The position numbers and the translations under genes are program-made. Shown here one piece after another: positions 1 to 64,000 of a stretch of DNA of 64,000 nucleotides (position 1 is its first letter; every line of letters starts with the position of its first letter). Under the pieces are notes generated by a model. It did not search any database. It saw only the letters and a list, made by a program, of their open reading frames with translations, and was not told the DNA's origin. The stretch covers positions 372,001 to 436,000 of the forward strand of contig NZ_OY781470.1 of NCBI RefSeq assembly GCF_963676935.1. Direction: 5' to 3'. This DNA comes from Halarcobacter sp. (GTDB lineage Bacteria; Campylobacterota; Campylobacteria; Campylobacterales; Arcobacteraceae).

Positions 1-1438
1 GAATATTATTCCATTTACCAGTTACTTGAGAGATCTCATTTGGATCAAGAGATGAGATTGCTTTATTTAGAATTTCTTGTAATAAAGGGTAGTCATCTCT
101 TATCATAATGGCAACTTTATAAGTTAAACCAGTATTCCCACTTATTTTTAAATCATCAAAATTTAATTTATTTATATTATAAATTAAATTTGGTTTTATA
201 CCTACAAAAGCATATACTTCAGAATTAGAAACTTTTTTAAGACCCTCTTCAATATTTTTAACTGGAGTTAATTTTAAATCAGGATAGTACTCTTCAAGTA
301 ATTTGTGGGCGGTGAAGTTTTTACCAACAGCAACTTTTTTATTATATAAATAATTTATATTTTCTATAAAGTTTTCATCTTTTAAAGTTACAATAGATAA
401 AGGAAATTCAATATATGGTTTAGTAAAGATAGAATATTTTAGTCTATCTTTTGTTTCCCCTACACTAAATATAACATCAACTTTTTTATTTTTTATAAGA
501 TTTAATTGTTCAGAAAAATTATTTGAAAATATATATTCTGAATTAAGATTTAAACTTCTTGAAATCATATCCCAAACTTCAGAAGCCATACCAGTTGGTT
601 CCCCATTTTTGTCTTTAAAAGTGAAAGGTTTCCAATCATTTGAAACAGAAACTTTTAAGGGATGATTTCTAATAAAATCTTTTTCTCTTTGTGATAAAGA
701 AAAACTTTTCTTATAAATTTGTTGTTCTGCATTTAATACCCATTTACTCTCAACCTCATAAAGTTCTTCGCTGGTTAATTTTCTAAATCCTCTATTAAAA
801 GTATCAATTAAATCTTTATTTCTAGAGATAGCTTTTATAGGGATATATTCTTGTAATAAATCTATTGGTTTTATTTTATGAAAAAAGTTGTTTCTTAATG
901 AATAAAACTCAATAGCAAATTTATCATCAAAAATTAAATCAAGTTTTTTTGATAAAAAATCTTTAAATAAAGTAGCATAATCTTTATATACTAGAGTTTG
1001 TGAAAAAGGAAAATTTGTATCTAGATATTTTTTATGGTCTTCTCCTACAACTCCTATTAAATATGAGGCTTGTTTACTAAAATCTCTACTAAAATCTTTA
1101 TGTATAAAAAGTGAAGTTTTTGTTTTATAAATTGAGTATGAAGATTTCATCCATGTATCGTATGGATTTGTTCCTAGAAAAAAGTCAACTCTTCCAGTTC
1201 TTGCGAGATTTATTGCATTATCCCAAAGTTTGCCGTTTACAAATTTAATTTTATAATTGTTTTTTTCCGCCCAAAGATTCCAATAATCAATTAACAAACC
1301 TTCAGGATGTCCATTTTCTAAATATGAGAAAGGTGCATAGTCTGGGTCATATGAAACTGTAAAATATTTTGTAGATGATGCATTTAAGATATTAATAAAT
1401 ATCAAAAAAAGAAAGATTATCTTAAAAAAAGATTTCAT
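1..1438 (-). CDS. Tandem substrate-binding-domain sensor protein (partial, C-terminus outside window)
   Basis: I translated this from an ATG at 1438; the frame stays open for 479 codons to the left edge, so the gene is partial. It begins with a hydrophobic signal segment (about residues 5-20) ending in LNA. Two bacterial extracellular solute-binding family 3 modules follow, at about residues 23-235 and 258-479. The first starts FTVSYDPDYAPFSY and the second LKVSVSNDWKPFTF, both typical first strands of this fold. Tandem modules of this kind usually form the periplasmic sensor of BvgS-type kinases or of diguanylate cyclases. The output domain lies beyond the window, so kinase versus cyclase is open. 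The second module resembles the one in the kinase at 48287-51202. Confidence 0.82.
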   Translation of the reverse strand, partial: MKSFFKIIFLFLIFINILNASSTKYFTVSYDPDYAPFSYLENGHPEGLLIDYWNLWAEKNNYKIKFVNGKLWDNAINLARTGRVDFFLGTNPYDTWMKSSYSIYKTKTSLFIHKDFSRDFSKQASYLIGVVGEDHKKYLDTNFPFSQTLVYKDYATLFKDFLSKKLDLIFDDKFAIEFYSLRNNFFHKIKPIDLLQEYIPIKAISRNKDLIDTFNRGFRKLTSEELYEVESKWVLNAEQQIYKKSFSLSQREKDFIRNHPLKVSVSNDWKPFTFKDKNGEPTGMASEVWDMISRSLNLNSEYIFSNNFSEQLNLIKNKKVDVIFSVGETKDRLKYSIFTKPYIEFPLSIVTLKDENFIENINYLYNKKVAVGKNFTAHKLLEEYYPDLKLTPVKNIEEGLKKVSNSEVYAFVGIKPNLIYNINKLNFDDLKISGNTGLTYKVAIMIRDDYPLLQEILNKAISSLDPNEISQVTGKWNNI

Positions 1439-1505
1439 TAGAACCCTGCAGTATGTATTTTGATTATTATAGCGAAGATAAATATAAAATAAATTGTAAA
1501 AGGTG

Positions 1506-3497
1506 TTAAAAAATAGTCTTTTTAGGTTTACCAATGTAGTAGCCTTGTACATAATCGACTTCTAGTTCTTTTAAAATATCTTCAATCTCTTTTTTGTGAA
1601 CCATCTCTGCGATTGTTTTTAGATTTACATTTTTAGCAAACTCAACAATTGATTTAACAATAATCTTAGAATTCTCATTTCTATCAATACTTTCAATAAG
1701 TGAACTATCAATTTTAAGAAAATCTACATTTAGATTTAATATATATGAAAAGTTTGAATATCCTGAACCAAAATCATCAATAGCTAATGATGCATCATAT
1801 TCTTTTAATCTTTTTGAAAACATTTTTACATGTTCAAAATCTTGAATCTCTTCACTCTCTAAAAGTTCTATAATAAGTTGTGAACCTATTTTATAATTAT
1901 CTAACATTTCAAATAGATAGTTTGTTGTTTCTTTATTTAAAATATCATCAATAGAATAGTTAATAGAGAATGTAATATCCGGTTTATCCTCAAAATATTC
2001 AAAAGCTTTTTTAATCATTCTTTGAGTTATTTGTGGATAAAACTTAGCTTTTTTAGAGATATTTAAAAATAGAATTGGTGCATAAACTTCATCTTTAAAT
2101 ATCATTCTTGCCAAGCATTCATATTTTTTTATCTCACCTGTCTTTAAATCTTTTATAGGTTGAAAATAAGGGATGATGTTGTCTTTTTCTAAAGATTCTT
2201 TTATATTTAAACTCCAAGTGATATGTTTTGAGTATTCCTCTTGAAGTTCTAAAGAGTTGTCAAACTCCTCATATAAAGTTCTGTTCTTTTTTGCTGTTCT
2301 TAATGCAATTGTAGCTTTTTCTATAATTCTATTTTTTGCATTATAAACTACTCCTAGAGATGATTGTATTTGAATATCAGTATCTTGATATCTACAAAAT
2401 TCACTATTAAGTGAAGTAATTAAATCTAAGCAATAGTTTTTTGAAATTTTTTCTTGTGTTAATATTGCAAACTCATCACTATAAAGTCTATACACTTCAT
2501 GCACTGCTTTAGTTTTTTCATATAAATACATGGCAATTTGTTTTAAAATAGTATCACCAACTTTTACTCCATAAAAGTTATTTACTTCTTTAAAAGAATC
2601 GATATTAATAATTATCAAAGTGTTGTATTCGTTCTTTTTTATATCCTCTTCAAGTTTTACTAGATTTGGTAATCTTGTAAGGGAATCTGTATATAAGTTA
2701 TTAATCAAAATATCATAGTAATATTTTATTTTTCCTAGAAGTTCATTAAAATGTTTTTCTAAAATATGTAACTCTTTTATTCCTGGATTTACATTTGATC
2801 TTTTTGACAGGTCAGTATTTAATGATATTTTATGAATAGCTTTTGTAAATTTATTTACAGGGGTAATAATTTTTTTATTGATTACAAAATAAAGTATAAT
2901 AAAGCAAATAAGTATGAATATAACAAAAAATATTAAAAAATAGGAGATTAACATATCAAGTGAGATTTTTATTTCACTTGGTGGATAAGTTATGTCTAAT
3001 ACCCCATTTATATCTCCAACTTTAGTATTATAGTGGCAAGTAATACATTCTTGCCTAACTCTCATTGGATAAAGGTACCTAATACTACCATCATCTAAAA
3101 TTAGAAACTGTTTATCCCCTTTCAAGGCTTTTTGAATAAAAGGGTCATTTTGTACTATGAGTTTATCTTCTTTATGAATACCCATAATTTTTTCAACTTT
3201 TTCACTTCTGTATGAGTGAACCTCGAGACCTTCTCTTATATGTTCTAATCTTTTTAATATTTGAGTTAAGTCATCTTTCCCCCAACCCTCTTGCATTTTT
3301 GTATTCATTATTTCAAATACAAGTTCACTTGTTTTTTTTGCATCATCTTCACCTAAATTGTTTAATGCAATTTTTTTAATATATATGCTTGAGATAAAAA
3401 TTGAAACTATACTTGTAATTAGTAGGATAAATATAATTCTGAATATAAGTTTTTTATTTGAAATGGGTTCTTTTTTATTAAATCTAGACTTAGACAC
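1506..3497 (-). CDS. Membrane GGDEF/EAL protein with a DUF3365-like CxxCH periplasmic domain
   Basis: A 663-residue protein read from a GTG start that has an AAGG ribosome site six bases upstream. A membrane segment at about 19-41 is followed by a periplasmic region of the DUF3365/Tll0287 type with CITCH at 151-155, a c-type haem-binding motif. A second membrane segment lies at about 185-206. The GGDEF site is degenerate (YSDEF at 339-343), so cyclase activity is unlikely. The EAL domain keeps its acidic and lysine positions: E460 (ECLAR), E544, D574-D575 (DDFGSG), K595 and E631. I infer a c-di-GMP phosphodiesterase controlled by a haem or redox sensor. It may be co-transcribed with the sensor gene downstream at 1438. 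Confidence 0.88.
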   Translation of the reverse strand: MSKSRFNKKEPISNKKLIFRIIFILLITSIVSIFISSIYIKKIALNNLGEDDAKKTSELVFEIMNTKMQEGWGKDDLTQILKRLEHIREGLEVHSYRSEKVEKIMGIHKEDKLIVQNDPFIQKALKGDKQFLILDDGSIRYLYPMRVRQECITCHYNTKVGDINGVLDITYPPSEIKISLDMLISYFLIFFVIFILICFIILYFVINKKIITPVNKFTKAIHKISLNTDLSKRSNVNPGIKELHILEKHFNELLGKIKYYYDILINNLYTDSLTRLPNLVKLEEDIKKNEYNTLIIINIDSFKEVNNFYGVKVGDTILKQIAMYLYEKTKAVHEVYRLYSDEFAILTQEKISKNYCLDLITSLNSEFCRYQDTDIQIQSSLGVVYNAKNRIIEKATIALRTAKKNRTLYEEFDNSLELQEEYSKHITWSLNIKESLEKDNIIPYFQPIKDLKTGEIKKYECLARMIFKDEVYAPILFLNISKKAKFYPQITQRMIKKAFEYFEDKPDITFSINYSIDDILNKETTNYLFEMLDNYKIGSQLIIELLESEEIQDFEHVKMFSKRLKEYDASLAIDDFGSGYSNFSYILNLNVDFLKIDSSLIESIDRNENSKIIVKSIVEFAKNVNLKTIAEMVHKKEIEDILKELEVDYVQGYYIGKPKKTIF

Positions 3498-3622
3498 AAA
3501 TCACCTTAACATTTAGCTGGTATATGATAGACTAAATTATCTTAATATTAAATAATGAATTTAAAAAATAATTTTATTTCTACCTAAGATAAAATATCTA
3601 TCTAACTAAAGTGATTTTGTAA

Positions 3623-3628
3623 TATAAT
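3623..3628 (+). promoter_or_regulatory. Probable sigma70 -10 box for the coaX-hisG operon
   Basis: A perfect TATAAT lies 27 bases before the preferred TTG start at 3655. A start of transcription near 3635 would leave room for the AAGG ribosome site at 3645-3648. No clear -35 box is seen, which is normal for Campylobacterota. Confidence 0.55.
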
Positions 3629-3654
3629 ACACCAGATAAATAAAAAGGTTGTAT

Positions 3655-3987
3655 TTGAAAGAGTTAACTCATTACTATAATAAAAAAGATATTTTGTTTA
3701 AAGAGATAAAAGAGATTGCTCCAAAAGATTTAAAATCTAGAAAAAAAATTAAGATATATGTGGCAACTTCAATACAAAAAGAGTATTATGCAATTTTTAT
3801 AATAGATAGTAAAAGTAGATTTATTAGAAAAAATGCTGAAGATCTAATGATATTATTAGATAATTTAGTTTCATTTCAAGAACACAATTTCAAGAAAAAA
3901 GAACTATTGATTTCAAGTCCTATTTGCTCAAAAGCAAAAAAGTTATTAGAAAATGATAAATGGAGAGTAAGAGTTGATTTTATGTGA
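3655..3987 (+). CDS. Conserved small protein of unknown function upstream of coaX
   Basis: I do not recognise this 110-residue protein. It has no signal peptide, membrane segment or known motif; it is basic and looks like a small alpha/beta cytoplasmic protein. Two in-frame TTG codons are possible starts. TTG 3649 directly abuts the AAGG ribosome site at 3645-3648, whereas TTG 3655 lies six bases after it, so I prefer 3655. The end overlaps the start of coaX by 14 bases, which suggests translational coupling and a single operon with coaX, hisG and the methyltransferase gene. Confidence 0.7.
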   Translation: MKELTHYYNKKDILFKEIKEIAPKDLKSRKKIKIYVATSIQKEYYAIFIIDSKSRFIRKNAEDLMILLDNLVSFQEHNFKKKELLISSPICSKAKKLLENDKWRVRVDFM

Positions 3988-4600
3988 TATTGGTAATACA
4001 ACTTATCATTTTTTGATTGATGGAATTCATAAAAGATATTATTTAAATGAAAAGTTACCTGAATTTAAAGAAAGAATTTATTATATTTCAGTCAATGATA
4101 ATGCAGCAAAAGTGTTAGAAAACACCCATAATGATTGTATAAATCTTGAAGAGTATCTTGATTTCGATACAGAATATAAGGGAATGGGAATAGATAGAAA
4201 AGTTGTATGCTTAGGTGTAGAAAATGCTGTTATAGTAGATGCAGGAAGCGCAATTACAGTTGATATAATGGAAAAAACAGAACACAAAGGCGGTTTTATT
4301 TTACCAGGTATATTAAGTTTAAAAAAAGCATATAAAGAGATATCTTCAAAGTTAGATTATGAAATTAATACAAAGGTAAACTTAGATACAATACCCCTTT
4401 GTACACAAGATGCAATGTCTTATTCTATTTTACAATCTATAATTTTACCAATAAAAGAGATATCTAAAGAGAAAAAGATAATATTTACTGGTGGAGATGG
4501 AGAATCTCTGAGCAAATATTTTGATAATTGTATCTATAAAGATGATTTAATATTTAAAAATATGAAAGGGATAATTGATGCTAACAATTGCATTGCCTAA
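3974..4600 (+). CDS. coaX: Type III pantothenate kinase
   Basis: CoaX phosphorylates pantothenate with ATP, the first step of coenzyme A synthesis, in the cytoplasm. The 208-residue product begins with the phosphate-binding DIGNT motif (residues 5-9). It contains the GMGIDR segment and the VDAGSAITVD motif typical of the ASKHA fold of this family, followed by GGFILPG. Translation starts at TTG 3974, inside the upstream gene; this start puts DIGNT at the very N-terminus, as in relatives. Its 3' end overlaps hisG by 23 bases. It is slightly shorter than most CoaX proteins, as usual in Campylobacterota. Confidence 0.93.
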   Translation: MILCDIGNTTYHFLIDGIHKRYYLNEKLPEFKERIYYISVNDNAAKVLENTHNDCINLEEYLDFDTEYKGMGIDRKVVCLGVENAVIVDAGSAITVDIMEKTEHKGGFILPGILSLKKAYKEISSKLDYEINTKVNLDTIPLCTQDAMSYSILQSIILPIKEISKEKKIIFTGGDGESLSKYFDNCIYKDDLIFKNMKGIIDANNCIA

Positions 4601-5186
4601 AGGAAGAATTGCAGAAGATACTTTGGAAAAATTTGAAAGTGCATTTAATGAAAAATTCATTTTTGAAGATAGAAAACTAATTTTAGAAAAAAGTGGATTT
4701 AGATTTTTAAATGTAAGAAATCAAGATGTTCCTACATATGTAATGCATGGTGCAGCAGACCTTGGTGTTGTTGGATTAGATGTTTTAGAAGAGAAAGAGT
4801 ATGACCTTATAAAACTTCTTGATTTACAGCTTGGACGTTGTAAAGTTGCTTTTGGTCTTGTAAAAGGTGAAGAATTAGATTTTACAAAAAGTCAAATTAC
4901 AGTTGCAACTAAACATGAAAAAATTGCAAAAAGATATTTTGAAGAGAAAGCAATGGCTGTAAAGATTATCAAATTATATGGCTCTATTGAATTAGCACCT
5001 TTAGTTAATCTTGCTGATTGTATAGTTGATATTGTTGAAACAGGTACAACTATGAAGCAAAATGGACTTGAAGTGGGACCTACAATTATGGAAAGTTCAG
5101 CACATCTAATTGCAAATAAAAACGCATATTATGCAAAAAAAGATTTAATTTTTAATTTAAAAGATAAGTTAGAAGCAGTACTTTAA
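4578..5186 (+). CDS. hisG: ATP phosphoribosyltransferase, short form
   Basis: HisG joins ATP and PRPP in the first step of histidine synthesis. At 202 residues this is the short form, which lacks the C-terminal ACT-like regulatory domain and normally needs the HisRS-like subunit HisZ; no hisZ lies in this window. Family motifs include LTIALPKGRI at the start, GAADLGVVGLDVL, and the PRPP-binding segment DIVETGTTM. ATG 4578 is preferred over the TTG directly before it because a GAAAGGG ribosome site ends seven bases upstream. The start lies inside coaX, and the stop overlaps the next gene as TAATG. Confidence 0.94.
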   Translation: MLTIALPKGRIAEDTLEKFESAFNEKFIFEDRKLILEKSGFRFLNVRNQDVPTYVMHGAADLGVVGLDVLEEKEYDLIKLLDLQLGRCKVAFGLVKGEELDFTKSQITVATKHEKIAKRYFEEKAMAVKIIKLYGSIELAPLVNLADCIVDIVETGTTMKQNGLEVGPTIMESSAHLIANKNAYYAKKDLIFNLKDKLEAVL

Positions 5187-5884
5187 TGGGATTAGACCTA
5201 TACTCTAAAATAGAACCTTTCTTAGATTTTCAAGAAGAGGTATATGAACTTCATAAAGAGTTTTTATCTTTTATAATAAATAAGAACTTAGACAATATTT
5301 TAGATATTGGATGTGGTCAGGGATATTTTTTAGAAAATCTTTTACTAAATAAAAAAACTTGTTTTGGTATAGATTTAAGTAAACAACAAATTGAGTTTTG
5401 TAAAGCAAAAGGCTTAAGTAATGTTGACTCAATTGCTTTAGAAAATGTTACTAATAAATATGATTGTGCTACTGCAATATTTGATGTAATAAACTATATA
5501 CCAAAAGATATATTAAAAAGTTTTTTTCAAGATACAAATAAAGTTCTAAATAAAGATGGATATTTTATCTTTGATATAAATTCAGGTTTTGGTTTTAGTG
5601 AAGTTGCGCAAGGGTGTATAACTATTGATTTAGAGGATAAGTTTATAGCTATTGATGCAATTTTTGAAGATGAAAAACTTATTACTGATTTAGTAATGTT
5701 TACTAATAATACAAATGATTTATTTAAAAAAGAAGCAGATAGTATTACTCAATACTATCATGAAACTTCTTACCTCAAAGCTATTTTAGAAGAGTGTGGT
5801 TTTAAAATTGAACAGATAAATCAATTTAATCTACATGCTTATGAAGAGGCTGATAAACTAATATTTATTTGTAAAAAAATCTAA
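5186..5884 (+). CDS. Class I SAM-dependent methyltransferase, substrate unknown
   Basis: A 232-residue protein with a Rossmann-type methyltransferase core. Motif I is LDIGCGQG at residues 39-46, followed by the acidic strand end GIDLS. The later FDVINYIP and FIFDINSG segments fit motifs IV and VI of small-molecule methyltransferases. The substrate cannot be told from sequence. The start codon overlaps the hisG stop (TAATG), so it is translationally coupled to the coaX-hisG operon. I see no functional reason for that link, since histidine synthesis needs no methylation step. Confidence 0.85.
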   Translation: MGLDLYSKIEPFLDFQEEVYELHKEFLSFIINKNLDNILDIGCGQGYFLENLLLNKKTCFGIDLSKQQIEFCKAKGLSNVDSIALENVTNKYDCATAIFDVINYIPKDILKSFFQDTNKVLNKDGYFIFDINSGFGFSEVAQGCITIDLEDKFIAIDAIFEDEKLITDLVMFTNNTNDLFKKEADSITQYYHETSYLKAILEECGFKIEQINQFNLHAYEEADKLIFICKKI

Positions 5885-5911
5885 GAAAAATAAGGTAAAT
5901 TTTCTTAGATT
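5878..5911. terminator. Bidirectional hairpin between convergent genes
   Basis: A 12-bp perfect stem pairs AATCTAAGAAAA (5878-5889) with its complement at 5900-5911. It sits between the methyltransferase gene and the convergent trpS and overlaps both stops. Runs of A and T on the two flanks suit termination in both directions. Confidence 0.6.
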
Positions 5912-6870
5912 AATCCTACAAGATCCCTTAATACTCTCATCTTTTCACTTGCAACTTTTGAAGCTTTTGAAGCTCCGTAAGCTAAAATCTCATGAACCTC
6001 TTTGGGATTAGCAATAAAATGTTCCCTTTTTTCTTGATAAGGAGCAAAATACTCATTTATTTTATCTAACAATGTTAATTTAAAGTGTCCATATCCTTCC
6101 CCTGGAGTTGCATATCTTTCTTGTAACTCTTTTAATTCTTCTTCATTCATAAACAATTCACAAAGTTTATATATATTACAATTTTCCCATTCTTTTGGTT
6201 CATTAAGTTCTTTTGAATCAGTTACAATTCCCATTACTTGTTTTTTTATACGTTTTTTTGTTCCAAACATATCAATAGTGTTTCCATATGATTTTGACAT
6301 TTTAGCCCCATCTGTTCCAGGAACTGTAGCTACATTTTCATCTACTTTTGATTCAGGTAAAACAAATATATCTGTTTTATAATGGTTATTGAAACTATTT
6401 GCAATATCTCTAGTAATCTCAACATGTTGCATTTGATCTTTTCCTACTGGTACAATATTTGAATCGTATAATAAAATATCTGCTGCCATTAAAACTGGAT
6501 AAGAAAATAGTCCATGATTTGCAATAATACCTTTAGCTACTTTATCTTTATATGAGTGAGCTCTTTCTAATAATCCCATTGAAGTATGATTTGATAATAG
6601 CCAGTATAATTCAAGAACCTCTTTTACATGGTGTTGTGCCCAAAAAGTACATTTTTCAGGATCAATACCTACAGATAAAAAGTTAACAGCAGCTTCAAAG
6701 ATATTTTTTTCTAAAAGTTCTTTATCTTTAACTGTAGTTAAAGCATGATATGAAGCAAGAAATGCAAATAAATCACCTTTTTCTTGTGATTCTACAATTT
6801 TTTGAATAGCTCCAAAATAGTTCCCAATATGTAAAGTACCACTTGGCTGAATTCCTGATAATATTCTCAA
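5905..6870 (-). CDS. trpS: Tryptophanyl-tRNA synthetase
   Basis: Charges tRNA-Trp with tryptophan in the cytoplasm. The 321-residue class I synthetase shows the HIGN signature at residues 14-17, the adenylate-site motif GKDQMQHVE at 143-151 and a perfect KMSKS at 190-194. The reading frame is open from TTG 6885, but the GAAGGA ribosome site lies just after that codon. The TTG at 6870, seven bases beyond it, gives the family's normal N-terminus MRILSGIQPSG, so I place the start there. It stands alone, convergent with the methyltransferase gene. Confidence 0.95.
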   Translation of the reverse strand: MRILSGIQPSGTLHIGNYFGAIQKIVESQEKGDLFAFLASYHALTTVKDKELLEKNIFEAAVNFLSVGIDPEKCTFWAQHHVKEVLELYWLLSNHTSMGLLERAHSYKDKVAKGIIANHGLFSYPVLMAADILLYDSNIVPVGKDQMQHVEITRDIANSFNNHYKTDIFVLPESKVDENVATVPGTDGAKMSKSYGNTIDMFGTKKRIKKQVMGIVTDSKELNEPKEWENCNIYKLCELFMNEEELKELQERYATPGEGYGHFKLTLLDKINEYFAPYQEKREHFIANPKEVHEILAYGASKASKVASEKMRVLRDLVGLI

Positions 6871-6922
6871 AATATATTCCTTCAATAATTTTTTGGAATT
6901 ATATCTAAATTATTAATAAGAG

Positions 6923-8200
6923 CTAGTTAAGTAATCTCTTGTCAATTTTTGACTCTATGTGGTCTAAATGTAATTGTAAATTGTAATATTCACCCATAAA
7001 AGCTAAAGGGACTTTAGTCTCTTTGCTAATCTCTTCTCTTAGCGTGTTTATCCTTTTTTTATAATCATTTAAAGTAGTTTTACTTGCTTTATCTATTTCA
7101 TTATCTATCTCTCTTATCTCTTCATACCATCTATATATTTTCGATCTCATTGTCCAATTATACAAAGGGAATACACCTTTGAATAAAGGAAAAAGTAAAG
7201 TTAATAGGGGAATTAATAATATTTTCAATCTATCTATATTTGAAGCTATCCAATAAGGAAATATCTTTTCTAACCAAGTGTCTCCATATTTAAAATATTT
7301 ATCAGCTTCTTCATCAAGTTCTATTTTCATATTATGTGAGTTTGGAAATTGGTTTGTTTTTGCAAAAAGGTCTTTTTTACTATGAACTTCTACTACTTTT
7401 TTTAGAACTAATCTTTTTAATTCATTTGAAAAGTTTTCTCTTACTACTAAGTTTGCCGTGGTAGAAAGAATATTGATGTTTTCATCTGGAAGGTTTTTAT
7501 ATAAATCTAAAGTACCCTCGTATAAAGTTAAAGCTTCTAAAAATGTGTATTTTCGACTATAAGCTCTAGCTCTTTTAAAGCTAAAAAGATTAATTTTTGG
7601 ATTTGCAAGTAATTTATTTATAATTGGTGAATTATGTGAAGAAACTATAAAAAGAGCATCAATATCACCTTTTTCTAAAGCTTCACTAGCTTTTTTGTTA
7701 TTTAAGTCTAGGATTTGAGAATTATTGCTATCTATTCCATTATCAGTTAAAATTTTATTTGCTAAATCCCTAGTGCCACTGCCAATATTACCTATAGATA
7801 TTTTTTTTGAAATTAATTGGATAATATAATCAATTGTAAAACCCTCATTTTTATAAAAAACCCATAAAGGTTCGTAATAGATTGAAGCTAGCGATTTAAT
7901 ACTTTTATTATTTGAATCAAAAGTTGTACCGTTTTGTATAAAAGCGATATCTGCTTTTTTCTCTTTTAGAAGTTCAATATTTTCTATTGATCCTGCACTT
8001 GTTATGATATTAACTTTTACTTTCTCTTTTTCAAGAAGCTTTTTATATTCTAAAGCTGTTTTATAGTAGTTTCCATCTTTTGAACCAGTTGCAATTGTAA
8101 TCTCTTTTTTAGGACTAGGTTGTATAAATTGAGAAGTAAAATAAAATGCAAAAATTATTGTAGCAATAATTGGAAGAAATACAGTAATAAATTTTTTCAT
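6923..8200 (-). CDS. TAXI-family TRAP solute-binding protein with a C-terminal membrane anchor
   Basis: A 425-residue protein with an N-terminal membrane or signal segment (about 5-22). A TAXI-type binding domain follows, with the typical start ITIATGSKDGNYYKTA, then TSAGSIENIELL and ADIAFIQNG. A second membrane segment lies at about 318-345 and is followed by a charged, helical cytoplasmic tail of about 75 residues. Classic TAXI proteins feed TRAP transporters with small organic acids. No TRAP permease is encoded nearby, and the anchored architecture suggests a sensor or stand-alone binding role instead. The ligand is unknown. Confidence 0.82.
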   Translation of the reverse strand: MKKFITVFLPIIATIIFAFYFTSQFIQPSPKKEITIATGSKDGNYYKTALEYKKLLEKEKVKVNIITSAGSIENIELLKEKKADIAFIQNGTTFDSNNKSIKSLASIYYEPLWVFYKNEGFTIDYIIQLISKKISIGNIGSGTRDLANKILTDNGIDSNNSQILDLNNKKASEALEKGDIDALFIVSSHNSPIINKLLANPKINLFSFKRARAYSRKYTFLEALTLYEGTLDLYKNLPDENINILSTTANLVVRENFSNELKRLVLKKVVEVHSKKDLFAKTNQFPNSHNMKIELDEEADKYFKYGDTWLEKIFPYWIASNIDRLKILLIPLLTLLFPLFKGVFPLYNWTMRSKIYRWYEEIREIDNEIDKASKTTLNDYKKRINTLREEISKETKVPLAFMGEYYNLQLHLDHIESKIDKRLLN

Positions 8201-8243
8201 TAGATTCTCTCAAATATTAAGATAATAAATTATAGCTAAAAAT

Positions 8244-8349
8244 CTTTTATATATAAAAGAGTGTGAAATTGTAATATATCTTTATATTACAAAGACTATA
8301 ATACTCTCCCATTTTGAAAAATGAATTTAGATGTAAATAAAAATGGGAG
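8244..8349. repeat. Cluster of three inverted repeats upstream of the TAXI gene
   Basis: Three hairpin-forming elements lie in the gap between the YitT gene and the TAXI gene. They are a perfect 16-bp palindrome at 8244-8259 (CTTTTATATATAAAAG), a 10-bp inverted repeat with a 4-base spacer at 8269-8292 (TTGTAATATA / TATATTACAA), and a 10-bp stem with a 24-base loop at 8306-8315/8340-8349 (CTCCCATTTT / AAAATGGGAG). The last may end the YitT transcript. The first two sit where the TAXI promoter should be and could be operators. Confidence 0.55.
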
Positions 8350-8368
8350 CTTGTTTTAGGATAAAGTT

Positions 8369-9202
8369 TTAGTAATCTCTTCCATATAATTCAGATGCTT
8401 CTTGTACAACTAAAAAAGCATTTTCATCATGTTCATTTATAATCTCTTTTAAAAGTTGAAGTTTTGAGATATCTACAATAACTAAAATAAGTGTTTTACT
8501 TGCTTGTTGATTTAAACTCATCCCTTTTACTATTGTTCCATGTTCTCCTAAGTTTTTATGAATTTTTGAAGATAATTCATTTACATTATTTGATACAATA
8601 GTTACAGATTTTTGAGCGGGTTTACCAGATAGTAATATATCAATTATTCTTGAAGTAATATAAACTCCAATTACACTAAATAAAGCTTTTTCAACATCTC
8701 CATAAACAAAAATTGAACTAAACATAATTAGACCATCAATTACTAATAAGATCTCTGAAGTTTTAAATCTTGTCTTTGCTGCAATAATTTCAGCTAAAAT
8801 TGTTGTTCCTCCTGTTGAGGCTTTTCCTAACATTACAAAACCAACACCTAATCCAACTAAAAGTCCTCCAAAAATAGATGCAAGTATAGTTTCGTTTGTA
8901 GATGCTGGTACAAGATACACTTCTTTTAACAAATCAGTAAATAGTGATATTAAAGCAATACTAAAAAGTGTTCTAATAACAAACCCTTTGCCAAAGAAAC
9001 TCATACCAATCAAAATTAAAGGAACACTAACTATTGCAATCCAAATACCTAAAGTGATAGATGGGAAAAGTGCATAAAGAAGTTGAGCAATACCAACTCC
9101 TCCACCAGTTATTATCGAGTTTGGATTTAAAAATGATACAGCAGAGAAGGATAAGCAAAAGGATCCAAATATAATAAAAATCGAGTTTTTAAATTGATTC
9201 AT
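8369..9202 (-). CDS. YitT-family membrane protein (DUF161/DUF2179)
   Basis: A 277-residue integral membrane protein starting at ATG 9202 behind AAAGG. The N-terminal two thirds hold several hydrophobic segments with the family's FLNPNSIITGGGVGIAQLL and LGKASTGGTTILAEI segments. The last 80 residues form the soluble DUF2179 domain (about 195-275, from KSVTIVSNNVNEL). The family is widespread and its transport role is not firmly known. It is divergent from the AraC-type gene at 9316, with a 113-base shared promoter region. Confidence 0.88.
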   Translation of the reverse strand: MNQFKNSIFIIFGSFCLSFSAVSFLNPNSIITGGGVGIAQLLYALFPSITLGIWIAIVSVPLILIGMSFFGKGFVIRTLFSIALISLFTDLLKEVYLVPASTNETILASIFGGLLVGLGVGFVMLGKASTGGTTILAEIIAAKTRFKTSEILLVIDGLIMFSSIFVYGDVEKALFSVIGVYITSRIIDILLSGKPAQKSVTIVSNNVNELSSKIHKNLGEHGTIVKGMSLNQQASKTLILVIVDISKLQLLKEIINEHDENAFLVVQEASELYGRDY

Positions 9203-9315
9203 ATATAACCTTTGTTTTTTGTGGAATTATAGGAGATTAGTATTTTTATTTCTTCCCCATAATTGTTTAAAAAGTTAACTATAATTGCTTAAAATAATTT
9301 TTTAAAGGATATAAT

Positions 9316-10164
9316 ATGTTTATGAAGAAAGATACACAAAAAAGACATAGAAAAATTGCAAATAATATTATGCACTATATATATAAACATATTGATACAA
9401 ACTTAGACTTAGAGGAGTTAAGTATTGCGTTTAATATAAGTAAGTTTCATATGTTAAGAATATTTAAAAAAGAGTTTGAACAAAATATTTATGAGGTTAT
9501 AAAATCTATAAGATTACAAAAATCGTCAATTCTTCTTTTAACCAATAAAGATTCTACAATTACAACAATTGCACAAATGTGTGGTTATAGTTCCCATGGA
9601 GCTTTTAATAGAGTATTTAAAACTAGATATAAAATGTCACCAAAAGAGTGGAGAAATAATGGTTATAAAAAAACTTTGAATGAAAATATAAAAAAAGTCT
9701 CCTTTAATAATGAACCAAAGATAGTTAAAATGGGCTCATCTTCTGTATATTATATTAGACATAAAGGGTATGATAAAAATATAAAAAGTGCTTGGGAAAA
9801 GTTGAATTTTTGTCTATTAAAGAATAATATAAAAGAGTATAAAGCCATAGGTTTTTATCATGATATACCTTTAACATTAAATCTTGAAGAGTGCAGATAT
9901 ACAGCAGGAATAATAATTGATGATGAAAATATTGATCTACCTTTAGCTAAATTTATTATGCCTGAAGTTATTTATGCAAAATTTGAATATAAGGGGTCAT
10001 ATGAAAACTTTTTTGATTTTATAAATTGGGTTCATTTTAATTGGTTAGTGAATAGTTCTTATGAAACAACTCCTGAACCATCTTTTGCTCTTTATAAAAA
10101 CTGTAAGTTTTTAGATGATAATCAAGAGTTTAATATTGAATATTTTGTATCTGTTGAGATATAG
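9316..10164 (+). CDS. AraC-family regulator with GyrI-like effector domain (paralogue 1)
   Basis: A 282-residue transcriptional regulator. An N-terminal pair of AraC helix-turn-helices (about residues 10-115) includes LSIAFNISKFHMLRIFKKEF and the second-helix signature IAQMCGYSSHGAFNRVFKTRY, ending MSPKEWR. The C-terminal half (about 130-282) resembles the GyrI/AraC effector-binding domain found in the Rob/BmrR group, which binds hydrophobic small molecules. ATG 9316 follows AAAGGA by six bases. It is closely related to the protein at 31836-32711, and a third copy survives as a fragment at 36744-36872. It may control the divergent YitT gene. Confidence 0.88.
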   Translation: MFMKKDTQKRHRKIANNIMHYIYKHIDTNLDLEELSIAFNISKFHMLRIFKKEFEQNIYEVIKSIRLQKSSILLLTNKDSTITTIAQMCGYSSHGAFNRVFKTRYKMSPKEWRNNGYKKTLNENIKKVSFNNEPKIVKMGSSSVYYIRHKGYDKNIKSAWEKLNFCLLKNNIKEYKAIGFYHDIPLTLNLEECRYTAGIIIDDENIDLPLAKFIMPEVIYAKFEYKGSYENFFDFINWVHFNWLVNSSYETTPEPSFALYKNCKFLDDNQEFNIEYFVSVEI

Positions 10165-10292
10165 CTTAATTTGATTTCTTGATTGTTTTAAAATTTTATT
10201 TGTATTTTAAAAAATTATCATATTTTATTTTTTTTCATAATAAGAAGTAAGATAATTAGGGATTGATTTAACTTATTATGTAAAAAATTAGA

Positions 10293-10298
10293 TATAAT
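10293..10298 (+). promoter_or_regulatory. Probable -10 box for serS
   Basis: A TATAAT at 10293-10298 lies 26 bases before the serS ATG, which implies a leader of about 20 bases. No clear -35 is seen. Confidence 0.5.
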
Positions 10299-10324
10299 TG
10301 CAGAAAAATTTAAGAAAGAGTGAT

Positions 10325-11563
10325 ATGATTGATATAAAACTACTACAAAGAGATTTTGAAAATGTAGCTGCTTCATTGGTAAAAAAGGGTGTTGATAGTG
10401 AAGTTTTAGACAATTTAAAAAGCTTGTCAGAAGAAACAAAAGTTAAAAGACAAGAGATGGAAGATGTAACAGCTTCACAAAATAAGCTCTCACGTGAGTT
10501 TGGAAGATATAAAAAAGAGAAGTTAGATATTGCACCTTTACAAGCTGAGATTAATGAATTAAAATCAAAAAAACAGGTTTTAGAAGAGGAAGTTAGAGCT
10601 TTAGAAGAAAACTTATCTTCAATAGTTTTAGGAGTTCCTAATATCCCTGATGAGATTGTTCCTATTGGAAAAGATGAAGATGAGAATGTTGTTTTAGAAA
10701 CAATTGGTGAGATACCTTCTTTTGATTTTGAACCAAAAGAGCATTGGGATTTAGATAATGGTTGGTTAGATTTTGAAAGAGGTGTTAAATTAGCAAAATC
10801 AAGATTTTCTGCTATTAGGGGTCAAGGTGCAAGACTTGAGCGAGCACTTATAAATTATATGCTTGATTTTAACAGAAGTAGAGGTTTTGAAGAGTGGTAT
10901 GTTCCTTTTATGGCAAATACAAATACTCTACAAGGAACTGGTCAACTTCCAAAGTTTGAAGATGATTTATTTAAAATAGAGGGTGAAGATTTATATCTTA
11001 TCCCAACAGCTGAGGTTCAATTAACAAACCTTTATAATGATGAGATTATCCCAGTTGATGAATTACCTTTAATGATGACTTCATATACTCCTTGTTTTAG
11101 AAAAGAAGCAGGAAGTGCTGGACGTGATACTAGAGGACTTATTAGACAACATCAATTTGACAAAGTAGAAATGGTGGCTATTACTAAGCAAGAAGAATCA
11201 GATGAGGTGTTTGAAAAAATGGTATCTTGCGCAAGTGATTTATTAACATCTTTAGGATTAGCTCATCAAAAAGTTATGCTTTGTACCGGTGATTTAGGAT
11301 TTAGTGCAACTAAAACTATTGACCTTGAAGTTTGGCTTCCTGGACAAGGAAAATATAGAGAAATTTCTTCTATTTCAAATACAAGAGAGTTCCAAGCTAG
11401 ACGAGCTAAAATTAGATATAAAGATGGAAAGAAAAATATTCTAGCTCATACATTAAATGGTTCCTCTTTAGCAGTGGGAAGAACATTATTAGCAATTATG
11501 GAAAACTATCAACAAGCAGATGGAAGTGTTAAGATTCCAAAGGTTTTAGAAAAGTATATGTAA
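10325..11563 (+). CDS. serS: Seryl-tRNA synthetase
   Basis: Charges tRNA-Ser (and the tRNA for selenocysteine where present). The 412-residue protein starts [11 protein letters not shown] at ATG 10325. The long charged N-terminal coiled-coil arm that grips the tRNA follows (about residues 28-100). The class II core shows motif 2 as [21 protein letters not shown] and motif 3 around [14 protein letters not shown]. The length is normal for the family. The frame is open for nine codons upstream of ATG 10325, but that stretch contains the promoter, so the internal ATG is the start. Confidence 0.95.
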
Positions 11564-11631
11564 TATATAAAATTGTTATCTTTTTGTAATCAAATACTAT
11601 TAAACTACCACAAATTTAAAAAGGTAGTTAG

Positions 11632-13431
11632 ATGACAAAGATTACAAGAAGAGACTTTTTAAGAATTTCTGCATTAACTGCAAGTTCACTTGTGGTTTCT
11701 ACAGCAATTACAGGTTGCTCCGGGGGAGGAAATGATACCGCTTTTTCTTTAGACTTTTGGAACACTGTTGATGTAAATTTTAATCACGGTGTAGCAAGTG
11801 GTGACCCTACAATAAATAGTGTTATTTTATGGACTAGAATTACCCCTGCAAGTGACATTAGTAGCGTAAATTTATTTTATCAAGTATCAGAAAATGAAGA
11901 TTTTACTCCAATAGTAAGATCAGGAAAAATAACAACTAAAAAAGAACAAGATTACACTGTAAAAATCGACTTACAAGATTTAGAAGAGAATAAAACTTAT
12001 TATTATAGATTTAAATCTAATGAAAAAACATCAATAGTTGGAAAAACAAAAACAATTTCAAGTAATCCTAGTGAAGTAAAAATGGCAGTATTCTCATGTT
12101 CAAATTATCCAAATGGATATTTTAACGCATATATGGAAGCTTCTAAAATGCAATTAGATGTGGCTTTACATTTAGGGGATTATATTTATGAATATGGAAT
12201 GTATGAAAATGATGATGGTGTAACACCAGCTTATGCAACAAAAAATGCAATTGCAATAGGAAGAGAACTTCCTGAAGATAATAATACAGAACTTTTAACT
12301 TTAGATGATTATAGAAAAAGATATGCTTTGTATAGAACAGATGAAGGAGCATTGGTTTTACATCAAAACCTTCCTGTAATAACTATTTGGGATGACCATG
12401 AAATCGCAAATGATACTTATAAAGATGGTGCTGAGAATCATGATTCAAGTGAAGGAGAATTTAGTTTAAGAAAAGAGCATGCTTTACAAGCATACTTTGA
12501 ATGGTTACCAATAAGACCTTTTGAAGATAACAATAATGAAATTATATATCGAAATTTTGAGTTTGGAAACCTTGTAAATCTTTATATGTTAGATACAAGG
12601 GTTTTAGGAAGAGATAAACAGTTGAGTTATTCAGATTATTTTGATAACCTTGGAAATTTTGATTCTGCAACATTTACTATAGATTTACTAGATTCTTCAA
12701 GAACAATGTTAGGAAGTGAACAATTAACTTGGCTACAAAATAGTTTATCAAACTCTACAGCAACTTGGCAAGTATTAGGGCAACAAGTATTAATGGGAAA
12801 AATGTTTTTACCTGCTGAATTATTAACTATGATTGCACAGTTAGATTCAGATATTACTGATGCTCAAAAACTTGTAATATTAACTAATTTAAATACGGCA
12901 ATAACTGAATTAATTGCTATTAAAACAAGAATATTAGCAAATGATACAACATTAACAACAGCAGAAAAAGCAAGAGTTGAGACCACATTGCCATATAATT
13001 TAGATGCTTGGGATGGATATTTCTATGAAAGAGAAGTAATTCTTGGTACATCAAAAGCCTTAGGTAAAAACCTTGTTGTATTAGCTGGAGATACTCATAA
13101 TTCGTGGGCAAGTGAAATAAAAGACCAAGCAGGTGATTTAGTGGGGGTTGAATATGCTGTAACGTCAGTAACATCTCCTGGAATGGAAGATTATGCTGGA
13201 TTAACTAACTTAACTACTGCACAAAATTTTGAAGCTGCTTTGACATTTTTAATTGATGATTTAAAATATACTAATTTAAATCAAAGAGGTTTTATGGTTG
13301 TATCTTTTACCTCACAAGAAGTTAATACTACATGGTATTATGTTGACAATTATGATTCAACAACATATAGTTTAGATCAAACAAGAGAGAAAAGTTTAAA
13401 AACATTAGTTAATACAAACACAATATCATAA
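11632..13431 (+). CDS. phoD: PhoD-like alkaline phosphatase, Tat-exported lipoprotein
   Basis: A 599-residue metallophosphatase that would release phosphate from phosphomonoesters or diesters outside the cytoplasm. The N-terminus carries twin arginines at 6-7 (TRRDFL), a hydrophobic stretch, and then a lipobox ITGC with Cys29. This predicts export by Tat followed by lipid anchoring. A PhoD N-terminal domain follows (NHGVASGDPT, VILWTR). The metal-site motifs are SCSNYPNGYF, LHLGDYIYEYG, WDDHEIANDTY and AGDTHNSW. The usual cofactor for the family is Fe3+/Ca2+. No Pho box or other phosphate genes are seen nearby. Confidence 0.93.
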   Translation: MTKITRRDFLRISALTASSLVVSTAITGCSGGGNDTAFSLDFWNTVDVNFNHGVASGDPTINSVILWTRITPASDISSVNLFYQVSENEDFTPIVRSGKITTKKEQDYTVKIDLQDLEENKTYYYRFKSNEKTSIVGKTKTISSNPSEVKMAVFSCSNYPNGYFNAYMEASKMQLDVALHLGDYIYEYGMYENDDGVTPAYATKNAIAIGRELPEDNNTELLTLDDYRKRYALYRTDEGALVLHQNLPVITIWDDHEIANDTYKDGAENHDSSEGEFSLRKEHALQAYFEWLPIRPFEDNNNEIIYRNFEFGNLVNLYMLDTRVLGRDKQLSYSDYFDNLGNFDSATFTIDLLDSSRTMLGSEQLTWLQNSLSNSTATWQVLGQQVLMGKMFLPAELLTMIAQLDSDITDAQKLVILTNLNTAITELIAIKTRILANDTTLTTAEKARVETTLPYNLDAWDGYFYEREVILGTSKALGKNLVVLAGDTHNSWASEIKDQAGDLVGVEYAVTSVTSPGMEDYAGLTNLTTAQNFEAALTFLIDDLKYTNLNQRGFMVVSFTSQEVNTTWYYVDNYDSTTYSLDQTREKSLKTLVNTNTIS

Positions 13432-13465
13432 TTAATATAAGAGATATTCTCTTATATTAATTTTT
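13432..13465. terminator. Terminator between phoD and the convergent EAL gene
   Basis: A perfect 13-bp stem (13432-13444 with 13448-13460, loop TAT) is followed by TTTTT on the plus strand. It starts immediately after the phoD stop and runs into the last codons of the minus-strand gene. It should end phoD transcripts and may also act on the opposite strand. Confidence 0.78.
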
Positions 13466-15446
13466 CAGGTTTACCAAAATAATAACCTTGTGAGTAATCA
13501 ACACCAAGGGCGGTTAAAATATTATAGATATTCTCATTTTCTACAAATTCAGCGATAGTTTTTATACCTTGTTTTTTTGCAAATACAACAATTGTTTCAA
13601 CTAAATTTCTACTAAATTCATCATTTTCAATATTCTTAATAAGACTTCCATCAATTTTTAAAATATCAGGTGAATAGATTAATAGTCTTTCGAAGTTTGA
13701 ATACCCACTACCGAAGTCATCAATGGCAATTTTAGCATTACCTACATCTTTTACTAACCTAATAAATTCTCTTACTTTTCGATAGTCTTTAATATGTTCA
13801 TCTTCTAACAATTCAAAAGTGACTCTACCTTTATATTGAGGTTTTGTTACAAGAGTGATAAGTTTTTCTCTTATTGCATCATTTTCTATATCTAATACCG
13901 AAATATTTATACTTACATTGTCTTTTATATGATCTAAGATTAAAAATGAGTTTTCAATTACACGGTTTGTAATTTTTGTGTAGTAACTTCCTTTTTTAGA
14001 AACGTCAAGGAAAAAATAAGGAGAGATAACTTCACCATTTTCATTTATAAGCCTAACAAGTGATTCATATTTGATAACTTTTTTAGTATTATTATCAATT
14101 ATAGGTTGAAAAAAAGAGATAATTTTAGAATCATCCAATGCTTTTTTTACCATTTGAATTGTTTCTATATTATTTTTTGCATTTTTTTGCGCTTCTTTCA
14201 TTAGATTATTTGCAAAAATTAAATTTTTATTTTCATCTATAGCTTTTTCTATTCCATATCTTACATTTTCATATAAATTTTTTGTTCCAATACTGTAGCT
14301 TACTACAACTGAGATATCATAGTCTATATTTTCTAGTTTAATAGTACTATTTCTAGTATTTTTGATAAATTTATGAAGTTGTTTTTCCACATCTAACTCA
14401 GGATATTGGGCTACTAATTTATCAAAATCTTCAGATATTGCAAAACATCCGTCTCCAAGTGTATATATTTTTTTAAATGCTTGATTATGAGGCATATGAT
14501 TTAAAAGGGTTGTACCATATATATGTTCAATTTTTTCTACTGTTTTAGTATCATAAAATTTATCTAAAATATCAAAATTTTCTATTTGAATCATAATTAA
14601 TATTGCATTATTATTTGATTCCAATGAGCTTATTAATTGTTTTTTTTCACTCATGATTTCACTAATATCATTTCTCAAAGCAATATATTCTAATACTTTT
14701 CCTTTATCATCTAAAAGTGGTTTAATAACGGTTTTTACATAATATGGTTTTCCACTTTTTGATAAGTTTTTAATAACCCCTTCCCAAGATTCTTTTTTCT
14801 TACTTATTGTGTACCATAAATCTTTAAAAAACTCTTTTGGATTATCCGGGTGTCTTATTACAGCATGAGATCTTCCAATTAATTCATTTTCCTCGTATTC
14901 TGATACTTTTAAAAAATTTTCATTTACAAAAGTTATTATACCACTAGGATCAGTTTTAGATATTATTGAACTTTTATTTGTAATATCTTGATATTGTTTT
15001 AGTATTGATAAATTTTTGTTATGCTCTTTATATATTAAGGTTTTTTCTATTGCTTTAAAAAGTACTCTTTTGAATTGTTCGGGTTCAAGAGGTTTTAATA
15101 TAAACCCATCAATTCCCGCTTGAATTGCTTTAAACATATATTCTTGTTCCCCATGAGCTGAAACAACAATAATTGGAATATGTGGGTCAAACTCTCTAAT
15201 ATTTTCAATTAATTCTATACCATTCATTTTAGGCATATTAATATCGGTTAAAATTAAATCATAACTTTTTGATTTAAACTTAGAAAGAGCTTTTTCTCCG
15301 TTTGCTGCATGATCAATTTTAGATATAAACAGCTTTAAGAGTTTCTGGGCAACTTTTGCAACATCAAGATTATCTTCTACATATAAAGCAGATAATTCAC
15401 TTGCATTTTTTAGAAAAGTTTCAGATACATTTTGATTATTATTCAT
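13452..15446 (-). CDS. REC-PAS-GGDEF-EAL response regulator, likely c-di-GMP phosphodiesterase
   Basis: A 664-residue cytoplasmic protein. The receiver domain (about 17-130) has D25, the phospho-acceptor D68 (LILTDINMP) and K118. A PAS domain (about 155-265) contains FVNENFLKVSEY and ends ALRNDISEI. The GGDEF domain is clearly degenerate (LGDGCFA, 330-336). The EAL domain (about 440-660) keeps E461 (ESLVRL) and D576-D577 (DDFGSG), and ends QGYYFGKPEK. I infer phosphorelay-controlled c-di-GMP hydrolysis. No kinase gene is adjacent. Its C-terminal half is related to that of the protein at 1506-3497 and to the relic at 26754-26843. Confidence 0.9.
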   Translation of the reverse strand: MNNNQNVSETFLKNASELSALYVEDNLDVAKVAQKLLKLFISKIDHAANGEKALSKFKSKSYDLILTDINMPKMNGIELIENIREFDPHIPIIVVSAHGEQEYMFKAIQAGIDGFILKPLEPEQFKRVLFKAIEKTLIYKEHNKNLSILKQYQDITNKSSIISKTDPSGIITFVNENFLKVSEYEENELIGRSHAVIRHPDNPKEFFKDLWYTISKKKESWEGVIKNLSKSGKPYYVKTVIKPLLDDKGKVLEYIALRNDISEIMSEKKQLISSLESNNNAILIMIQIENFDILDKFYDTKTVEKIEHIYGTTLLNHMPHNQAFKKIYTLGDGCFAISEDFDKLVAQYPELDVEKQLHKFIKNTRNSTIKLENIDYDISVVVSYSIGTKNLYENVRYGIEKAIDENKNLIFANNLMKEAQKNAKNNIETIQMVKKALDDSKIISFFQPIIDNNTKKVIKYESLVRLINENGEVISPYFFLDVSKKGSYYTKITNRVIENSFLILDHIKDNVSINISVLDIENDAIREKLITLVTKPQYKGRVTFELLEDEHIKDYRKVREFIRLVKDVGNAKIAIDDFGSGYSNFERLLIYSPDILKIDGSLIKNIENDEFSRNLVETIVVFAKKQGIKTIAEFVENENIYNILTALGVDYSQGYYFGKPEKLI

Positions 15447-15522
15447 ATAGTGACTTTTGATTGAAATATTATGATTTTAACATAATGTAAATAAATTGAA
15501 TCTGATAAAATTTAAGTGAAAA

Positions 15523-15900
15523 TTATTTAATATATACTCTTGCATCATAGAGTTTTTTTCTAAAAATAATTTTTAGTAGTCCTTCTGTAACAGCTATATG
15601 TTTATAAGTCATAATTTTACCAATCATTATCTTATTTTTATAAACAGGTTTATAATCTATATATTTACCTTTTAAGTTTCCTATTAATACTTTTGGTTTA
15701 ATATTTAAATTATTTCCTCTTAAGTATATTTTTGTGAAACATACTCCATTGTAGTTTTTTTGAGTTTTTCTTGTATTTTGAATATTTTCACCATTACCAT
15801 TTTCATCATAAATTGCAAATGCAAAAATTTGTTTCACATCAGTTTTAAAAGCAAATAATTGAACTGAAGAGAGTAAAATTAGTAAAATTATATTTTTCAT
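15523..15900 (-). CDS. Small secreted protein of unknown function
   Basis: A 125-residue protein with a clear signal peptide: a Lys at position 2, then hydrophobic residues to SVQLFA, with cleavage likely near residue 17. The mature part is basic, beta-rich in appearance and has a single Cys. I recognise no domain. It lies alone between the EAL gene and the divergent TrpD2-like gene. Location in the periplasm is inferred from the signal peptide only. Confidence 0.7.
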   Translation of the reverse strand: MKNIILLILLSSVQLFAFKTDVKQIFAFAIYDENGNGENIQNTRKTQKNYNGVCFTKIYLRGNNLNIKPKVLIGNLKGKYIDYKPVYKNKIMIGKIMTYKHIAVTEGLLKIIFRKKLYDARVYIK

Positions 15901-15968
15901 ACTTTATTTTACTATATTTTTGTGTAGATTTTGTGATAATATAAAAAAACTTTTTAATGGGATGTGTG

Positions 15969-16937
15969 ATGAATTTTTTTAAATATATAAAAGCAGTTGG
16001 AACTGGTCCTAAATCAAATAGAGATTTAACAAAGGAAGAGATAAAAGAAGCAATTGAAGCTATATTGGAAAAAAAGTGTGAAAGTGAACAATCAGCAGCT
16101 TTTCTAATGCTTTTAAGAGTTAAACTAGAATCAGATGATGAATTAAAAGGGTGTTTAGAAACTTTTGATAAATATATACAAAGAGAATCTATTGCTGAGT
16201 CTATTGAACTTGGTTATTCATATGATGGAAAAACAAACCAACCATATCTTTTCCCTTTATATGCAAGTGTATTAAAAGATTTTTTTAATAGAAATAAAGA
16301 GATTGAGCCTTTTGAAATTGTTATAAGTGGTGATAAACTTCAACCAGCAAAAGCAGGATTAACTGTAAAAGATGTTGCTAATGCAGTTGAGTTAGATGAA
16401 AAGATACATTTTTTTGATAGAGCTAATTATTTTAAAGAGTTATCTGAATTAACATACTTAAGAAAAAAACTTTATATGAGAACAATTTTTAATACAGTTG
16501 AAAAACTATTAAATCCAGCAAATTCTAAATATGCAATTACATCGGCTTTTCATAGGCCTTATGTAGAAAAATATAGAAAACTTTTTGCAAGTAATTATGA
16601 AAAATTACTTATTATTAAAGGTAGTGAAGGTGCATGTGAAGTGTTTAATGATTTTAAATATTGGGTAGATATAGATGGAGAAGTTATTGAAAAAACTATT
16701 AAATTAAATGATTTAGGTATAAACTATACTGATACTTATGAAAATATTACATTAGAAGAGAATATATCTATTATAAATAATCCAAGTGCAGAATTGATGA
16801 AAATTGTTAAATTAAACGTAGCTATTTTACTTTTTAGTACAAATAGAGTTGAATCAATCGAAAAAGCATATGAGATGTTAAACAACAAAGGTTGTTGTAT
16901 TACAAATTTCTTTAAAAAACTTTTCTTTATAAAATAA
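15969..16937 (+). CDS. TrpD2-like (YbiB) glycosyltransferase-family protein
   Basis: A 322-residue protein related to anthranilate phosphoribosyltransferase. The N-terminal helical bundle reads LTKEEIKEAIEAILEKKCES and EQSAAFLMLLRVK. The glycine-rich PRPP loop of true TrpD (GTGGD) is missing from the core, which reads YDGKTNQPYLFP instead. That is a mark of the TrpD2/YbiB group, some of which bind nucleic acid. A role in tryptophan synthesis is therefore unlikely, and no trp genes are nearby. ATG 15969 is preferred over the ATG at 15957 because a GGGA site lies six bases before it. The CCITNF tail with its double Cys is unexplained. Confidence 0.78.
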   Translation: MNFFKYIKAVGTGPKSNRDLTKEEIKEAIEAILEKKCESEQSAAFLMLLRVKLESDDELKGCLETFDKYIQRESIAESIELGYSYDGKTNQPYLFPLYASVLKDFFNRNKEIEPFEIVISGDKLQPAKAGLTVKDVANAVELDEKIHFFDRANYFKELSELTYLRKKLYMRTIFNTVEKLLNPANSKYAITSAFHRPYVEKYRKLFASNYEKLLIIKGSEGACEVFNDFKYWVDIDGEVIEKTIKLNDLGINYTDTYENITLEENISIINNPSAELMKIVKLNVAILLFSTNRVESIEKAYEMLNNKGCCITNFFKKLFFIK

Positions 16938-16938
16938 T

Positions 16939-16963
16939 TGAAGTGAAATTTTATTTCACTTCA
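16939..16963 (+). terminator. Hairpin after the TrpD2-like gene
   Basis: An 11-bp stem (TGAAGTGAAAT pairing with its complement, loop TTT) begins right after the stop codon. No strong T-run follows, so it may be a weak terminator or an mRNA-stabilising end. Confidence 0.5.
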
Positions 16964-17052
16964 TACTCTTTCAACTAATATAAATCAATTAAAAAATTCA
17001 AAAAAAATTAAATTTGTTTAAAAAATATGCATTATTCAATAAAATTCTATGA

Positions 17053-17058
17053 TATAAT
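17053..17058 (+). promoter_or_regulatory. Probable -10 box for ald
   Basis: A TATAAT at 17053-17058 lies 31 bases before the ald ATG. The AAGGA ribosome site at 17079-17083 sits six bases before the start codon, so the leader would be about 24 bases. Confidence 0.55.
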
Positions 17059-17089
17059 TTAATTAAATTAAAATATTTAAGGAAATTAA

Positions 17090-18196
17090 ATGAAAATAGG
17101 CTTAATAAAAGAGATTAAAGTTCATGAGTATAGAGTTGGTTTAACTCCAAGTTGTGTTGAAGCATATGTACAAAATGGTCATACAGTTTTTGTAGAAAAA
17201 GATGCTGGAATTGGTGCAGGTTTTGAAAATGCAGAATATGAAGCAGTTGGAGCTATAATAGAAGAGAATAAAAAGAAAATCTTTGATGATAGTGAGATGA
17301 TTGTAAAAGTTAAAGAACCATTGCCTGAAGAGTATGAATATTTTCATGAGGGACAAATCCTTTATACTTATTTACATATCGCAGCTGATAAACCACAAGC
17401 AAAAATGTTATTAGAAAAAAAAGTAAAAGCAGTAGCTTATGAAACAATTACTAGTTCAGAGGGTGGATTACCTTGTCTTACGCCAATGAGTGAAATTGCA
17501 GGTAGACTTGCAGCACAAGAAGGAGCAAAATATCTTGAAAAACCATTTGGTGGTAGAGGGGTTCTTTTAGGTGGAGTTCCTGGTGTTCAAAGGGGAAATG
17601 TAGTAATTATTGGTGGAGGAATTGTTGGACTAAATGCTTGTAAGATGGCAGTTGGATTAGGAGCAAATGTAACAGTACTTGATATCTCTGCATCTAGACT
17701 TGCTTTTTATGATGACTTATTTGGTTCACAAGTTAATACACTATTTTCAAATAGAGCAAATATTTTAAAATCTATAAAAGAAGCTGATTTAGTAATTGGA
17801 GCAGTATTAATACCAGGTGCAGCAGCACCAAAACTTATTAAAGAAGAAGATTTAAAAACTATGAAGAAAAATTCTGTAATTGTAGATGTTGCAATTGACC
17901 AAGGTGGTTGTTTTGAAACTTCACATGCAACATATCATGATGATCCAACATATGTAGTAAATGATGTTGTTCACTATTGTGTTGCAAATATGCCTGGAGC
18001 TGTCTCTTTAACTTCAACTTTGGCATTAACAGCAACAACATTAAAACATGGATTGAATATTGCCAATAAAGGTTTAGAAAAGGCATTAGCTGAGGATATA
18101 CATTTATTAAATGGACTTAATACTTATGATGGAAAACTTACAAATGAAGCAGTAGCAAAAAGTTTAGATATTCCTTTTGAAGCAATAACATTTTAA
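17090..18196 (+). CDS. ald: Alanine dehydrogenase
   Basis: Catalyses the reversible NAD-dependent deamination of L-alanine to pyruvate and ammonia. The 368-residue length is normal. The N-terminal domain carries MKIGLIKEIKVHEYRVGLTP and KVKEPLPEEY. The nucleotide-binding domain carries VIIGGGIVGLNACKMA, and the segments VAIDQGGCFETS and NMPGAVSLTSTLALT are diagnostic of the family. It has its own promoter and terminator, so it is a single-gene unit. The LysE-type exporter gene follows 78 bases after the ald stop, but behind a terminator and with its own promoter. Confidence 0.96.
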   Translation: MKIGLIKEIKVHEYRVGLTPSCVEAYVQNGHTVFVEKDAGIGAGFENAEYEAVGAIIEENKKKIFDDSEMIVKVKEPLPEEYEYFHEGQILYTYLHIAADKPQAKMLLEKKVKAVAYETITSSEGGLPCLTPMSEIAGRLAAQEGAKYLEKPFGGRGVLLGGVPGVQRGNVVIIGGGIVGLNACKMAVGLGANVTVLDISASRLAFYDDLFGSQVNTLFSNRANILKSIKEADLVIGAVLIPGAAAPKLIKEEDLKTMKKNSVIVDVAIDQGGCFETSHATYHDDPTYVVNDVVHYCVANMPGAVSLTSTLALTATTLKHGLNIANKGLEKALAEDIHLLNGLNTYDGKLTNEAVAKSLDIPFEAITF

Positions 18197-18213
18197 TAAA
18201 ATTAAATTTTTAT

Positions 18214-18240
18214 AAAAGGGAAAAAGTTTTTTCCCTTTTT
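18214..18240 (+). terminator. Rho-independent terminator of ald
   Basis: AAAAGGGAAAAA (18214-18225) pairs with TTTTTCCCTTTT and is followed directly by further T residues. It lies 18 bases after the ald stop. Confidence 0.75.
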
Positions 18241-18253
18241 AACTTTTTTAGTA

Positions 18254-18259
18254 TATAAT
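18254..18259 (+). promoter_or_regulatory. Probable -10 box for the LysE-type gene
   Basis: TATAAT at 18254-18259 follows the ald terminator and lies 21 bases before the TTG start at 18280. Confidence 0.5.
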
Positions 18260-18279
18260 CCAATTTTAAAGGATTGAAT

Positions 18280-18909
18280 TTGGATTTAGTAAATATAACA
18301 TTACTTTTAGTTTTTATTCCCACTTTCTTTTTTGTATCAATAACTCCAGGAATGTGTATGACTCTTGCTCTTAGTATGGGTATGAGTATAGGATTAAAAA
18401 AAACTTTTTATATGATGTATGGTGAGTTGATAGGAGTAGGGTTAGTTGCAACCTCTTCTGTTATTGGAGTTGCTACAATTATGCTTAAATACCCAACAAT
18501 TTTTCTTTTTTTAAAATATGGTGGTGGAGCATATTTAGCCTATCTTGGTATCCAAATGTGGATGTCAAAAGGTAAAATGGCTTTAAAACTAGATAACAGT
18601 TGTGAGTTTAATATTTCAAAAAAGAGTCTAGCTATGCAAGGTTTTATTACAGCAATTGCTAATCCAAAAGGTTGGGCATTTTTTATTGCACTTTTACCAC
18701 CTTTTATAGATGATTCTTTGCCTATGATTTCCCAATTGCCAATATTGATTTTAATGATTTTATCTTTAGAGTTTTTATGTTTGATTATTTATGCTTCAGG
18801 TGGTAGTACACTTAGAAAAATCTTACAAGATAGTTCAAATGTAAGATTGATAAATAAAATTGCTGGAACTTTAATGATAGGTATTGGAGTTTGGTTAGCT
18901 TCTAGTTAA
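18280..18909 (+). CDS. LysE/RhtB-family amino-acid exporter
   Basis: A 209-residue inner-membrane protein with about six hydrophobic segments. The N-terminal signature FVSITPGMCMTLALSMGMSIG and the later AIANPKGWAFFIALLPPFI are characteristic of LysE/RhtB exporters, which expel amino acids or homoserine lactones. Two in-frame TTG codons compete: TTG 18274 abuts the AAAGGA site, while TTG 18280 lies six bases after it and is preferred. The substrate is unknown. Alanine would be an attractive guess beside ald, but the two genes have separate transcription signals. Confidence 0.88.
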   Translation: MDLVNITLLLVFIPTFFFVSITPGMCMTLALSMGMSIGLKKTFYMMYGELIGVGLVATSSVIGVATIMLKYPTIFLFLKYGGGAYLAYLGIQMWMSKGKMALKLDNSCEFNISKKSLAMQGFITAIANPKGWAFFIALLPPFIDDSLPMISQLPILILMILSLEFLCLIIYASGGSTLRKILQDSSNVRLINKIAGTLMIGIGVWLASS

Positions 18910-18916
18910 GGAAGAA

Positions 18917-18942
18917 ACTAAAAGAGAAAATTCTCTTTTAGT
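18917..18942. terminator. Hairpin between convergent LysE-type and aapP genes
   Basis: A 12-bp stem ACTAAAAGAGAA (18917-18928) pairs with 18931-18942 across a two-base centre. It overlaps the aapP stop codon and lies eight bases after the exporter gene. It is probably a shared transcript end. Confidence 0.55.
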
Positions 18943-19684
18943 GATCTAATATTTGTTCTAAGAATAGTTTTAATCTATCCGATTGTGGATTTTCAAAGAA
19001 TTCAATAGGGGTATTCTCTTCTACAATTTGACCTGCATCCATAAAGATAACTCTATCAGCAACTTTTTTTGCAAATCCCATTTCATGAGTTACACAAACC
19101 ATAGTGATTCCATCTTCTGCTAACTCTGTCATTACATCCAAAACCTCCCCAATCATCTCTGGGTCAAGGGCAGCTGTAGGTTCATCAAATAACATAATAT
19201 CTGGATTACTACATAAACATCTAGCAATTGCAACTCTTTGTTGTTGTCCACCTGAGAGTTGATTTGGATATTTATGGGCTTGTTCAGCAATTTTAACTCT
19301 TTCTAAATAGTGCATTGCAGTTTCAATTGCTTCTTTTCTAGGTTTTTTTGATACCCAAGTTGGTGCTAGTACTAGGTTTTCTAAGATTGAAAGATGGGGA
19401 AAAAGATTAAAGTGTTGAAAAACCATCCCCACATGTTTTCTAACTTCTCTAATCCTTTTAACATCTTCAGTAAGTTGTAATCCTTTTACATAAATCTCAC
19501 CTTCTTGAAAAGGTTCAAGTCTATTTATACATCTAATAGTAGTAGATTTACCAGAACCAGAAGGTCCACAAATTACAACTCTTTCACCTTTTTTAACTTT
19601 TAAGTTAACATCTTTTAGTACATGAAAGTCCCCATACCATTTGTTAACTTGATTCATTTCAATCATATATTCTAAATTACTCAT
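18938..19684 (-). CDS. aapP: Polar amino-acid ABC transporter, ATP-binding protein
   Basis: The 248-residue ATPase of an amino-acid importer of the Aap/Bzt type. Walker A is GPSGSGKST, the Q-loop [10 protein letters not shown], the signature [13 protein letters not shown], Walker [14 protein letters not shown] and the H-loop CVTHEMGFA. The frame is open to 19741, but ATG 19684 has an AGGA site seven bases upstream and gives the usual N-terminus. That leaves a 13-base gap after the upstream permease gene. It is the last gene of the aapJQMP cluster. Confidence 0.94.
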
Positions 19685-19697
19685 TATTTTTCCTATC

Positions 19698-20774
19698 TTA
19701 TCTATGGTTTGTATTAAATTTATTTTCAATTGATTTCGCATATTTAGACATGCTAAAACAAATTATCCAGTAAATAAAGGTTATAAAAACATAACCCTCC
19801 GTTTCAAATCCAAGCCAGTTTGCATCGGTTGTTGTTAAAGTAACCATAGCAAGTAGGTCAAATAATCCAATAATCAATACAAGTGTTGTATCTTTAAATA
19901 AGGAAATAAAAGCACCTACAATATTTGGAATTGAGATTTTTAACGCCTGAGGTAAAATAATTAACCCCATTGATTGCCAATATGATAAAGCCATTGAATC
20001 TGCTGCCTCATATTGACCTTTAGGTATTGCTTGTAAACCACCCCTTACAACTTCAGCAATATAGGCTGATTGAAAAAGTGTAATACCTATTAAAGCCCTT
20101 AAAAGTTTATCAAAATCGACCCCTTCTGGAAAAAACAGAGGCAAAATTACTGATGACATAAATAATAAAGTAATTAAAGGAACACCTCTAATAAACTCAA
20201 TATACATAATAGAAAGTGACCTAATAATAGGCATTCTAGATTGTCTTCCTAATGCAAATAAAATACCTATTGGAAAAGATGCAACAATACCAACTGAGGC
20301 AACAACAATTGTAAGTAAAAGTCCACCCCATTTTGTAGTTGGTACAACATTTAGACCAAATCCACCATAAATTAAGAAAAATGAAACAATTGGAAATAGG
20401 GCAATAATTGCAAATTTAACTTTTGTGGGCACTTTCTTAAATATTAGAATACTTATAACAAAAATTGCAAGTATTAAATTTGGTCTCCATTGTTCTGCAT
20501 GGGGATAAAAACCATAAATAAATTGATTGAATTTTTCATAAATAAATATCCATCTTGCACCATCACCCGTTATCTCCTCTTTTGTACCACTCCAAGTTGC
20601 ATCAAAGATTAACCAGTTAAATAGTGGAGGTAATATCATATAAAGTATATAAAGTGATATTAAAGTAAGAATTGTACTTGTGACATCAGAAAATAAATTT
20701 TCTTTTAACCATTTTTCAAACCCTTTTGCACCTGAAGGAGCAGGTCTAGCTTCTTTTTTTTCATAAATTGCCAT
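19698..20774 (-). CDS. aapM: Polar amino-acid ABC transporter permease AapM
   Basis: A 358-residue inner-membrane permease with an N-terminal cytoplasmic stretch, a long periplasmic insertion after the first membrane segment, and a C-terminal HisM-type domain. The coupling loop that contacts AapP reads [24 protein letters not shown]. Its size and layout match AapM of general L-amino-acid transporters. Its ATG overlaps the stop of aapQ (TAATG), so the two permeases are co-translated and probably form a heterodimer. Confidence 0.92.
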
Positions 20775-21958
20775 TATCTCTCCTTTATCTGCATTTTAGA
20801 ATTAATGTAGTTCATTAGTAGTGAAATGGCAATACTTAGGGTTAAATATACAGCCATTGTCATCAAAATAATCTCTATAGCTTGTCCAACCTGATTTAAT
20901 GAAGTCCCAGCAAAAATTGTTACAAGTTCTGGGTATCCAATTGCAGTGGCTAATGATGAGTTTTTTGTTAAATTCAAATATTGATTAATAACAGGTGGAA
21001 TAATAACTCTTAATGCTTGGGGAAGCACAACTTTTTTTAATATTATATGGTCTTTTAAACCTAACGCGTGTGCGGCTTCTTTTTGACCATTAGGAACAGC
21101 TTCAATACCAGCTCTTACAGCTTCAGCAATATAAGTAGCAGTATAAATACTTAAAGCAAATGAAAGGGCAAGAAGTTCAGGAATCATTGACCAACCACCT
21201 TTAAAGTTAAAACCTTTTAAAGCGGGATAGTCTAATGTTGCTGGCATGCCACTAACAAAAAATACAATTGTTGGAGCTAAAATTAAAATAGCTAGTGAAG
21301 TTGTAATTATTGGAAACTCTTCACCTGTTTCATCATGCTTTTTCTTTGACCATTTTGCTAAAAATATTACAGCAACAATGGCAAGTATAAAAGCAATAAA
21401 TACTGCAATAAATCCACTTTCTAAAACAGGACTAGGTATATAAAGTCCTCTGTTATTTAGGAATATAGTGTCTAAATATGAAAAAGATTGTCTAGGGCTT
21501 GGGAGTGAGGCCAATACAACATTGTACCAAAAAAGTATTTGTAGTAATATAGGAATATTTCTAAAAGTTTCAACATATACCATAGATAATTTTGAAATCA
21601 TCCAGTTCTTTGATAGTCTTCCAATACCAACTAATAATCCAATTATAGTGGCAAAAAAGATACTAATACCAGATACTAAAATAGTATTAAGAAGTCCAAT
21701 TATAAAAACTTTTCCATGTGAATCTGATTCATCATATTCAATTAATGATTGAATAATACCAAATCCAGCTTCACTTCCTAAAAAGTCAAATCCTGTATTA
21801 ATCCCACGTTTTTCGATGTTTATAAACATATTATTTAAAACAAAATATGTAAATAAAAATATACCAGCTAATGCCAATATTTGATATATTATTGCCCTGT
21901 TTTCAGGGTTATTGTAAAAAGCTACATTGGCTTGTGGCTTTTTTCTATTTTTTGTCAT
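20774..21958 (-). CDS. aapQ: Polar amino-acid ABC transporter permease AapQ
   Basis: A 394-residue permease, the first of the pair. Features typical of AapQ are the N-terminal membrane segment, the GFDFLGSEAGFGI region, a large insertion between membrane segments, and the coupling loop EAVRAGIEAVPNGQKEAAHALGL. Together with AapM and AapP it imports amino acids delivered by the periplasmic protein encoded upstream at 22084. A strong terminator hairpin lies between aapJ and this gene, so its expression probably depends on read-through. Confidence 0.93.
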   Translation of the reverse strand: MTKNRKKPQANVAFYNNPENRAIIYQILALAGIFLFTYFVLNNMFINIEKRGINTGFDFLGSEAGFGIIQSLIEYDESDSHGKVFIIGLLNTILVSGISIFFATIIGLLVGIGRLSKNWMISKLSMVYVETFRNIPILLQILFWYNVVLASLPSPRQSFSYLDTIFLNNRGLYIPSPVLESGFIAVFIAFILAIVAVIFLAKWSKKKHDETGEEFPIITTSLAILILAPTIVFFVSGMPATLDYPALKGFNFKGGWSMIPELLALSFALSIYTATYIAEAVRAGIEAVPNGQKEAAHALGLKDHIILKKVVLPQALRVIIPPVINQYLNLTKNSSLATAIGYPELVTIFAGTSLNQVGQAIEIILMTMAVYLTLSIAISLLMNYINSKMQIKER

Positions 21959-22033
21959 TTCTCAACCTTAAAACGATTCTTAAAAAGAATCTAGTTTTTT
22001 AAATGTTTAAAAGTAAATAAGTACTTTCACAAA

Positions 22034-22060
22034 AAAAGGGGAAGTGAATCTTCCCCTTTT
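22034..22060 (-). terminator. Partial terminator between aapJ and the permease genes
   Basis: On the minus strand an 11-bp perfect stem (AAAAGGGGAAG and its complement, 5-base loop) runs into seven T residues. It lies 24 bases after the aapJ stop and ahead of aapQ. This placement usually lets the binding protein be made in large excess over the membrane complex. Confidence 0.8.
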
Positions 22061-22083
22061 GAAATTAATCCAAATAATTTAGA

Positions 22084-23100
22084 TTATCTAATTGGTGCTC
22101 CATATTGAAGACCACCATCTTTCCATAGTGAATTTAACCCTCTATTAATTTTAAGAGGAGAATCTTTACCTACATTTCTATCAAAAATTTCTCCGTAGTT
22201 ACCTACTTGTTTGATAATATTGTATGCCCATTTTGGATCTAAACCTAAGTTTTTACCAATATCACCAGAAACACCTAAAAGTCTTTTGATTGATGGGTTT
22301 TTAGATTTTAACATCTCATCTACATTTGTAGAATTTACACCTAACTCTTCAGCATTTAACATTGCAATATGAGTCCATTTAACAATATTAAACCAAACAT
22401 CATCACCTTGTCTTACAACTGGCCCTAAAGGCTCTTTTGAAATAATTTCAGGTAAAACAATTGCAGAATCAGGATCTTTTAAAGTTGTTCTTAATCCATA
22501 TAATTGAGAAGCATCAGAAGTTAAAGCATCACATCTACCAGCTTGGAAACCTTCGATTGATTGTGCTGATGTATCATAAGTAATTGGCTTATAATCCATT
22601 TTATTTGCTTTAAAGTAATCAGTTAAATTTAGTTCAGTCGTTGTACCAGCTTGGATACAAAAAGTTGCTCCATCTAACTCTTTAGCAGAAGTTACTCCTA
22701 AATCTTTTTTTACTAAAAAACCTTGACCATCATAATAGTTTACACCAGTAAAGTTTAATCCTAAAGATGTATCTCTTGTTGCTGTCCAAGTAGTATTTCT
22801 AGCTAAAACATCAACTTCACCACTTGATAAAGCAGTAAATCTCTCTTTAGCATTTAAGTGAGCATATTTAACTTTTGAAGCATCGCCTAATACAGCGGCT
22901 GCAACAGCTCTACATAAATCAACATCTAACCCTTTCCACACACCTTTTGAATCTGGTGAAGCAAATCCTGGAAGACCAGTATTAAGACCACAACTTAGAA
23001 CACCGTTTTTCTTTGTAGATTCTAAAGTATCAGCCATTGATACCGTAGCAGCCATTGCTAGTGCAGCAAGACTTAAAGAGGCAGTTTTTAGTAATTTCAT
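22084..23100 (-). CDS. aapJ: General L-amino-acid-binding periplasmic protein
   Basis: The 338-residue substrate-binding protein of the importer. A signal peptide (residues 1 to about 23, ending VSMA) is followed by a family 3 binding fold. Motifs include VLSCGLNTGLPGF, GLDVDLCRAVAAAVLGD and TFCIQAGTTTELNL, which match the AapJ/BztA group with broad L-amino-acid specificity. It is the first gene of the cluster with its own promoter. It is followed by a strong terminator and then by the permease and ATPase genes. Confidence 0.94.
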   Translation of the reverse strand: MKLLKTASLSLAALAMAATVSMADTLESTKKNGVLSCGLNTGLPGFASPDSKGVWKGLDVDLCRAVAAAVLGDASKVKYAHLNAKERFTALSSGEVDVLARNTTWTATRDTSLGLNFTGVNYYDGQGFLVKKDLGVTSAKELDGATFCIQAGTTTELNLTDYFKANKMDYKPITYDTSAQSIEGFQAGRCDALTSDASQLYGLRTTLKDPDSAIVLPEIISKEPLGPVVRQGDDVWFNIVKWTHIAMLNAEELGVNSTNVDEMLKSKNPSIKRLLGVSGDIGKNLGLDPKWAYNIIKQVGNYGEIFDRNVGKDSPLKINRGLNSLWKDGGLQYGAPIR

Positions 23101-23130
23101 ATTTATTCCTTTTTTTGGTTTGGAGTTACT

Positions 23131-23136
23131 ATTATA
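23131..23136 (-). promoter_or_regulatory. Probable -10 box for aapJ
   Basis: On the minus strand TATAAT (reverse complement of 23131-23136) lies 30 bases before the aapJ ATG. An AAAGGA ribosome site follows between the two. The rest of the 223-base gap to 23323 shows nothing else I can support. Confidence 0.5.
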
Positions 23137-23323
23137 TATATTAAATATAGCAACTAAATAGCAATTACTATTATAGAAGAAAAAAATGAAACTTTTTTGT
23201 AATAATTTGTATAATTTATATGCAATTTATAATGTTTATTCTAAATATAAATTATTTTAGGTGTTTTTCTGAAAGTTAATAAATATCAAATATAGTTTCA
23301 GGATATATAAAAAATTTTAAACT

Positions 23324-24058
23324 TTATTCAAACCATTTTAATTGTTCTCTTAATTTTACAACTTCTCCTATTATTATAATTGATGGAGAAACAGCATCTT
23401 TAGATTTATCTACAATATCTTCAAGAGTTCCTATAATAACCTTTTGTTTATTTGTTGTACCATTTGAGATTATAGCACATGGATAATCTTTAGATTTCCC
23501 AACTTCTAGAAGTTTTGTAACTATCAAACTAATATTGTGTAAACCCATTAAAAAAATTATGGTTTCATCTTCTATAAATGATTTCCAATTTATATCTGCT
23601 ATATTGTCACTACTTTTTCTATGTCCAGTAACAACTCTAAAAGATGGAGTAATTCCTCTATTTGTTACAGGTATTCCAGCATAAGCAGGAACAGAAATAG
23701 CTGAGGTTACACCAGGAATAATTTCAAATTTGATATTTCTTTCTTTTAAATATAAGGCTTCTTCTCCCCCTCTACCAAATACAAAGGGATCACCACCTTT
23801 TAATCTTACGACAGTTTTATATTTTAATGCACATTGATATATTATTTCATTTATTTCATCTTGGGGAACTTTATGAAAACCTTTCTCTTTTCCTACAAAA
23901 ATAGTATTCGCATCTTTTTTTGCTTCTTTTAAAATTTCAGGATTAGCTAATTTATCATAAATTATTACATCAGCATTTTGTATAACCTTCAATGCTTTTA
24001 CTGTTAGAAGTTCGATATCTCCAGGTCCAGCACCTGTCAAATAAACTTTTGATTCCAT
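23324..24058 (-). CDS. cobA: Uroporphyrinogen-III C-methyltransferase
   Basis: Uses two SAM molecules to methylate uroporphyrinogen III to precorrin-2, the entry to sirohaem and cobalamin. The 244-residue protein begins with KVYLTGAGPGDIELLTVKA and contains VRLKGGDPFVFGRGGEE and GVTSAISVPAYAGIPVTNR, all classic for this enzyme. It is the single-domain form, without the CysG dehydrogenase/chelatase part. It is divergent from moaA across 162 bases that contain both promoters. Confidence 0.95.
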   Translation of the reverse strand: MESKVYLTGAGPGDIELLTVKALKVIQNADVIIYDKLANPEILKEAKKDANTIFVGKEKGFHKVPQDEINEIIYQCALKYKTVVRLKGGDPFVFGRGGEEALYLKERNIKFEIIPGVTSAISVPAYAGIPVTNRGITPSFRVVTGHRKSSDNIADINWKSFIEDETIIFLMGLHNISLIVTKLLEVGKSKDYPCAIISNGTTNKQKVIIGTLEDIVDKSKDAVSPSIIIIGEVVKLREQLKWFE

Positions 24059-24220
24059 GCATACTCTTTTTTAGTGGAAGTATATCTAAAGAATTTTTCA
24101 AAACTTTTAATTTCAAGGTTAATTTGTTTACAAAATTTAACTTTTAAATTATTATGTTAAATTTCATATGATTTAAGTATTTTTATATTAAGCTAACAAA
24201 ATTTTTTTAAGGTTGTATAT

Positions 24221-25183
24221 ATGTTGATTGATGGGCATGGAAGAAAAGTAGATTATCTAAGAGTATCTGTAACAGAAAGATGTAATTTTAGATGTCAATA
24301 TTGTATGCCTGAAAAACCTTTTTCTTGGGTACCAAGAGAAGAACTGTTATCTTATGAAGAGTTATTTGAATTTATAAAAGTTTCAATTGATGAGGGTGTA
24401 AAGAAAGTTAGAATTACTGGAGGTGAACCCTTATTAAGAGAAGGGCTTGATAATTTTATAAAAATGATTTCAACTTATAAAAATGATATTGATTTAGCTT
24501 TAACAACTAATGGGTTTCTTTTGCCAAAAACTGCCCAAAAACTTGCTGATGCTGGGTTGAAAAGAATAAATGTATCTTTAGATTCATTAAAACCTGATGT
24601 AGCTGCTAAAGTAGCACAAAAAGATGTTTTAAAAACAGTATTAAAAGGTATTCAAGCAGCAGATGATGCAGGACTTAAAATAAAAATTAATTGTGTACCA
24701 ATGAAAGGTATAAATGATAATGAACTTGTTGAGATAATAGATTTCTGTAAAGAAAAAGGGTATCAAGTTAGATTTATCGAATATATGGAAAATGACCATG
24801 CAAGTGAATATGCAAAAGGGCTTAATTCTTTAGAGATTCAAGAGCTTATAAAAAAAAGTTATAACTTTGAAAAATTAGAAAGGGAAGGTTCTTCTCCCTC
24901 TCAAGAATATAAATTAGAAGATGGATATGTATTTGGTATTATTGAACCTCATAAGGATGATTTCTGTGCTACTTGCAATAGAATAAGACTTACTGCAAGC
25001 GGAGTTTTAATACCATGTTTATATTATGAAGATGCTCAAAGTATAAAAGAAGCAATAAAAGAAAAAGATATACCAAAAGCTGTTGCAATTTTAAAAGATG
25101 TTTTAGCAAATAAACCAGAAAAAAATAGATGGACAGAAGATTCTGAGGTTTCAGCTAGAGCTTTTTATGAGACTGGGGGTTGA
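24221..25183 (+). CDS. moaA: GTP 3',8-cyclase of molybdenum cofactor synthesis
   Basis: A radical SAM enzyme that starts molybdopterin synthesis by cyclising GTP. The 320-residue protein has the SAM cluster motif with C21, C25 and C28 (CNFRCQYC), the [11 protein letters not shown] segment, and a C-terminal cluster motif [14 protein letters not shown] plus a later Cys. It ends in the double glycine (ETGG) that is catalytically needed in MoaA. ATG 24221 follows AAGG by eight bases. Its stop is one base from the end of the convergent gene at 25185. Confidence 0.96.
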
Positions 25184-25184
25184 T

Positions 25185-25997
25185 TTAAAATCCTATCTTT
25201 TGTCTTCCCATCTCTTTTAACATTTTTAATTCCTCTTTTCTTTTTACTTTATAAAATTCTATAAAGTATCCAAAAGCATTTGAACGTAAATAAATATAAG
25301 AGTTTTTATTGTTTTCATTTCTTATTAAATATTCGTTATTTGCATTTTTCTCAATTATTTTGTATTCACTATATAAAGATTCAAGTTGTATTCTAAGAGA
25401 TAAAAACTCTTTTTTATTTTTAGAAATAACTCCAATATAATAAAAATCTCCATCGTTTTTAGAAAACTTTTGTTCTTTAAAGGTATCAATATTTTCTTCA
25501 TTAAGAAGTTTTGCAAATTTGATATCTTGTTCATGACCAAGATTGTTATTTAATAAATATCTACACATATGTTCAGCTTTTTTTAGTCCCAAATCATAGA
25601 TCATCCCGTCAGTTAATTCTATTTCTGAATTATCTTTTAATACAAATGTCAATGTAAATTTTGAATATATATTCCCTGTCAAATAATTAACTTCTGTTCT
25701 AACTTCATCAATTTCATCTCTATTTACACAAATCTTTTTTTGAAGTTTTTTATTGTCAAATATTTCCCAACAAACCTCTTTTTCAGTGATTTTAAAATGT
25801 ATGGTTCTTTTTACTATTAAGACATAAATAAATGACGCTATTTGAAATGAACATAAAGCAACAGAAACAATAAATAAAATTGTGTATATTGTTTCTCCTG
25901 TAATATATCCTTGATACATTACCAAAGCAAAAAGTGAAAACGCTGTTAACATGAAGAGTTTATATATAAACCCTTTTTCTAAAACATAAATTTGCAT
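25185..25997 (-). CDS. Membrane-anchored protein of unknown function
   Basis: I do not recognise this 270-residue protein. Two hydrophobic segments lie near the N-terminus (about residues 11-30 and 36-62). A soluble part starting RTIHFKITEKEVCWEI follows, with alternating strands that resemble a bacterial PH-type domain (about 68-150). The remaining 120 residues are charged. It is the second gene of a pair with 26012-26650; the spacing of 14 bases suggests one transcript. It is not an obvious enzyme. Confidence 0.68.
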   Translation of the reverse strand: MQIYVLEKGFIYKLFMLTAFSLFALVMYQGYITGETIYTILFIVSVALCSFQIASFIYVLIVKRTIHFKITEKEVCWEIFDNKKLQKKICVNRDEIDEVRTEVNYLTGNIYSKFTLTFVLKDNSEIELTDGMIYDLGLKKAEHMCRYLLNNNLGHEQDIKFAKLLNEENIDTFKEQKFSKNDGDFYYIGVISKNKKEFLSLRIQLESLYSEYKIIEKNANNEYLIRNENNKNSYIYLRSNAFGYFIEFYKVKRKEELKMLKEMGRQKIGF

Positions 25998-26011
25998 AAA
26001 TTAACTACCTT

Positions 26012-26650
26012 TTATATATAAGCAGTTAGAAGTTTATCATTTTTATTATTAGTCTCTAAATTATTCTTGAAGTGTTCTACGCTGTTTTTAAATAATAACT
26101 CTTGATGAGTAGTTGAAATTGAGATTATTTTTTCTTTTGTATCCTCTTTTCTTCTCTTAAAATCAGATTTATTGCTATTTTTAAATTCTCTTTTATCTTT
26201 TTTAAATTTATTACAAAAAAGATTTTTTTCAAGAAGAAAAATTAAAGAGTATATCTCTTCTTTTGATGTTTTTTGATCCTGGTTTAGATCAGTTTTTAGC
26301 CAAAATAAAACCTTTATTAATTCATATGAGATATTGTTTATTAGATTTAACTCTTTTGAATATTCTATTAAATCTAATTCATCTATATTTAGCCATCTTT
26401 GTTTTAGAGTATTTGCATTTTTATTATATAAGGATTTGTTTTTAAGAAGATTTAAAAAGTTTTCAATGCCGAAAAATTCAATTCTTCTTTGTAAGTTTAC
26501 TGTTACACAATTCCAGATAGCAAAAAGTGAAAATGATAGTTTTTCAATATCAATTAATTCTTTTGCTTCTTTTATATTGTATATTTCTAACTCATCAAGA
26601 TAAAAAGAGGGATTATTTGGATTATTAATTAATTCTGGAACTTGACTCAT
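26012..26650 (-). CDS. Cytoplasmic helical protein of unknown function
   Basis: A 212-residue protein with no signal peptide, no membrane segment and no motif I know. The first 140 residues look alpha-helical, with evenly spaced Leu/Ile and Glu/Lys. A short, very basic patch follows (about 150-170, KKDKREFKNSNKSDFKRRK) and could bind nucleic acid or membrane. Its ATG follows a GGAG site. It is transcribed just ahead of the membrane protein at 25185-25997, and the pair may work together. Confidence 0.65.
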   Translation of the reverse strand: MSQVPELINNPNNPSFYLDELEIYNIKEAKELIDIEKLSFSLFAIWNCVTVNLQRRIEFFGIENFLNLLKNKSLYNKNANTLKQRWLNIDELDLIEYSKELNLINNISYELIKVLFWLKTDLNQDQKTSKEEIYSLIFLLEKNLFCNKFKKDKREFKNSNKSDFKRRKEDTKEKIISISTTHQELLFKNSVEHFKNNLETNNKNDKLLTAYI

Positions 26651-26753
26651 AATCTCTCCTTTTCTTTAGATTAGTTTAAACTTTTATAAAATTGTAACAA
26701 AATTTTCTAATTTTTGCAAGGAAAAATTTTTTTTATAAAATTTTTTATAAAGT

Positions 26754-26843
26754 TTATTTTGGTTTTCTTATGTAAAAGTCTTGTGAGTAGTCAATTCCTA
26801 GTTTATTTGGTGTTGATTTTATAAACATTAAGTACTTTTTCAT
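26754..26843 (-). pseudogene. Relic of an EAL-domain C-terminus
   Basis: A 29-codon frame on the minus strand ends LGIDYSQDFYIRKPK. This closely matches the conserved end of the two EAL proteins in this window (LGVDYSQGYYFGKPEK and LEVDYVQGYYIGKPKK). Nothing upstream matches the rest of an EAL domain, because the ABC gene begins at once. I read it as the last piece of a deleted EAL gene or a small duplicated tail. It is too short for a functional domain. Confidence 0.6.
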
Positions 26844-26849
26844 ATGTTA

Positions 26850-27647
26850 TCAATTTATATTCTTTACATAATATCTATTATTTTCACAAGCAAGTTCAAT
26901 TTTAGAATCAAATATTTTTGAAATATTTTGAGAATTTAAAATATCTTCTTTTTTACCTTGTTTGTATATTGTTTTATTATAAATTAATGCAATATTATCA
27001 ATCTCTGGAAATACTTCTTCAAAATGGTGAGTAACAAGGATAATAGAGGAATACTTAGAAAGTTTTCTTATAATTTTTAAAAAACTGTCTTGAGCTTTTA
27101 TATCTAGTCCTACAGTTGGTTCATCTAAAATAAAAGCTTTTGGTTTATGAACAAGTGCTCGACCTATTACACATCTTCTTAATTGTCCTGTACTCATATG
27201 TTGAACTTTTTTATCTTTTATATCCAAAATTTCTAAAAACTCTAAAACCTCTAATGCTCTTTTGTATTGTTCTTCTGTAAAATCTTGGTGTTTAAAAATA
27301 CCGATTGAACTATAATATCCACTTAATATAACCTCATAAGCACTTAGATAATTGCCATGTTCACTAAAGTAGTTGTGTAAATCATTTGTGATAATTCCTA
27401 AGTTCTTCTTTAATTCAAAAATACTCCATATTTTTTGTCCAAAAAGTTCTTTTTTGAATTTATATTTTGTATTTGGGTATAAGTCATTTGAGATAAGTTT
27501 AATAAGGGTAGATTTACCACTTCCATTTTGACCTAGAATAGCCCAATGCTCACCAAGTTTGATTTGTAGATTGATATTTTCTAATACTGGTTTAACATTA
27601 TAACTTACATAAATATTTTCAAAATCAATAATTTTTTCATCCATCAT
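26850..27647 (-). CDS. ABC transporter ATP-binding protein, unlinked
   Basis: A 265-residue single ATPase. Walker A is GQNGSGKST, the signature MSTGQLRRCVIGRAL (a variant of LSGGQ), Walker B AFILDEPTVGLD and the H-loop VTHHFEEV. The long insert between Walker A and the signature (FSEHGNYLSAYEVILSGYYSSIGIF) is typical of the ModF/YlmA-like group, often annotated as iron- or molybdate-type ATPases. No permease or binding protein is adjacent, so the transported substrate, or whether it transports at all, is unknown. Two ATGs in a row are possible starts; the second has better spacing from AAGGA. Confidence 0.82.
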   Translation of the reverse strand: MMDEKIIDFENIYVSYNVKPVLENINLQIKLGEHWAILGQNGSGKSTLIKLISNDLYPNTKYKFKKELFGQKIWSIFELKKNLGIITNDLHNYFSEHGNYLSAYEVILSGYYSSIGIFKHQDFTEEQYKRALEVLEFLEILDIKDKKVQHMSTGQLRRCVIGRALVHKPKAFILDEPTVGLDIKAQDSFLKIIRKLSKYSSIILVTHHFEEVFPEIDNIALIYNKTIYKQGKKEDILNSQNISKIFDSKIELACENNRYYVKNIN

Positions 27648-27691
27648 ATATCCTTAATAATATTCCTTAAACTAAAATTAATATAAATTAG

Positions 27692-27697
27692 TATAAA
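27692..27697 (+). promoter_or_regulatory. Probable -10 region for rpsO
   Basis: A TATAAA box in the context GTATAAAATTCGCG precedes a GC-richer start region. It would give a leader of about 45 bases before the rpsO ATG. That is long enough for a regulatory fold, although I see no clear pseudoknot. Confidence 0.5.
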
Positions 27698-27751
27698 ATT
27701 CGCGTCCACTTAATTTTAGTGAGATTAATTATACCTATTAGGAGGTCTATT

Positions 27752-28024
27752 ATGGCTTTAGATCAGGAAGTAAAAGCAAGTATTATTGCAAAATACAGAA
27801 GAGATGAAAAAGATACAGGTTCTGCAGAAGTTCAAATTGCAGTATTAACAGAACAAATAAAAGTTTTAACTGAGCACTTAAAAACTAACAAAAAAGATCA
27901 CTCATCAAGATTAGGTCTTTTAAAAATGGTTGGTAAAAGAAAAAGACTTTTAGCATACTTAAGAAAAACTGATTATGCTAAATTTACTTCATTAGTTGCA
28001 GATTTAGGAATTAGAGCTAAATAA
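27752..28024 (+). CDS. rpsO: 30S ribosomal protein S15
   Basis: Binds 16S rRNA early in small-subunit assembly. The 90-residue protein has the family's normal size and motifs: [46 protein letters not shown] and the end LGIRAK. The frame is open from 27719, but ATG 27752 follows a strong GGAGG site by six bases and gives the standard N-terminus MALDQE. It is a single-gene unit with its own promoter and a strong terminator. Confidence 0.97.
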
Positions 28025-28044
28025 TTATTTTCTTTAATTATCTG

Positions 28045-28080
28045 AAAAAAGGTTGCAAGACTACTTGCAACCTTTTTTTT
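28045..28080 (+). terminator. Rho-independent terminator of rpsO
   Basis: GGTTGCAAG (28051-28059) pairs with CTTGCAACC (28064-28072) over a 4-base loop. It is extended by an A-run before and an eight-T run after. This is the clearest terminator in the window. Confidence 0.9.
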
Positions 28081-28166
28081 TAATAAAGAATCAAATTAAT
28101 TTACAAAAATAATCAAATTTAATAATTATTCTTGTAAAATAGAAAAATTTAAAATTTAGGAAATTT

Positions 28167-28568
28167 ATGTTACTTACAAAAAAAAGTGAATATGCTTTAT
28201 TATCATTAATATCAATTGCAAAAAGTGATGCACCTAAAAATGTTGATGTACTATCGCGTGAATTAAATATTCCTAAATCTTTTCTTGCAAAAATTATGCA
28301 GAATTTAGCTAAGAATGATATTGTATTATCGCATAGGGGTGTTAATGGCGGATTTGTACTTAAAAAACCTTATGATGAGATTACAATATTAGAAATAACT
28401 ACAGTAGCAGAAGAGAAGATACCTTCAGTTTTTGAATGTTCTCCATCTATTTCTTCATGTCCCTCAGATTTGGCAAATGCTTGTAGTTTATGGCCAGTAT
28501 TAAACAATCTACAAAATAGAATAAATGTCTTCTTAGAGGAATTAACTCTAAAGGATATTGCTTTATGA
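28167..28568 (+). CDS. Rrf2-family transcriptional regulator, probable iron-sulfur sensor
   Basis: A 133-residue winged-helix regulator. The DNA-binding part reads KKSEYALLSLISIAK, then NIPKSFLAKIMQNLAK, then LSHRGVNGGFVL. Three cysteines at 91, 98 and 106 match the spacing region of the IscR/NsrR/RsrR cluster ligands, so binding of an Fe-S cluster is likely. The signal could be Fe-S status, nitric oxide or redox. The gene overlaps the next one by four bases (ATGA), so it is co-transcribed with the DHH phosphoesterase. Confidence 0.88.
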   Translation: MLLTKKSEYALLSLISIAKSDAPKNVDVLSRELNIPKSFLAKIMQNLAKNDIVLSHRGVNGGFVLKKPYDEITILEITTVAEEKIPSVFECSPSISSCPSDLANACSLWPVLNNLQNRINVFLEELTLKDIAL

Positions 28569-29614
28569 TTCTTTTTCATTTGTCTCATACAGACTTAGAT
28601 GGATATAGTTGTCAACTTATAACAAAAGAGTATTTTAAAAAGGGATTTTATTACAATGCTAATTATGGTATTGAGGTTAAATTAAATATAAAAAAAATGC
28701 TTCAAGATATTGAAGCTTTTAAAGATGAAGAGATTCTTTTTTTAATTACTGACTTAAATCTAACTATACAAGAATCAAAAGATTTAAATAAATCTATAAC
28801 TAAACTAAATGAAAATGGCTTTAAAATAAAACTTCAGCTTTTAGATCATCATGCAACAGGACAAAAAAGTGCTGATGACTATGAATGGTATTATTTAGAT
28901 ACATCAAGATGTGCTGCAAAGATTACTTATGCTTATATGAATGAAACATTTAATGGTTTTGATGAAGAAACAAAAAAATGGCTTGCCCCTTTAGTTTTTT
29001 GTATAAATGCAATTGATATTTGGGTTGATATAGATACTGATGGTTTTGAATTTGGTAAAGTATTACTATCAATGGTTAGTAGAGTAAGAGAGATAAATAA
29101 TATTTTATTTCCTGATTTAAATAGAGATTTCAGATTATATCTATTAAAAGAATCTGCAAAATTTTTAAATCAAGAAAATGCACATATAAAACTTGACAAT
29201 GAAGTTCATTTTATGAAAAAAGAGTTTTTAAAACAAGATGAACAAGATGATACAATTGATAATTTAAGTGCTAAATATCTTGTAAAATCTTTAGAGAGTT
29301 TAAAAGAAAAATTAACTGTAACCTACAAAGGACATAAAGGTCTTTTAACTTATACATTAGGTTCTATATCTATCCCTGCAAATGCTTTTTTAGTAGCAAA
29401 TGAAGATTATGATTTCTTTATTGATATTAGTAGAAAAGGTAATACTTCGTTTAGAGCAGATGGAAAAGTAAATGTTTCATTAATAGCTCAGAAATTAGCA
29501 GATGGGGGAGGTCACCCCAATGCTTCAGGTTGTAGGTTTGATGATTTTAAAGAAACAATTGATTATGATGTTGTAAAATCATTTATGCAAGCGAAACTTG
29601 ATTCGCTAGCATAA
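28565..29614 (+). CDS. DHH-family phosphoesterase
   Basis: A 349-residue protein with the DHH phosphoesterase fold. Metal-binding motifs are HTDLDG (residues 8-13), ITDLN and LDHHATG with D94-H95-H96. A C-terminal DHHA1 part contains GGGHPNASGCRF. Relatives cleave oligoribonucleotides, pAp or cyclic dinucleotides. The particular substrate here cannot be read from sequence. It is translationally coupled to the Rrf2 regulator gene and overlaps the convergent carbonic anhydrase gene by nine bases at its 3' end. Confidence 0.86.
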   Translation: MILFHLSHTDLDGYSCQLITKEYFKKGFYYNANYGIEVKLNIKKMLQDIEAFKDEEILFLITDLNLTIQESKDLNKSITKLNENGFKIKLQLLDHHATGQKSADDYEWYYLDTSRCAAKITYAYMNETFNGFDEETKKWLAPLVFCINAIDIWVDIDTDGFEFGKVLLSMVSRVREINNILFPDLNRDFRLYLLKESAKFLNQENAHIKLDNEVHFMKKEFLKQDEQDDTIDNLSAKYLVKSLESLKEKLTVTYKGHKGLLTYTLGSISIPANAFLVANEDYDFFIDISRKGNTSFRADGKVNVSLIAQKLADGGGHPNASGCRFDDFKETIDYDVVKSFMQAKLDSLA

Positions 29615-30241
29615 GTTCTCAAATCTTTTTTTCATATTATTATAATATTCAATAGTACCATCTTCTATTTTGTAATGCCAACCATGAATATTTAGAGTTC
29701 CCTCTTTAATTCTTTTTTTAATTTCTGGAAAAGTTAAAAGATTTTCTAGTTGGTGGATTACTGATATTTTTTCTGTTGCTCTGTAGATTCTATCTTCATC
29801 TTCAAAAAAATCAAATTTTCTTAAAACCTCTTCTTTTGCTTTCATACCTAATTGCAACCATTTTTTCATATGAATTAAAGAGTTGTTATTTTCTAAATCC
29901 ATATATAATGATTTACAAGCACCACAGTTAGAGTGACCACATACAATAATATGTTTTACATTTAAAACAGAAACAGCAAATTCTATAGTTGCAGTAGTTC
30001 CATGATAGTCATTGTCATCTTTATATGGTGGGACAAAGTTACCTGCATTTCTTATAATAAACATATCCCCTGGCTTTGAAGATATTATTAAATCTGGTAC
30101 AACTCTACTATCACTACAACCGATAAAAAGAATTTCTGGGGTTTGACCTTTTTCAACTAATGTTTCAAAGTCATTTTTATACTCTTTAAACTTTGTATCT
30201 CTAAATAGTTGATTTCCAATTTTTAAATCTTCTATTGTCAT
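29606..30241 (-). CDS. Beta-class carbonic anhydrase
   Basis: Interconverts carbon dioxide and bicarbonate. The 211-residue protein has the zinc and active-site residues C42, D44 and R46 (CSDSRVVPD) and H103 and C106 (CGHSNCGAC). The length is typical of bacterial beta-class enzymes. It has no signal peptide, so it acts in the cytoplasm. It starts one base after the accC stop on the same strand, so it is almost certainly co-transcribed with accC. That fits a role in supplying bicarbonate to biotin carboxylase. Confidence 0.95.
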   Translation of the reverse strand: MTIEDLKIGNQLFRDTKFKEYKNDFETLVEKGQTPEILFIGCSDSRVVPDLIISSKPGDMFIIRNAGNFVPPYKDDNDYHGTTATIEFAVSVLNVKHIIVCGHSNCGACKSLYMDLENNNSLIHMKKWLQLGMKAKEEVLRKFDFFEDEDRIYRATEKISVIHQLENLLTFPEIKKRIKEGTLNIHGWHYKIEDGTIEYYNNMKKRFENLC

Positions 30242-30242
30242 T

Positions 30243-31694
30243 TTAGTTTCTCACATTTACTTTTTTGTTTTTTATTGTATTTATAAATTGCATTATTTTA
30301 GAGATTTTTTTCTCCTCATCTTGTAAATGATCTTTTGCACTTAATGTAAATAGATCCATTTTTTTATCTAAATAACTTGTGTTTAGTGTTCCTTTTATAA
30401 AATCTTCATCTCTTACAATTTCTCTGTGAAGTTCAATATTTGTTGGAAAACCTTCTAATACAAATTCATCTAAAGCACGTCTAGCTTTTTTTACAGTTCC
30501 ATCCCAGTCTAAGGCCCACACAATAAGTTTTCCTATCATAGAATCATAGTTTGCAGGAACTTTATATCCTGTGTATGCAGCTGAATCAAGTCTTACTCCA
30601 GGCCCATTTGGAGTTAAGTATTTTTCGATAGTTCCCGATGAAGGCATAAAGTTTTTTTGAGGATTTTCTGCATTTATTCTAAACTCTATTGCATAACCTC
30701 TAAAATTAATCTCCTCTTGCATATATTTCATTTTATCCCCATCTGCAATCTCAATCATTCTTTGAATAATATCAATCCCACTTGTAATCTCAGTTACAGG
30801 GTGTTCAACTTGAACTCTTGTATTCATCTCTATAAAATAAATATTATCTTGTTCATCAACTAGAAACTCAACAGTACCAACACTTTCATATCCTAGTTTG
30901 AACATCGCTTTTGTTGATATTCTATATAACTCTTTTCTAACTTCTTGGTTTAATCTTGGTGATGGAGATATCTCTATAACTTTTTGATGTCTTCTTTGAA
31001 TAGAACAGTCTCTTTCCCCTAAGTGAACTACATTTCCATATTTATCAGCTATTATTTGAACTTCTATGTGTCTTGGATTTTCAACATATTTTTCAATAAA
31101 AACTTGACCATTCCCAAAGAATTTTAAAGCTTCATTTGTTGCACTATCAAACATAGAATCAAACTCTTTTTGAGCTCTTACTATTCTCATTCCTCTACCT
31201 CCACCACCAAAGGCAGCTTTGATAATAATAGGAAATCCAATTTCTGAAGCTATTTTTTTAGCTTCTTTTTTATCTTCAACTGGTTCATTTGTACCTTCTA
31301 ATATAGGAACACCAACTTTTTTCATAGCAACTTTTGAAGCCATTTTATCTCCAAATAAAGCAATATGTTCTGGTTTTGGCCCTATAAATATTAGTCCATT
31401 TTCTTCGCAGGCTTTTGCAAAGTCTGCATTTTCACTTAAGAAACCATATCCTGGGTGAATTGCATCACAATTTGCTTTTTTTGCAATATTAATTATAGTT
31501 TCATAATTTAAATATGCTTGAATAACATCACCCATTATTGGATAACACTCATCAGCTTTTCTAACCCATAGACCTTCTACATCAATTTCTGAAAATATTG
31601 CAACGCTTGTTATATCTAACTCTTTGCAGGCTCTTATTATCCTAAGAGCAATTTCCCCTCTGTTTGCTATTAATACTTTTGATATCTTATTCAT
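30243..31694 (-). CDS. accC: Biotin carboxylase (acetyl-CoA carboxylase subunit A)
   Basis: ATP-dependent carboxylation of biotin carried on AccB, for malonyl-CoA and fatty-acid synthesis. The 483-residue protein has the ATP-grasp motifs GGGGRGMR, EKYVENPRHIEVQI and FIEMNTRVQVEHPVTE, and the N-terminal IANRGEIALRIIRACKEL. It is about 30 residues longer than E. coli AccC, with a charged C-terminal extension. AccB is not encoded adjacent. A pyruvate or other carboxylase A subunit cannot be fully excluded. Carbonic anhydrase follows in the same operon. Confidence 0.93.
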   Translation of the reverse strand: MNKISKVLIANRGEIALRIIRACKELDITSVAIFSEIDVEGLWVRKADECYPIMGDVIQAYLNYETIINIAKKANCDAIHPGYGFLSENADFAKACEENGLIFIGPKPEHIALFGDKMASKVAMKKVGVPILEGTNEPVEDKKEAKKIASEIGFPIIIKAAFGGGGRGMRIVRAQKEFDSMFDSATNEALKFFGNGQVFIEKYVENPRHIEVQIIADKYGNVVHLGERDCSIQRRHQKVIEISPSPRLNQEVRKELYRISTKAMFKLGYESVGTVEFLVDEQDNIYFIEMNTRVQVEHPVTEITSGIDIIQRMIEIADGDKMKYMQEEINFRGYAIEFRINAENPQKNFMPSSGTIEKYLTPNGPGVRLDSAAYTGYKVPANYDSMIGKLIVWALDWDGTVKKARRALDEFVLEGFPTNIELHREIVRDEDFIKGTLNTSYLDKKMDLFTLSAKDHLQDEEKKISKIMQFINTIKNKKVNVRN

Positions 31695-31835
31695 AATAAA
31701 CCTTTTTTGTTTTCTCTATTGTAGAATTTAAAAAAGAAAAATTCTTTATCTTTTTTGCTAAATTTTTTGTTCTTTTATGTTTAGATAATTGTTGATTAGT
31801 GCTCAAAATTTATTCTATTTTTGATAAACTATAGA

Positions 31836-32711
31836 ATGAAAAAAGAAACCTTAGAAAAAAGAGATAAGATTGCAAATGCAATAATGTACTATGTATACAC
31901 TCATATAGATACTCATATAGACCTTGAAGAGTTAAGTTATGATTTAGATATAAGTAAGTTTCATATGCATAGAGTATTCAAAGAAGCTTTTGGAAAAAAT
32001 ATTTATGAAAGTATTAAATCTATTAGATTGCAAAAAGCTGCAAATTTACTTTTAACAAATAGATATTCAACTATCTCAAATATTGCAAATCTTTGTGGGT
32101 ATAGTTCCCATTCATCTTTTATTAAAGCCTTTAATAAAAGATTTGAGATGTCTCCAAAACAATGGAGAAAAGGTGGTTATAAAAGCTATTCAAATGAGAT
32201 TATGAAGCAGTCAAAAAAAGCTATGAATTCTAAAGCTAACTTTTCAAGACTTGTTCCTACAATTGTAAAAATGCCAGAGATAAAAAGTTATTATATTAGA
32301 AATAAAGGTTATAACATAAATATTAGGCAGACTTGGCAAAAATTACAAACTTTGATTTTAAATAATGATATAAAAGAGTATAAACAAATTGCCCTGTTAC
32401 ATGATAATCCTGTAATTACACCATTAAATGAGTGCCAATATATTGCTTGTATTCAAACTGATGAAAAAGAGGAGATTTTATCTCAAAGAATCCCAAAATT
32501 TAAAATCTCTAGCGGAGTTTATGCAAAGTTTGATGTGCAAGGTCATCAAGGAGATATTTTAAAGTTTATGAATTGGGTTTACCATGAGTGGCTTTTAAAT
32601 AGTGAATATGAAACTACTACAAAACCTTCTTATATAATTTATCACAAAAACAATTTTTTAAGTGAAGATAATGAGTTTGATATGAGTTTTTATGTATCTA
32701 TAAATTATTAG
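31836..32711 (+). CDS. AraC-family regulator with GyrI-like effector domain (paralogue 2)
   Basis: A 291-residue regulator, closely related to the protein at 9316-10164. The AraC DNA-binding part includes ISKFHMHRVFKEAFGKNIYESI and IANLCGYSSHSSFIKAFNKRF, ending MSPKQWRKGGYK. The C-terminal GyrI-like domain starts near KMPEIKSYYIRNKGYN and contains GDILKFMNWVYHEWL. ATG 31836 is preferred; the TTG at 31821 has no ribosome site. ATG 31836 also lacks one, and a -10-like GATAAA lies about 13 bases before it, so the mRNA may have almost no leader. It is convergent with the acyltransferase gene. Confidence 0.87.
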   Translation: MKKETLEKRDKIANAIMYYVYTHIDTHIDLEELSYDLDISKFHMHRVFKEAFGKNIYESIKSIRLQKAANLLLTNRYSTISNIANLCGYSSHSSFIKAFNKRFEMSPKQWRKGGYKSYSNEIMKQSKKAMNSKANFSRLVPTIVKMPEIKSYYIRNKGYNINIRQTWQKLQTLILNNDIKEYKQIALLHDNPVITPLNECQYIACIQTDEKEEILSQRIPKFKISSGVYAKFDVQGHQGDILKFMNWVYHEWLLNSEYETTTKPSYIIYHKNNFLSEDNEFDMSFYVSINY

Positions 32712-32722
32712 TTTAAAAAGTA

Positions 32723-32750
32723 AAAGGGCATATTTATAAATATGCCCTTT
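32723..32750. terminator. Palindromic terminator between convergent genes
   Basis: A perfect 28-bp palindrome (14-bp arms starting AAAGGGCATATTTA) lies 11 bases after the AraC-type stop and seven bases after the end of the minus-strand acyltransferase gene. It should fold on either strand and end both transcripts. Confidence 0.75.
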
Positions 32751-32757
32751 ATATATT

Positions 32758-33471
32758 TTAACTTATTTTCAAAAATGCTTTTTTGAAAAATCTTGAAACA
32801 TTTACAGGATTCCAAGAAGAGATAACAAAAGGTTTATCAAGATGACCATATGAGTCTAAACTTCTTTCAATACTAAATCCACCAAGTTTTTCATAAAGTT
32901 TAAAGTGATCTTTTAGAAACACTGATGTTGATGCATCTAAACCATTTTGTGTTTTTAGATGATACATCCCTGCCATTAAATATTTGAAATCTAAACTTAA
33001 ACCTTTACTCTCTTTTTTTACCATAAGTCTTGAGATTTCACTCAATTTTGGAAATTTAATTCTTATATCAGATAAGTCTAACTTTTCCTCTATTGGTAAT
33101 TTTTTACTTGAATCAAAAATTAATCTACAAGTTGATGTAATCTCTTTATTATCTTCTGTATATATGATTGCTGAATTTTCATCATAAAAATCAAAATTCA
33201 TATTTGGAAGATAATTTGGAAACTCATTTTGATAACCTAAGTTTCCATATATTTCACTTCTTAATTGAAAAATTTTAACTAACTCTTCTGCACTATTCAC
33301 TTTTTTTAAGTTTGGATAGTTTGATTCAAAATTTATCTTTTTATTAAAAGATAAAATAATATCAATAAACTTTTCAAATAAAAAAGTTTTATCAAAATTC
33401 GTAAAATCGTTTTGTTGTTTATACAACTCCTCTAATCTTTGTACTGTTATGTTTTTGTTTACGTATACCAT
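32758..33471 (-). CDS. LuxI/FeeM-like GNAT acyltransferase (possible signal synthase)
   Basis: A 237-residue protein with the residue pattern of the autoinducer-synthase branch of the GNAT fold. R71 sits in LRSEIYG, acidic D94 and D97 in FDFYDENS, R116 in STCRLIF, and the E-x-x-R motif in EISRLMV (E145, R148). Relatives make N-acyl homoserine lactones or N-acyl amino acids from acyl-ACP. ATG 33471 follows a GGGG site by six bases. The gene is divergent, across about 124 bases, from a 7TM sensor kinase, the layout of a signal and receptor pair. The product is unknown, and ordinary N-acetyltransferase activity is possible. Confidence 0.66.
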   Translation of the reverse strand: MVYVNKNITVQRLEELYKQQNDFTNFDKTFLFEKFIDIILSFNKKINFESNYPNLKKVNSAEELVKIFQLRSEIYGNLGYQNEFPNYLPNMNFDFYDENSAIIYTEDNKEITSTCRLIFDSSKKLPIEEKLDLSDIRIKFPKLSEISRLMVKKESKGLSLDFKYLMAGMYHLKTQNGLDASTSVFLKDHFKLYEKLGGFSIERSLDSYGHLDKPFVISSWNPVNVSRFFKKAFLKIS

Positions 33472-33554
33472 TTTTTCCCCTTTATTTTGAAATGTTCCCA
33501 ATTATCAAAAAAAGGTGTCAAAAAAAAAGTCAAATCTTTTAATTTAAGCAGTGA

Positions 33555-33560
33555 TATAAT
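33555..33560 (+). promoter_or_regulatory. Probable -10 box for the 7TM kinase operon
   Basis: A TATAAT at 33555-33560 lies in the gap between the acyltransferase gene and the kinase gene, 35 bases before TTG 33596. Confidence 0.5.
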
Positions 33561-33595
33561 AAAATAATTACAATTTTTAGAAAGTGATTATAATT

Positions 33596-35431
33596 TTGCA
33601 TAAAAAAATAAAATATATTCTTATCTTTATATTAACTCTTTCATCCTCCATATTTGCAGATAAATTAATAGATATTAATAAAACAACTAATGATTTAATC
33701 TCTTCAAGTTATATTTATATAGATAATACGAATAATGAAACAATTGATACTATTAAAAATAAAGAGTTTAAAAGAATTGATATCTCAAAACCTAAATCTT
33801 TTGGGTATTCACCAAATTTTACAGTTTGGATAAAAATTGCATTTATAAATACATCAGATGAAGTTCAGAAAAAAATATTACAATATGAAAATTCTTTAAC
33901 AACTCATATTAATCTGTATTATGATGATAAAGTGATTCATGAAGGTTTATTTCAAATTAGTTCAGATAGAAAAACATTGGAACCAATATTTGAAATTAAT
34001 TTACGTGCAAAGGAACACAAAACATATTACTTTCAATTATCTTCTAAAATAACAACCTTGATTGTTGATTTAAAATTGTATGATTTAAAAAAATTTTATG
34101 AGCAAGAGGTTCGTAGACAAAATATTTTAGTCTTTTTCTTTACGGCTATGTTTATATTAGCAGCCTATAATTTAGTTATCTATTTTATTGTTAAGTCTGA
34201 AAGTTATCTTTTTTATGTATTTTATATTTTGGGTATCTCTTTACATCAGTTTTTTTATACCGGATATTCAACACTTTTTATTCAAGATCCCAGTACTGTT
34301 GAATTTATTATAAAAGCAGCTTCACTAATCGTTGCAATACCTATCTTTTTCTTTTCTATATTTACTATCTCATTTACTAATACAAAAGAGAATCATCCTA
34401 AATTGTATAAATATTTGAGGATTTATCTTTTCCTTTATCCTTTTATTATAGGTATAATTGTCTACTTACAAGAGCAAGGATGGATTAGAAATATTTTTTC
34501 AGCTATATTGCTTATGTTAGTATTATTTTTAACTTTATATAGTGTTGCTAAAAAAAATAGACAAAGTTACTTTTTACTGCTAGGTTGGATTATCTTTTTT
34601 GGCTCAATGATAAGTATGTATCTTGCAAGTGCAGGGTTATATAATATTTACAATGATATACCTTATTTAGTAGAATTATTTTTAGTTTTAGAAGGATTGA
34701 TTTTCTCAATTGCACTAGCTGATAGAATCAAAATATTAGAACTTGAAAAAAATAAAGTTCAACTTTCATTAATTAAATATCAAGAAAATGAAACTATAAG
34801 ATTAAAATCAATGGTAGATGAAAAAACTGAAAAATTACAATCAGCACTCCAAGACAAAGAGTTTTTACTTAAAGAGCTTAACCATAGAGTTAAAAATAAT
34901 ATGCAAACGATTATTTCTCTTATAAGATTACAAAAAGATAGTATAAAAGACCCTAAGATGTCAGAGATGCTTATTAGTATACAAAATAGATTAAATGCTA
35001 TGAGTGAAGTTCATCAATTATTATATAGTAGTAATGAAGATTTGTCTTTTATCAGCCCCACAGAATATTTTATTTCTATTGTAAATGGAATTAAAGAGAC
35101 AACATATAGTGAAGATATTATTGTAAAGTATGATATTAAATCTTATTTAAGAACAGAAGAGGTTCTTTATTGTGGTCTTATAATAAATGAATTGGTTACA
35201 AATTGTATTAAACATGCTTTTTCTTTAGATGAAGGTCAAATATTTATTAAATTTTATGAAGATAAAGATAAAAAAATATTAGAAGTTATAGATAATGGAA
35301 TAGGCTTTCCTAAGTATGCAAAAGAATCTTTTGGGATGGATTTAATTCGTTCATTAATTGAAATTTACTTAAAAGGTAATATTGAAATCAAAAATAAAAA
35401 TGGTACTCATATAACAATAACCTGGAATTAA
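33596..35431 (+). CDS. 7TM-DISM sensor histidine kinase (HisKA_2 type)
   Basis: A membrane kinase of about 611 residues. After a signal segment ending SSIFA comes a periplasmic 7TMR-DISMED2-like domain (about 25-170, FGYSPNFTVWIKIAFIN). Seven hydrophobic segments follow (about 175-385), then a short coiled coil. The HisKA_2 dimerisation domain has the phosphorylation motif KELNHRVKNNMQ, and the ATPase domain has NELVTNCIKHAF and VIDNGIGFP. DISM domains bind carbohydrate-like or other small ligands. Two starts are possible: GTG 33584 or TTG 33596. I prefer TTG because an AGAAAG site lies before it and the signal peptide is then standard. It is co-transcribed with the regulator at 35433. Confidence 0.86.
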   Translation: MHKKIKYILIFILTLSSSIFADKLIDINKTTNDLISSSYIYIDNTNNETIDTIKNKEFKRIDISKPKSFGYSPNFTVWIKIAFINTSDEVQKKILQYENSLTTHINLYYDDKVIHEGLFQISSDRKTLEPIFEINLRAKEHKTYYFQLSSKITTLIVDLKLYDLKKFYEQEVRRQNILVFFFTAMFILAAYNLVIYFIVKSESYLFYVFYILGISLHQFFYTGYSTLFIQDPSTVEFIIKAASLIVAIPIFFFSIFTISFTNTKENHPKLYKYLRIYLFLYPFIIGIIVYLQEQGWIRNIFSAILLMLVLFLTLYSVAKKNRQSYFLLLGWIIFFGSMISMYLASAGLYNIYNDIPYLVELFLVLEGLIFSIALADRIKILELEKNKVQLSLIKYQENETIRLKSMVDEKTEKLQSALQDKEFLLKELNHRVKNNMQTIISLIRLQKDSIKDPKMSEMLISIQNRLNAMSEVHQLLYSSNEDLSFISPTEYFISIVNGIKETTYSEDIIVKYDIKSYLRTEEVLYCGLIINELVTNCIKHAFSLDEGQIFIKFYEDKDKKILEVIDNGIGFPKYAKESFGMDLIRSLIEIYLKGNIEIKNKNGTHITITWN

Positions 35432-35432
35432 A

Positions 35433-36128
35433 ATGAACAAAAAGTATAAAATACTAATAGTTGAAGACCAAGCGATTACAGCAATGGAGATAAAACATAT
35501 CGTTTTAGGATTGGGACTAGATGTTGTAGGAATCGCTAAATCAAACCAAGAAGCAGTTGAAAAGTTTGAAGAGAATCTACCTGATATTGTTATTATGGAT
35601 ATAAACTTAGAAGGTGATAGAGATGGAATATCAACGGTAAAAGATATCTATGAAATAAGTAAAACTAGTGTAATTTATCTTACAGCTTTTAATGATGATA
35701 AAACAATTGATAGAGCCATTGAAACTTATCCCTTAGCTTATGAAATAAAACCGTTTAATAAAGCAAGTTTACAATCAACTATAAAAATAGTAATGACTAA
35801 ATTAAATAAAGATATTACTGAAAGACCTATTTCAAATATTGATTTAGGATATGGGTATTCTTTTAATCAAGATACAAAAAAGTTATATTTTAATAGTACT
35901 TTTATAAAATTAGGACATCAAGAAACAGAACTTTTATCTATGTTAATTAAGTCAAAGGGCCAAATTGTTTCGTATAAACAAATAGAGAATGAAATATGGG
36001 AGGGCAATGTTATCTCAGATAGTTCAATAAGAACACTTATTTGGAGATTAAGAACTAAGTTTGAATATAAAATTATTGAAACAGTTCCATATGAAGGGAT
36101 TAAATTAGTTATAAATACACATAAGTAA
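35433..36128 (+). CDS. Response regulator, receiver plus winged helix
   Basis: A 231-residue regulator with one base between it and the kinase stop. The receiver domain has E11-D12, the phospho-acceptor D56 (IVIMDINLEG) and K106 (EIKPF). The C-terminal half is OmpR/PhoB-like, with LGHQETELLSMLIKSKGQIVSYKQIENEIW and SSIRTLIWRLRTKF. It is therefore a DNA-binding transcription factor and the likely partner of the 7TM kinase. It is clearly paralogous to the regulator at 36929-37684, which lies opposite on the other strand. Confidence 0.9.
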   Translation: MNKKYKILIVEDQAITAMEIKHIVLGLGLDVVGIAKSNQEAVEKFEENLPDIVIMDINLEGDRDGISTVKDIYEISKTSVIYLTAFNDDKTIDRAIETYPLAYEIKPFNKASLQSTIKIVMTKLNKDITERPISNIDLGYGYSFNQDTKKLYFNSTFIKLGHQETELLSMLIKSKGQIVSYKQIENEIWEGNVISDSSIRTLIWRLRTKFEYKIIETVPYEGIKLVINTHK

Positions 36129-36133
36129 TCTAA

Positions 36134-36552
36134 TTAAATATTTAAAAAAAATCTTTCTTTCTTTTTGGTGATAGCATTATTTCTTTTATAAAAAGTTATG
36201 GCTCTTTCATTTTGTGTTGGTGTTTGCCATTGTATAAGATTACACTCTAATTTTTTAGCCTCTTTTTTTATTTTTTCAAGAAGTTCTTTTCCTAATCCCA
36301 TTGATCTATATTTTTCATCAATAAAAATACAATCTAGATATAAATAAAATTCTGCATCTCATGTTGAAAACTGTTTCATATATATTGCATAACCAATTAA
36401 TTTATTTTCATATTGAACTACTAAACAGTATAAAGTGGGTACAGTTTGAAATAGATGTTTCTCTAAATTTTCTTTTTGATTTAAAAGTATAAAATCTGAT
36501 TTTTTATATAGTGTATGTTTCTCACATAAAATTAATAGTTGGTCTATTTCAT
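36134..36552 (-). pseudogene. Broken GNAT acetyltransferase gene
   Basis: Read on the minus strand, a GNAT protein of about 138 residues is recognisable from FLDCIFIDEKYRSMGLGKELL-like and NERAITFYKRNNA-like segments (acetyl-CoA loop and C-terminal helix). It has two lesions. The only ATG with a ribosome site (36550-36552, after AGGAG) is one base out of frame with the rest. An in-frame TGA at 36359-36361 stands where a tryptophan codon would fit. I see no way to make a full-length product, so it is a dead gene, though recently enough that the sequence is readable. Confidence 0.85.
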
Positions 36553-36748
36553 TTTTTCTCCTTCAATCCCTTTCATTGAAGTATTATAAGCAATTCCATC
36601 ACAATATGTTACATATAAATTTGATTTATAAATCTATTGTAGTTTGTTCATTCATAGTCCTATGTGGAATATTAATAGAATTTGGAATATGAGAAATCTT
36701 ATATACTTCGTTTAATCTAACATCAATAACCATAATTTTTATTACATT
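36544..36748 (-). pseudogene. Rhodanese-domain gene fragment with frameshift
   Basis: Two minus-strand frames together spell part of a rhodanese domain. First comes VIKIMVIDVRLNEVYKISHI followed by PNSINIPHRTMNEQTT, ending at a TAA near 36629. After a frame change comes LYVTYCDGIAYNTSMKG, which includes the active-site cysteine loop. The N-terminus and the C-terminal third are missing, and the frame runs into the start region of the GNAT pseudogene. It is a decayed fragment with no complete reading frame. Confidence 0.8.
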
Positions 36749-36872
36749 TGAAATTGAAGGAAATAATGATATTTTAATGTTTATTAAATGGGTTTATTAT
36801 GAGTGGTTACCAAATAGTGGATATGAAAAAATCACTATACTTACTTATATTATATATGATGATTATACTTTT
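36744..36872 (+). pseudogene. Remnant of a third AraC/GyrI-type regulator (C-terminal piece)
   Basis: The plus strand reads FEIEGNNDILMFIKWVYYEW then LPNSGYEKITILTYIIYDDY. This aligns with FDVQGHQGDILKFMNWVYHEW and the following residues in the protein at 31836-32711, and with the same part of 9316-10164. Only about 43 codons of the effector domain remain, with no DNA-binding part. It abuts the rhodanese fragment head to head. The missing parts point to internal deletion. Confidence 0.82.
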
Positions 36873-36928
36873 AGTAAAATTTATATATTCCTGTTCAAGC
36901 TATATAATTTTAAACAGTATTTATATTG

Positions 36929-37684
36929 TTAAACTGCCTTTGTTTCTATTTTATATCCCATTTTAGAGTGACTGCTTATTAAGTTTTTATTAACTTTTTG
37001 TCTTAATCTAAATAAAACTCCTCTTAATGCACCTTCTCCAACCAATTCTCCATCATATAAAAAATCTTCAATAGCCTCATTTGCAACAATACAATTTTCA
37101 TTTTTTATTAGGATTTCAAAAAGTTTTATCTCTTTTTGATTTAGATTTATCTCTTTATCTTCTAAAAACAATTTTCTCAAATCTTTATCAAAAATATAAC
37201 CAAACTTTAGTGTTTTAAATCTTTTCTGTGAATTTTCACTATTCTCTTTTATTTTTTCAAGTGCTACATAATGTTTTTTACTATCTTCAAGTTTTATAGT
37301 TAATTCTTTTTTATCTGAAAATTTTTTTAAGGCTAATTCTACTGTTGCTTTTAATTCTGCATCTTTAAAAGGTTTAATTATATATCCATAAGGTTCATTT
37401 TTAATTGCTCGCTCAATTGTTGTATATTTATCATTTGCTGTTAAAAAAACAAAAGGTATATCATATCTTTTTATAATCTCTTCACTTAGTGAAATCCCAT
37501 CATCACCGTTTTTTAAAGTAATATCTAAAAGGGCTAAATCACAGCTGTTTTCTTCCAACAGTTTTAAAGCTTTTTTTATATTTGTTGCAACTCCAATAAC
37601 ATTGAATCCAAACTCTAAAAGGGCTTCTTTTATATCCATTGCAGTTACTATTTCATCTTCAACAACTAATATATTTTTTTTCAT
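36929..37684 (-). CDS. Response regulator, receiver plus winged helix (paralogue)
   Basis: A 251-residue regulator with receiver residues E9-D10, phospho-acceptor D54 (LALLDITLKNG) and K104 (IIKPF). A linker of about 30 charged residues precedes a winged-helix part (LNQKEIKLFEILIKNENCIVAN, GALRGVLFRLRQKV). The start codon overlaps the stop of the kinase gene (TAATG), so it is the coupled partner of that kinase. It is similar in sequence and layout to the regulator at 35433-36128. Its 3' end reaches the pseudogene island. Confidence 0.9.
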   Translation of the reverse strand: MKKNILVVEDEIVTAMDIKEALLEFGFNVIGVATNIKKALKLLEENSCDLALLDITLKNGDDGISLSEEIIKRYDIPFVFLTANDKYTTIERAIKNEPYGYIIKPFKDAELKATVELALKKFSDKKELTIKLEDSKKHYVALEKIKENSENSQKRFKTLKFGYIFDKDLRKLFLEDKEINLNQKEIKLFEILIKNENCIVANEAIEDFLYDGELVGEGALRGVLFRLRQKVNKNLISSHSKMGYKIETKAV

Positions 37685-38964
37685 TAATCCTCTTCTTCTG
37701 ATATTTCATATGAAATGCTACATGAAAGTCCATTTTCATTTATAATTTCTAATTCACCATTAAGTTGAAATTCGACAATTGACTCTATAAGTTGCCAACC
37801 TAAAGAGTTATTATTTTTTAATTTTTGTATATTATATCCAATACCATTATCTTTTACCCCAAATAAAATTTGCTTATTATTTTGATAGATAAAAATATCA
37901 ATATTACCATTGTTCCTATCTTTAAATGCATGTTTAATACTATTTAAAAGTAGTTCATGAATCACTAATGCTACAAGTACTGAATTATTTATAGATAAGT
38001 TAATATTCTCTTTCACAGATATATTTATATTTAAAGTATTTTTTAAATTATAAATATCTTTAATAGCAAAAGTTAGTTTTTCTAAATATTGTTTCATATT
38101 TATAAATCTTAAATCATTATCTTGGTAGATTATTTCATGAACAAGTGCAATTGCATAAATTCTACTTCTTGTTTTATCTAATTGAGTATTAATTACATCA
38201 TTTTTTTCTCTTCTTTTTTGCATAGAAAGTAAAGATGATAAAACTTGTAAATTGTTTTTAACTCTATGATGAATCTCTTTTATTAAAATCTCTTTTTCCT
38301 CTAAAGAACTTTTTATTATTTGTTCTTTTTTCTTTTGTTCTGTAATATCCCTTGCAAAAGCACAAATAAACTCTTCTTCCCCATTTGCAGAAAAATAATT
38401 TGCAGCTATTAAACAAGGAAATGATTTCCCATCTTTTGTTGTTAGTTCTGATTCAAAGTAGTTAAATTGCTTTTTCTTTTGTATAATAATTTTTTCAACT
38501 TCATGGAATTTTTTATCAATTTTTATGATATGCTCATTTAGTAACTCTTCTTTTGTATATCCCAAAACTTTACATAATCTATTATTTACATATACAATTT
38601 TCCCATCAAATTTAAACCAATAGATAGCATCTGCTGTATTATCAAGTACAAAATTAATAAGTTTAAGATTTTCACTCTCTTTTTTTTGAAAAAGTATTAA
38701 CTTCTCTTTTGCCTCTTTTTCTATTTTTGCAATACTTCTTAAAAAGAAATATAAAAAAACACTTGTAACAATAAAAAAAGTTATTCCTATAAATAAAGGT
38801 AGTTTTGTATCCTGATTATTATCTGTATGTTGAATAATAAACATTGAAACTTTATTTACAAGAACAATTCCAATAATTCCAATAATTAAAAATGTAAATG
38901 AGTATAGTTTAGCTTTTTTTTCGTTAGGTATCTTCGCAATTACTTTTAAAATGTCATTAAACAT
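37684..38964 (-). CDS. Membrane PAS-containing sensor histidine kinase (HisKA_2 type)
   Basis: A 426-residue kinase with two N-terminal membrane segments (about 17-37 and 48-70) joined by a short loop, so it has little periplasmic sensor. A PAS domain (about 100-215, NTADAIYWFKFDGKIVYVNNRL) is followed by HisKA_2 with KEIHHRVKNNLQVLSSLLSMQ and an ATPase domain with HELLLNSIKHAF and GVKDNGIGYN. ATG 38964 is chosen because a GAGGA site lies five bases upstream; the frame is open slightly further. It sits in one operon with the regulator at 36929. Confidence 0.9.
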   Translation of the reverse strand: MFNDILKVIAKIPNEKKAKLYSFTFLIIGIIGIVLVNKVSMFIIQHTDNNQDTKLPLFIGITFFIVTSVFLYFFLRSIAKIEKEAKEKLILFQKKESENLKLINFVLDNTADAIYWFKFDGKIVYVNNRLCKVLGYTKEELLNEHIIKIDKKFHEVEKIIIQKKKQFNYFESELTTKDGKSFPCLIAANYFSANGEEEFICAFARDITEQKKKEQIIKSSLEEKEILIKEIHHRVKNNLQVLSSLLSMQKRREKNDVINTQLDKTRSRIYAIALVHEIIYQDNDLRFINMKQYLEKLTFAIKDIYNLKNTLNINISVKENINLSINNSVLVALVIHELLLNSIKHAFKDRNNGNIDIFIYQNNKQILFGVKDNGIGYNIQKLKNNNSLGWQLIESIVEFQLNGELEIINENGLSCSISYEISEEED

Positions 38965-39097
38965 TGTTTCCTCAATATTATTATTCCAGAAAATCATTAT
39001 ATACTTTTTTTATTTAGATACTAAAAAAACATATGAGATTTTTTTGAGATTTTTTTTATCTACAATTCTTTTAAGATAAGTATGAAAGGAGAAAAAA

Positions 39098-39706
39098 ATG
39101 GAAAGATTTTCTAGACGCTCTTTTTTAAAAAGTACAAGTTTAGGAGCAACTATTTTGGCATCAGGTGCCTATGGTAACCCTTTATCTAGTCTAATTTTGT
39201 CAGATAAAAAACAAAACAATATTAATTTAGACTATGTTATTTTTGATAAAGGCATAGAAAAAAGTGAAGAGTTCGCAAAAAAAATGAAAGCTTTGGGAAC
39301 TAAAATATATGAAGTAAATAAAGATATTTCTCAAATGTGGAGTGAGATAATCAGTCCAACATGGGGTAAAAATAAAAATACAGCTATTGCAGGATTAACT
39401 TCTTATGAAACAATGTTTGTATTAGAAAGACTTGCCTTTGATAAAGGTATGTTAATGTATTTCAATGCAGAACATAATATAGCTAATAGTAATATTAGCC
39501 ATAAATTACAAGCATCAAAAGTTGAACTTGAAAGAATCAAAAAAAATCTAGATAAATATGATTGGACAGATGCTTTAGCTTTAAAAATCAATAATTATGA
39601 GTATGAAAGAATTGATTCTAAAACTAAAATATCTACAATCAATAATAAAAATGAAAAAAATCAAATATTATATTCTTGGATTATTGCTCCAAGAAAAGTT
39701 AGTTAA
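39098..39706 (+). CDS. Tat-signal protein of unknown function, leader of the flavocytochrome operon
   Basis: A 202-residue protein with a twin-arginine signal (R6-R7 in FSRRSFLKS, then a hydrophobic stretch to about residue 25). The mature part, with IFDKGIEKSEEFAKKMKALG and GLTSYETMFVLERLAFDKGM, matches no cofactor-binding fold I know and has no cysteines. It ends 11 bases before the flavoprotein gene. That flavoprotein has no export signal of its own, although its cytochrome partner is periplasmic. One idea is that this protein carries or stabilises the flavoprotein during Tat export. Confidence 0.75.
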   Translation: MERFSRRSFLKSTSLGATILASGAYGNPLSSLILSDKKQNNINLDYVIFDKGIEKSEEFAKKMKALGTKIYEVNKDISQMWSEIISPTWGKNKNTAIAGLTSYETMFVLERLAFDKGMLMYFNAEHNIANSNISHKLQASKVELERIKKNLDKYDWTDALALKINNYEYERIDSKTKISTINNKNEKNQILYSWIIAPRKVS

Positions 39707-39717
39707 AGGAGATTTGT

Positions 39718-41364
39718 ATGTCTAAAAATGAAGAGATAATATTACCAAATGGTGTTAGCCAAGAGGATTTTTTACAAGCAGTAAAAGAGCTTGAAAAAGT
39801 TACAGGTAAACAATGGGTTTTTAAAACTAAAGATGATTTGCACTTATATCGAGATGCTTATTCTCCATATTGGGATGAACCAGAAGAGCCTATTCCCTCT
39901 TTAGCAATTGCACCAAAAGAAGTTGATGAGGTACAAGAAATTGTAAAAATTGCAAATAAGTATGGATTACCACTTTTCCCTATCTCTACAGGTAAAAATC
40001 TAGGTTATGGATCTTCTGCCCCAAACAACAGAGGTGATGTAGTAGTTGATTTAAAAAGAATGAATAAAATTATTGAAGTAAATGATAAAAGAAACTACTG
40101 TATTTTAGAGCCAGGTGTATCATATTTTGACCTTTATGAATATTGTGAAAAAAACAATTTAAATGTAATGATGGATATGCCAGATCCAGGTTGGGGAAGT
40201 CCTGTTGGAAATTCACTTGACCATGGCTGGGGTTATATGCATGGACAATATAGAGACCACTTTGGTGCACACTGTGGGATGGAAGTTGTTTTAGCAAATG
40301 GTGAACTGATGAGAACTGGTATGGGAGCACTTCCTGGAGCAAAAACTTTTGCAGAAAACAAATACGGTTATGGACCATATGTTGATGGTCTTTTCTCTCA
40401 ATCAAATTTTGGGATTGTAACAAAAATGGGATTTTGGATGATGCCAAAACCTGAGCATTATTCATTAGCTGTGTTAACAGTTCCAAGAAGAGATGATTTA
40501 ATTCCTTTAGTTGAAATTATGAACTATTTAGAAGATTCATCAATTATTGGTTGGCCTTTATATAGGAGTCCGTTAAATCCTGAATATGGAAAACCAATGA
40601 ATCCTGAGTTAAAATCATATTTAACATCAAAAAATGGGAAACCAGATATTGATAAGATTCAAGATTATGCACTTAGAAATAAAATTCCATACTGGAAAAT
40701 AGATATTCCTTTATATGGAAATAAAGAAGCTGTAGAAGCAAATATTAGATATATAAGAGATAGATTCTCAAGTGCAATTGAAGGTGCAAAAGTTGAAGTT
40801 GAAGAAAATTATTCTTTACCTTTATCTGATGAGCAAAAAAAAGCTGTTAAACATAAAGTTACACTTGGTATTCCAAACCTTGAAATTTTTTGGTTAAGTA
40901 CTAGAGGTGAAAATTTTGGACCAAAAGATGGTCATGTATGGTTTTCTCCTATTATTCCAAGGGATGGGGCAGAGTTATTAAAATGCCAAGAGATTTATAT
41001 TGATACTTTCCATGAGTTAGGAATGGAATCTATGATTACACCATTTTCACACCCAAGAACATGGATGTATAGAGCATTTTGTTTTATGATTGGATTTGCT
41101 AATTCAAGGGAAGATAAAGAGAAAAATGCACAAATGAGAAAAGTCTATAATACTATGGTTAAAGTTGCAGCAAAGCATGGATGGGGAGATTATAGAGCAG
41201 CACCACCTTTCCAAGATGCAGTATCTAGTGTTTACAGTTTTAATAATAATATATTAAAAAGATTTGCAGAAGAGTTAAAAGATACTATTGATCCAAATGG
41301 AATATTAGCTCCGGGTAGAGGGGGAATTTGGCCTAAGAGATTAAGAGGAGATAAAAATGCTTAA
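39718..41364 (+). CDS. p-Cresol methylhydroxylase-like flavoprotein subunit
   Basis: A 548-residue FAD enzyme of the vanillyl-alcohol-oxidase/PCMH family. The FAD-binding part has LFPISTGKNLGYGSSAPNNR and VVVDLKRMNKI. The C-terminal part has HVWFSPIIPRDGAEL, DYRAAPPFQDAVSS and the end DPNGILAPGRGGIWP, which match 4-cresol dehydrogenase and eugenol hydroxylase. These enzymes oxidise para-alkyl phenols with water and pass electrons to a c-type cytochrome. The cytochrome gene follows with an 8-base overlap, which strongly supports this assignment. The exact phenol is unknown. No signal peptide is seen. Confidence 0.87.
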   Translation: MSKNEEIILPNGVSQEDFLQAVKELEKVTGKQWVFKTKDDLHLYRDAYSPYWDEPEEPIPSLAIAPKEVDEVQEIVKIANKYGLPLFPISTGKNLGYGSSAPNNRGDVVVDLKRMNKIIEVNDKRNYCILEPGVSYFDLYEYCEKNNLNVMMDMPDPGWGSPVGNSLDHGWGYMHGQYRDHFGAHCGMEVVLANGELMRTGMGALPGAKTFAENKYGYGPYVDGLFSQSNFGIVTKMGFWMMPKPEHYSLAVLTVPRRDDLIPLVEIMNYLEDSSIIGWPLYRSPLNPEYGKPMNPELKSYLTSKNGKPDIDKIQDYALRNKIPYWKIDIPLYGNKEAVEANIRYIRDRFSSAIEGAKVEVEENYSLPLSDEQKKAVKHKVTLGIPNLEIFWLSTRGENFGPKDGHVWFSPIIPRDGAELLKCQEIYIDTFHELGMESMITPFSHPRTWMYRAFCFMIGFANSREDKEKNAQMRKVYNTMVKVAAKHGWGDYRAAPPFQDAVSSVYSFNNNILKRFAEELKDTIDPNGILAPGRGGIWPKRLRGDKNA

Positions 41365-41692
41365 AAATATGAAGATTTTATTATTAACAGCTGTTTTAGC
41401 AAGTTCATTATTTGCAAATGATTCTTCAAAATTTAAAGAAGGGAAACAAGTATTTGATAAATGGTGTGTTCATTGTCACGGCATAGGTATGCCTGCAACT
41501 AATGCCTTAGGGATTGTATATAAAGATACAGGTATCTCCCCTGTCTTAGCGCAAAGAAAAAATTTAGATGCAGGGTTTGTAGATTATGTAGTTAGAAATG
41601 GAAGATTTAGTATGCCATTTTTTAGAAAAACTGAAATTAATGATAAACAATTAGAAAGTTTATCTTTTTATCTTTCTACAAAAAATAAATAA
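41357..41692 (+). CDS. Class I cytochrome c, electron acceptor of the flavoprotein
   Basis: A 111-residue periplasmic cytochrome. A signal peptide runs to about residue 20 (ending SLFA). The haem motif is C37-V-H-C40-H41, and Met86 in RFSMPFF is the likely sixth ligand. The size and layout match the PchC subunit of p-cresol methylhydroxylase. Its start lies inside the flavoprotein gene after a GGAG site, so the two subunits are co-translated, presumably to keep a fixed ratio. Confidence 0.9.
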   Translation: MLKNMKILLLTAVLASSLFANDSSKFKEGKQVFDKWCVHCHGIGMPATNALGIVYKDTGISPVLAQRKNLDAGFVDYVVRNGRFSMPFFRKTEINDKQLESLSFYLSTKNK

Positions 41693-41696
41693 AATA

Positions 41697-41727
41697 GTAA
41701 CTTCTCAAAAGATATTTGAGAAGTTAC
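41697..41727 (+). terminator. Hairpin ending the flavocytochrome operon
   Basis: A 13-bp perfect stem (GTAACTTCTCAAA and its complement) with a 5-base loop lies four bases after the cytochrome stop. No T-run follows directly, so termination strength is uncertain. Confidence 0.55.
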
Positions 41728-41792
41728 CACTCTTTGACAAACTTTTTATTCTAATTTGTTATAATCATTGTAAAAGTACTAAGGAGAAATAT

Positions 41793-42224
41793 ATGGAGTG
41801 TGAATTTCCATCTATAAACAGTAATAAAGATGATATAAAAGAGATATTTGACAACACTAAAACTATAGCTATTATTGGACTTTCTCCAAATGAAAGCAAA
41901 GCTAGTAATATGGTGGGAAAATATCTTAAAAATGCTGGATTTAAAATTGTTCCTGTTTATCCTAAAGAGGATGAAATCTTAGGAGAGAAAGTATATAGAA
42001 GTTTGAAAGAGATACCTTTTAAAGTTGATATGGTTGATATTTTTAGAAAACCTGATGTGATTGGTTTAGTTGTAGATGCTGCTATTGAAAGAGGTGATGT
42101 CGATACAGTTTGGACTCAATTAGGTTTAGTAAATAATGAAGCAGCTCAAAAAGCAAAAGAGGCTGGTATGAAAGTTGTACAAAACAAATGTACAAAGATT
42201 GAACATAGAGAGATTTATTCTTAG
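41793..42224 (+). CDS. CoA-binding-domain protein (YccU family)
   Basis: A 143-residue single-domain Rossmann-like protein. The start of the domain reads KTIAIIGLSPNESKASNMVGKYL, with later segments KIVPVYPKEDEILGEKVYRSL and VDIFRKPD, which match the succinyl-CoA-ligase-like CoA-binding family (E. coli YccU). The cellular role of this family is not established. An AAGGAG site precedes ATG 41793. Its stop overlaps the end of the convergent kinase gene by four bases. Confidence 0.88.
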   Translation: MECEFPSINSNKDDIKEIFDNTKTIAIIGLSPNESKASNMVGKYLKNAGFKIVPVYPKEDEILGEKVYRSLKEIPFKVDMVDIFRKPDVIGLVVDAAIERGDVDTVWTQLGLVNNEAAQKAKEAGMKVVQNKCTKIEHREIYS

Positions 42225-43513
42225 TCTTTTTTAGTGTGAGGTTTGTTTGGCAATACGATTGTTGCCACACAACCTGATTTCCCATCAGTTCTATTTTTTA
42301 GTGAGATTGTAGCACCTAAAGCATCAGCTGCATTTTTAGCAAGGAATAATCCTAATCCAGCACCACTCTCTTTTCCCATTCTTTTAAATGGAGCAAAAAG
42401 GTCTATTGATTCATCAATCCCTTCCCCATCATCTGTAATACTAATAGTTGTTTCTTTTTTTGTTTTATTTAATCTTATTGCAATAGATTTATCATCTGGA
42501 GTAAATTTTATAGCATTTTGAACAAAGTTTTGGATTATTTGATTTATTAGTGTTGGTTGTAAATAAACTTCATGATGATTTACATTTGAAAAAAATGTTA
42601 AAATTATTTGTTTTTTTGCACTTAGCATTCTATAATCATTAGTTTTTCTTTGAAGATATTGAACTAAATCAATCTCTTCTGGTTTTTCAAATTGTGCACC
42701 TTCTGCTCTACCTATATCAAGGATTGAACTAATCATTTTATTCATATCATTTATTTGTTCAACAGTAAGTTTCATAGTCTCTTGATATTTTTCTGGTTCT
42801 CTTGGTTTCATTAATGTTACTTCATTTTTTAATTTCATAACTGCAAGAGGAGTTTTTAATTCATGGGCAACACCTATGAAAAGTTCTTTTTTAAATCTAA
42901 TATTTGTTTCAATTCTAGATGTAAGTGAATTAATAGAATTTGCCAAAGGATGAAACTCAATAGGAAGATTGTCTTTTTTTATCTGGGTTAGATAGTTTTC
43001 ATCCATATTTGATAGTTTATTTGTTATTTGAATAATTGGTTTTAGTAAAGTTTTTGATACAGTAAATGCATAAAATACAACCATTAGTAATCCACCTAAA
43101 GATATTAACAGTAGGTTGTTAAATATTTTATTTAACATATCAAGTGATGAGTTTATATTTTTTATTATCTTAATATATTCCCTTTTTTTAGGGTCAAATA
43201 GATATAAAATTTGCATATAGTGATTGTTCTTTACTTTAAATGTAGTATATGCAGTTTGTGGTACATGTTCAAGTTTTACAATATCAACATTGATTCCACT
43301 ATGGGTTATAATATTAAAATTTTTTGTATCTACATTTGTTGATTTACTAATCTTATAAATTAATTGTGCATCTTTGTATAATGAATCTTGAATTTCATCA
43401 AAAATAGTTGATTTGGTATAGCCATAAAAAATAGCTGAAAGTATTAAAATCAGAAGTGAAGTAGCAAGTACAAGCTTTTGATGAAACTGTTTGTATATGC
43501 TCTTCACACGCAT
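42221..43513 (-). CDS. Sensor histidine kinase of an OmpR-type two-component system
   Basis: A 430-residue membrane kinase. Membrane segments lie at about 14-34 and 135-158, flanking a periplasmic domain of about 100 residues. A HAMP linker follows. The HisKA domain has the motif VAHELKTPLAVMKL and the ATPase domain has QIIQNFVQNAIKFTPDD, DDGEGID and GLGLFLAKN. ATG 43513 is preferred to the TTG directly before it. It lies 14 bases after the regulator gene and is co-transcribed with it. The signal is unknown; the layout resembles the ArsS-like kinases of Campylobacterota. Confidence 0.9.
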   Translation of the reverse strand: MRVKSIYKQFHQKLVLATSLLILILSAIFYGYTKSTIFDEIQDSLYKDAQLIYKISKSTNVDTKNFNIITHSGINVDIVKLEHVPQTAYTTFKVKNNHYMQILYLFDPKKREYIKIIKNINSSLDMLNKIFNNLLLISLGGLLMVVFYAFTVSKTLLKPIIQITNKLSNMDENYLTQIKKDNLPIEFHPLANSINSLTSRIETNIRFKKELFIGVAHELKTPLAVMKLKNEVTLMKPREPEKYQETMKLTVEQINDMNKMISSILDIGRAEGAQFEKPEEIDLVQYLQRKTNDYRMLSAKKQIILTFFSNVNHHEVYLQPTLINQIIQNFVQNAIKFTPDDKSIAIRLNKTKKETTISITDDGEGIDESIDLFAPFKRMGKESGAGLGLFLAKNAADALGATISLKNRTDGKSGCVATIVLPNKPHTKKD

Positions 43514-43527
43514 CAATTATCTTTTAA

Positions 43528-44208
43528 TTATGCTTCTTCATTTGAATCAGGATAACAGAATCTGTATCCTCTTCTTCTAATAGTCTCAATTGTAGAGATA
43601 TTTAATGGTTTATCCATTTTTTGTCTAATTTGGTTAATAGCAACTTCAATTACATTTGGAGTTACTAATTCTGGTTCTTCCCAGATAGCGTCTAATAATT
43701 GTTCTTTAGAAACAATTTGATCTCTGTGTCTAGCAAGGTGAGTTAATACTTCAAAAGGTTTACCTTTTAACTCAATTTCTTCACCATTGAATTCAATTTT
43801 TTCCTCATCTGGATTAATTGATAATTGCTCGATTTCAATTACGTTTGTCCCACCAAATCTTAATCTAGCTTCAATTCTTGCTAATAGAATATCAAAATCA
43901 AATGGTTTTTTAATATAATCATCTGCACCAGCTTTAAGTGCTTCAATTTCAGAATCTTTATCATCTCTAGCTGATAGAATAACTACAGCAGTTCTTGAAC
44001 TTCTATTTTTTACAATTTTACAAAGTTCAATCCCATCACCATCTGGTAACATCCAATCTGTTAATACTAAATCATAATTTCTAATATCGATGAAATATTC
44101 TGCATCTTTATAATTTTCAGCCGCATCAACTTGGTAACCAAAGTCTGTTAGACCTTCTTGTAAAGTTCTATTTAGTGTAATTTCATCTTCAATAATTAAT
44201 ATTCTCAT
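43528..44208 (-). CDS. OmpR-family response regulator
   Basis: A 226-residue regulator. Its receiver domain has E7-D8 (IIEDE), phospho-acceptor D53 region (LVLTDWMLPDGDG) and the conserved lysine in DYIKKPF. The winged helix contains LKGKPFEVLTHLARHRDQIVS and NVIEVAINQIRQK and ends RRRGYRF, typical of OmpR/PhoB proteins. It is the first gene of the pair with the kinase at 42221-43513. The 330-base region upstream contains a 20-bp palindrome that could be its own operator. Confidence 0.92.
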   Translation of the reverse strand: MRILIIEDEITLNRTLQEGLTDFGYQVDAAENYKDAEYFIDIRNYDLVLTDWMLPDGDGIELCKIVKNRSSRTAVVILSARDDKDSEIEALKAGADDYIKKPFDFDILLARIEARLRFGGTNVIEIEQLSINPDEEKIEFNGEEIELKGKPFEVLTHLARHRDQIVSKEQLLDAIWEEPELVTPNVIEVAINQIRQKMDKPLNISTIETIRRRGYRFCYPDSNEEA

Positions 44209-44538
44209 ATAGATTTCCCTTATTTTACGTTAGCTTAATTTTAAGTTAAGTTTAATTTTTGACGGAATTATATCATAAATATAGTAAAAATTAAAGGTTT
44301 TTTAAGCTAAATTTTAAAATTTAGCAATTTTTTGTACAAAATTGTAAAAGAATTCATTTAAAATCTCCAAATTTTAGCTGTTTTTCAGAATAAAATTAAT
44401 TTTTAAATTAAAACTTTATTTTATCTATGTTAAAAAAATCTTAATATGGACAATAAAAATATAAAAAATAATCACTAGTTAACTTTCTATTAGTAAAAAA
44501 AAGATAAAATAGAAACTACTAAAAATTTAAGGAATATA
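44209..44538. promoter_or_regulatory. 330-base divergent intergenic region with a 20-bp palindrome
   Basis: This gap separates the response regulator gene from the peb4-like gene and holds both promoters. It contains the perfect palindrome GCTAAATTTTAAAATTTAGC at 44306-44325 and a related half site AAATTTTAGC about 50 bases further on. A partial repeat with the elements CTTAATTTTAAG and GTTAAG lies near 44240. I found no open reading frame or RNA gene. The palindrome is followed by AATTTTTT, so a terminator for an unseen transcript is the alternative. Confidence 0.45.
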
Positions 44539-45360
44539 ATGAATATGACTAAAAGTAAAAAAATTGTTACAAGTTTAATAGCAACATTAGCGCTTTCGAC
44601 GTTGTCTTTGAATGCTGCTGATTATGGTTCAGTAAATGGTGAAAAAATCACAAGTGATGACATAAATTCAGTTATTAGAAATGCAAAAGTTGATTTTGAT
44701 AAGTTACCAAAAAAGACTAAAAATAAAGTTTTAGAGCAAATTGTAGAAAAAAAACTTTTAACAGAAAAAGCTTTAAAAAGTGGTGTTAAATCTGATTCAA
44801 AATATAAAGAAGCTTTAGCAAAAGTTGAAAAAGAATTGGCTTTAGAGATTTGGATGCAAAATGAATCGAAAAAAATAAAAATCTCTGATAATGAAGCAAA
44901 AGATTTTTATAACAAAAATAAAGATAAATTTAAAGTTCCTGCAACTTTAGAAGCTAGACATATTTTAACAAAAACTGAAAATGATGCAAAAAGTATTATT
45001 AAAGCTTTAGATAAAGCATCAAACAAAAAAGATGAGTTTGTAAAACTTGCTAAAGAAAAATCAGTTGGTCCAAGTGGTCCAAAGGGTGGATACCTTGGTA
45101 AATTCCCTGAGAATCAAATGGTTCCTGAATTCTCAAAAGCTGCAAAAGCTTTAAAAGTAAATACTTATACAAAATCACCAGTTAAAACTCAATACGGTTA
45201 TCATGTAATTTATCTTGAAGGTAAAGAGGCACCTAAAACTTTAACTTTTGATAAAGTAAAAGATAAGATTAAACAAATGGTATTTCAAGAGAAATTTCAA
45301 AATATAATCAAATCTGAAGTTGATAAATTAAAAAGTAAAGCAAAAATTGTAATTAAATAA
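44539..45360 (+). CDS. peb4: Periplasmic parvulin-type peptidyl-prolyl isomerase (PEB4/Cbf2-like)
   Basis: A 273-residue SurA/PpiC-type chaperone. The signal peptide ends near SLNAA (residue 27). An N-terminal helical chaperone part contains EQIVEKKLLTEKALKSG. The parvulin domain (about 133-232) reads ARHILTKTENDAK, GPKGGYLGKF and YGYHVIYLEG. Relatives assist outer-membrane protein assembly and adhesion. The pairing with fba directly downstream (16-base gap) is the order known in Campylobacter jejuni and Helicobacter pylori, which supports orthology. Confidence 0.92.
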   Translation: MNMTKSKKIVTSLIATLALSTLSLNAADYGSVNGEKITSDDINSVIRNAKVDFDKLPKKTKNKVLEQIVEKKLLTEKALKSGVKSDSKYKEALAKVEKELALEIWMQNESKKIKISDNEAKDFYNKNKDKFKVPATLEARHILTKTENDAKSIIKALDKASNKKDEFVKLAKEKSVGPSGPKGGYLGKFPENQMVPEFSKAAKALKVNTYTKSPVKTQYGYHVIYLEGKEAPKTLTFDKVKDKIKQMVFQEKFQNIIKSEVDKLKSKAKIVIK

Positions 45361-45375
45361 ATTAGGAGTATTTAT

Positions 45376-46443
45376 ATGTCTATATTAGATATAGTAAAAC
45401 CAGGTGTTTTAAGTGGTAGTGAAGCAAAAAAAGTTTTTGATTATGCAAAAGAGAATAATTTTGCAATACCAGCAGTTAATGTTGTTGGTTCTGATTCTGT
45501 TAATGCTGTTTTAGAAGTAGCTGCAAAAGTTAAATCACCAATTATAATTCAATTTTCAAATGGTGGAGCTCAGTTTTTTGCAGGTAAAGGATTAAAAACT
45601 GATGATGCAGCAGTTTTAGGTGGAATTAGCGGTGCGCAACATGTACATACTATGGCTGAAGCTTATGGTGTACCAGTTATTTTACATACTGATCATGCTG
45701 CAAGAAAATTACTTCCATGGATTGATGGACTAATTGATGCTGGAAAAAAACACTTTGAAAAAACTGGGAAACCTTTATTTACTTCTCATATGTTAGATTT
45801 ATCAGAAGAGTCTTTAGAAGAAAATGTTGCAACTTGTGTTGAATATTTTAAAACTATGAATGAAATCGATATGTTAATTGAGATTGAACTTGGTATTACA
45901 GGTGGAGAAGAAGATGGTGTTGACAATACAGATGTTGATAACTCTTTATTATATACTCAACCTGAAGAAGTTTGTTATGCTTTTGAAAAATTAAATGAAG
46001 TTGGTCCTAATTTTACTATTGCAGCTTCATTTGGAAATGTGCATGGTGTATATAAACCAGGTAATGTTGTACTAAGTCCTGTGATTTTAAATAATTCTCA
46101 AAAATATATTGAAGAAAAACATAAAACTATTGATAAACCAGTTAGCTTTGTTTTCCATGGTGGTTCAGGGTCTGCACTAGAAGAGATTAGAGAAGCTTTA
46201 ACTTATGGTGTAGTTAAAATGAATATTGATACAGATACTCAATGGGCATTTTGGGATGGTGTTAGAGGTTTTGTATCTAAAAATTATGATTACCTACAAA
46301 GTCAAATTGGAAACCCAGAGGGTGAAGATAAACCTAATAAATCTTATTATGATCCAAGAAAATGGTTAAGAGCTGGTCAAGAGTCTATGATAGCAAGACT
46401 TGAGATAGCTTATTCTGATCTTTGTTCTTTAAATAAAAACTAG
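45376..46443 (+). CDS. fba: Class II fructose-bisphosphate aldolase
   Basis: A zinc-dependent aldolase of glycolysis and gluconeogenesis. The 355-residue length is that of the E. coli FbaA type. Zinc and substrate motifs are VILHTDHAARKLLPW, IEIELGITGGEEDGVDN, SFGNVHGVYKPGNVVL and FVFHGGSGS. ATG 45376 follows TAGGAG. It is probably transcribed with the peb4-like gene upstream and ends in a terminator that overlaps the convergent exbD gene. Confidence 0.96.
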   Translation: MSILDIVKPGVLSGSEAKKVFDYAKENNFAIPAVNVVGSDSVNAVLEVAAKVKSPIIIQFSNGGAQFFAGKGLKTDDAAVLGGISGAQHVHTMAEAYGVPVILHTDHAARKLLPWIDGLIDAGKKHFEKTGKPLFTSHMLDLSEESLEENVATCVEYFKTMNEIDMLIEIELGITGGEEDGVDNTDVDNSLLYTQPEEVCYAFEKLNEVGPNFTIAASFGNVHGVYKPGNVVLSPVILNNSQKYIEEKHKTIDKPVSFVFHGGSGSALEEIREALTYGVVKMNIDTDTQWAFWDGVRGFVSKNYDYLQSQIGNPEGEDKPNKSYYDPRKWLRAGQESMIARLEIAYSDLCSLNKN

Positions 46444-46466
46444 GCTTTTGCTTAGTTTTTATTTCT
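46435..46466. terminator. Terminator of fba, shared with exbD
   Basis: AAAAACTAGGC (46435-46445) pairs with GCTTAGTTTTT (46450-46460) with one G-U pair and a TTTT loop. It includes the fba stop and reaches into the exbD 3' end. Confidence 0.65.
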
Positions 46467-46845
46467 TTTCACTAGTTACTAAAGCTAGATTATTTAGATT
46501 ATATTTTTGAAGTAAATCTAAAACTTTTGTAATTCTCTCATATTTAGTATCTTTATCTATTTTTACTATTATTGCACTTTTTTTATTTTTTACTAATTTT
46601 AAATTTTCTTCTAATGAAATAAAATTAACTTCTAATCCTTTTATCGCAATTTTATTTTCATTTAGTTCAATATAAACTTGTTCATCTTTTATCTCTATAG
46701 CTTTTGCATCTGCTTCCGGTAGATTTAGCATTAAAGCCAGCTCATCTTTTTTAAATACTGAAGTTACAATAAAAAATATTAGTAAAATAAATACAACATC
46801 AATAATGGGAGTTAAATCTAACCCTATATAGTCTCTTCGTTTCAT
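46459..46845 (-). CDS. exbD: ExbD/TolR-family biopolymer transport protein
   Basis: A 128-residue protein with a short cytoplasmic start (MKRRDYIGLDLTPIIDV), one membrane segment with the family's essential Asp (D16 in PIIDVVFILLIFFIV), and a periplasmic C-terminal domain. With ExbB it forms a proton-driven motor that energises TonB- or Tol-dependent outer-membrane processes. Its ATG overlaps the exbB stop by one base. No tonB gene is adjacent, so Tol versus Exb function is not settled. Confidence 0.92.
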   Translation of the reverse strand: MKRRDYIGLDLTPIIDVVFILLIFFIVTSVFKKDELALMLNLPEADAKAIEIKDEQVYIELNENKIAIKGLEVNFISLEENLKLVKNKKSAIIVKIDKDTKYERITKVLDLLQKYNLNNLALVTSEKK

Positions 46846-47318
46846 TAGTTTAAAAACTCTTTTTTTGCTTTTAATTCTATTGAGTCAATTACAGAGATAA
46901 AATAGTTGTATGCAATTAGATGTGGAATGGCAACAATTAATCCTGCAATTGTAGTAATAAGTGCTATAGAGATACCTCCTGAAAATATTGTAGGGTCTCC
47001 TAAACCTTTTTGTGTAATTTCTTCAAAAGCTTTATATACACCATAAACTGTCCCCAAAAGACCCAGTAAAGGCGCTACAGAAGCAATATTTTTTATATAT
47101 GTTAAACCAGATTCTAGTTTTTTTACTTCATATTCTATTTGAATCTCTAAAGTTTTTAAATGTGTTAAATCTATTTTATTTTTTATTTTTTTTAGCATAG
47201 AATTTTTTCTAGGTATTGTAAAAAATTTCCAAAGAATAATTGTAAATCCAATAAAATTTAAAAATATTAAGATATAAACAATCACTCCACCTTTTTCGAT
47301 ATAATCTAATAAATCCAT
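46845..47318 (-). CDS. exbB: ExbB/TolQ-family proton channel protein
   Basis: A 157-residue MotA/TolQ/ExbB-family protein with three membrane segments. Signatures are IEKGGVIVYILIFLNFIGF, then IASVAPLLGLLGTVYGVYKAF, then GISIALITTIAGLIVAIPHL. It is shorter than E. coli ExbB, as usual in this phylum. It is the first gene of the pair with exbD, and it is divergent from the PLP-enzyme gene at 47372 across only 53 bases. Confidence 0.92.
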   Translation of the reverse strand: MDLLDYIEKGGVIVYILIFLNFIGFTIILWKFFTIPRKNSMLKKIKNKIDLTHLKTLEIQIEYEVKKLESGLTYIKNIASVAPLLGLLGTVYGVYKAFEEITQKGLGDPTIFSGGISIALITTIAGLIVAIPHLIAYNYFISVIDSIELKAKKEFLN

Positions 47319-47358
47319 GTATAACTCTCTTTATTCTTTATGTTTCGTGTAATTTTAG

Positions 47359-47364
47359 TATAAT
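47359..47364 (+). promoter_or_regulatory. -10 box placed for a leaderless transcript
   Basis: TATAAT at 47359-47364 ends seven bases before the ATG at 47372. Transcription should start at or next to the start codon. No ribosome binding site lies between. Confidence 0.55.
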
Positions 47365-47371
47365 AATCTTA

Positions 47372-48241
47372 ATGAATTATATAAACTCACCAATAGAAAA
47401 AATTAAATTTAATAAAAAAGAGCTTTTTGTAAAAAGAGATGATTTACTAGATAAGCAATTTTCAGGTAATAAAGCTAGAAAATTTTACTATTTTTTAGAA
47501 AGCGATATTAAAAATATAGAAAAAATAATTAGCTACGGTTCAGCTCAAGCAAACTCTTTATACTCTTTATCTGTATTAGCAAAATTAAAAGAAGTAAAAT
47601 TAGATTTTTATGTAAATCATATAAGTTCTTTTTTAAAAGAGAATCCAGATGGTAATTATAAATTTGCTCTAGAAAATGGTGCAAATATTATAGAAAAAAA
47701 TTGTGATGATATAGATCAATATATAAATAATATACTTGATGAAAAAATGCTTTTTATTGAAGAGGGTGGAAGAGTAAAAGAAGCAGAATATGGAATACAA
47801 ATCTTAGCAAAAGAGATAAATGATTGGGCATTAGAAAATAGTATAAAAAATCTAAAAATAGTTCTTCCTAGTGGTACAGGAACAACTGCACTTTTTTTAC
47901 AAAAAAACCTCTCTTTTGAAGTTTTAACTGTAGCATGCGTTGGGGGTAGTGATTATTTGAAAAAACAATTTTTTCATTTAGAGCAAGATGAAAAATTTCA
48001 CCCTACAATTATAGAGATGCAAAAAAAATATCACTTCGGAAAACTATATAAAGAGTTTTATGAGATGTGGATAAAAGTAAAAAATGATTCTAACATAGAG
48101 TTTGACTTATTGTATGATCCTTTAGGTTTTTTAGCTTTACAGAAAGTATATGATACTAATTTTGTATACTTATATATACATCAAGGTGGAATTTTAGGAA
48201 ATGAAACAATGTTAAAACGTTATAAAAGAAAGTTTGAGTAA
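47372..48241 (+). CDS. PLP enzyme of the ACC deaminase/D-cysteine desulfhydrase family
   Basis: A 289-residue fold type II PLP enzyme. The catalytic lysine lies in the motif QFSGNKARK near residue 34, preceded by VKRDDLLD. The SYGSAQANSLYSLSVLA segment binds the substrate carboxylate, and the phosphate-binding loop is LPSGTGTTALFL. It is somewhat shorter than typical ACC deaminase (about 340). Removal of amino groups from D-cysteine or a related D-amino acid is more likely than ACC turnover, but the substrate is unproven. There is no ribosome site, and the promoter is very close. Confidence 0.84.
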   Translation: MNYINSPIEKIKFNKKELFVKRDDLLDKQFSGNKARKFYYFLESDIKNIEKIISYGSAQANSLYSLSVLAKLKEVKLDFYVNHISSFLKENPDGNYKFALENGANIIEKNCDDIDQYINNILDEKMLFIEEGGRVKEAEYGIQILAKEINDWALENSIKNLKIVLPSGTGTTALFLQKNLSFEVLTVACVGGSDYLKKQFFHLEQDEKFHPTIIEMQKKYHFGKLYKEFYEMWIKVKNDSNIEFDLLYDPLGFLALQKVYDTNFVYLYIHQGGILGNETMLKRYKRKFE

Positions 48242-48286
48242 TTTAATAATTTTTTAGATAATATAAAAAAAATGATAGGATTTTTT

Positions 48287-51202
48287 TTGAATATACTCAG
48301 ATACTTTTTATTAATTATTACATTTATTGTTGTAACACATGCTTCTCAAACAAGAGAGTTAAAAGAGGTATCTGTTCAATTAAATTGGAAATATCAATTT
48401 GAATTTGCAGGATTTATTGCTGCAAAAGAGAAAGGCTTTTATAAAGAACAAGGCTTAGCTGTTGATATTAAAGAATTTGTACCTGGTGTTAATATTGTAG
48501 AAGATTTAAAAAGTGAAAAAACAACTTTTTCAGTTTATGACTTTTCAGTATTAAATCTAGAAGAACAAAAAGACTCTTTAAAACTTGTTGCAAACTATTT
48601 TAAACGTTCTGCTTTAGTATTTGTAACTAAGCAAAACATAGTAACTCCATTTGATTTAAAAAATAAAACAATTATGATAGAGGAAGAGCAATTAGATTTA
48701 TCTACACTAAATGCACTATTCAAAAAGTTTAATATTTCAAAAAAAGATTTTAAATTTAAACAACACACTTTTAATCCTAAAAATTTTATAGATGGTGAAG
48801 TTGATGCAATGAGTGCATATTTATCAAATGAAATATATGAAATTAAAAAATCAAAAGTTCCTTTTAATATTATTGATCCCCAAACTTATGGCATTTATGG
48901 TTCAGGAGTAAATTTATTTACAACAAAAAAATTGACAGAAGAAAACCCTCAACTCGTAAAAAAATTTATTGAAGCTACAAACAAAGGGTGGATATATTCA
49001 TTAGCAAATAAAAAAGAGATTGTCGATATTATTTATGATAAATATTCAAAAACAAAAACAAAAGATGCTTTATTATTTGAAGCTAATCAAATAGAAAAGC
49101 TTATAATGCCTAAAATCTATGATATAGGAAAAATAGATAAACAGTTATTTCAAAAAAATATAAATGAATTTATAAATGATGGTTTAATAAAAAATAAATT
49201 TAATGTTGAAGATATAATTTTTGATATAAATGAAAAGAAAAAAACGCAGTTAAATTTTACAAAAGAGCAAAAAGATTATATTTTAAAAAAAGATAAAATT
49301 ACAATGTGTATCGATCCTGATTGGATGCCATATGAAAAACTTGTAGATGGCAAACATATCGGTATGACTTCTGAATATATACCTATTTTATCTAAGAAAA
49401 TAGGTATACCTATTGAGTTAGTTCCTACTAAAAACTGGAGTGAATCTATAGAGTTCGCAAAAACAAGAAAGTGTGATATTTTTTCATTAGCTTCAGTTTC
49501 ACCATCTAGATTATCTTATATGAATTTCACTAGCCCATATGTTTCTTTTCCTTTAGTTATTGCCACAAGAAATGATGAAGTATTTATATCTGATCCTGAT
49601 AGTCTTATTAATGAAAAAAAGATTGGGGTTGTTAAAAATTATTCTATAGAAGAGATTCTAAAAAGAATCCATCCTGATAATAAAATTGTTTCTGTGAAGA
49701 ATGTAAATGATGGAATGGAGAAAGTAGCAAGAGGTGAACTTTTTGGGTTTGTAGATGCCTTACCAACTATAGCATATACTTTACAACACAATTATATTGG
49801 CGAACTTAAAATTAGTGGAAAATTTAATTATAATTTTGAGTTAGGTATTGGTGTAAGAAATGATGATATTATTTTATTTGAATTGTTCCAAAAAGCTGTT
49901 CAAGCTATAGATGAAAAAGAGAAACAAAGAATTATCAATAGTTATATCTCTGTAAATGTAGAATCAGGTTTTGATTATACACTTTTTTATCAAGTTGGTA
50001 TTATTCTTTTTATTATAAGTTTATTTCTTTTTTATAGACATTTTCAAGTTTCAAAACATAATAGAGTACTGAAGAAACAACAAAATCAATTAAATAAATC
50101 AAATGAAGAGTTAACAAAAACTAAAAAGAAATTAGAAGCTTCTATAAAAGATTTTGAAATACTTATAAACTCAGTAACAGAAGCAATTTTTATTTTTGAA
50201 AATGATGTATGTATAGATGCAAATGATATCGCACACAAAATGTATGGATATAATTCAAAAGATGAAATTATAGGAAAAAATATAAAAGATTTTGTCCCTA
50301 AAGAGACATATAAAAAAATAAAAGAAAGAAAACGTGAAGATGATTCAAATATTTATGAATCAAAAGGTATAAAAAAAGATGGAACAATAATCGATGTTTT
50401 ATCAAAAGGTACAAATGCCATGATCAATTCAAAAAAAGTAAGAATATCTGCTATTGTAGATATTTCAGAAACTAAACAAAAAGAGCAATTATTATTTCAA
50501 CAATCAAAAATGGCTTCTATGGGACAAATGCTAGAAAATATTGCTCACCAATGGAGACAACCATTAAGCTTAATAAGTTCAATATCAACTGCTATTGAGT
50601 TAAAAAAAGATTTAGATATTTCAACTATTGAAGATGAGAGAAAAGAACTTAAAAAAATCAATTCAACTGCACAACACCTTTCTGAAACTATTGAGGATTT
50701 TAGAAACTTCTTTAAATCTGATAAGAAAAAAGTTGAATTTTCTATTTTAAAATCGATTGATAAATCATTAGAGTTGGTTGAAGGTATACTTAAAAACAAT
50801 TCAATTACTGTAGTATTTGAAAACGTTGATGATGCAATGATAAAAAGTTATGAAAATGAATTTACTCAGGCATTAGTAAATATATTTTACAATGCAAAAG
50901 ATGCCTTTGAAAAACAAGAAAAAGAAAGATATATTTTTATTGATTTACAAAAAGAAAAAGATATATTTATATTAAAAATAAAAGACAATGCTAAAGGGAT
51001 AGAAGAATCAATAATTAAAAATATTTTTGAACCATACTTTACTACAAAACATCAGTCACAAGGCACTGGAATAGGTCTTTATATGACTCAAATGATTGTT
51101 GAAAAACATATGAGAGGAAAAATAGAAGTAGAGAATATAAGTTATACATATAAAAACAAAAAATACTCCGGAGCACAATTTACTTTTAAACTACCTGTTT
51201 AA
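48287..51202 (+). CDS. Chimeric sensor histidine kinase: NMT1 + SBP3 + PAS + HisKA
   Basis: A 971-residue kinase. A signal peptide (residues 1 to about 19) is followed by an NMT1/THI5-like domain (about 30-310, VQLNWKYQFEFAGFIAAKEKG). A family 3 solute-binding domain comes next (about 335-555, CIDPDWMPYEKLVDG), then one membrane segment (about 565-585) and a coiled coil. A PAS domain (about 620-735), HisKA with NIAHQWRQPLSL and an ATPase domain ending in GTGIGLYMTQ complete it. TTG 48287 follows AGGA by six bases; ATG 48272 has no ribosome site. No receiver domain or regulator gene is adjacent. It probably senses a pyrimidine- or amino-acid-like ligand. Confidence 0.88.
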   Translation: MNILRYFLLIITFIVVTHASQTRELKEVSVQLNWKYQFEFAGFIAAKEKGFYKEQGLAVDIKEFVPGVNIVEDLKSEKTTFSVYDFSVLNLEEQKDSLKLVANYFKRSALVFVTKQNIVTPFDLKNKTIMIEEEQLDLSTLNALFKKFNISKKDFKFKQHTFNPKNFIDGEVDAMSAYLSNEIYEIKKSKVPFNIIDPQTYGIYGSGVNLFTTKKLTEENPQLVKKFIEATNKGWIYSLANKKEIVDIIYDKYSKTKTKDALLFEANQIEKLIMPKIYDIGKIDKQLFQKNINEFINDGLIKNKFNVEDIIFDINEKKKTQLNFTKEQKDYILKKDKITMCIDPDWMPYEKLVDGKHIGMTSEYIPILSKKIGIPIELVPTKNWSESIEFAKTRKCDIFSLASVSPSRLSYMNFTSPYVSFPLVIATRNDEVFISDPDSLINEKKIGVVKNYSIEEILKRIHPDNKIVSVKNVNDGMEKVARGELFGFVDALPTIAYTLQHNYIGELKISGKFNYNFELGIGVRNDDIILFELFQKAVQAIDEKEKQRIINSYISVNVESGFDYTLFYQVGIILFIISLFLFYRHFQVSKHNRVLKKQQNQLNKSNEELTKTKKKLEASIKDFEILINSVTEAIFIFENDVCIDANDIAHKMYGYNSKDEIIGKNIKDFVPKETYKKIKERKREDDSNIYESKGIKKDGTIIDVLSKGTNAMINSKKVRISAIVDISETKQKEQLLFQQSKMASMGQMLENIAHQWRQPLSLISSISTAIELKKDLDISTIEDERKELKKINSTAQHLSETIEDFRNFFKSDKKKVEFSILKSIDKSLELVEGILKNNSITVVFENVDDAMIKSYENEFTQALVNIFYNAKDAFEKQEKERYIFIDLQKEKDIFILKIKDNAKGIEESIIKNIFEPYFTTKHQSQGTGIGLYMTQMIVEKHMRGKIEVENISYTYKNKKYSGAQFTFKLPV

Positions 51203-51243
51203 ACCATATTTGACATGTCATTTACCTTTTACTTAAATTTAGA

Positions 51244-51249
51244 TATAAT
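51244..51249 (+). promoter_or_regulatory. Probable -10 box for the aroK-hisD operon
   Basis: TATAAT at 51244-51249 lies 30 bases before the aroK TTG, with an AGGA ribosome site between. Confidence 0.55.
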
Positions 51250-51279
51250 CTTACGATTTTATAAACTAGGAAATTCTAA

Positions 51280-51795
51280 TTGGATAAAAAGAATAATATA
51301 ATTTTAATAGGTTTTATGGGTGTTGGAAAAGGTACAATAGCTAGAGCTTTAGTTAAAGCAACAGATTATTTTGCAATAGATACTGATGATTTAATTGAAA
51401 GTGTTGAAAATAAAAAAATTAAAAAGATTTTTAAAGAAGAGGGTGAACCTTATTTTAGAAGTTTAGAAAAAAAATGTGCTTTATGGCTTGAAAAAAATGT
51501 AGATAATACTATTATTTCTACAGGTGGAGGTTTCTTTAGACAAGAAAATATCCACAGTATAGGAAAAGTGATATATTTAGAATCAAGTTTTGAGGGCATA
51601 TTAAATAGAATACACTCTTCACCAAATGCAAAAGTAAAATTAAAAAAAAGACCTCTTTTATCAAATTTAGAAGAAGCAAAAACTATATATGAACAAAGAA
51701 TTGAAGATTATGAAAAAGTAGCTGATATTACAGTAGATGTAGAAAATAGAGATATAGATGATATTATAAAAGATATATTAGGAAATATACAATGA
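51280..51795 (+). CDS. aroK: Shikimate kinase
   Basis: Phosphorylates shikimate in the chorismate pathway. The 171-residue protein has Walker A as GFMGVGKGT, the shikimate-binding DTDDLIE, the segment EEGEPYFRSLE and TGGGFF, all standard. The lid contains KKRPLL. Translation begins at TTG 51280, eight bases after AGGA. Its end overlaps hisD by four bases (ATGA), so the two are co-translated. Confidence 0.94.
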   Translation: MDKKNNIILIGFMGVGKGTIARALVKATDYFAIDTDDLIESVENKKIKKIFKEEGEPYFRSLEKKCALWLEKNVDNTIISTGGGFFRQENIHSIGKVIYLESSFEGILNRIHSSPNAKVKLKKRPLLSNLEEAKTIYEQRIEDYEKVADITVDVENRDIDDIIKDILGNIQ

Positions 51796-53090
51796 AGATA
51801 ATTAATACAAAAGATGCAAGTTTTAGTAAAGAGTTTGAAAATATCTTAAGTAGAGCAAAAACTGATATCAAAGGTGTATCAGCGATTGTTACAGGAATAA
51901 TTGATGAGATTGTTCAAGATGGTAATGAAGCTTTAAAAGCACATATTGAGAAGTTTGATAAGTGGGAAGTAAAAAGTGATGATGAACTTATGATATCTCA
52001 AGAAGATATGAAAAAAGCATATGATAATATTGACGAAAATCTAAAAAAAGCATTACATACTGCTTATGATAGAATTAAAACTTACCATGAAAAACAACTT
52101 CCAAAATCATGGGTAGATTTTGAAAAAAATGGAACAATTTTAGGACAAAAAGTAACTCCTGTTGATAGGGCTGGACTTTATATTCCTGGTGGAAAAGCTG
52201 CATATCCAAGTTCTCTTTTAATGAATGCTATTCCAGCAATTGTTGCAGGTGTTGAAGAGATTGTTGTTTGTACTCCAACTCCGAATAATGAAGTAAATGA
52301 GTTACTTCTTGCGGCATGTCACATTTGTAAAATAAATAAAGCTTATAAAGTTGGTGGAGCTAGTGCTATTGCAGCAATGGCTTATGGTACACAAACAATT
52401 CCTAAAGTTGATGTTATAACTGGTCCAGGAAATATCTTTGTTGCAACAGCAAAAAAACTAGTATTTGGTGAAGTAAATATTGATATGATTGCAGGACCTT
52501 CTGAAATAGGTATCTTAAGTGATAGTAGTGCTAAACCAAAATATTTGGCAATTGATCTTTTATCACAAGCAGAACACGATGAGATGGCAAGTTCAATTAT
52601 GATTACTATTGATGAAGATGTTGCAAATAAAACATCAGATGAGGTTGAGAACTATTTAAAAAGTTTAAGTAGAGAAGCAATCGCTAGAAAATCTATTGAA
52701 GAAAGAGGTGCTATTATTATTGCACAAGATATGGATGAAGCCTTAGAATTAATGAACGAAATTGCTCCTGAACACTTAGAAGTAATGACAGTTAATCCAT
52801 TTGAACTATTACCAAAAATAAAACATGCAGGAGCTATTTTCTTAGGTGAAAATACCCCTGAACCAATTGGAGATTATATAGCTGGACCAAATCATACATT
52901 ACCAACTGGAAGTACAGCTAAGTTTTATAGCCCTTTAAATGTTGAAAACTTTTTAAAGAAAAGCTCAATTATAAACTTCTCTAAAAATGCAATTGATGAA
53001 TTAGGAGAAGCTTGCGCACTTTTAGCTGATACTGAAGGTTTAACTGCCCATGCTGAATCTGTAAGAGTTAGATTAAAAGAGGATAAATAA
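51792..53090 (+). CDS. hisD: Histidinol dehydrogenase
   Basis: Catalyses the last two steps of histidine synthesis, oxidising L-histidinol to histidine with two NAD. The 432-residue protein has GLYIPGGKAAYPSSLLMNAIP, VITGPGNIFVATAKKLVFG, LLSQAEHDEMASSIM (zinc and substrate ligands) and APEHLEVM with the catalytic Glu-His pair. It is separated from hisG (4578) by 47 kb, so histidine genes are dispersed here. The next gene starts one base after its stop. Confidence 0.96.
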   Translation: MKIINTKDASFSKEFENILSRAKTDIKGVSAIVTGIIDEIVQDGNEALKAHIEKFDKWEVKSDDELMISQEDMKKAYDNIDENLKKALHTAYDRIKTYHEKQLPKSWVDFEKNGTILGQKVTPVDRAGLYIPGGKAAYPSSLLMNAIPAIVAGVEEIVVCTPTPNNEVNELLLAACHICKINKAYKVGGASAIAAMAYGTQTIPKVDVITGPGNIFVATAKKLVFGEVNIDMIAGPSEIGILSDSSAKPKYLAIDLLSQAEHDEMASSIMITIDEDVANKTSDEVENYLKSLSREAIARKSIEERGAIIIAQDMDEALELMNEIAPEHLEVMTVNPFELLPKIKHAGAIFLGENTPEPIGDYIAGPNHTLPTGSTAKFYSPLNVENFLKKSSIINFSKNAIDELGEACALLADTEGLTAHAESVRVRLKEDK

Positions 53091-53091
53091 G

Positions 53092-53388
53092 ATGGCAAAT
53101 AATTGGTTAATCGAAGATGAGGATGATTTATTTGTAGGTTCTGCCAAGTCAAAATATTTTGATATTGCAAATCAAGCTAATAAAGAGATTGTTGAAGATG
53201 AGTTTGATAAATTATTAGAAAAACTAGCAGTTATGGAGATATTATTATCAAAAGACAAAGATGAAGAGTTTGATGTAAATGAAATTATAAAACAATATGT
53301 TCTTCAAAATTTAGATGAAGTTGAACAGATGAAAAAAGGTTTATATGTTGAACTTGCTGGTGATATAGTTTGTAGATTAGATTCGTAA
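53092..53388 (+). CDS. DUF2018-family protein (HP0242-like)
   Basis: A 98-residue acidic, all-helical protein. The central segment YFDIANQANKEIVEDEFDKL followed by LEKLAVMEILLSKD matches the DUF2018 family, typified by Helicobacter HP0242, whose structure is an intertwined helical dimer of unknown function. It sits directly after hisD and ahead of ispB, hemA and proS. The order DUF2018-ispB-hemA-proS parallels the HP0242 to HP0238 region of H. pylori, which supports the assignment. Confidence 0.82.
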   Translation: MANNWLIEDEDDLFVGSAKSKYFDIANQANKEIVEDEFDKLLEKLAVMEILLSKDKDEEFDVNEIIKQYVLQNLDEVEQMKKGLYVELAGDIVCRLDS

Positions 53389-53396
53389 GGTTAAAA

Positions 53397-54293
53397 GTGG
53401 AAGAGTTACAAAAAGTAAAAGATAAAATAAAAGATTTTGTTAAAGAGTGTAATGACAAAAAAAGTTTAGAGTTGCTTGATTTATTAGCAACAGGTAAGAT
53501 GTTAAGAAGTAAATTAATACTTAAAATTGCAGGTATTAATGAAGAATCAATAAAACTTTGTGCAATAGTAGAGATGATTCATGCAGCATCTTTATTGCAT
53601 GATGATGTTATTGATGAAGCTGATACAAGAAGAGGAAAACCTTCTATAAATGCACTTTTTGATAATAAAACTTCTATTATGTTTGGAGATATTTTATATT
53701 CAAAAGCCTTTACTGAATTATCTCAAATGAACAGGGAAGTTGCTTATACTGTATCAAGTGCTGTTACACTTTTAAGTATAGGTGAGATGTTAGATGTTGA
53801 TTTGACAAATGAGTTTAATACTTCTTATGACAAATATATAGATATGATTTATAAAAAAACTGCCTCATTAATAGAAGCATCAGCAAAATCAGCTGCAATA
53901 TTAGCAAACAAAGATAAAGAAAAATTTGCATTATATGGTAAAAATCTTGGTTTAGCTTTCCAAATGATTGATGATATTTTAGATATTACACAAGATAGCC
54001 AAACCTTGGGAAAACCTGCAATGTTAGATTTTGTAGAGGGTAAAGTTACTATTCCATATCTTTTATTACACCAAAGAATTGAAGATAAAAATAGATTAGA
54101 GAGTCTTTATAAAAAAAGTTTAAGCCAAGAAGATACATTATGGATTAAACAACAAATGAATGATACAAAAGCACTTGAAGATTCAATTAATGAAGCAAAA
54201 AAACTAGGATTAGAAGCTATTGAAGCAGTTAAAAGTGAAGATAATGAATCTTTAATACAAATTATGAGTGCAATGATAAATAGAGAATTTTAA
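53397..54293 (+). CDS. ispB: Polyprenyl diphosphate synthase
   Basis: A 298-residue trans-prenyl chain elongase that makes the side chain of menaquinone-type quinones. The first aspartate-rich motif is LLHDDVIDEADTRRG and the second DDILDITQD. A small residue (A in MIHAASLLHDD) five positions before the first motif suits a long-chain product. At 298 residues it is shorter than E. coli IspB, as in relatives. The start is GTG 53397, seven bases after TAAGG. Confidence 0.92.
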   Translation: MEELQKVKDKIKDFVKECNDKKSLELLDLLATGKMLRSKLILKIAGINEESIKLCAIVEMIHAASLLHDDVIDEADTRRGKPSINALFDNKTSIMFGDILYSKAFTELSQMNREVAYTVSSAVTLLSIGEMLDVDLTNEFNTSYDKYIDMIYKKTASLIEASAKSAAILANKDKEKFALYGKNLGLAFQMIDDILDITQDSQTLGKPAMLDFVEGKVTIPYLLLHQRIEDKNRLESLYKKSLSQEDTLWIKQQMNDTKALEDSINEAKKLGLEAIEAVKSEDNESLIQIMSAMINREF

Positions 54294-54325
54294 ATTATTT
54301 AAGATAGGTAAAGAGAGTTGAGATT

Positions 54326-55621
54326 ATGAGTTATTTAAGTATTAGTTTTTCTCACAAAAATACAGATATTCAAACCAGAGAGAAACTTGCATTTCCAAAT
54401 GAAGAAAATAAAGATAGATTTTTAAAACAATTAATAGATGATGAAAATATAAGAGAAGCTATACTTTTATCAACCTGTAATAGAGTTGAGATTATAACAG
54501 CAGTTAATAATACAAGTAAAGCTTCAAAATCAATAATAAAAAAATTAAGTAATTATTCAAAAATAGATTTTGAAGATTTATATGATAGAGCAGATATTTA
54601 TGAAAATGATGGAGCTATTCACCATCTTTTTTCAGTAGCTTCTGCTCTTGATTCTTTAGTTATAGGTGAAACACAAATTGTTGGACAGTTAAAAGATGCA
54701 TTTAGATTTTCTTTGGCAAAAAATTACTGTGAGCAAAAATTACCTAGAGCTTTGCATTACTCTTTTAAATGTGCAGCTGCAGTTAGAAATGCGACAAGTT
54801 TAGGAACAGGTTCTGTTTCTGTTGCAAGTACAGCTGTAGCAAAAGCAAAAGAGATTATAAAAAATACTGCTGGAGTAAAAGCATTAGTAATTGGTGCGGG
54901 TGAGATGAGTGAACTTACTATAAAACACCTTTTAAGTGCAGGCTTTGATGTTATCCTAACAAGTAGGGATATTAAAAAAGCACAAATTTTAGCAGATACT
55001 TTTGAAGAACATATAAAAGTTGAAGAATATTCTAAATTAGAAGAGTTATTAAACGAAACACCAGTTATGATTACTGCAACATCTGCACCTTATCCAATTA
55101 TAACTCAAAATATGACACATGAATGTAGTTTTGAAAGATATTGGTTTGATATTGCAGTTCCAAGGGATATTGATGATATTGAATCTTCTAATTTAATGAT
55201 ATACTCAGTTGACGATTTACAAGATATAGTAAATAGCAATATGAGTTTAAGAGCAGAACAGGCTAAAACAGCTTATTCAATTGTAAATAAAATGTCATTA
55301 GAGTTTTTTGAATGGTTGAAATCTTTAGAGATTGAACCAGTTGTAAAACATATGTATACTAAAGCGGATGAGATTATAGAAAAAAAACTTAATAATGCTA
55401 TGAAAAAAGGTTTTATAAACAGAGATGATGAAGAGAATATTAGAAAACTTTGTCAAACTGTAATAAATGAATATCTACATCTTCCCCAAAAGCAGATTAA
55501 AACTCTATCAAAAGATAATCAATGTGATATTGTAGTAGGAACAGTACAATCAATATTTGGACTAAGTTCAGATGCAAATATGTTAAATATTCATAATTGC
55601 GATAAATTTAAAATAAATTAA
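54326..55621 (+). CDS. hemA: Glutamyl-tRNA reductase
   Basis: Reduces glutamyl-tRNA to glutamate-1-semialdehyde, the first step of tetrapyrrole synthesis by the C5 route. The 431-residue protein has the catalytic C51 in STCNRVEI, and GETQIVGQLKDAF. The NADPH domain has VIGAGEMSELTIKHL, the segment DIAVPRDID follows, and a C-terminal dimerisation helix completes it. It links to cobA (23324) and, through haem, to the cytochrome encoded at 41357. It lies between ispB and proS in one operon. Confidence 0.96.
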   Translation: MSYLSISFSHKNTDIQTREKLAFPNEENKDRFLKQLIDDENIREAILLSTCNRVEIITAVNNTSKASKSIIKKLSNYSKIDFEDLYDRADIYENDGAIHHLFSVASALDSLVIGETQIVGQLKDAFRFSLAKNYCEQKLPRALHYSFKCAAAVRNATSLGTGSVSVASTAVAKAKEIIKNTAGVKALVIGAGEMSELTIKHLLSAGFDVILTSRDIKKAQILADTFEEHIKVEEYSKLEELLNETPVMITATSAPYPIITQNMTHECSFERYWFDIAVPRDIDDIESSNLMIYSVDDLQDIVNSNMSLRAEQAKTAYSIVNKMSLEFFEWLKSLEIEPVVKHMYTKADEIIEKKLNNAMKKGFINRDDEENIRKLCQTVINEYLHLPQKQIKTLSKDNQCDIVVGTVQSIFGLSSDANMLNIHNCDKFKIN

Positions 55622-55634
55622 TAGGATATAATAA

Positions 55635-57338
55635 ATGAAATTTTCTCAAATGTTTATACCAACAACTAAAGAGACACCAAACGATGCAACACTACCATCT
55701 CATCAATTTTTATTAAGAGGTGGATTTATAAATCAAACTGGCGCAGGAATTTATAATTTTATGCCTTTAGGAAAAATAGTTTTAGACAAAATTAGAGCTG
55801 TAGTTAAAGAAGAGATGGATAATGCAGGTGCAAATGAAGTTTTAATGAGTTTTGTTACACCTCTTGAACTTTGGGAACAATCAGGTCGTTCAGTTGCTAT
55901 GGGACCTGAGTTACTAAAATTTAAAGATAGAAAAAATGCAGGTTTTGTTTTATCTCCAACAAATGAAGAAACTGTAGTTGATATTGTTAAAAATAGAATA
56001 ACTTCTTATAAAGATTTACCAATAAATTTATATCATATTAATACAAAATTTAGAGATGAAGCAAGACCTAGATTTGGGCTTATGAGAGGTAGAGAATTTC
56101 TAATGAAAGATGCATATTCTTTCCATGATTCACATGAAGATTTAGTTAGAGAATTTAATGTGATGGAAGAAGCATATAAAAAAGTTTATGAAAGATTAGG
56201 ATTAGAGTTTAGAGTTGTTGAAGCAGATAGTGGAGCTATTGGTGGAAGTGGTTCTAAAGAGTTTATGATTCTTGCAAATTCAGGTGAAGATACAATTGTT
56301 GTATGTGATTCTTGTGCTTATGGTGCAAATATTGAAGCAGCAAAAAGAAAACCAAATAAAAAAGAAAAATTAGAAACTAAAGCTTTAGAAAAAGTTGAAA
56401 CACCAAATTGTAAAACAATTGCTGAGGTTAGTGAATTCTTAAACGCTGATTCTTTCTATTCAATGAAAGCGGTTATGAAAAAAGCAATTTATGAAGAATC
56501 ATCAGAAGTTGTTTTATTTTTTGTAAGAGGGACAGATGAACTAGAAGAAACAAAAGCATGTAATGCAGCTGATGCACTTGATTTAGAAGATGCAAGTGAA
56601 GAAGAGGTTATAGCTGCTGGTTTAGTTCCAGGATTCTGTGGAATTGTTGATTTACCTAAAGATATAAAAGTTTATGTTGATATAGAATTAAAAGAAGACA
56701 ATAACTTAGTTTGTGGAGCAAATGAAGAAAACTATCACTTTACAGGTGTAGATTTGACATCTATGGAACTTCAATATGCAGACTTAGTTGCTGTTCAAGA
56801 GGGTGATTCATGTCCTTGTTGTGATGGAAAATTATCATATACAAAAGGGATTGAAGCGGGGCATATCTTCCAATTGGGTACAAAATATTCAGAAGCAATG
56901 GATGCTAAATTTTTAGATGCAAATGGAAAAGCGCAACCTTTTGTTATGGGATGTTATGGGATAGGTGTGAGTAGATTAGTTGCGGCAGTTATTGAACAAC
57001 ACCATGATGAAAAAGGGTGTATCTGGACAAAACAAACAGCACCTTTTATGGTTGATGTTATTGTGTCAAATGGTAAAAAAGAGAATGAGCTTGAAGCTGG
57101 TATGAATATTTATAATTCATTAAAGCAAGCAGGAATAGAAACTATAATTGATGATAGAAAACAACAAAGATTTGGTTTTAAAATGGGTGATTTTGAGCTT
57201 ATTGGATTCCCTTATGCAGTTGTTGTTGGTAAAAAACTTCAAGATGGTTTAGTTGAAGTTGTTGATAGAAAAACTTTAGAAAAAACAGAAGTAAAAGTTG
57301 AAGAAGTAGTTGAATATTTAATAAACAAAATTAAATAA
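55635..57338 (+). CDS. proS: Prolyl-tRNA synthetase, bacterial type
   Basis: Charges tRNA-Pro. The 567-residue class II synthetase has motif 2 around [20 protein letters not shown], an inserted editing domain (about 225-395) that clears Ala-tRNA-Pro, a zinc-knuckle-like CPCCDGKL near 395-402, motif 3 [14 protein letters not shown] and a C-terminal anticodon-binding domain. The length is normal for the bacterial (type 1) form. It ends the ispB-hemA-proS operon. Confidence 0.97.
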
Positions 57339-57368
57339 TTCAATAGCTTATTTGTAATTTTAGTATGA

Positions 57369-57374
57369 TATAAT
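57369..57374 (+). promoter_or_regulatory. Probable -10 box for the first mscS-type gene
   Basis: TATAAT at 57369-57374 lies 23 bases before ATG 57398, with a TTAGGAG ribosome site between. Confidence 0.55.
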
Positions 57375-57397
57375 TTTAAAAAAATTTAGGAGAAAAG

Positions 57398-58207
57398 ATG
57401 GACAGTGTACAAACAGTTTCTGATATGATTGGTCTTTATGCATTAAATATTGCAATTGCTATTGTTATATTTATAATAGGTAAGTGGGTAGCAAAAAAAG
57501 TTGCTGATTTTGCTAAAAAAATGATGTTAAGAAATGAAAAAGTAGATAAAACATTAGCTAATTTTTTAGATGATATTATTTACTATATTTTAATGGTTAT
57601 TGTAATCTTAACAGCTTTAAAACAATTAGGTGTAGATACTACTTCATTTTTTGCAATTTTAGGTGCAGCTGGTTTAGCTATTGGTTTAGCCCTAAAAGAT
57701 TCTTTAGGAAACTTTGCATCAGGTGTAATGATTATTATGTTTAGACCTTTTAAAGTTGGAGATTTTGTAAATGCTGGTGGTGTATCAGGTACAGTTGAAG
57801 AGGTATCAATTTTTAATACTATTATAATTACACCAGATAATCAAAAGATTATTGTACCAAATGGAGCTATAACAGGTGGTTCTATTACAAATGTAAATGC
57901 AAAACCTGAAAGAAGAGTTGATTTGGTTGTAGGTATCTCTTATGATGATGATATTAAAAAAGCTAAAGATTTATTAAAGGGAATTGTAGAAGCTGATGAA
58001 AGAGTACTTCAAGATAAAGGTATTACAGTTGCAGTTTCTGAATTAGCAGATTCATCTGTAAATTTTGTTGTTAGAGCTTGGGTTAAAACTCCAGATTATT
58101 GGGGTGTAAAATTTGATTTAACAGAAAATGTAAAAACTACTTTTGATAAAGAGGGAATCACTATTCCTTATCCACAACAGGATGTTCATCACTACAACAA
58201 CGATTAA
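57398..58207 (+). CDS. Small-conductance mechanosensitive channel, MscS family (copy 1)
   Basis: A 269-residue inner-membrane channel that opens under membrane tension to release solutes. Three membrane segments (about 15-35, 60-80 and 85-110) precede the cytoplasmic beta and alpha/beta vestibule. The pore helix reads LGAAGLAIGLALKDSLGNFASG, and the MscS signature follows as FKVGDFVNAGGVSGTVEEVSI. The protein ends PYPQQDVHHYNND. It overlaps the next gene and is a paralogue of 59594-60400. Confidence 0.94.
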   Translation: MDSVQTVSDMIGLYALNIAIAIVIFIIGKWVAKKVADFAKKMMLRNEKVDKTLANFLDDIIYYILMVIVILTALKQLGVDTTSFFAILGAAGLAIGLALKDSLGNFASGVMIIMFRPFKVGDFVNAGGVSGTVEEVSIFNTIIITPDNQKIIVPNGAITGGSITNVNAKPERRVDLVVGISYDDDIKKAKDLLKGIVEADERVLQDKGITVAVSELADSSVNFVVRAWVKTPDYWGVKFDLTENVKTTFDKEGITIPYPQQDVHHYNND

Positions 58208-59573
58208 TATCCCTAAAATTTTAGAGGATATTCTAACCGACTTAAAAAGTATTGGCATTTTGCCAATACTTGTAGGTGGTTGTGTTAGAGACCACTTATT
58301 AAATATACCATCAAAAGATTTTGATATTGAGCTTTATAATACCACTTCTTTAACTAGTGTAGAGAACTGTCTTAAAAAATATGGAAATGTAAAAGAGGTT
58401 GGAAAATCTTTTGGAGTATTACTTCTATCAACACCTCAATATAGTTTTGATTTTGCATTAGCTAGAAAAGAGAACAAAATTGAAGATGGACATAAAGGTT
58501 TTGAAGTAATTACTTCCTCTTCATTAACTTATGAAGAAGCTGCTTTAAGAAGAGATTTTACTATTAATTCTATTGGATATAATTTTTTTGAAAAAGAATT
58601 TTTAGATCCATATAGGGGAATAGCTGATCTGAAAAATAAGATTATTAAACACATAAAAGATGAAACTTTTGTTGAAGATGCCTTAAGAGTTTACAGAGCT
58701 ATACAATTTGCTTCTAGATTTGATTTTGAGATTGATCCAAATACAAAAAAACTTTGTAAAAATATGGCTAAAACAGAAGAATTTAAAACTTTGCCAAAAG
58801 AGAGAGTTTTTGAAGAGTTAAAAAAACTTTTTTTAAAATCTTCAAAACCTTCAAAAGGGATGAGTATTTTAAAAGAGTTTGGGATACTTAAATATTTTCC
58901 TGAATTAGAGGTTTTAGTAGGGTGTATACAAGACGAAGAATATCATCCTGAAGGGGATGTTTGGGTACATACCTTAATGACTCTTGATGAAATGGTTAAA
59001 CTTAAAACAGGTGATGAATATAGAGATTTATATCTGTTTTATGCCTTGCTTTGTCATGATTTGGGAAAACCATTTTGTACAAAAGAGATAGATGGAAAAA
59101 TCACATCTCATAAACATGAAGCTTTAGGAGTTGAACCTACACAAACTTTTTTAAATAGAATAACAAATGAAAAAAGATTTATAGAAAAAGTTATCCCTTT
59201 GGTTAAAAATCACTTGGCACCATTTCAATTATATAAAGCAGAATCCTCAACAAAAGCAGTAAAAAGATTATCTTTAAGATGCAATATTGAAGATTTATGT
59301 ATAGTTTGTTTGGCTGATTGCAAGGGACGAACAATCCCTGATAAGAAAAAATGTGATGATGCTATATCTTGGGTTTTAGAAAAAGCAAGAGAGATGAATA
59401 TCTCAGAAGAAGGATTAAAGCCTCTTATTCAAGGAAGAGATTTAATAAATTTAGGTTTAAAGCCTTCAAAAGAGTTTAAAGATATTTTAGATTTTGCTTT
59501 AAATCTTCAAATTGATTATAATTTAGATAAAGAAAATATTTTAGAAAAGATAAAAGAAGAATATGTAAAATAA
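58182..59573 (+). CDS. CCA-adding enzyme/poly(A) polymerase family with HD domain
   Basis: A 463-residue class II nucleotidyltransferase. The catalytic head has LVGGCVRDHLLNIPSKDFDIE (GG plus the DxD metal ligands) and RRDFTINSIGYN. An RNA-binding helical part contains EDALRVYRAIQFASRF. The C-terminal HD domain has LCHDLGKPFCT. It most likely repairs or builds tRNA 3' CCA ends; this phylum often relies on such enzymes. ATG 58182 lies inside the mscS-type gene (26-base overlap); the frame is open further up, but no better start is seen. Confidence 0.88.
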   Translation: MFITTTTINIPKILEDILTDLKSIGILPILVGGCVRDHLLNIPSKDFDIELYNTTSLTSVENCLKKYGNVKEVGKSFGVLLLSTPQYSFDFALARKENKIEDGHKGFEVITSSSLTYEEAALRRDFTINSIGYNFFEKEFLDPYRGIADLKNKIIKHIKDETFVEDALRVYRAIQFASRFDFEIDPNTKKLCKNMAKTEEFKTLPKERVFEELKKLFLKSSKPSKGMSILKEFGILKYFPELEVLVGCIQDEEYHPEGDVWVHTLMTLDEMVKLKTGDEYRDLYLFYALLCHDLGKPFCTKEIDGKITSHKHEALGVEPTQTFLNRITNEKRFIEKVIPLVKNHLAPFQLYKAESSTKAVKRLSLRCNIEDLCIVCLADCKGRTIPDKKKCDDAISWVLEKAREMNISEEGLKPLIQGRDLINLGLKPSKEFKDILDFALNLQIDYNLDKENILEKIKEEYVK

Positions 59574-59597
59574 AGTAGAAAAACTACTTTATTTTAC
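59565..59597. terminator. Bidirectional terminator between the CCA-enzyme gene and the second mscS-type gene
   Basis: A 14-bp perfect stem (GTAAAATAAAGTAG at 59565-59578 and its complement at 59584-59597) with a 5-base A loop. It contains the stop codons of both convergent genes. The A-rich and T-rich sides suit termination in both directions. Confidence 0.75.
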
Positions 59598-60400
59598 GAG
59601 TTTATAATATGAACATCTCTTTGAGGAAATGGGATTGTAATATTATTTTTATCAAGAGCTTTTTTTATATCCTCTCTAACACCAAAATATACATCCCAGT
59701 AATCTTTTGACTCACACCAAGGCATAACAAGTAAGTTTACAGAGCTATCTGCTAATGCATTTACTCCAATGTTACACTCAGGATCTTTTAAAACTTTTTC
59801 ATTTTTATTTATAGCTTTATATATAACTTTTTTTGCTTTATCAATGTCGCTATCATATGAGATACCAATCTCCATATCAACTCTTATTATACCGTTACTA
59901 GTTATATTTACTATTGAATTAGATGAGATAACAGAGTTTGGAATAATTATTGTTCTATTTTGATATGTAGTTAAAATAGTATTAAATATTTGAATCTCTT
60001 TTACTTTTCCTACATAACCTTGTGATTCAATAATATCACCCACTTTGTAAGGTTTGAAAATTAGAAGTAACACTCCACCTGCAAAATTTGATAATGAGCC
60101 TTGTAAAGCTAATCCAATAGCTAAACCAGCTGCACCTAAAACTGCAACAAATGAAGTTGTAGCAATACCTACCATTGAGGCAACTGAGATAAAAAGTAAA
60201 ATCTTAAGAACCCAAGAGCATAAACTTTTTAGAAAAGGTATGAGTGTTTTATCTGCTTTTGATGCAATAAGAGTTTTTTCAAATATATTGATAATAATTG
60301 AAATAATCCAAAGTCCTAAGATAAGAGTTATAATTGCTAAAGCTAACTTTGGTGTGTATTCAATAGCAAGATTTAAAAACTTAGATATATATTCTTCCAT
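59594..60400 (-). CDS. Small-conductance mechanosensitive channel, MscS family (copy 2)
   Basis: A 268-residue paralogue of the channel at 57398-58207, on the opposite strand. It has the same three-helix membrane part, the pore helix LGAAGLAIGLALQGSLSNFAGG, the signature YKVGDIIESQGYVGKVKEIQI and the C-terminal PFPQRDVHIINS. Differences in the pore helix (QGS for KDS) may change gating or ion preference. It is convergent with the CCA-enzyme gene and 43 bases downstream of lnt, so the two may share a transcript. Confidence 0.94.
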   Translation of the reverse strand: MEEYISKFLNLAIEYTPKLALAIITLILGLWIISIIINIFEKTLIASKADKTLIPFLKSLCSWVLKILLFISVASMVGIATTSFVAVLGAAGLAIGLALQGSLSNFAGGVLLLIFKPYKVGDIIESQGYVGKVKEIQIFNTILTTYQNRTIIIPNSVISSNSIVNITSNGIIRVDMEIGISYDSDIDKAKKVIYKAINKNEKVLKDPECNIGVNALADSSVNLLVMPWCESKDYWDVYFGVREDIKKALDKNNITIPFPQRDVHIINS

Positions 60401-60443
60401 AATAAACCTTTTTTTATAATTATTTATAATATCAAAAAATAAT

Positions 60444-61679
60444 TTAAGGTCTTATGATGTTGTTTTTACTACCATTTACAGAATGAAATATTGTTATATT
60501 ATATTTTTTAGCATAGTATTTAAGCAATAAATTTTGTAAAATAGGTTCAGTTGATGGAGTAAACCAAGCATTATTTGATAATGCAATCATATATTTTACA
60601 TCATCTAAATTTTGAAAAATATTATCACTAGTTGCTTCATAGCAAATTGCATTTCTAAATTTTACACCATCTATTACAAAATTTGTTGGAGTATCTGCTT
60701 TTTTATAATCTTCCGCCCCATCATAGAATATATCATTAATCAAATCTGTAATTACTTTTGGAAAAGGTATCTCTTCTCCAAAAGGTACAAGTACAACTTT
60801 TTTTGCAATTTCTACTTTTCCATTTGCAATGTGATATGTTGCATTGTAAAAACTATTTTCCTCTTTATATAAAGCTCCTGCGATAATATTTATATAGTAT
60901 GATTTTTGGATTAATTCATTAAGTAAGAGATCTTCGTTATTAAGGACTATTGGAAATACAGTTTCAGGAAGAATAATCAAATCTTTTTTCTCTTCTATAG
61001 CTTTGTCGATTAAGAATAGATTCTTTTCTATCAAATAAGGGATTTTATCTTTTACCCATTTTTGATCTTGGGGTGTATTTAATTGTGGCATTGAAATTTG
61101 TATATTTGGAGGGTTGTCTATATATTCTCCAACATTAGTGTATGTAAAGAATAGTGGAATAATAGCTAATAATTTTATATATTTAGGCATTTCAATAAAT
61201 ATAATTAAAGCTAAAAGAATCAGTACAAAAGCAATTTTTGATGTTTCTAAATAACTATCAATAAAAATCAATTCAGGAATAAACCAATTAAAACCTAAAG
61301 GGTGAATAAATGACAAAATAAAAAGTATAAAAGCTCTATAAATAGTAAATTCAAAAACACCAATAAGTAAAAAAAGAATAGCATAACCAAAAGCAAAACC
61401 TAAAGGTGCCAAAATTGAGATTGAATTTAATCCATAATATTCAAAAGAATTACCTACCCAATAAAACCAAAATATTCCAATAAAAAATCCACTTGTAAAA
61501 AGAGATTTCCTATCAATTTTTAGAACTAAATATAGAGAAACTAACCCTAATATAGTGTTTAAAATTTTATATTCAATATTAAAATATGCAAGGTAAATAA
61601 AAGCACTAAAAAATAAGGCTGTTATCAAGCCTTTTATTATATAAGTTTTGTTAAAATTGTCGCGTTTTACTAAAAACAT
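60444..61679 (-). CDS. lnt: Apolipoprotein N-acyltransferase
   Basis: Adds the third acyl chain to lipoproteins at the periplasmic face of the inner membrane. The 411-residue protein has about seven hydrophobic segments in the first 180 residues and a nitrilase-type domain with the catalytic triad E239 (LPETVFP), K294 (KVVLVPFGE) and C346 (AICYEAT). It is about 100 residues shorter than E. coli Lnt and lacks the last membrane segment, as in other members of the phylum. No clear ribosome site precedes ATG 61679. Its likely clients include the PhoD lipoprotein. Confidence 0.9.
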   Translation of the reverse strand: MFLVKRDNFNKTYIIKGLITALFFSAFIYLAYFNIEYKILNTILGLVSLYLVLKIDRKSLFTSGFFIGIFWFYWVGNSFEYYGLNSISILAPLGFAFGYAILFLLIGVFEFTIYRAFILFILSFIHPLGFNWFIPELIFIDSYLETSKIAFVLILLALIIFIEMPKYIKLLAIIPLFFTYTNVGEYIDNPPNIQISMPQLNTPQDQKWVKDKIPYLIEKNLFLIDKAIEEKKDLIILPETVFPIVLNNEDLLLNELIQKSYYINIIAGALYKEENSFYNATYHIANGKVEIAKKVVLVPFGEEIPFPKVITDLINDIFYDGAEDYKKADTPTNFVIDGVKFRNAICYEATSDNIFQNLDDVKYMIALSNNAWFTPSTEPILQNLLLKYYAKKYNITIFHSVNGSKNNIIRP

Positions 61680-61707
61680 AGAAAAAACTTTTTTAAAAGG
61701 AAATTGT

Positions 61708-61980
61708 ATGGAAGGTCAAAGTGCAGATTTATTAAGCTCATTATTACCTCTTGTTGCATTGTTTGCTATTTTTTATTTTTTAATTATCAGACCGCAACAA
61801 AAACAGGCTAAACAGCATAAAGAAATGATTGCTGGTCTTAAAAAAGGTGATAAGATTGTAACAAATGGTGGCTTAATGGTAGAAATTACAAAAGCAGAGG
61901 AAGATTTTTTTGTAGTTAAAAATCATGATAACACTGAAATGAAACTTGCAAAAGAGTTTGTTGCAAAACTTTTAGACTAA
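61708..61980 (+). CDS. yajC: Preprotein translocase subunit YajC
   Basis: A 90-residue single-span membrane protein that joins SecDF. The membrane segment and following motif read LLPLVALFAIFYFLIIRPQQ, then KQHKEMIAGLKKGDKIVTNGG, typical of YajC. The frame is open from 61648, but ATG 61708 has an AAAGGA site eight bases upstream and gives the normal length. It is divergent from lnt and leads the yajC-secD-secF cluster, as in Campylobacter. Confidence 0.95.
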   Translation: MEGQSADLLSSLLPLVALFAIFYFLIIRPQQKQAKQHKEMIAGLKKGDKIVTNGGLMVEITKAEEDFFVVKNHDNTEMKLAKEFVAKLLD

Positions 61981-61987
61981 TGAAATT

Positions 61988-62016
61988 TTAAAACATGTAT
62001 TTTTTACATGTTTTAA
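61988..62016 (+). terminator. Hairpin between yajC and secD
   Basis: A 12-bp stem (TTAAAACATGTA at 61988-61999 and its complement at 62005-62016) with a T loop, followed by TTTTCT. It may be a partial terminator that sets the yajC to secD ratio. Confidence 0.55.
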
Positions 62017-62054
62017 TTTTCTATGTTTTACACTTACACACTTAAGGACTAAGA

Positions 62055-63620
62055 TTGAAAATCTTTAATTACAGACTAATTATTTTTATTTTAAGTATAA
62101 TTTTTGGAGTTGCATTCTCTATCCCTTCTTTTTTACAAACTGATAGTGGCAAAAAAATCTCTTTGGGACTTGATTTACAAGGTGGTTTACATATGCTTCT
62201 TGGAGTTAAAACAGATGAAGCAGTAACTTCTAAAATTAAATCAATTGCAACTTCAATTAAATATTTTGCAGATGATGAAGAGGTGCTAATAGAGGATTTA
62301 TCTATAAAAGACGATACTGTACAGTTTACAGTACTTGATAAAGATGAACTTCCAAAAGTTAATAAAATGCTAGATACTATCAAAGGTTTAGATATCACAA
62401 AAGAGGATATCAACTATAAAATTGCTCTTACAAATAAAGAACAACTAAGAACAAAAGACTTAGCTGTTGCTCAAGCAGTTGAAACAATAAGAAACAGACT
62501 TGATCAATTTGGTTTGGCTGAACCAAATGTAGTTAGACAAGGTGAAACTGATATTGTTGTTGAGTTACCAGGTATCAAAACAGCTGAAGATGAAAAAGCA
62601 GCTAGAGAGTTGATTTCAAAACCAGCAAATCTTGAACTTATGGCAGTAGATGAAGAAAGAGCTGATCAAGTATACTCTTTGACAAAATATCAAGCTGCTC
62701 AATATGGGGATATTATTTTAGAAGATACTGATAACCCTCAAATCAAATATTTAGTAAAAGAGATTCCTATTTTAAATGGAAGTCAAGTAATTGATGCAAA
62801 GGTTGCTTTTGACCAAGGAAATCAACCAATTATTAATTTTACTCTAAATAGTAGTGGTGCAAGAATATTTGGTGACTTTACAGGGAAAAATGTAGGGAAA
62901 AGACTTGCTGTTGTTTTAGATGGAAAAGTTTACTCTGCACCAAATATTAGAGAAAGAATTGGTGGAGGTTCAGGTCAAATCTCAGGTGGTTTTTCAACAG
63001 TTGAAGCGGGAAATGTTGCAATTGCTTTAAGATCAGGTGCATTACCTGCATCAGTTGAGTTACTAGAAAAAAGAAGTGTTGGACCAAGTCTTGGTGCTGA
63101 TTCTATTCAAGCATCAATGATAGCCTTAATCTCAGGATTTGTAATAGTATTTTTATTTATGATTATCTACTATAGAAATGCAGGAATTATTGCAAATGTT
63201 GCTCTTATCTCAAATATATTTATTATTATTTCAGTTATGGCTATGTTTGGTGCTACATTAACACTTCCTGGTATGGCGGGTATAGTTTTAACAGTTGGTA
63301 TGGCAGTTGATGCCAATGTAATTATTGGTGAAAGAATTAGAGAACTTTTAAAAGCAGGCATGTCTATTCCAAAAGCTGTTGAAGATGGATATTCAAATGC
63401 AATGAGTGCAATTCTTGATGCTAATATTACTACACTTTTAGTTGCAGTAATTCTTTATGCTTATGGTACAGGACCTATTAAAGGGTTTGCTGTAACAATT
63501 TCAATTGGTATCTTAGCATCTATGTTAACAGCAATTTTAGGTACACATGGAATTTATGAAGCCTTATTGCCAAAAATGACAAAAGACAAAAACTTAAAAA
63601 AATGGTTTGGGATTAAATAA
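62055..63620 (+). CDS. secD: Protein translocase subunit SecD
   Basis: Uses the proton gradient to help pull proteins out of the Sec channel. The 521-residue protein has an N-terminal membrane segment, the signature GLDLQGGLHMLLGV, and a periplasmic P1 domain (about 40-330) with ETIRNRLDQFGLAEPNV. Five more membrane segments contain SVGPSLGADSI and VLTVGMAVDANVIIGERIRE, with the conserved Asp of the proton path. It starts at TTG 62055, six bases after AAGGA. The stop overlaps secF (TAATG). Confidence 0.96.
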   Translation: MKIFNYRLIIFILSIIFGVAFSIPSFLQTDSGKKISLGLDLQGGLHMLLGVKTDEAVTSKIKSIATSIKYFADDEEVLIEDLSIKDDTVQFTVLDKDELPKVNKMLDTIKGLDITKEDINYKIALTNKEQLRTKDLAVAQAVETIRNRLDQFGLAEPNVVRQGETDIVVELPGIKTAEDEKAARELISKPANLELMAVDEERADQVYSLTKYQAAQYGDIILEDTDNPQIKYLVKEIPILNGSQVIDAKVAFDQGNQPIINFTLNSSGARIFGDFTGKNVGKRLAVVLDGKVYSAPNIRERIGGGSGQISGGFSTVEAGNVAIALRSGALPASVELLEKRSVGPSLGADSIQASMIALISGFVIVFLFMIIYYRNAGIIANVALISNIFIIISVMAMFGATLTLPGMAGIVLTVGMAVDANVIIGERIRELLKAGMSIPKAVEDGYSNAMSAILDANITTLLVAVILYAYGTGPIKGFAVTISIGILASMLTAILGTHGIYEALLPKMTKDKNLKKWFGIK

Positions 63621-64000
63621 TGGAAATTTTTAAAAGTGGAAAAATTTATGATTTTATGGGTAAGAGAATCCCATTTCTTGGCTTATCAAGTTTATTAATT
63701 ATAGCTTCAATTGTATTATTAATTACAAAAGGGGTAAATTTCGGTATTGATTTTGCCGGTGGAACTATTGTACAAGTTAAATACGAAAAACCAGCCCCAA
63801 TAGATAAGATTAGAGATGTATTAAATAATACAAACTATAAAGGTTCATCAATTACAGAATTTGGTTCACCTGAAGAGGTTGTTATTAGAATTACAGGTTC
63901 ATCTTCAAATTTAGCAAATGATATTGGTGATGAGATGCATAAAATTCTTGATTCAACAGGTAACTTTGAAGTAAGAAGAGTTGATATGGTTGGGCCAAAG
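63620..64000 (+). CDS. secF: Protein translocase subunit SecF (partial, 3' end outside window)
   Basis: ATG 63620 overlaps the secD stop. The frame is open for 127 codons to the right edge. It shows the first membrane segment (about residues 17-37) and the SecF signature GVNFGIDFAGGTIVQV, followed by the start of the periplasmic domain (ITEFGSPEEVVIRI, VRRVDMVGPK). It forms the SecDF complex with the product of secD; the rest of the gene lies beyond the window. Confidence 0.93.
   Translation, partial: MEIFKSGKIYDFMGKRIPFLGLSSLLIIASIVLLITKGVNFGIDFAGGTIVQVKYEKPAPIDKIRDVLNNTNYKGSSITEFGSPEEVVIRITGSSSNLANDIGDEMHKILDSTGNFEVRRVDMVGPK

Follow-up and report, generated by a model that had tools for sequence, protein, structure and literature searches.

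Three genes stand together in the window, by which we mean the whole 64-kb stretch of DNA that was analyzed, and the open reading frames assigned to them in a preliminary description were recovered exactly where it had placed them. The first, on the minus strand at 32758..33471 (ATG at 33471), encodes a 237-residue feeM-like N-acyltransferase with the autoinducer-synthase fold. Divergent from it, across an intergenic gap of 112 bp when the listed GTG start is used, a 615-residue 7TM-DISM histidine kinase is encoded on the plus strand at 33584..35431 and is followed by an OmpR/PhoB-type response regulator with receiver and winged-helix domains (35433..36128, plus strand; Pfam Response_reg and Trans_reg_C). 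A tandem direct-repeat box, TTTGAC-N6-TTTGAC, lies on the minus strand at 33517..33534, with the start codon of feeM 45 bp downstream of it and that of the kinase 49 bp away; it is the only such site in the window, and we propose it as the site of the linked regulator. A bidirectional terminator-like hairpin (32723..32750, assigned to neither strand) separates feeM from a convergent araC-type gene. The window shares the divergent gene order only with its two closest relatives and with one genome (G405) in which feeM is broken; the commonest order in relatives is kinase-regulator-feeM, often with a second response regulator after it.

The kinase combines a DISM extracellular domain, a seven-transmembrane bundle and a kinase core, as seen both in Pfam matches above cut-off and in the structural model. 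The extracytoplasmic DISMED2 domain covers residues 43-166 (33710..34081, plus strand), the membrane bundle residues 181-381 (34124..34726, plus strand; Pfam 7TMR-DISM_7TM), and the core, with HisKA_2 (H434 in HRVKNN) and HATPase_c, positions 34874..35425 of the same strand. The preliminary description had proposed a kinase with a DISMED2-like domain and seven membrane segments ahead of a winged-helix regulator, and the Pfam matches agree with it. No receiver domain was matched by Pfam in the kinase, which is therefore of the non-hybrid kind. The DISMED2 model is closest to the periplasmic domain of RetS (3jyb) and also resembles carbohydrate-binding folds.

Family and fold of the enzyme

The enzyme matches the Pfam FeeM family PF21926 at 57.6 bits (E 1.7e-15), where the gathering cut-off is 27 bits. 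The autoinducer-synthase residues named for it earlier proved correct: R71, D94, D97, R116 and E145 are invariant in all 47 homologues, and position 148 is Arg in 45 of them and Lys in two. Their spacing from R71 to R148 (23, 3, 19, 29, 3) nearly equals that of the same residue set in EsaI, which we take to be 21, 3, 20, 29, 3. An AlphaFold2 model built with the 47 homologues reached a pLDDT of 88.2 and a pTM of 0.83. When compared with the PDB by Foldseek, its best matches were FeeM (2g0b), followed by LasI, RpaI and BjaI. VIA-align likewise placed FeeM 2g0b at the top (Z 18.0 over 170 residues), with the AHL synthases at Z 15.3-17.4 (RpaI 17.4, BjaI 16.9, MesI 16.4, LasI 16.3, TofI 15.9). 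The best plain GNAT, SACOL1063, scored Z 15.6, inside the AHL-synthase range; overall, FeeM and the AHL synthases outrank nearly all plain GNATs, and the AHL synthases align up to residues 236-237, whereas the plain GNAT alignments mostly stop at about 224. The predicted fold is thus most like those of FeeM and the AHL synthases, in keeping with the original assignment, with the acyl pocket itself outside this measurement.

The FeeM profile run against solved structures gave no meaningful E-value except with 2g0b, and the enzyme has no match to the LuxI profile PF00765 (Autoind_synth) at E<=1. LuxI W34 is a conserved residue on the SAM side; near its position, by a correspondence drawn from spacing only, the enzyme has Y80, which is kept in 46 of the 47 homologues. 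Because of this tyrosine and the missing LuxI profile match, it should not be taken for granted that the substrate is SAM. Assignment to the PEP-CTERM/exosortase acyltransferases (NCBIfam TIGR03694) was rejected at 31.7 bits against a cut-off of 111.95.

Linkage and co-divergence of enzyme and kinase

In a first survey, all 19 close homologues of the enzyme adjoined a regulator and a kinase, complete or partial, with varying outer neighbors. Across all collections, 46 of the 49 distinct loci have the enzyme gene within three genes of the kinase, and gene order varies among them; the 46 include four in which the kinase is split or interrupted at a contig end. Two of the remaining three loci have a kinase orthologue elsewhere in the genome, and the third is a MAG with a weak kinase match only. 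The two genes also co-occur by genome: among 397 genomes of the phylum, a kinase orthologue is present in 24/24 of those with a strong enzyme match and in 6/373 of the others (Fisher p 3e-33, uncorrected for phylogeny or shared descent). By record name, the carriers include Arcobacter, Aliarcobacter, Malaciobacter, Sulfurimonas, Sulfuricurvum, Sulfurospirillum and Sulfurovum, and two genomes from the window's own genus (G008 and G013) have neither enzyme nor kinase. The neighborhood and genome surveys together exclude chance linkage of enzyme, kinase and regulator. Both refuting conditions set by the preliminary description, on structure and on neighborhood, were passed as far as a predicted fold and these surveys reach. 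SbcCD, which adjoins feeM in Malaciobacter and Sulfurospirillum, was considered as a partner and is taken to be an ordinary neighbor in those genera.

In a tree, the linked kinases and the solo kinases (those without feeM) separate from 12 other 7TM-DISM kinases tested, with an SH-aLRT of 97. The solo kinases nest inside the linked group, a pattern suggestive of feeM having been lost repeatedly; some of the basal ones may be older than the recruitment of feeM. Some surveyed genomes have kinase and regulator but no feeM, and in G405 the pair accompanies a broken feeM; because the two persist without an intact feeM, the kinase may also respond to some other cue.

If the FeeM product is the ligand of the kinase, FeeM is expected to co-diverge with the input half of that kinase. 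Over 30 non-redundant loci, the distances of FeeM correlate with those of the 7TM bundle at 0.75, and a partial correlation of 0.52 remains after the kinase core and response regulator are removed (permutation p 0.0005). The correlation is 0.36 with DISMED2, -0.01 with the kinase core and -0.02 with the regulator. The FeeM-7TM result survives 70% subsamples and removal of the window clade. As judged from sequence distances, then, the divergence of FeeM tracks the membrane and sensor half of the kinase, the 7TM bundle best of all, and not its output half. Since such distances are not independent of one another, we count the co-divergence as support and not as proof. The preliminary description had inferred that the parts work together, and that inference gains further support from the co-divergence and from the shared promoter box described below.

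A tandem promoter box and the genes that it precedes

Upstream of feeM in 36/50 loci we find a tandem direct repeat with a 12-bp period and the consensus TGTGACGCAAACTGTGACG; in 35 of these 36 it lies 34-43 bp from the ATG, and in the other loci (about 14/50) it is absent or weak. At feeM, the repeat takes the form TTTGAC-N6-TTTGAC in the window clade and TGTGAC-N6-TGTGAC elsewhere. The change from TGTGAC to TTTGAC coincides with a change in the recognition helix of the regulator, where nearly all relatives have YRLR and the window clade has WRLR; this coincidence is a single event. Many relatives have a reverse-oriented box ahead of the kinase gene, and boxes are found at the feeM, kinase and second-regulator promoters. 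By eye, a -10-like sequence can be made out about 10 bp downstream of the box, an arrangement like that of promoters activated by PhoB-type regulators. Many relatives have a strong Shine-Dalgarno-masking hairpin before feeM; the window clade has none, and for that reason the hairpin was excluded as a feature of this locus.

The box also follows the module across genomes. In a 60-genome sample, TGTGAC-N6-TGTGAC occurs at 96 sites in the 19 genomes with feeM and at 9 in the 41 without it (p 3e-11). When 100 box-centered loci were inspected, 93 were intergenic, as opposed to 15% of random positions, and 43 had the box 30-60 bp before a start codon (1.2% of random positions). We infer that the box is the binding site of the linked regulator, for which there are no binding data.

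Five relaxed boxes are present in the window's own genome, where we estimate that about one would be expected from base composition: one at feeM, one at sbcD, one at a PsiD-like gene and two without an evident target. The second precedes sbcD-sbcC and then genes for an OLD-like ATPase, a kinase-like protein and DUF2779-like proteins (assigned partly by eye). The third lies 70 bp before the PsiD-like decarboxylase gene (PDB PsiD-like match 1.6e-76), which is followed on the same strand by cas6 (Pfam), cas3, cas1, other cas-like genes and a large CRISPR array. A terminator sought between the PsiD-like gene and the cas genes was not found, and the cas7-like protein had no PDB match. In G010, a different cas set follows the same box and decarboxylase; in G011 and G006 the decarboxylase has a box or one-mismatch box, and no cas genes were seen beside it. 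These last two genomes lead us to regard the decarboxylase as the primary target and control of the cas genes as arising by read-through at best. The decarboxylase was rejected as a general source of the FeeM amine substrate because the gene occurs in only 4/19 feeM genomes of the 60-genome sample, and the link is at most a species-specific lead.

Elsewhere the genes preceded by the box differ from genome to genome. They comprise SIR2-TPR, TIR, AbiZ-like, HetE-N and Tle1-like phospholipase genes in G024; SIR2-HerA (less sure, with the box 387 bp before its start) and a Roc-COR protein in G030; IetA with a subtilase (IetAS) and DUF4062 in G012; an Old-like ATPase and, by eye, sbcD in G004; a type II methylase, a PtuA/AriA-like ATPase, SIR2-HerA, sbcD and an operon containing a Hachiman HamB-like helicase in G002; HamA in G423; and GmrSD in G405. 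In an independent second target set, HamA and SIR2 models were matched again. With this putative regulon, which the preliminary description lacked, the system proves larger than first described.

These assignments rely on the named systems and not on PADLOC family counts. The box targets match 243 PADLOC families and a control set of 48 random genes near the module matches 8, several of them generic, a comparison that overstates the enrichment because deep families hold many models; as random near-module genes match too, the size of the defense enrichment remains imprecise. Among the five HamA genes that occur in 32 feeM genomes, a box precedes one and a near-box another. Two defense-like SIR2 genes have the box at the standard distance and most lack it, and none of the conserved 275-300 aa SIR2-like genes in feeM genomes carries one. 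Given this partial occurrence at HamA and SIR2, defense genes are prominent targets, neither the sole nor the constant ones; many others are non-defense genes for lipoproteins, pseudopilins and unknowns.

Readings of the proposed circuit and related systems

Built on the observed enzyme family and fold, linkage, co-occurrence, co-divergence, box, tie between box and module, and target genes, the reading that we favor, with moderate confidence, is a self-contained acyl-signal circuit like LuxM/LuxN with a partly immune regulon; the product, how it is sensed and the binding of the box are inferences. The FeeM-like enzyme would attach a fatty-acyl group, for which acyl-ACP is the probable donor, to an amine or amino acid, and the product, a diffusible acyl compound by inference, would leave the cell by an export that is likewise inferred. 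The 7TM/DISMED2 half of the kinase would sense that product at the membrane, and the kinase would phosphorylate the adjacent OmpR-type regulator. The regulator, bound to the tandem box with a -10 element about 10 bp downstream, would then activate feeM, giving positive feedback, if it is, as we presume, an activator and not a repressor. It would also activate a species-specific gene set in which anti-phage defense is prominent, so that immunity would rise with the signal. The findings suggest that these bacteria turn on immunity through mutual chemical signaling. A stronger version, which we put forward only tentatively and which may well not hold, is that Campylobacterota possess a dedicated acyl-signal immune switch, a quorum circuit made of FeeM synthase, 7TM kinase and OmpR regulator, with anti-phage immunity as its main output. 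In this version, newly acquired defense systems, among them Hachiman, SIR2-HerA, IetAS and CRISPR-Cas, would be connected to the circuit by gaining the box in their promoters.

In the main alternative, the direction of the circuit is read the other way, with the kinase responding to a cue from the envelope, from glycans or from infection, and the regulator inducing feeM together with defense and antibacterial genes, the N-acyl product being a weapon, surfactant or membrane lipid. FeeM-family enzymes also produce surfactants, antibiotics and membrane lipids. The box makes feeM a target like the others, the kinase and regulator can be retained where feeM is missing, the DISMED2 model is similar to RetS and to carbohydrate-binding modules, and one box target is a Tle1-like phospholipase, all of which would fit. 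However, feeM is the single target found in nearly all circuit genomes, it never occurs without the kinase in the phylum survey, and its divergence follows the input half of the kinase and not the regulator, which is unexpected for an output gene; we consider such a reversed arrangement rather unlikely, though not negligible. An ordinary GNAT that acetylates a protein, such as the kinase or regulator, or a small metabolite, without any acyl-chain product, finds its support in the Z score of SACOL1063, and it is made very improbable by the specific FeeM family match, the rank of FeeM as best by fold, the reach of the AHL-synthase alignments to the C-terminal end and the invariant autoinducer-synthase residues.

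The absence of binding data, the other OmpR-like regulators in these genomes and the second OmpR-like regulator beside feeM at many loci leave room for the box to belong to another regulator and for that of the module to have a different site. We regard this as improbable in view of how the box tracks module presence across genomes, sits at the feeM, kinase and second-regulator promoters, and changes at feeM in the same clade as the recognition helix.

In Vibrio, LuxM/LuxN and CqsA/CqsS each pair a synthase gene with the gene of the multi-pass membrane histidine kinase that senses the product. Here, too, synthase and membrane kinase genes are kept together, but the synthase is of another type, the kinase is a non-hybrid HisKA_2 protein with DISMED2, and a direct OmpR-type regulator takes the place of the LuxU/LuxO relay. 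RetS/LadS-type 7TMR-DISM sensors share the DISMED2 and 7TM input and differ in the kinase core; to our knowledge, no acyl synthase partner of such sensors has been described. 7TM-DISM kinases are common and their ligands are mostly unknown, and the locus offers a natural test system for small-molecule recognition by them. The literature searched contained no account of an acyl-based quorum circuit in Campylobacterota. Quorum systems are known to control CRISPR-Cas and CBASS in Serratia, Pseudomonas and Vibrio, where density signaling likewise raises anti-phage immunity (PMC12988980, PMC10653837); general quorum regulators act there, whereas here one box precedes defense systems that differ between Campylobacterota species. 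One switch tying chemical signaling to many defense systems would make density-controlled immunity directly testable, and the defined DNA box allows the regulon to be read from sequence in any genome. The closest known enzyme by fold, FeeM from environmental DNA, belongs to the same family by Pfam score and differs in that identity to 2g0b is about 15% and in that the gene here is wired to a two-component system and its own promoter box. The AHL synthases LuxI, LasI, BjaI and RpaI have the same fold and R/D/D/R/E/R set at near-equal spacing; what sets the present enzyme apart is the lack of a PF00765 match, Y80 near W34 and the absence of an adjoining LuxR partner. Three weak relatives with 27-30% identity (L042, L115 and L118) fall in a different group without the kinase, and one of them, L042, is of the PF13444 type and adjoins a TonB receptor gene.

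Upstream region of feeM and the regulator's recognition helix

In most loci, the Shine-Dalgarno AGGA of feeM is paired within a hairpin, with sequences that differ greatly; z reaches values as low as -6.8. This hairpin lies in the final 40 nt 5' of the feeM ATG in the relatives' loci, for example L031, L036, L046, L068 and L108, whereas our hairpin analysis of the feeM upstream regions found no Shine-Dalgarno-pairing hairpin before feeM in the window clade. The hairpin suggests that feeM is under translational control in the relatives. The clade of loci L104 and L105 carries a box with an 11-bp period, TGTGAC-N5-TGTGAC, before feeM, and in the same clade the recognition helix of the regulator is altered to LMHRTTSK.

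Genomic setting of the module

In the window, the module is adjoined by a second HisKA_2 kinase, of the PAS type, paired with a winged-helix regulator (36929-38997), a pair that is kept in genome G010 as well. About 0.8 kb of the window (36129-36928) is missing from G010; this stretch contains a broken GNAT-like reading frame together with a remnant similar to the C-terminus of the AraC/GyrI-like protein encoded at 31821-32711. In two genomes of two contigs each, the module is found on the second, smaller contig (G314:C2, 101 kb; G353:C2, 140 kb), and these contigs are possibly plasmids.

We note that internal stops break feeM in G405 (L109/L192), where the kinase, the regulator and nine boxes are retained. 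In one genus, often without feeM, the kinase-regulator pair and boxes adjoin arrays of related lipoprotein genes (L181, L183, L327, L330).

A PsiD-like decarboxylase gene with the box

A PsiD-like amino-acid decarboxylase gene bears the box, or a box with one mismatch, in four genomes of the genus. One instance is G000:C1:2860722 (L364:16290-17739), and loci L374, L372, L373 and L189 also belong to this observation. This decarboxylase might supply an amine for FeeM. In G426, visual inspection places a similar gene at a distance of about 2 kb from a solo kinase, an orthologue of the module kinase without feeM. Two close relatives, L364 and L365, have different cas gene sets at the same chromosomal site. 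In both, the cas genes are preceded by the same box and the same decarboxylase gene, and their CRISPR arrays have the repeat ATTTCAATACATCATATGTTTTGGTTCAAG in common.

Follow-up and report, generated by a model that had tools for sequence, protein, structure and literature searches.

A small twin-arginine signal protein encoded with a VAO/PCMH-type flavoprotein and a cytochrome c in Halarcobacter, a putative carrier for flavoprotein export

Three plus-strand genes form a tight operon in the window, the whole stretch of 64,000 nucleotides of Halarcobacter sp. DNA that was analysed (Table 1). The first encodes a small Tat-signal protein, hereafter the partner, and ends 11 bases (39707-39717) before the start of the gene for a VAO/PCMH-type flavoprotein, which in turn overlaps the gene for a cytochrome c by 8 bases (41357-41364). 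An initial annotation of this DNA had described a Tat-signal protein as the first gene, 11 bases before the flavoprotein gene, and the coordinates it gave for all three ORFs are correct. The window belongs to a closed 3.1-Mb genome. The arrangement is retained in all five genomes of the host's bacterial family that have an intact flavoprotein gene (5/5) and also far outside that family, and it is therefore not attributable to chance.

Table 1 Features of the operon and of the divergent regulatory genes upstream (positions in the window)
Feature	Position	Strand	Evidence and remarks
Response regulator with winged-helix output	36929..37684	-	Pfam; homologue at L019 and L087
PAS/HisKA_2 sensor kinase, divergent	37684..38997	-	Pfam; homologue upstream in all five host-family genomes with the operon and in Sulfuricurvum-type L019, L088, L089 and L090
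Two TGAG repeats in tandem (spacing 11 bp) between the divergent genes; possible site for a response regulator	39034..39055	+	Half-sites and spacing conserved in five host-family genomes
Partner, 202 aa; proposed flavoprotein carrier	39098..39706	+	ORF; RR common to 26 homologues; flavoprotein gene adjacent for every core match of the systematic scans
Twin-arginine codons R6 R7 of the partner signal	39113..39118	+	Sequence; unchanged throughout alignment A1
VAO/PCMH-type FAD flavoprotein, 548 aa, without export signal	39718..41364	+	ORF, Pfam, solved relatives
His406 codon of the flavoprotein, aligned with His of 8s7p; predicted covalent FAD link	40933..40935	+	Alignment; role presumed
Monohaem cytochrome c, 111 aa, predicted periplasmic	41357..41692	+	ORF, Pfam, CVHCH at residues 37-41
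CVHCH haem-binding motif of the cytochrome	41465..41479	+	Sequence
Perfect 13-bp hairpin directly 3' of the operon, likely transcript end	41697..41727	+	-16 kcal/mol, z -5.2 (folding)

Judged by its sequence, the flavoprotein is clearly a member of the VAO/PCMH family. It contains the PCMH-type FAD-binding domain (Pfam FAD_binding_4, 1.4e-27), and its closest solved relative is 9h40, deposited as 'p-cresol methylhydroxylase' (566 bits, phmmer against the PDB), followed by full-length matches to eugenol-oxidase-type entries (EUGO), p-cresol methylhydroxylase (PCMH) 1dii (309 bits) and VAO. His406, in the stretch DGHVWFSP, aligns with the histidine in GGGGHVGFSP of 8s7p, which we take to be the residue of covalent FAD attachment in this family, so that a covalent link is predicted for the window flavoprotein; the corresponding stretch of 1dii reads GGGGSMWFAP. 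The N-terminus is MSKNEEIILPNG, the enzyme domain starting at once; the protein opens with MSKNEEIILPNGVS and has no hydrophobic segment there, which confirms the earlier claim that the flavoprotein lacks an export signal. The c-type cytochrome encoded beside it, as in a PCMH-like flavocytochrome, matches Pfam Cytochrome_CBB3 (1.8e-10), and its hydrophobic leader and CVHCH motif agree with the periplasmic location assigned to it from the start.

The partner begins MERFSRRSFLKS, followed by a hydrophobic stretch. In an alignment of 26 of its relatives (A1), R6, R7 and D76 are the sole invariant residues, D50 and W194 are nearly so, and the C-terminus resembles SWIxAP; outside close relatives identity is 17-38%, with a poorly conserved sequence core. 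The Pfam family TAT_signal (PF10518) was detected at E<=0.01 in nine of the 26 homologues and scored below threshold in the window partner (13.6 vs. 22.7 bits). Apart from this signal, no Pfam or NCBIfam family covers the window partner or is common to the 26 homologues, in keeping with its first description as a protein without a recognisable cofactor site. SpoU_sub_bind (E 0.049) and DUF3896 (0.067) were weak Pfam hits below the cut-off and were rejected as families for the partner. Used as a single query, the 202-residue sequence gave no match outside close relatives in genome contigs and nothing better than E 0.2 in the PDB. The forms found in Helicobacter and Campylobacter are short (124-144 aa) and do not have the middle of the domain.

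An AlphaFold2 model built from 20 sequences (mean pLDDT 81, above 90 over about residues 41-130) predicts a Rossmann-like alpha/beta domain, preceded by a linker that is modelled poorly. Compared with solved structures, its best Foldseek match (E 0.015) is generically Rossmann-like and its best VIA match (Z 6.5, rmsd 3.4 over 98 residues) is a designed Rossmann protein; because these matches are generic and none stands out, homology to a solved fold was rejected and no structural homology is claimed. Two further sets of partners, those of PCMH-like flavoproteins (A5) and those of other sphingomonad flavoproteins (A6), align with A1 by profile at probabilities of 97% over 127 columns and 99% over 167 columns, respectively, the signal peptide being included in both cases and flattering the E-values. 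Both sets are very divergent from A1 in sequence.

The partner is closely linked to the flavoprotein wherever genomes were scanned. Among 104 genomes of the host's family, it occurs in five, and an intact flavoprotein in those same five; a sixth flavoprotein match (L015, genome G015) is a fragment beside a transposase fragment. Across Campylobacterota (298 genomes), the A1 model gave matches in 44 genomes at E<=0.001, 27 of which were dropped as they covered only the first 72 model positions at an E-value of 8e-5 or weaker; in most of these the match is to the signal peptide of a larger Tat protein. All 17 core matches that were kept (E<=1.8e-16) adjoin a flavoprotein gene. The flavoprotein itself is present in 23 of these 298 genomes, which represent sampled species, and 17 of the 23 carry a core partner match. 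A divergent RR protein lies between cytochrome and flavoprotein in G161, G286, G300 and G374, and in G346 the contig ends inside the partner, of which the C-terminal part (..KLYSFILAPKDMQ..) is readable. The last of the 23 is the flavoprotein remnant in G015. Betaproteobacteria (321 genomes) have 14 flavoprotein places in seven genomes, 12 of them with an adjoining partner, and in the reverse search 9/9 partner matches adjoin a flavoprotein. Finally, each of the 20 partner matches in Sphingomonadales (15 of 296 genomes) has a flavoprotein within 1.5 kb. The initial annotation had named a Tat protein found mostly away from flavoprotein operons as evidence against its proposal; in the three scans together (298 + 321 + 296 genomes) 46 of 46 core matches adjoin a flavoprotein, a count obtained by searching each whole genome with models trained on flavoprotein-linked partners, which unlinked distant relatives may escape.

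Flavoprotein loci in a collection of named genomes show a similar picture: 19 of 22 have an adjoining partner, one shows the C-terminal part of a partner at the contig edge (L021), one lies on a contig that starts inside the flavoprotein so that its neighbourhood is unreadable (L031), and at one the partner is absent beside the flavoprotein (L033). Flavoprotein genes were also found in 34 plasmid records, of which 23, with 24 flavoprotein places, were examined; the 11 left out of the count are seven Roseomonas records and those of H14, H15, H19 and H22. Query coverage and identity of the seven Roseomonas records are identical to those of the Roseomonas record examined. A partner is present at 17 of the 24 places, two have a Tat signal on the flavoprotein itself with no partner seen, four have neither an adjacent cytochrome nor a partner (two in Rhodococcus, one in Corynebacterium and one in Rhizobium leguminosarum, there beside glcF), and at one the flavoprotein is cut by an IS element.

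Five of the six possible gene orders were seen: partner-flavoprotein-cytochrome (the window, L016, L028), cytochrome-partner-flavoprotein (L019, L087-L090, L101, L104), flavoprotein-partner-cytochrome (L029), flavoprotein-cytochrome-partner (L094, L097, L106, L128, L135) and partner-cytochrome-flavoprotein (L102, L168). A linkage that has outlasted such rearrangement points to a functional connection.

A folded FAD protein cannot use the Sec route, and cytochromes c are exported unfolded and receive their haem after export. The partner has a twin-arginine pair and a hydrophobic stretch, the flavoprotein has neither, and TatC is present in the host genome. On these grounds, and by the layout shared with the FAD glucose dehydrogenase (GDH) discussed below, we propose that the partner is a Tat piggy-back (hitchhiker-type) carrier that would export the folded, FAD-loaded flavoprotein, a reading to which we give a probability of roughly three in four. 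The signal-less flavoprotein would fold and take up FAD in the cytoplasm and bind the partner before export; led by the twin-arginine signal of the partner, the complex would then cross the membrane by the Tat route in folded form. The cytochrome would follow a separate route, unfolded and via Sec, obtain its haem in the periplasm and there meet the flavoprotein to form the flavocytochrome; the carrier may be released after export. The earlier suggestion of a piggy-back export partner or assembly factor is thus well supported by the comparative evidence, namely the linkage in 46 of 46 matches.

The choice between these two roles turns on the plasmids of Novosphingobium ES2-1 and THN1. Their flavoprotein gene directly follows the cytochrome gene, and its product begins MSDLNLDRRGLLGAGIIGAASLGLG.. 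or a near copy of it and carries its own Tat signal (..DRRGLLGAGIIGAASLGLG..); no partner gene is present within 6.5 and 7.5 kb of sequence, respectively. The two flavoprotein genes are closely related and may count as one event. Elsewhere, an apparent RR on the flavoprotein itself (L041, L105) was rejected as an artefact of spurious upstream ORF extension. A periplasmic assembly factor, exported alone via Tat and aiding the joining of flavoprotein and cytochrome or the covalent attachment of FAD while the flavoprotein takes another route, would fit the identical co-occurrence data, the lack of a cofactor site and an alpha/beta fold with so few invariant residues. Nevertheless, its absence would be unexpected where the flavoprotein has its own Tat signal yet keeps the cytochrome, and this reading does not account for how a folded flavoprotein without a signal leaves the cytoplasm. 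Because these two relatives have the signal on the flavoprotein and no partner seen nearby, piggy-back export is preferred, and a pure assembly factor is considered unlikely. The same absence speaks against a linkage that reflects a shared pathway only, with a periplasmic role for the partner in handling the phenolic substrate or product. The generic alpha/beta fold does resemble parts of periplasmic binding proteins at a low score (Z 5.0); however, the short Helicobacter and Campylobacter forms miss the middle of the domain and only R6, R7 and D76 are invariant, which makes this the least probable of the readings considered here.

PCMH and 4-ethylphenol methylenehydroxylase are periplasmic though without a signal, and this location of PCMH-type enzymes has long been known (PMC11302072, partial text). 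A 2025 paper still credits export to the cytochrome: its authors suppose that the flavoprotein of the bisphenol F enzyme BpfAB is exported together with the cytochrome, guided by the signal peptide of the latter (PMC12724174, partial text). In similar clusters of Sphingobium yanoikuyae SJTF8, where the three-gene set occurs twice in divergent orientation, the cytochrome gene nevertheless has a gene for a Tat partner next to it. Cytochromes c, moreover, are generally known to cross unfolded and to acquire haem outside, and so would be unable to drag a folded FAD protein along; we regard cytochrome-guided export as very improbable. The partial texts retrieved in a literature search contained no published assignment of a Tat carrier for VAO/PCMH enzymes, which is not to claim that none exists in print.

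The pairing of the proposed carrier with its flavoprotein is not strictly one to one, as some paralogous flavoproteins have no partner of their own and one partner is an orphan. The betaproteobacterial flavoproteins L126 and L127 are both partner-less and share their region with a flavoprotein-partner pair about 9 kb away. In seven further genomes (22 flavoprotein places), 10 of the 20 flavoprotein loci read were without a partner within 1.5 kb, and several such flavoproteins lie near a partnered one: L158 on the same contig as L154, L159 about 5 kb from L152, and L161 near L156. Others are on short MAG contigs, and L033/L149 has readable flanks. The orphan partner (L136), with no flavoprotein in 7 kb, is from a Caulobacterales MAG that also holds a partner-less flavoprotein (L160). 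One partner may serve several flavoproteins, or some flavoproteins may not follow this export route.

The divergent sensor kinase and response regulator flank the operon throughout the host's family, and in Sulfuricurvum kujiense and its relatives homologues are found in the equivalent position. The conservation of the two TGAG half-sites suggests that the operon may be regulated by this pair. As to physiology, a search of the host genome limited to PF00775 found no intradiol ring-cleavage dioxygenase. Growth on para-alkyl phenols as a carbon source, a use that could be read into the first description of the operon, is therefore not indicated, and use as an electron donor or detoxification is likelier. 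The accompanying claim that such a trait is unusual in Campylobacterota is only partly right: the operon is not unique in the phylum, the flavoprotein being present in the 23 genomes mentioned above, with relatives also in a Campylobacter coli isolate and several Helicobacter. The trait is thus scattered through the phylum, gut species included, and it is being lost in places, as some genomes from host-associated bacteria and some MAGs have a split or interrupted flavoprotein (G203, G315, L024).

If true, the proposed carrier explains how signal-less VAO/PCMH flavoproteins reach the periplasm, and the short list of known hitchhiker carriers grows by one family. A dedicated Tat carrier is a testable answer for enzymes of lignin-type phenols and bisphenol F, and it would guide the heterologous expression of PCMH-type enzymes. 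A bolder reading, which we find possible but doubtful, is that the partners make up a new widespread family of Tat carriers that serve VAO/PCMH flavocytochromes specifically, the classical p-cresol enzyme among them, with members in Campylobacter, Helicobacter, pseudomonads and sphingomonads. Such a carrier might cover the face of the FAD-loaded flavoprotein to which the cytochrome binds until export is complete, and then give way to the mature cytochrome in the periplasm. It might thereby both grant export and act as a checkpoint of assembly, and it might let gut Campylobacterota use p-cresol, which is a gut fermentation product, as an electron donor for respiration.

The system most like the one proposed is the FAD glucose dehydrogenase of Burkholderia cepacia, whose genes likewise specify a small Tat-signal protein (gamma) together with an FAD enzyme and a cytochrome subunit of the c type. 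GDH gamma is described as a hitchhiker protein of five alpha-helices that the FAD subunit requires in order to fold and be secreted (PMC6719666, partial text). In contrast, the partner is predicted to be alpha/beta, its cargo belongs to the VAO/PCMH family and not to GMC, and no Pfam match to the gluconate 2-dehydrogenase subunit 3 family was found for the window partner (E<=1) or the 26 homologues (E<=0.01). The difference between a predicted alpha/beta fold and the five helices reported makes the two look like independent solutions, the partner being analogous but apparently unrelated to the GDH hitchhiker. GDH gamma was not among the fold matches listed for the partner model, an absence that carries no weight. 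As GDH gamma remains bound in the crystal structure (PMC6719666, partial text), the partner could also travel with the flavocytochrome and stay in it for good as a third, stabilising subunit; PCMH, however, is described in the texts available in part as a two-component alpha2beta2 enzyme of cytochrome and flavoprotein (PMC12724174, PMC13416013), and we hold a third subunit to be improbable.

With p-cresol methylhydroxylase of P. putida (PchC/PchF) and VAO-type flavoproteins, the operon shares the flavoprotein family and the adjacent cytochrome. Unlike PCMH, the window flavoprotein is nearer to 9h40 and has the VAO/eugenol-oxidase-like His406 in place of the GGGGSMWFAP stretch. A Massilia flavoprotein scores 592 bits to P. 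putida PCMH (1dii), and its partner lies between cytochrome and flavoprotein, presumably the place that the unassigned gene pchX has between pchC and pchF in P. putida. Redox enzyme maturation chaperones of the TorD/NapD type are cytoplasmic and have no signal of their own, and no such family was found for the partner in Pfam or NCBIfam. In PaoABC of E. coli the signal-bearing PaoA is itself part of the enzyme. The proteins are unrelated to those of the present operon, but the principle is alike: in this ternary hitchhiker export, components without a signal pass through Tat by virtue of the signal that one of them carries (PMC4273604, partial text).

A PAS/HisKA_2 kinase and a winged-helix response regulator are encoded beside the flavoprotein operon, and the pair is kept in this position in five genomes of the host's family, the Arcobacteraceae, as well as in Sulfuricurvum-type loci. 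The two proteins are likely to regulate the operon.

Coordinates of the two-component genes and of a flavoprotein gene with in-frame stops
Feature	Location	Strand	Remark
PAS/HisKA_2 kinase and winged-helix response regulator	window, 36929-38997	-	divergent from operon
Flavoprotein gene, metagenome-assembled genome (MAG)	L042, 1002-2570		two in-frame stops

Some genomes of Helicobacter, Campylobacter and the Arcobacteraceae (loci L085, L086, L015 and L024) have a flavoprotein gene that is split, interrupted or cut next to a transposase; in L085, L086 and L024 the gene for the Tat-signal partner is nevertheless intact. The stops in L042 fall at positions that hold other residues in relatives, and reflect either a pseudogene or an assembly error.

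In Campylobacter and Helicobacter (L022, L023, L025-L027, L032) the partner has only 124-144 residues, the middle of the domain being missing and the signal and C-terminal strand retained. One Caulobacterales MAG (G388) carries a partner gene without any flavoprotein gene within 7 kb (L136) and, elsewhere, a flavoprotein gene without a partner (L160), possibly a split pair.

Plasmid pF1 of S. yanoikuyae SJTF8 (L169) bears two divergent copies of the flavoprotein-cytochrome-Tat partner module, in which the partner gene is annotated just as "hypothetical protein"; the module is similar to the published bpf (bisphenol F) cluster.
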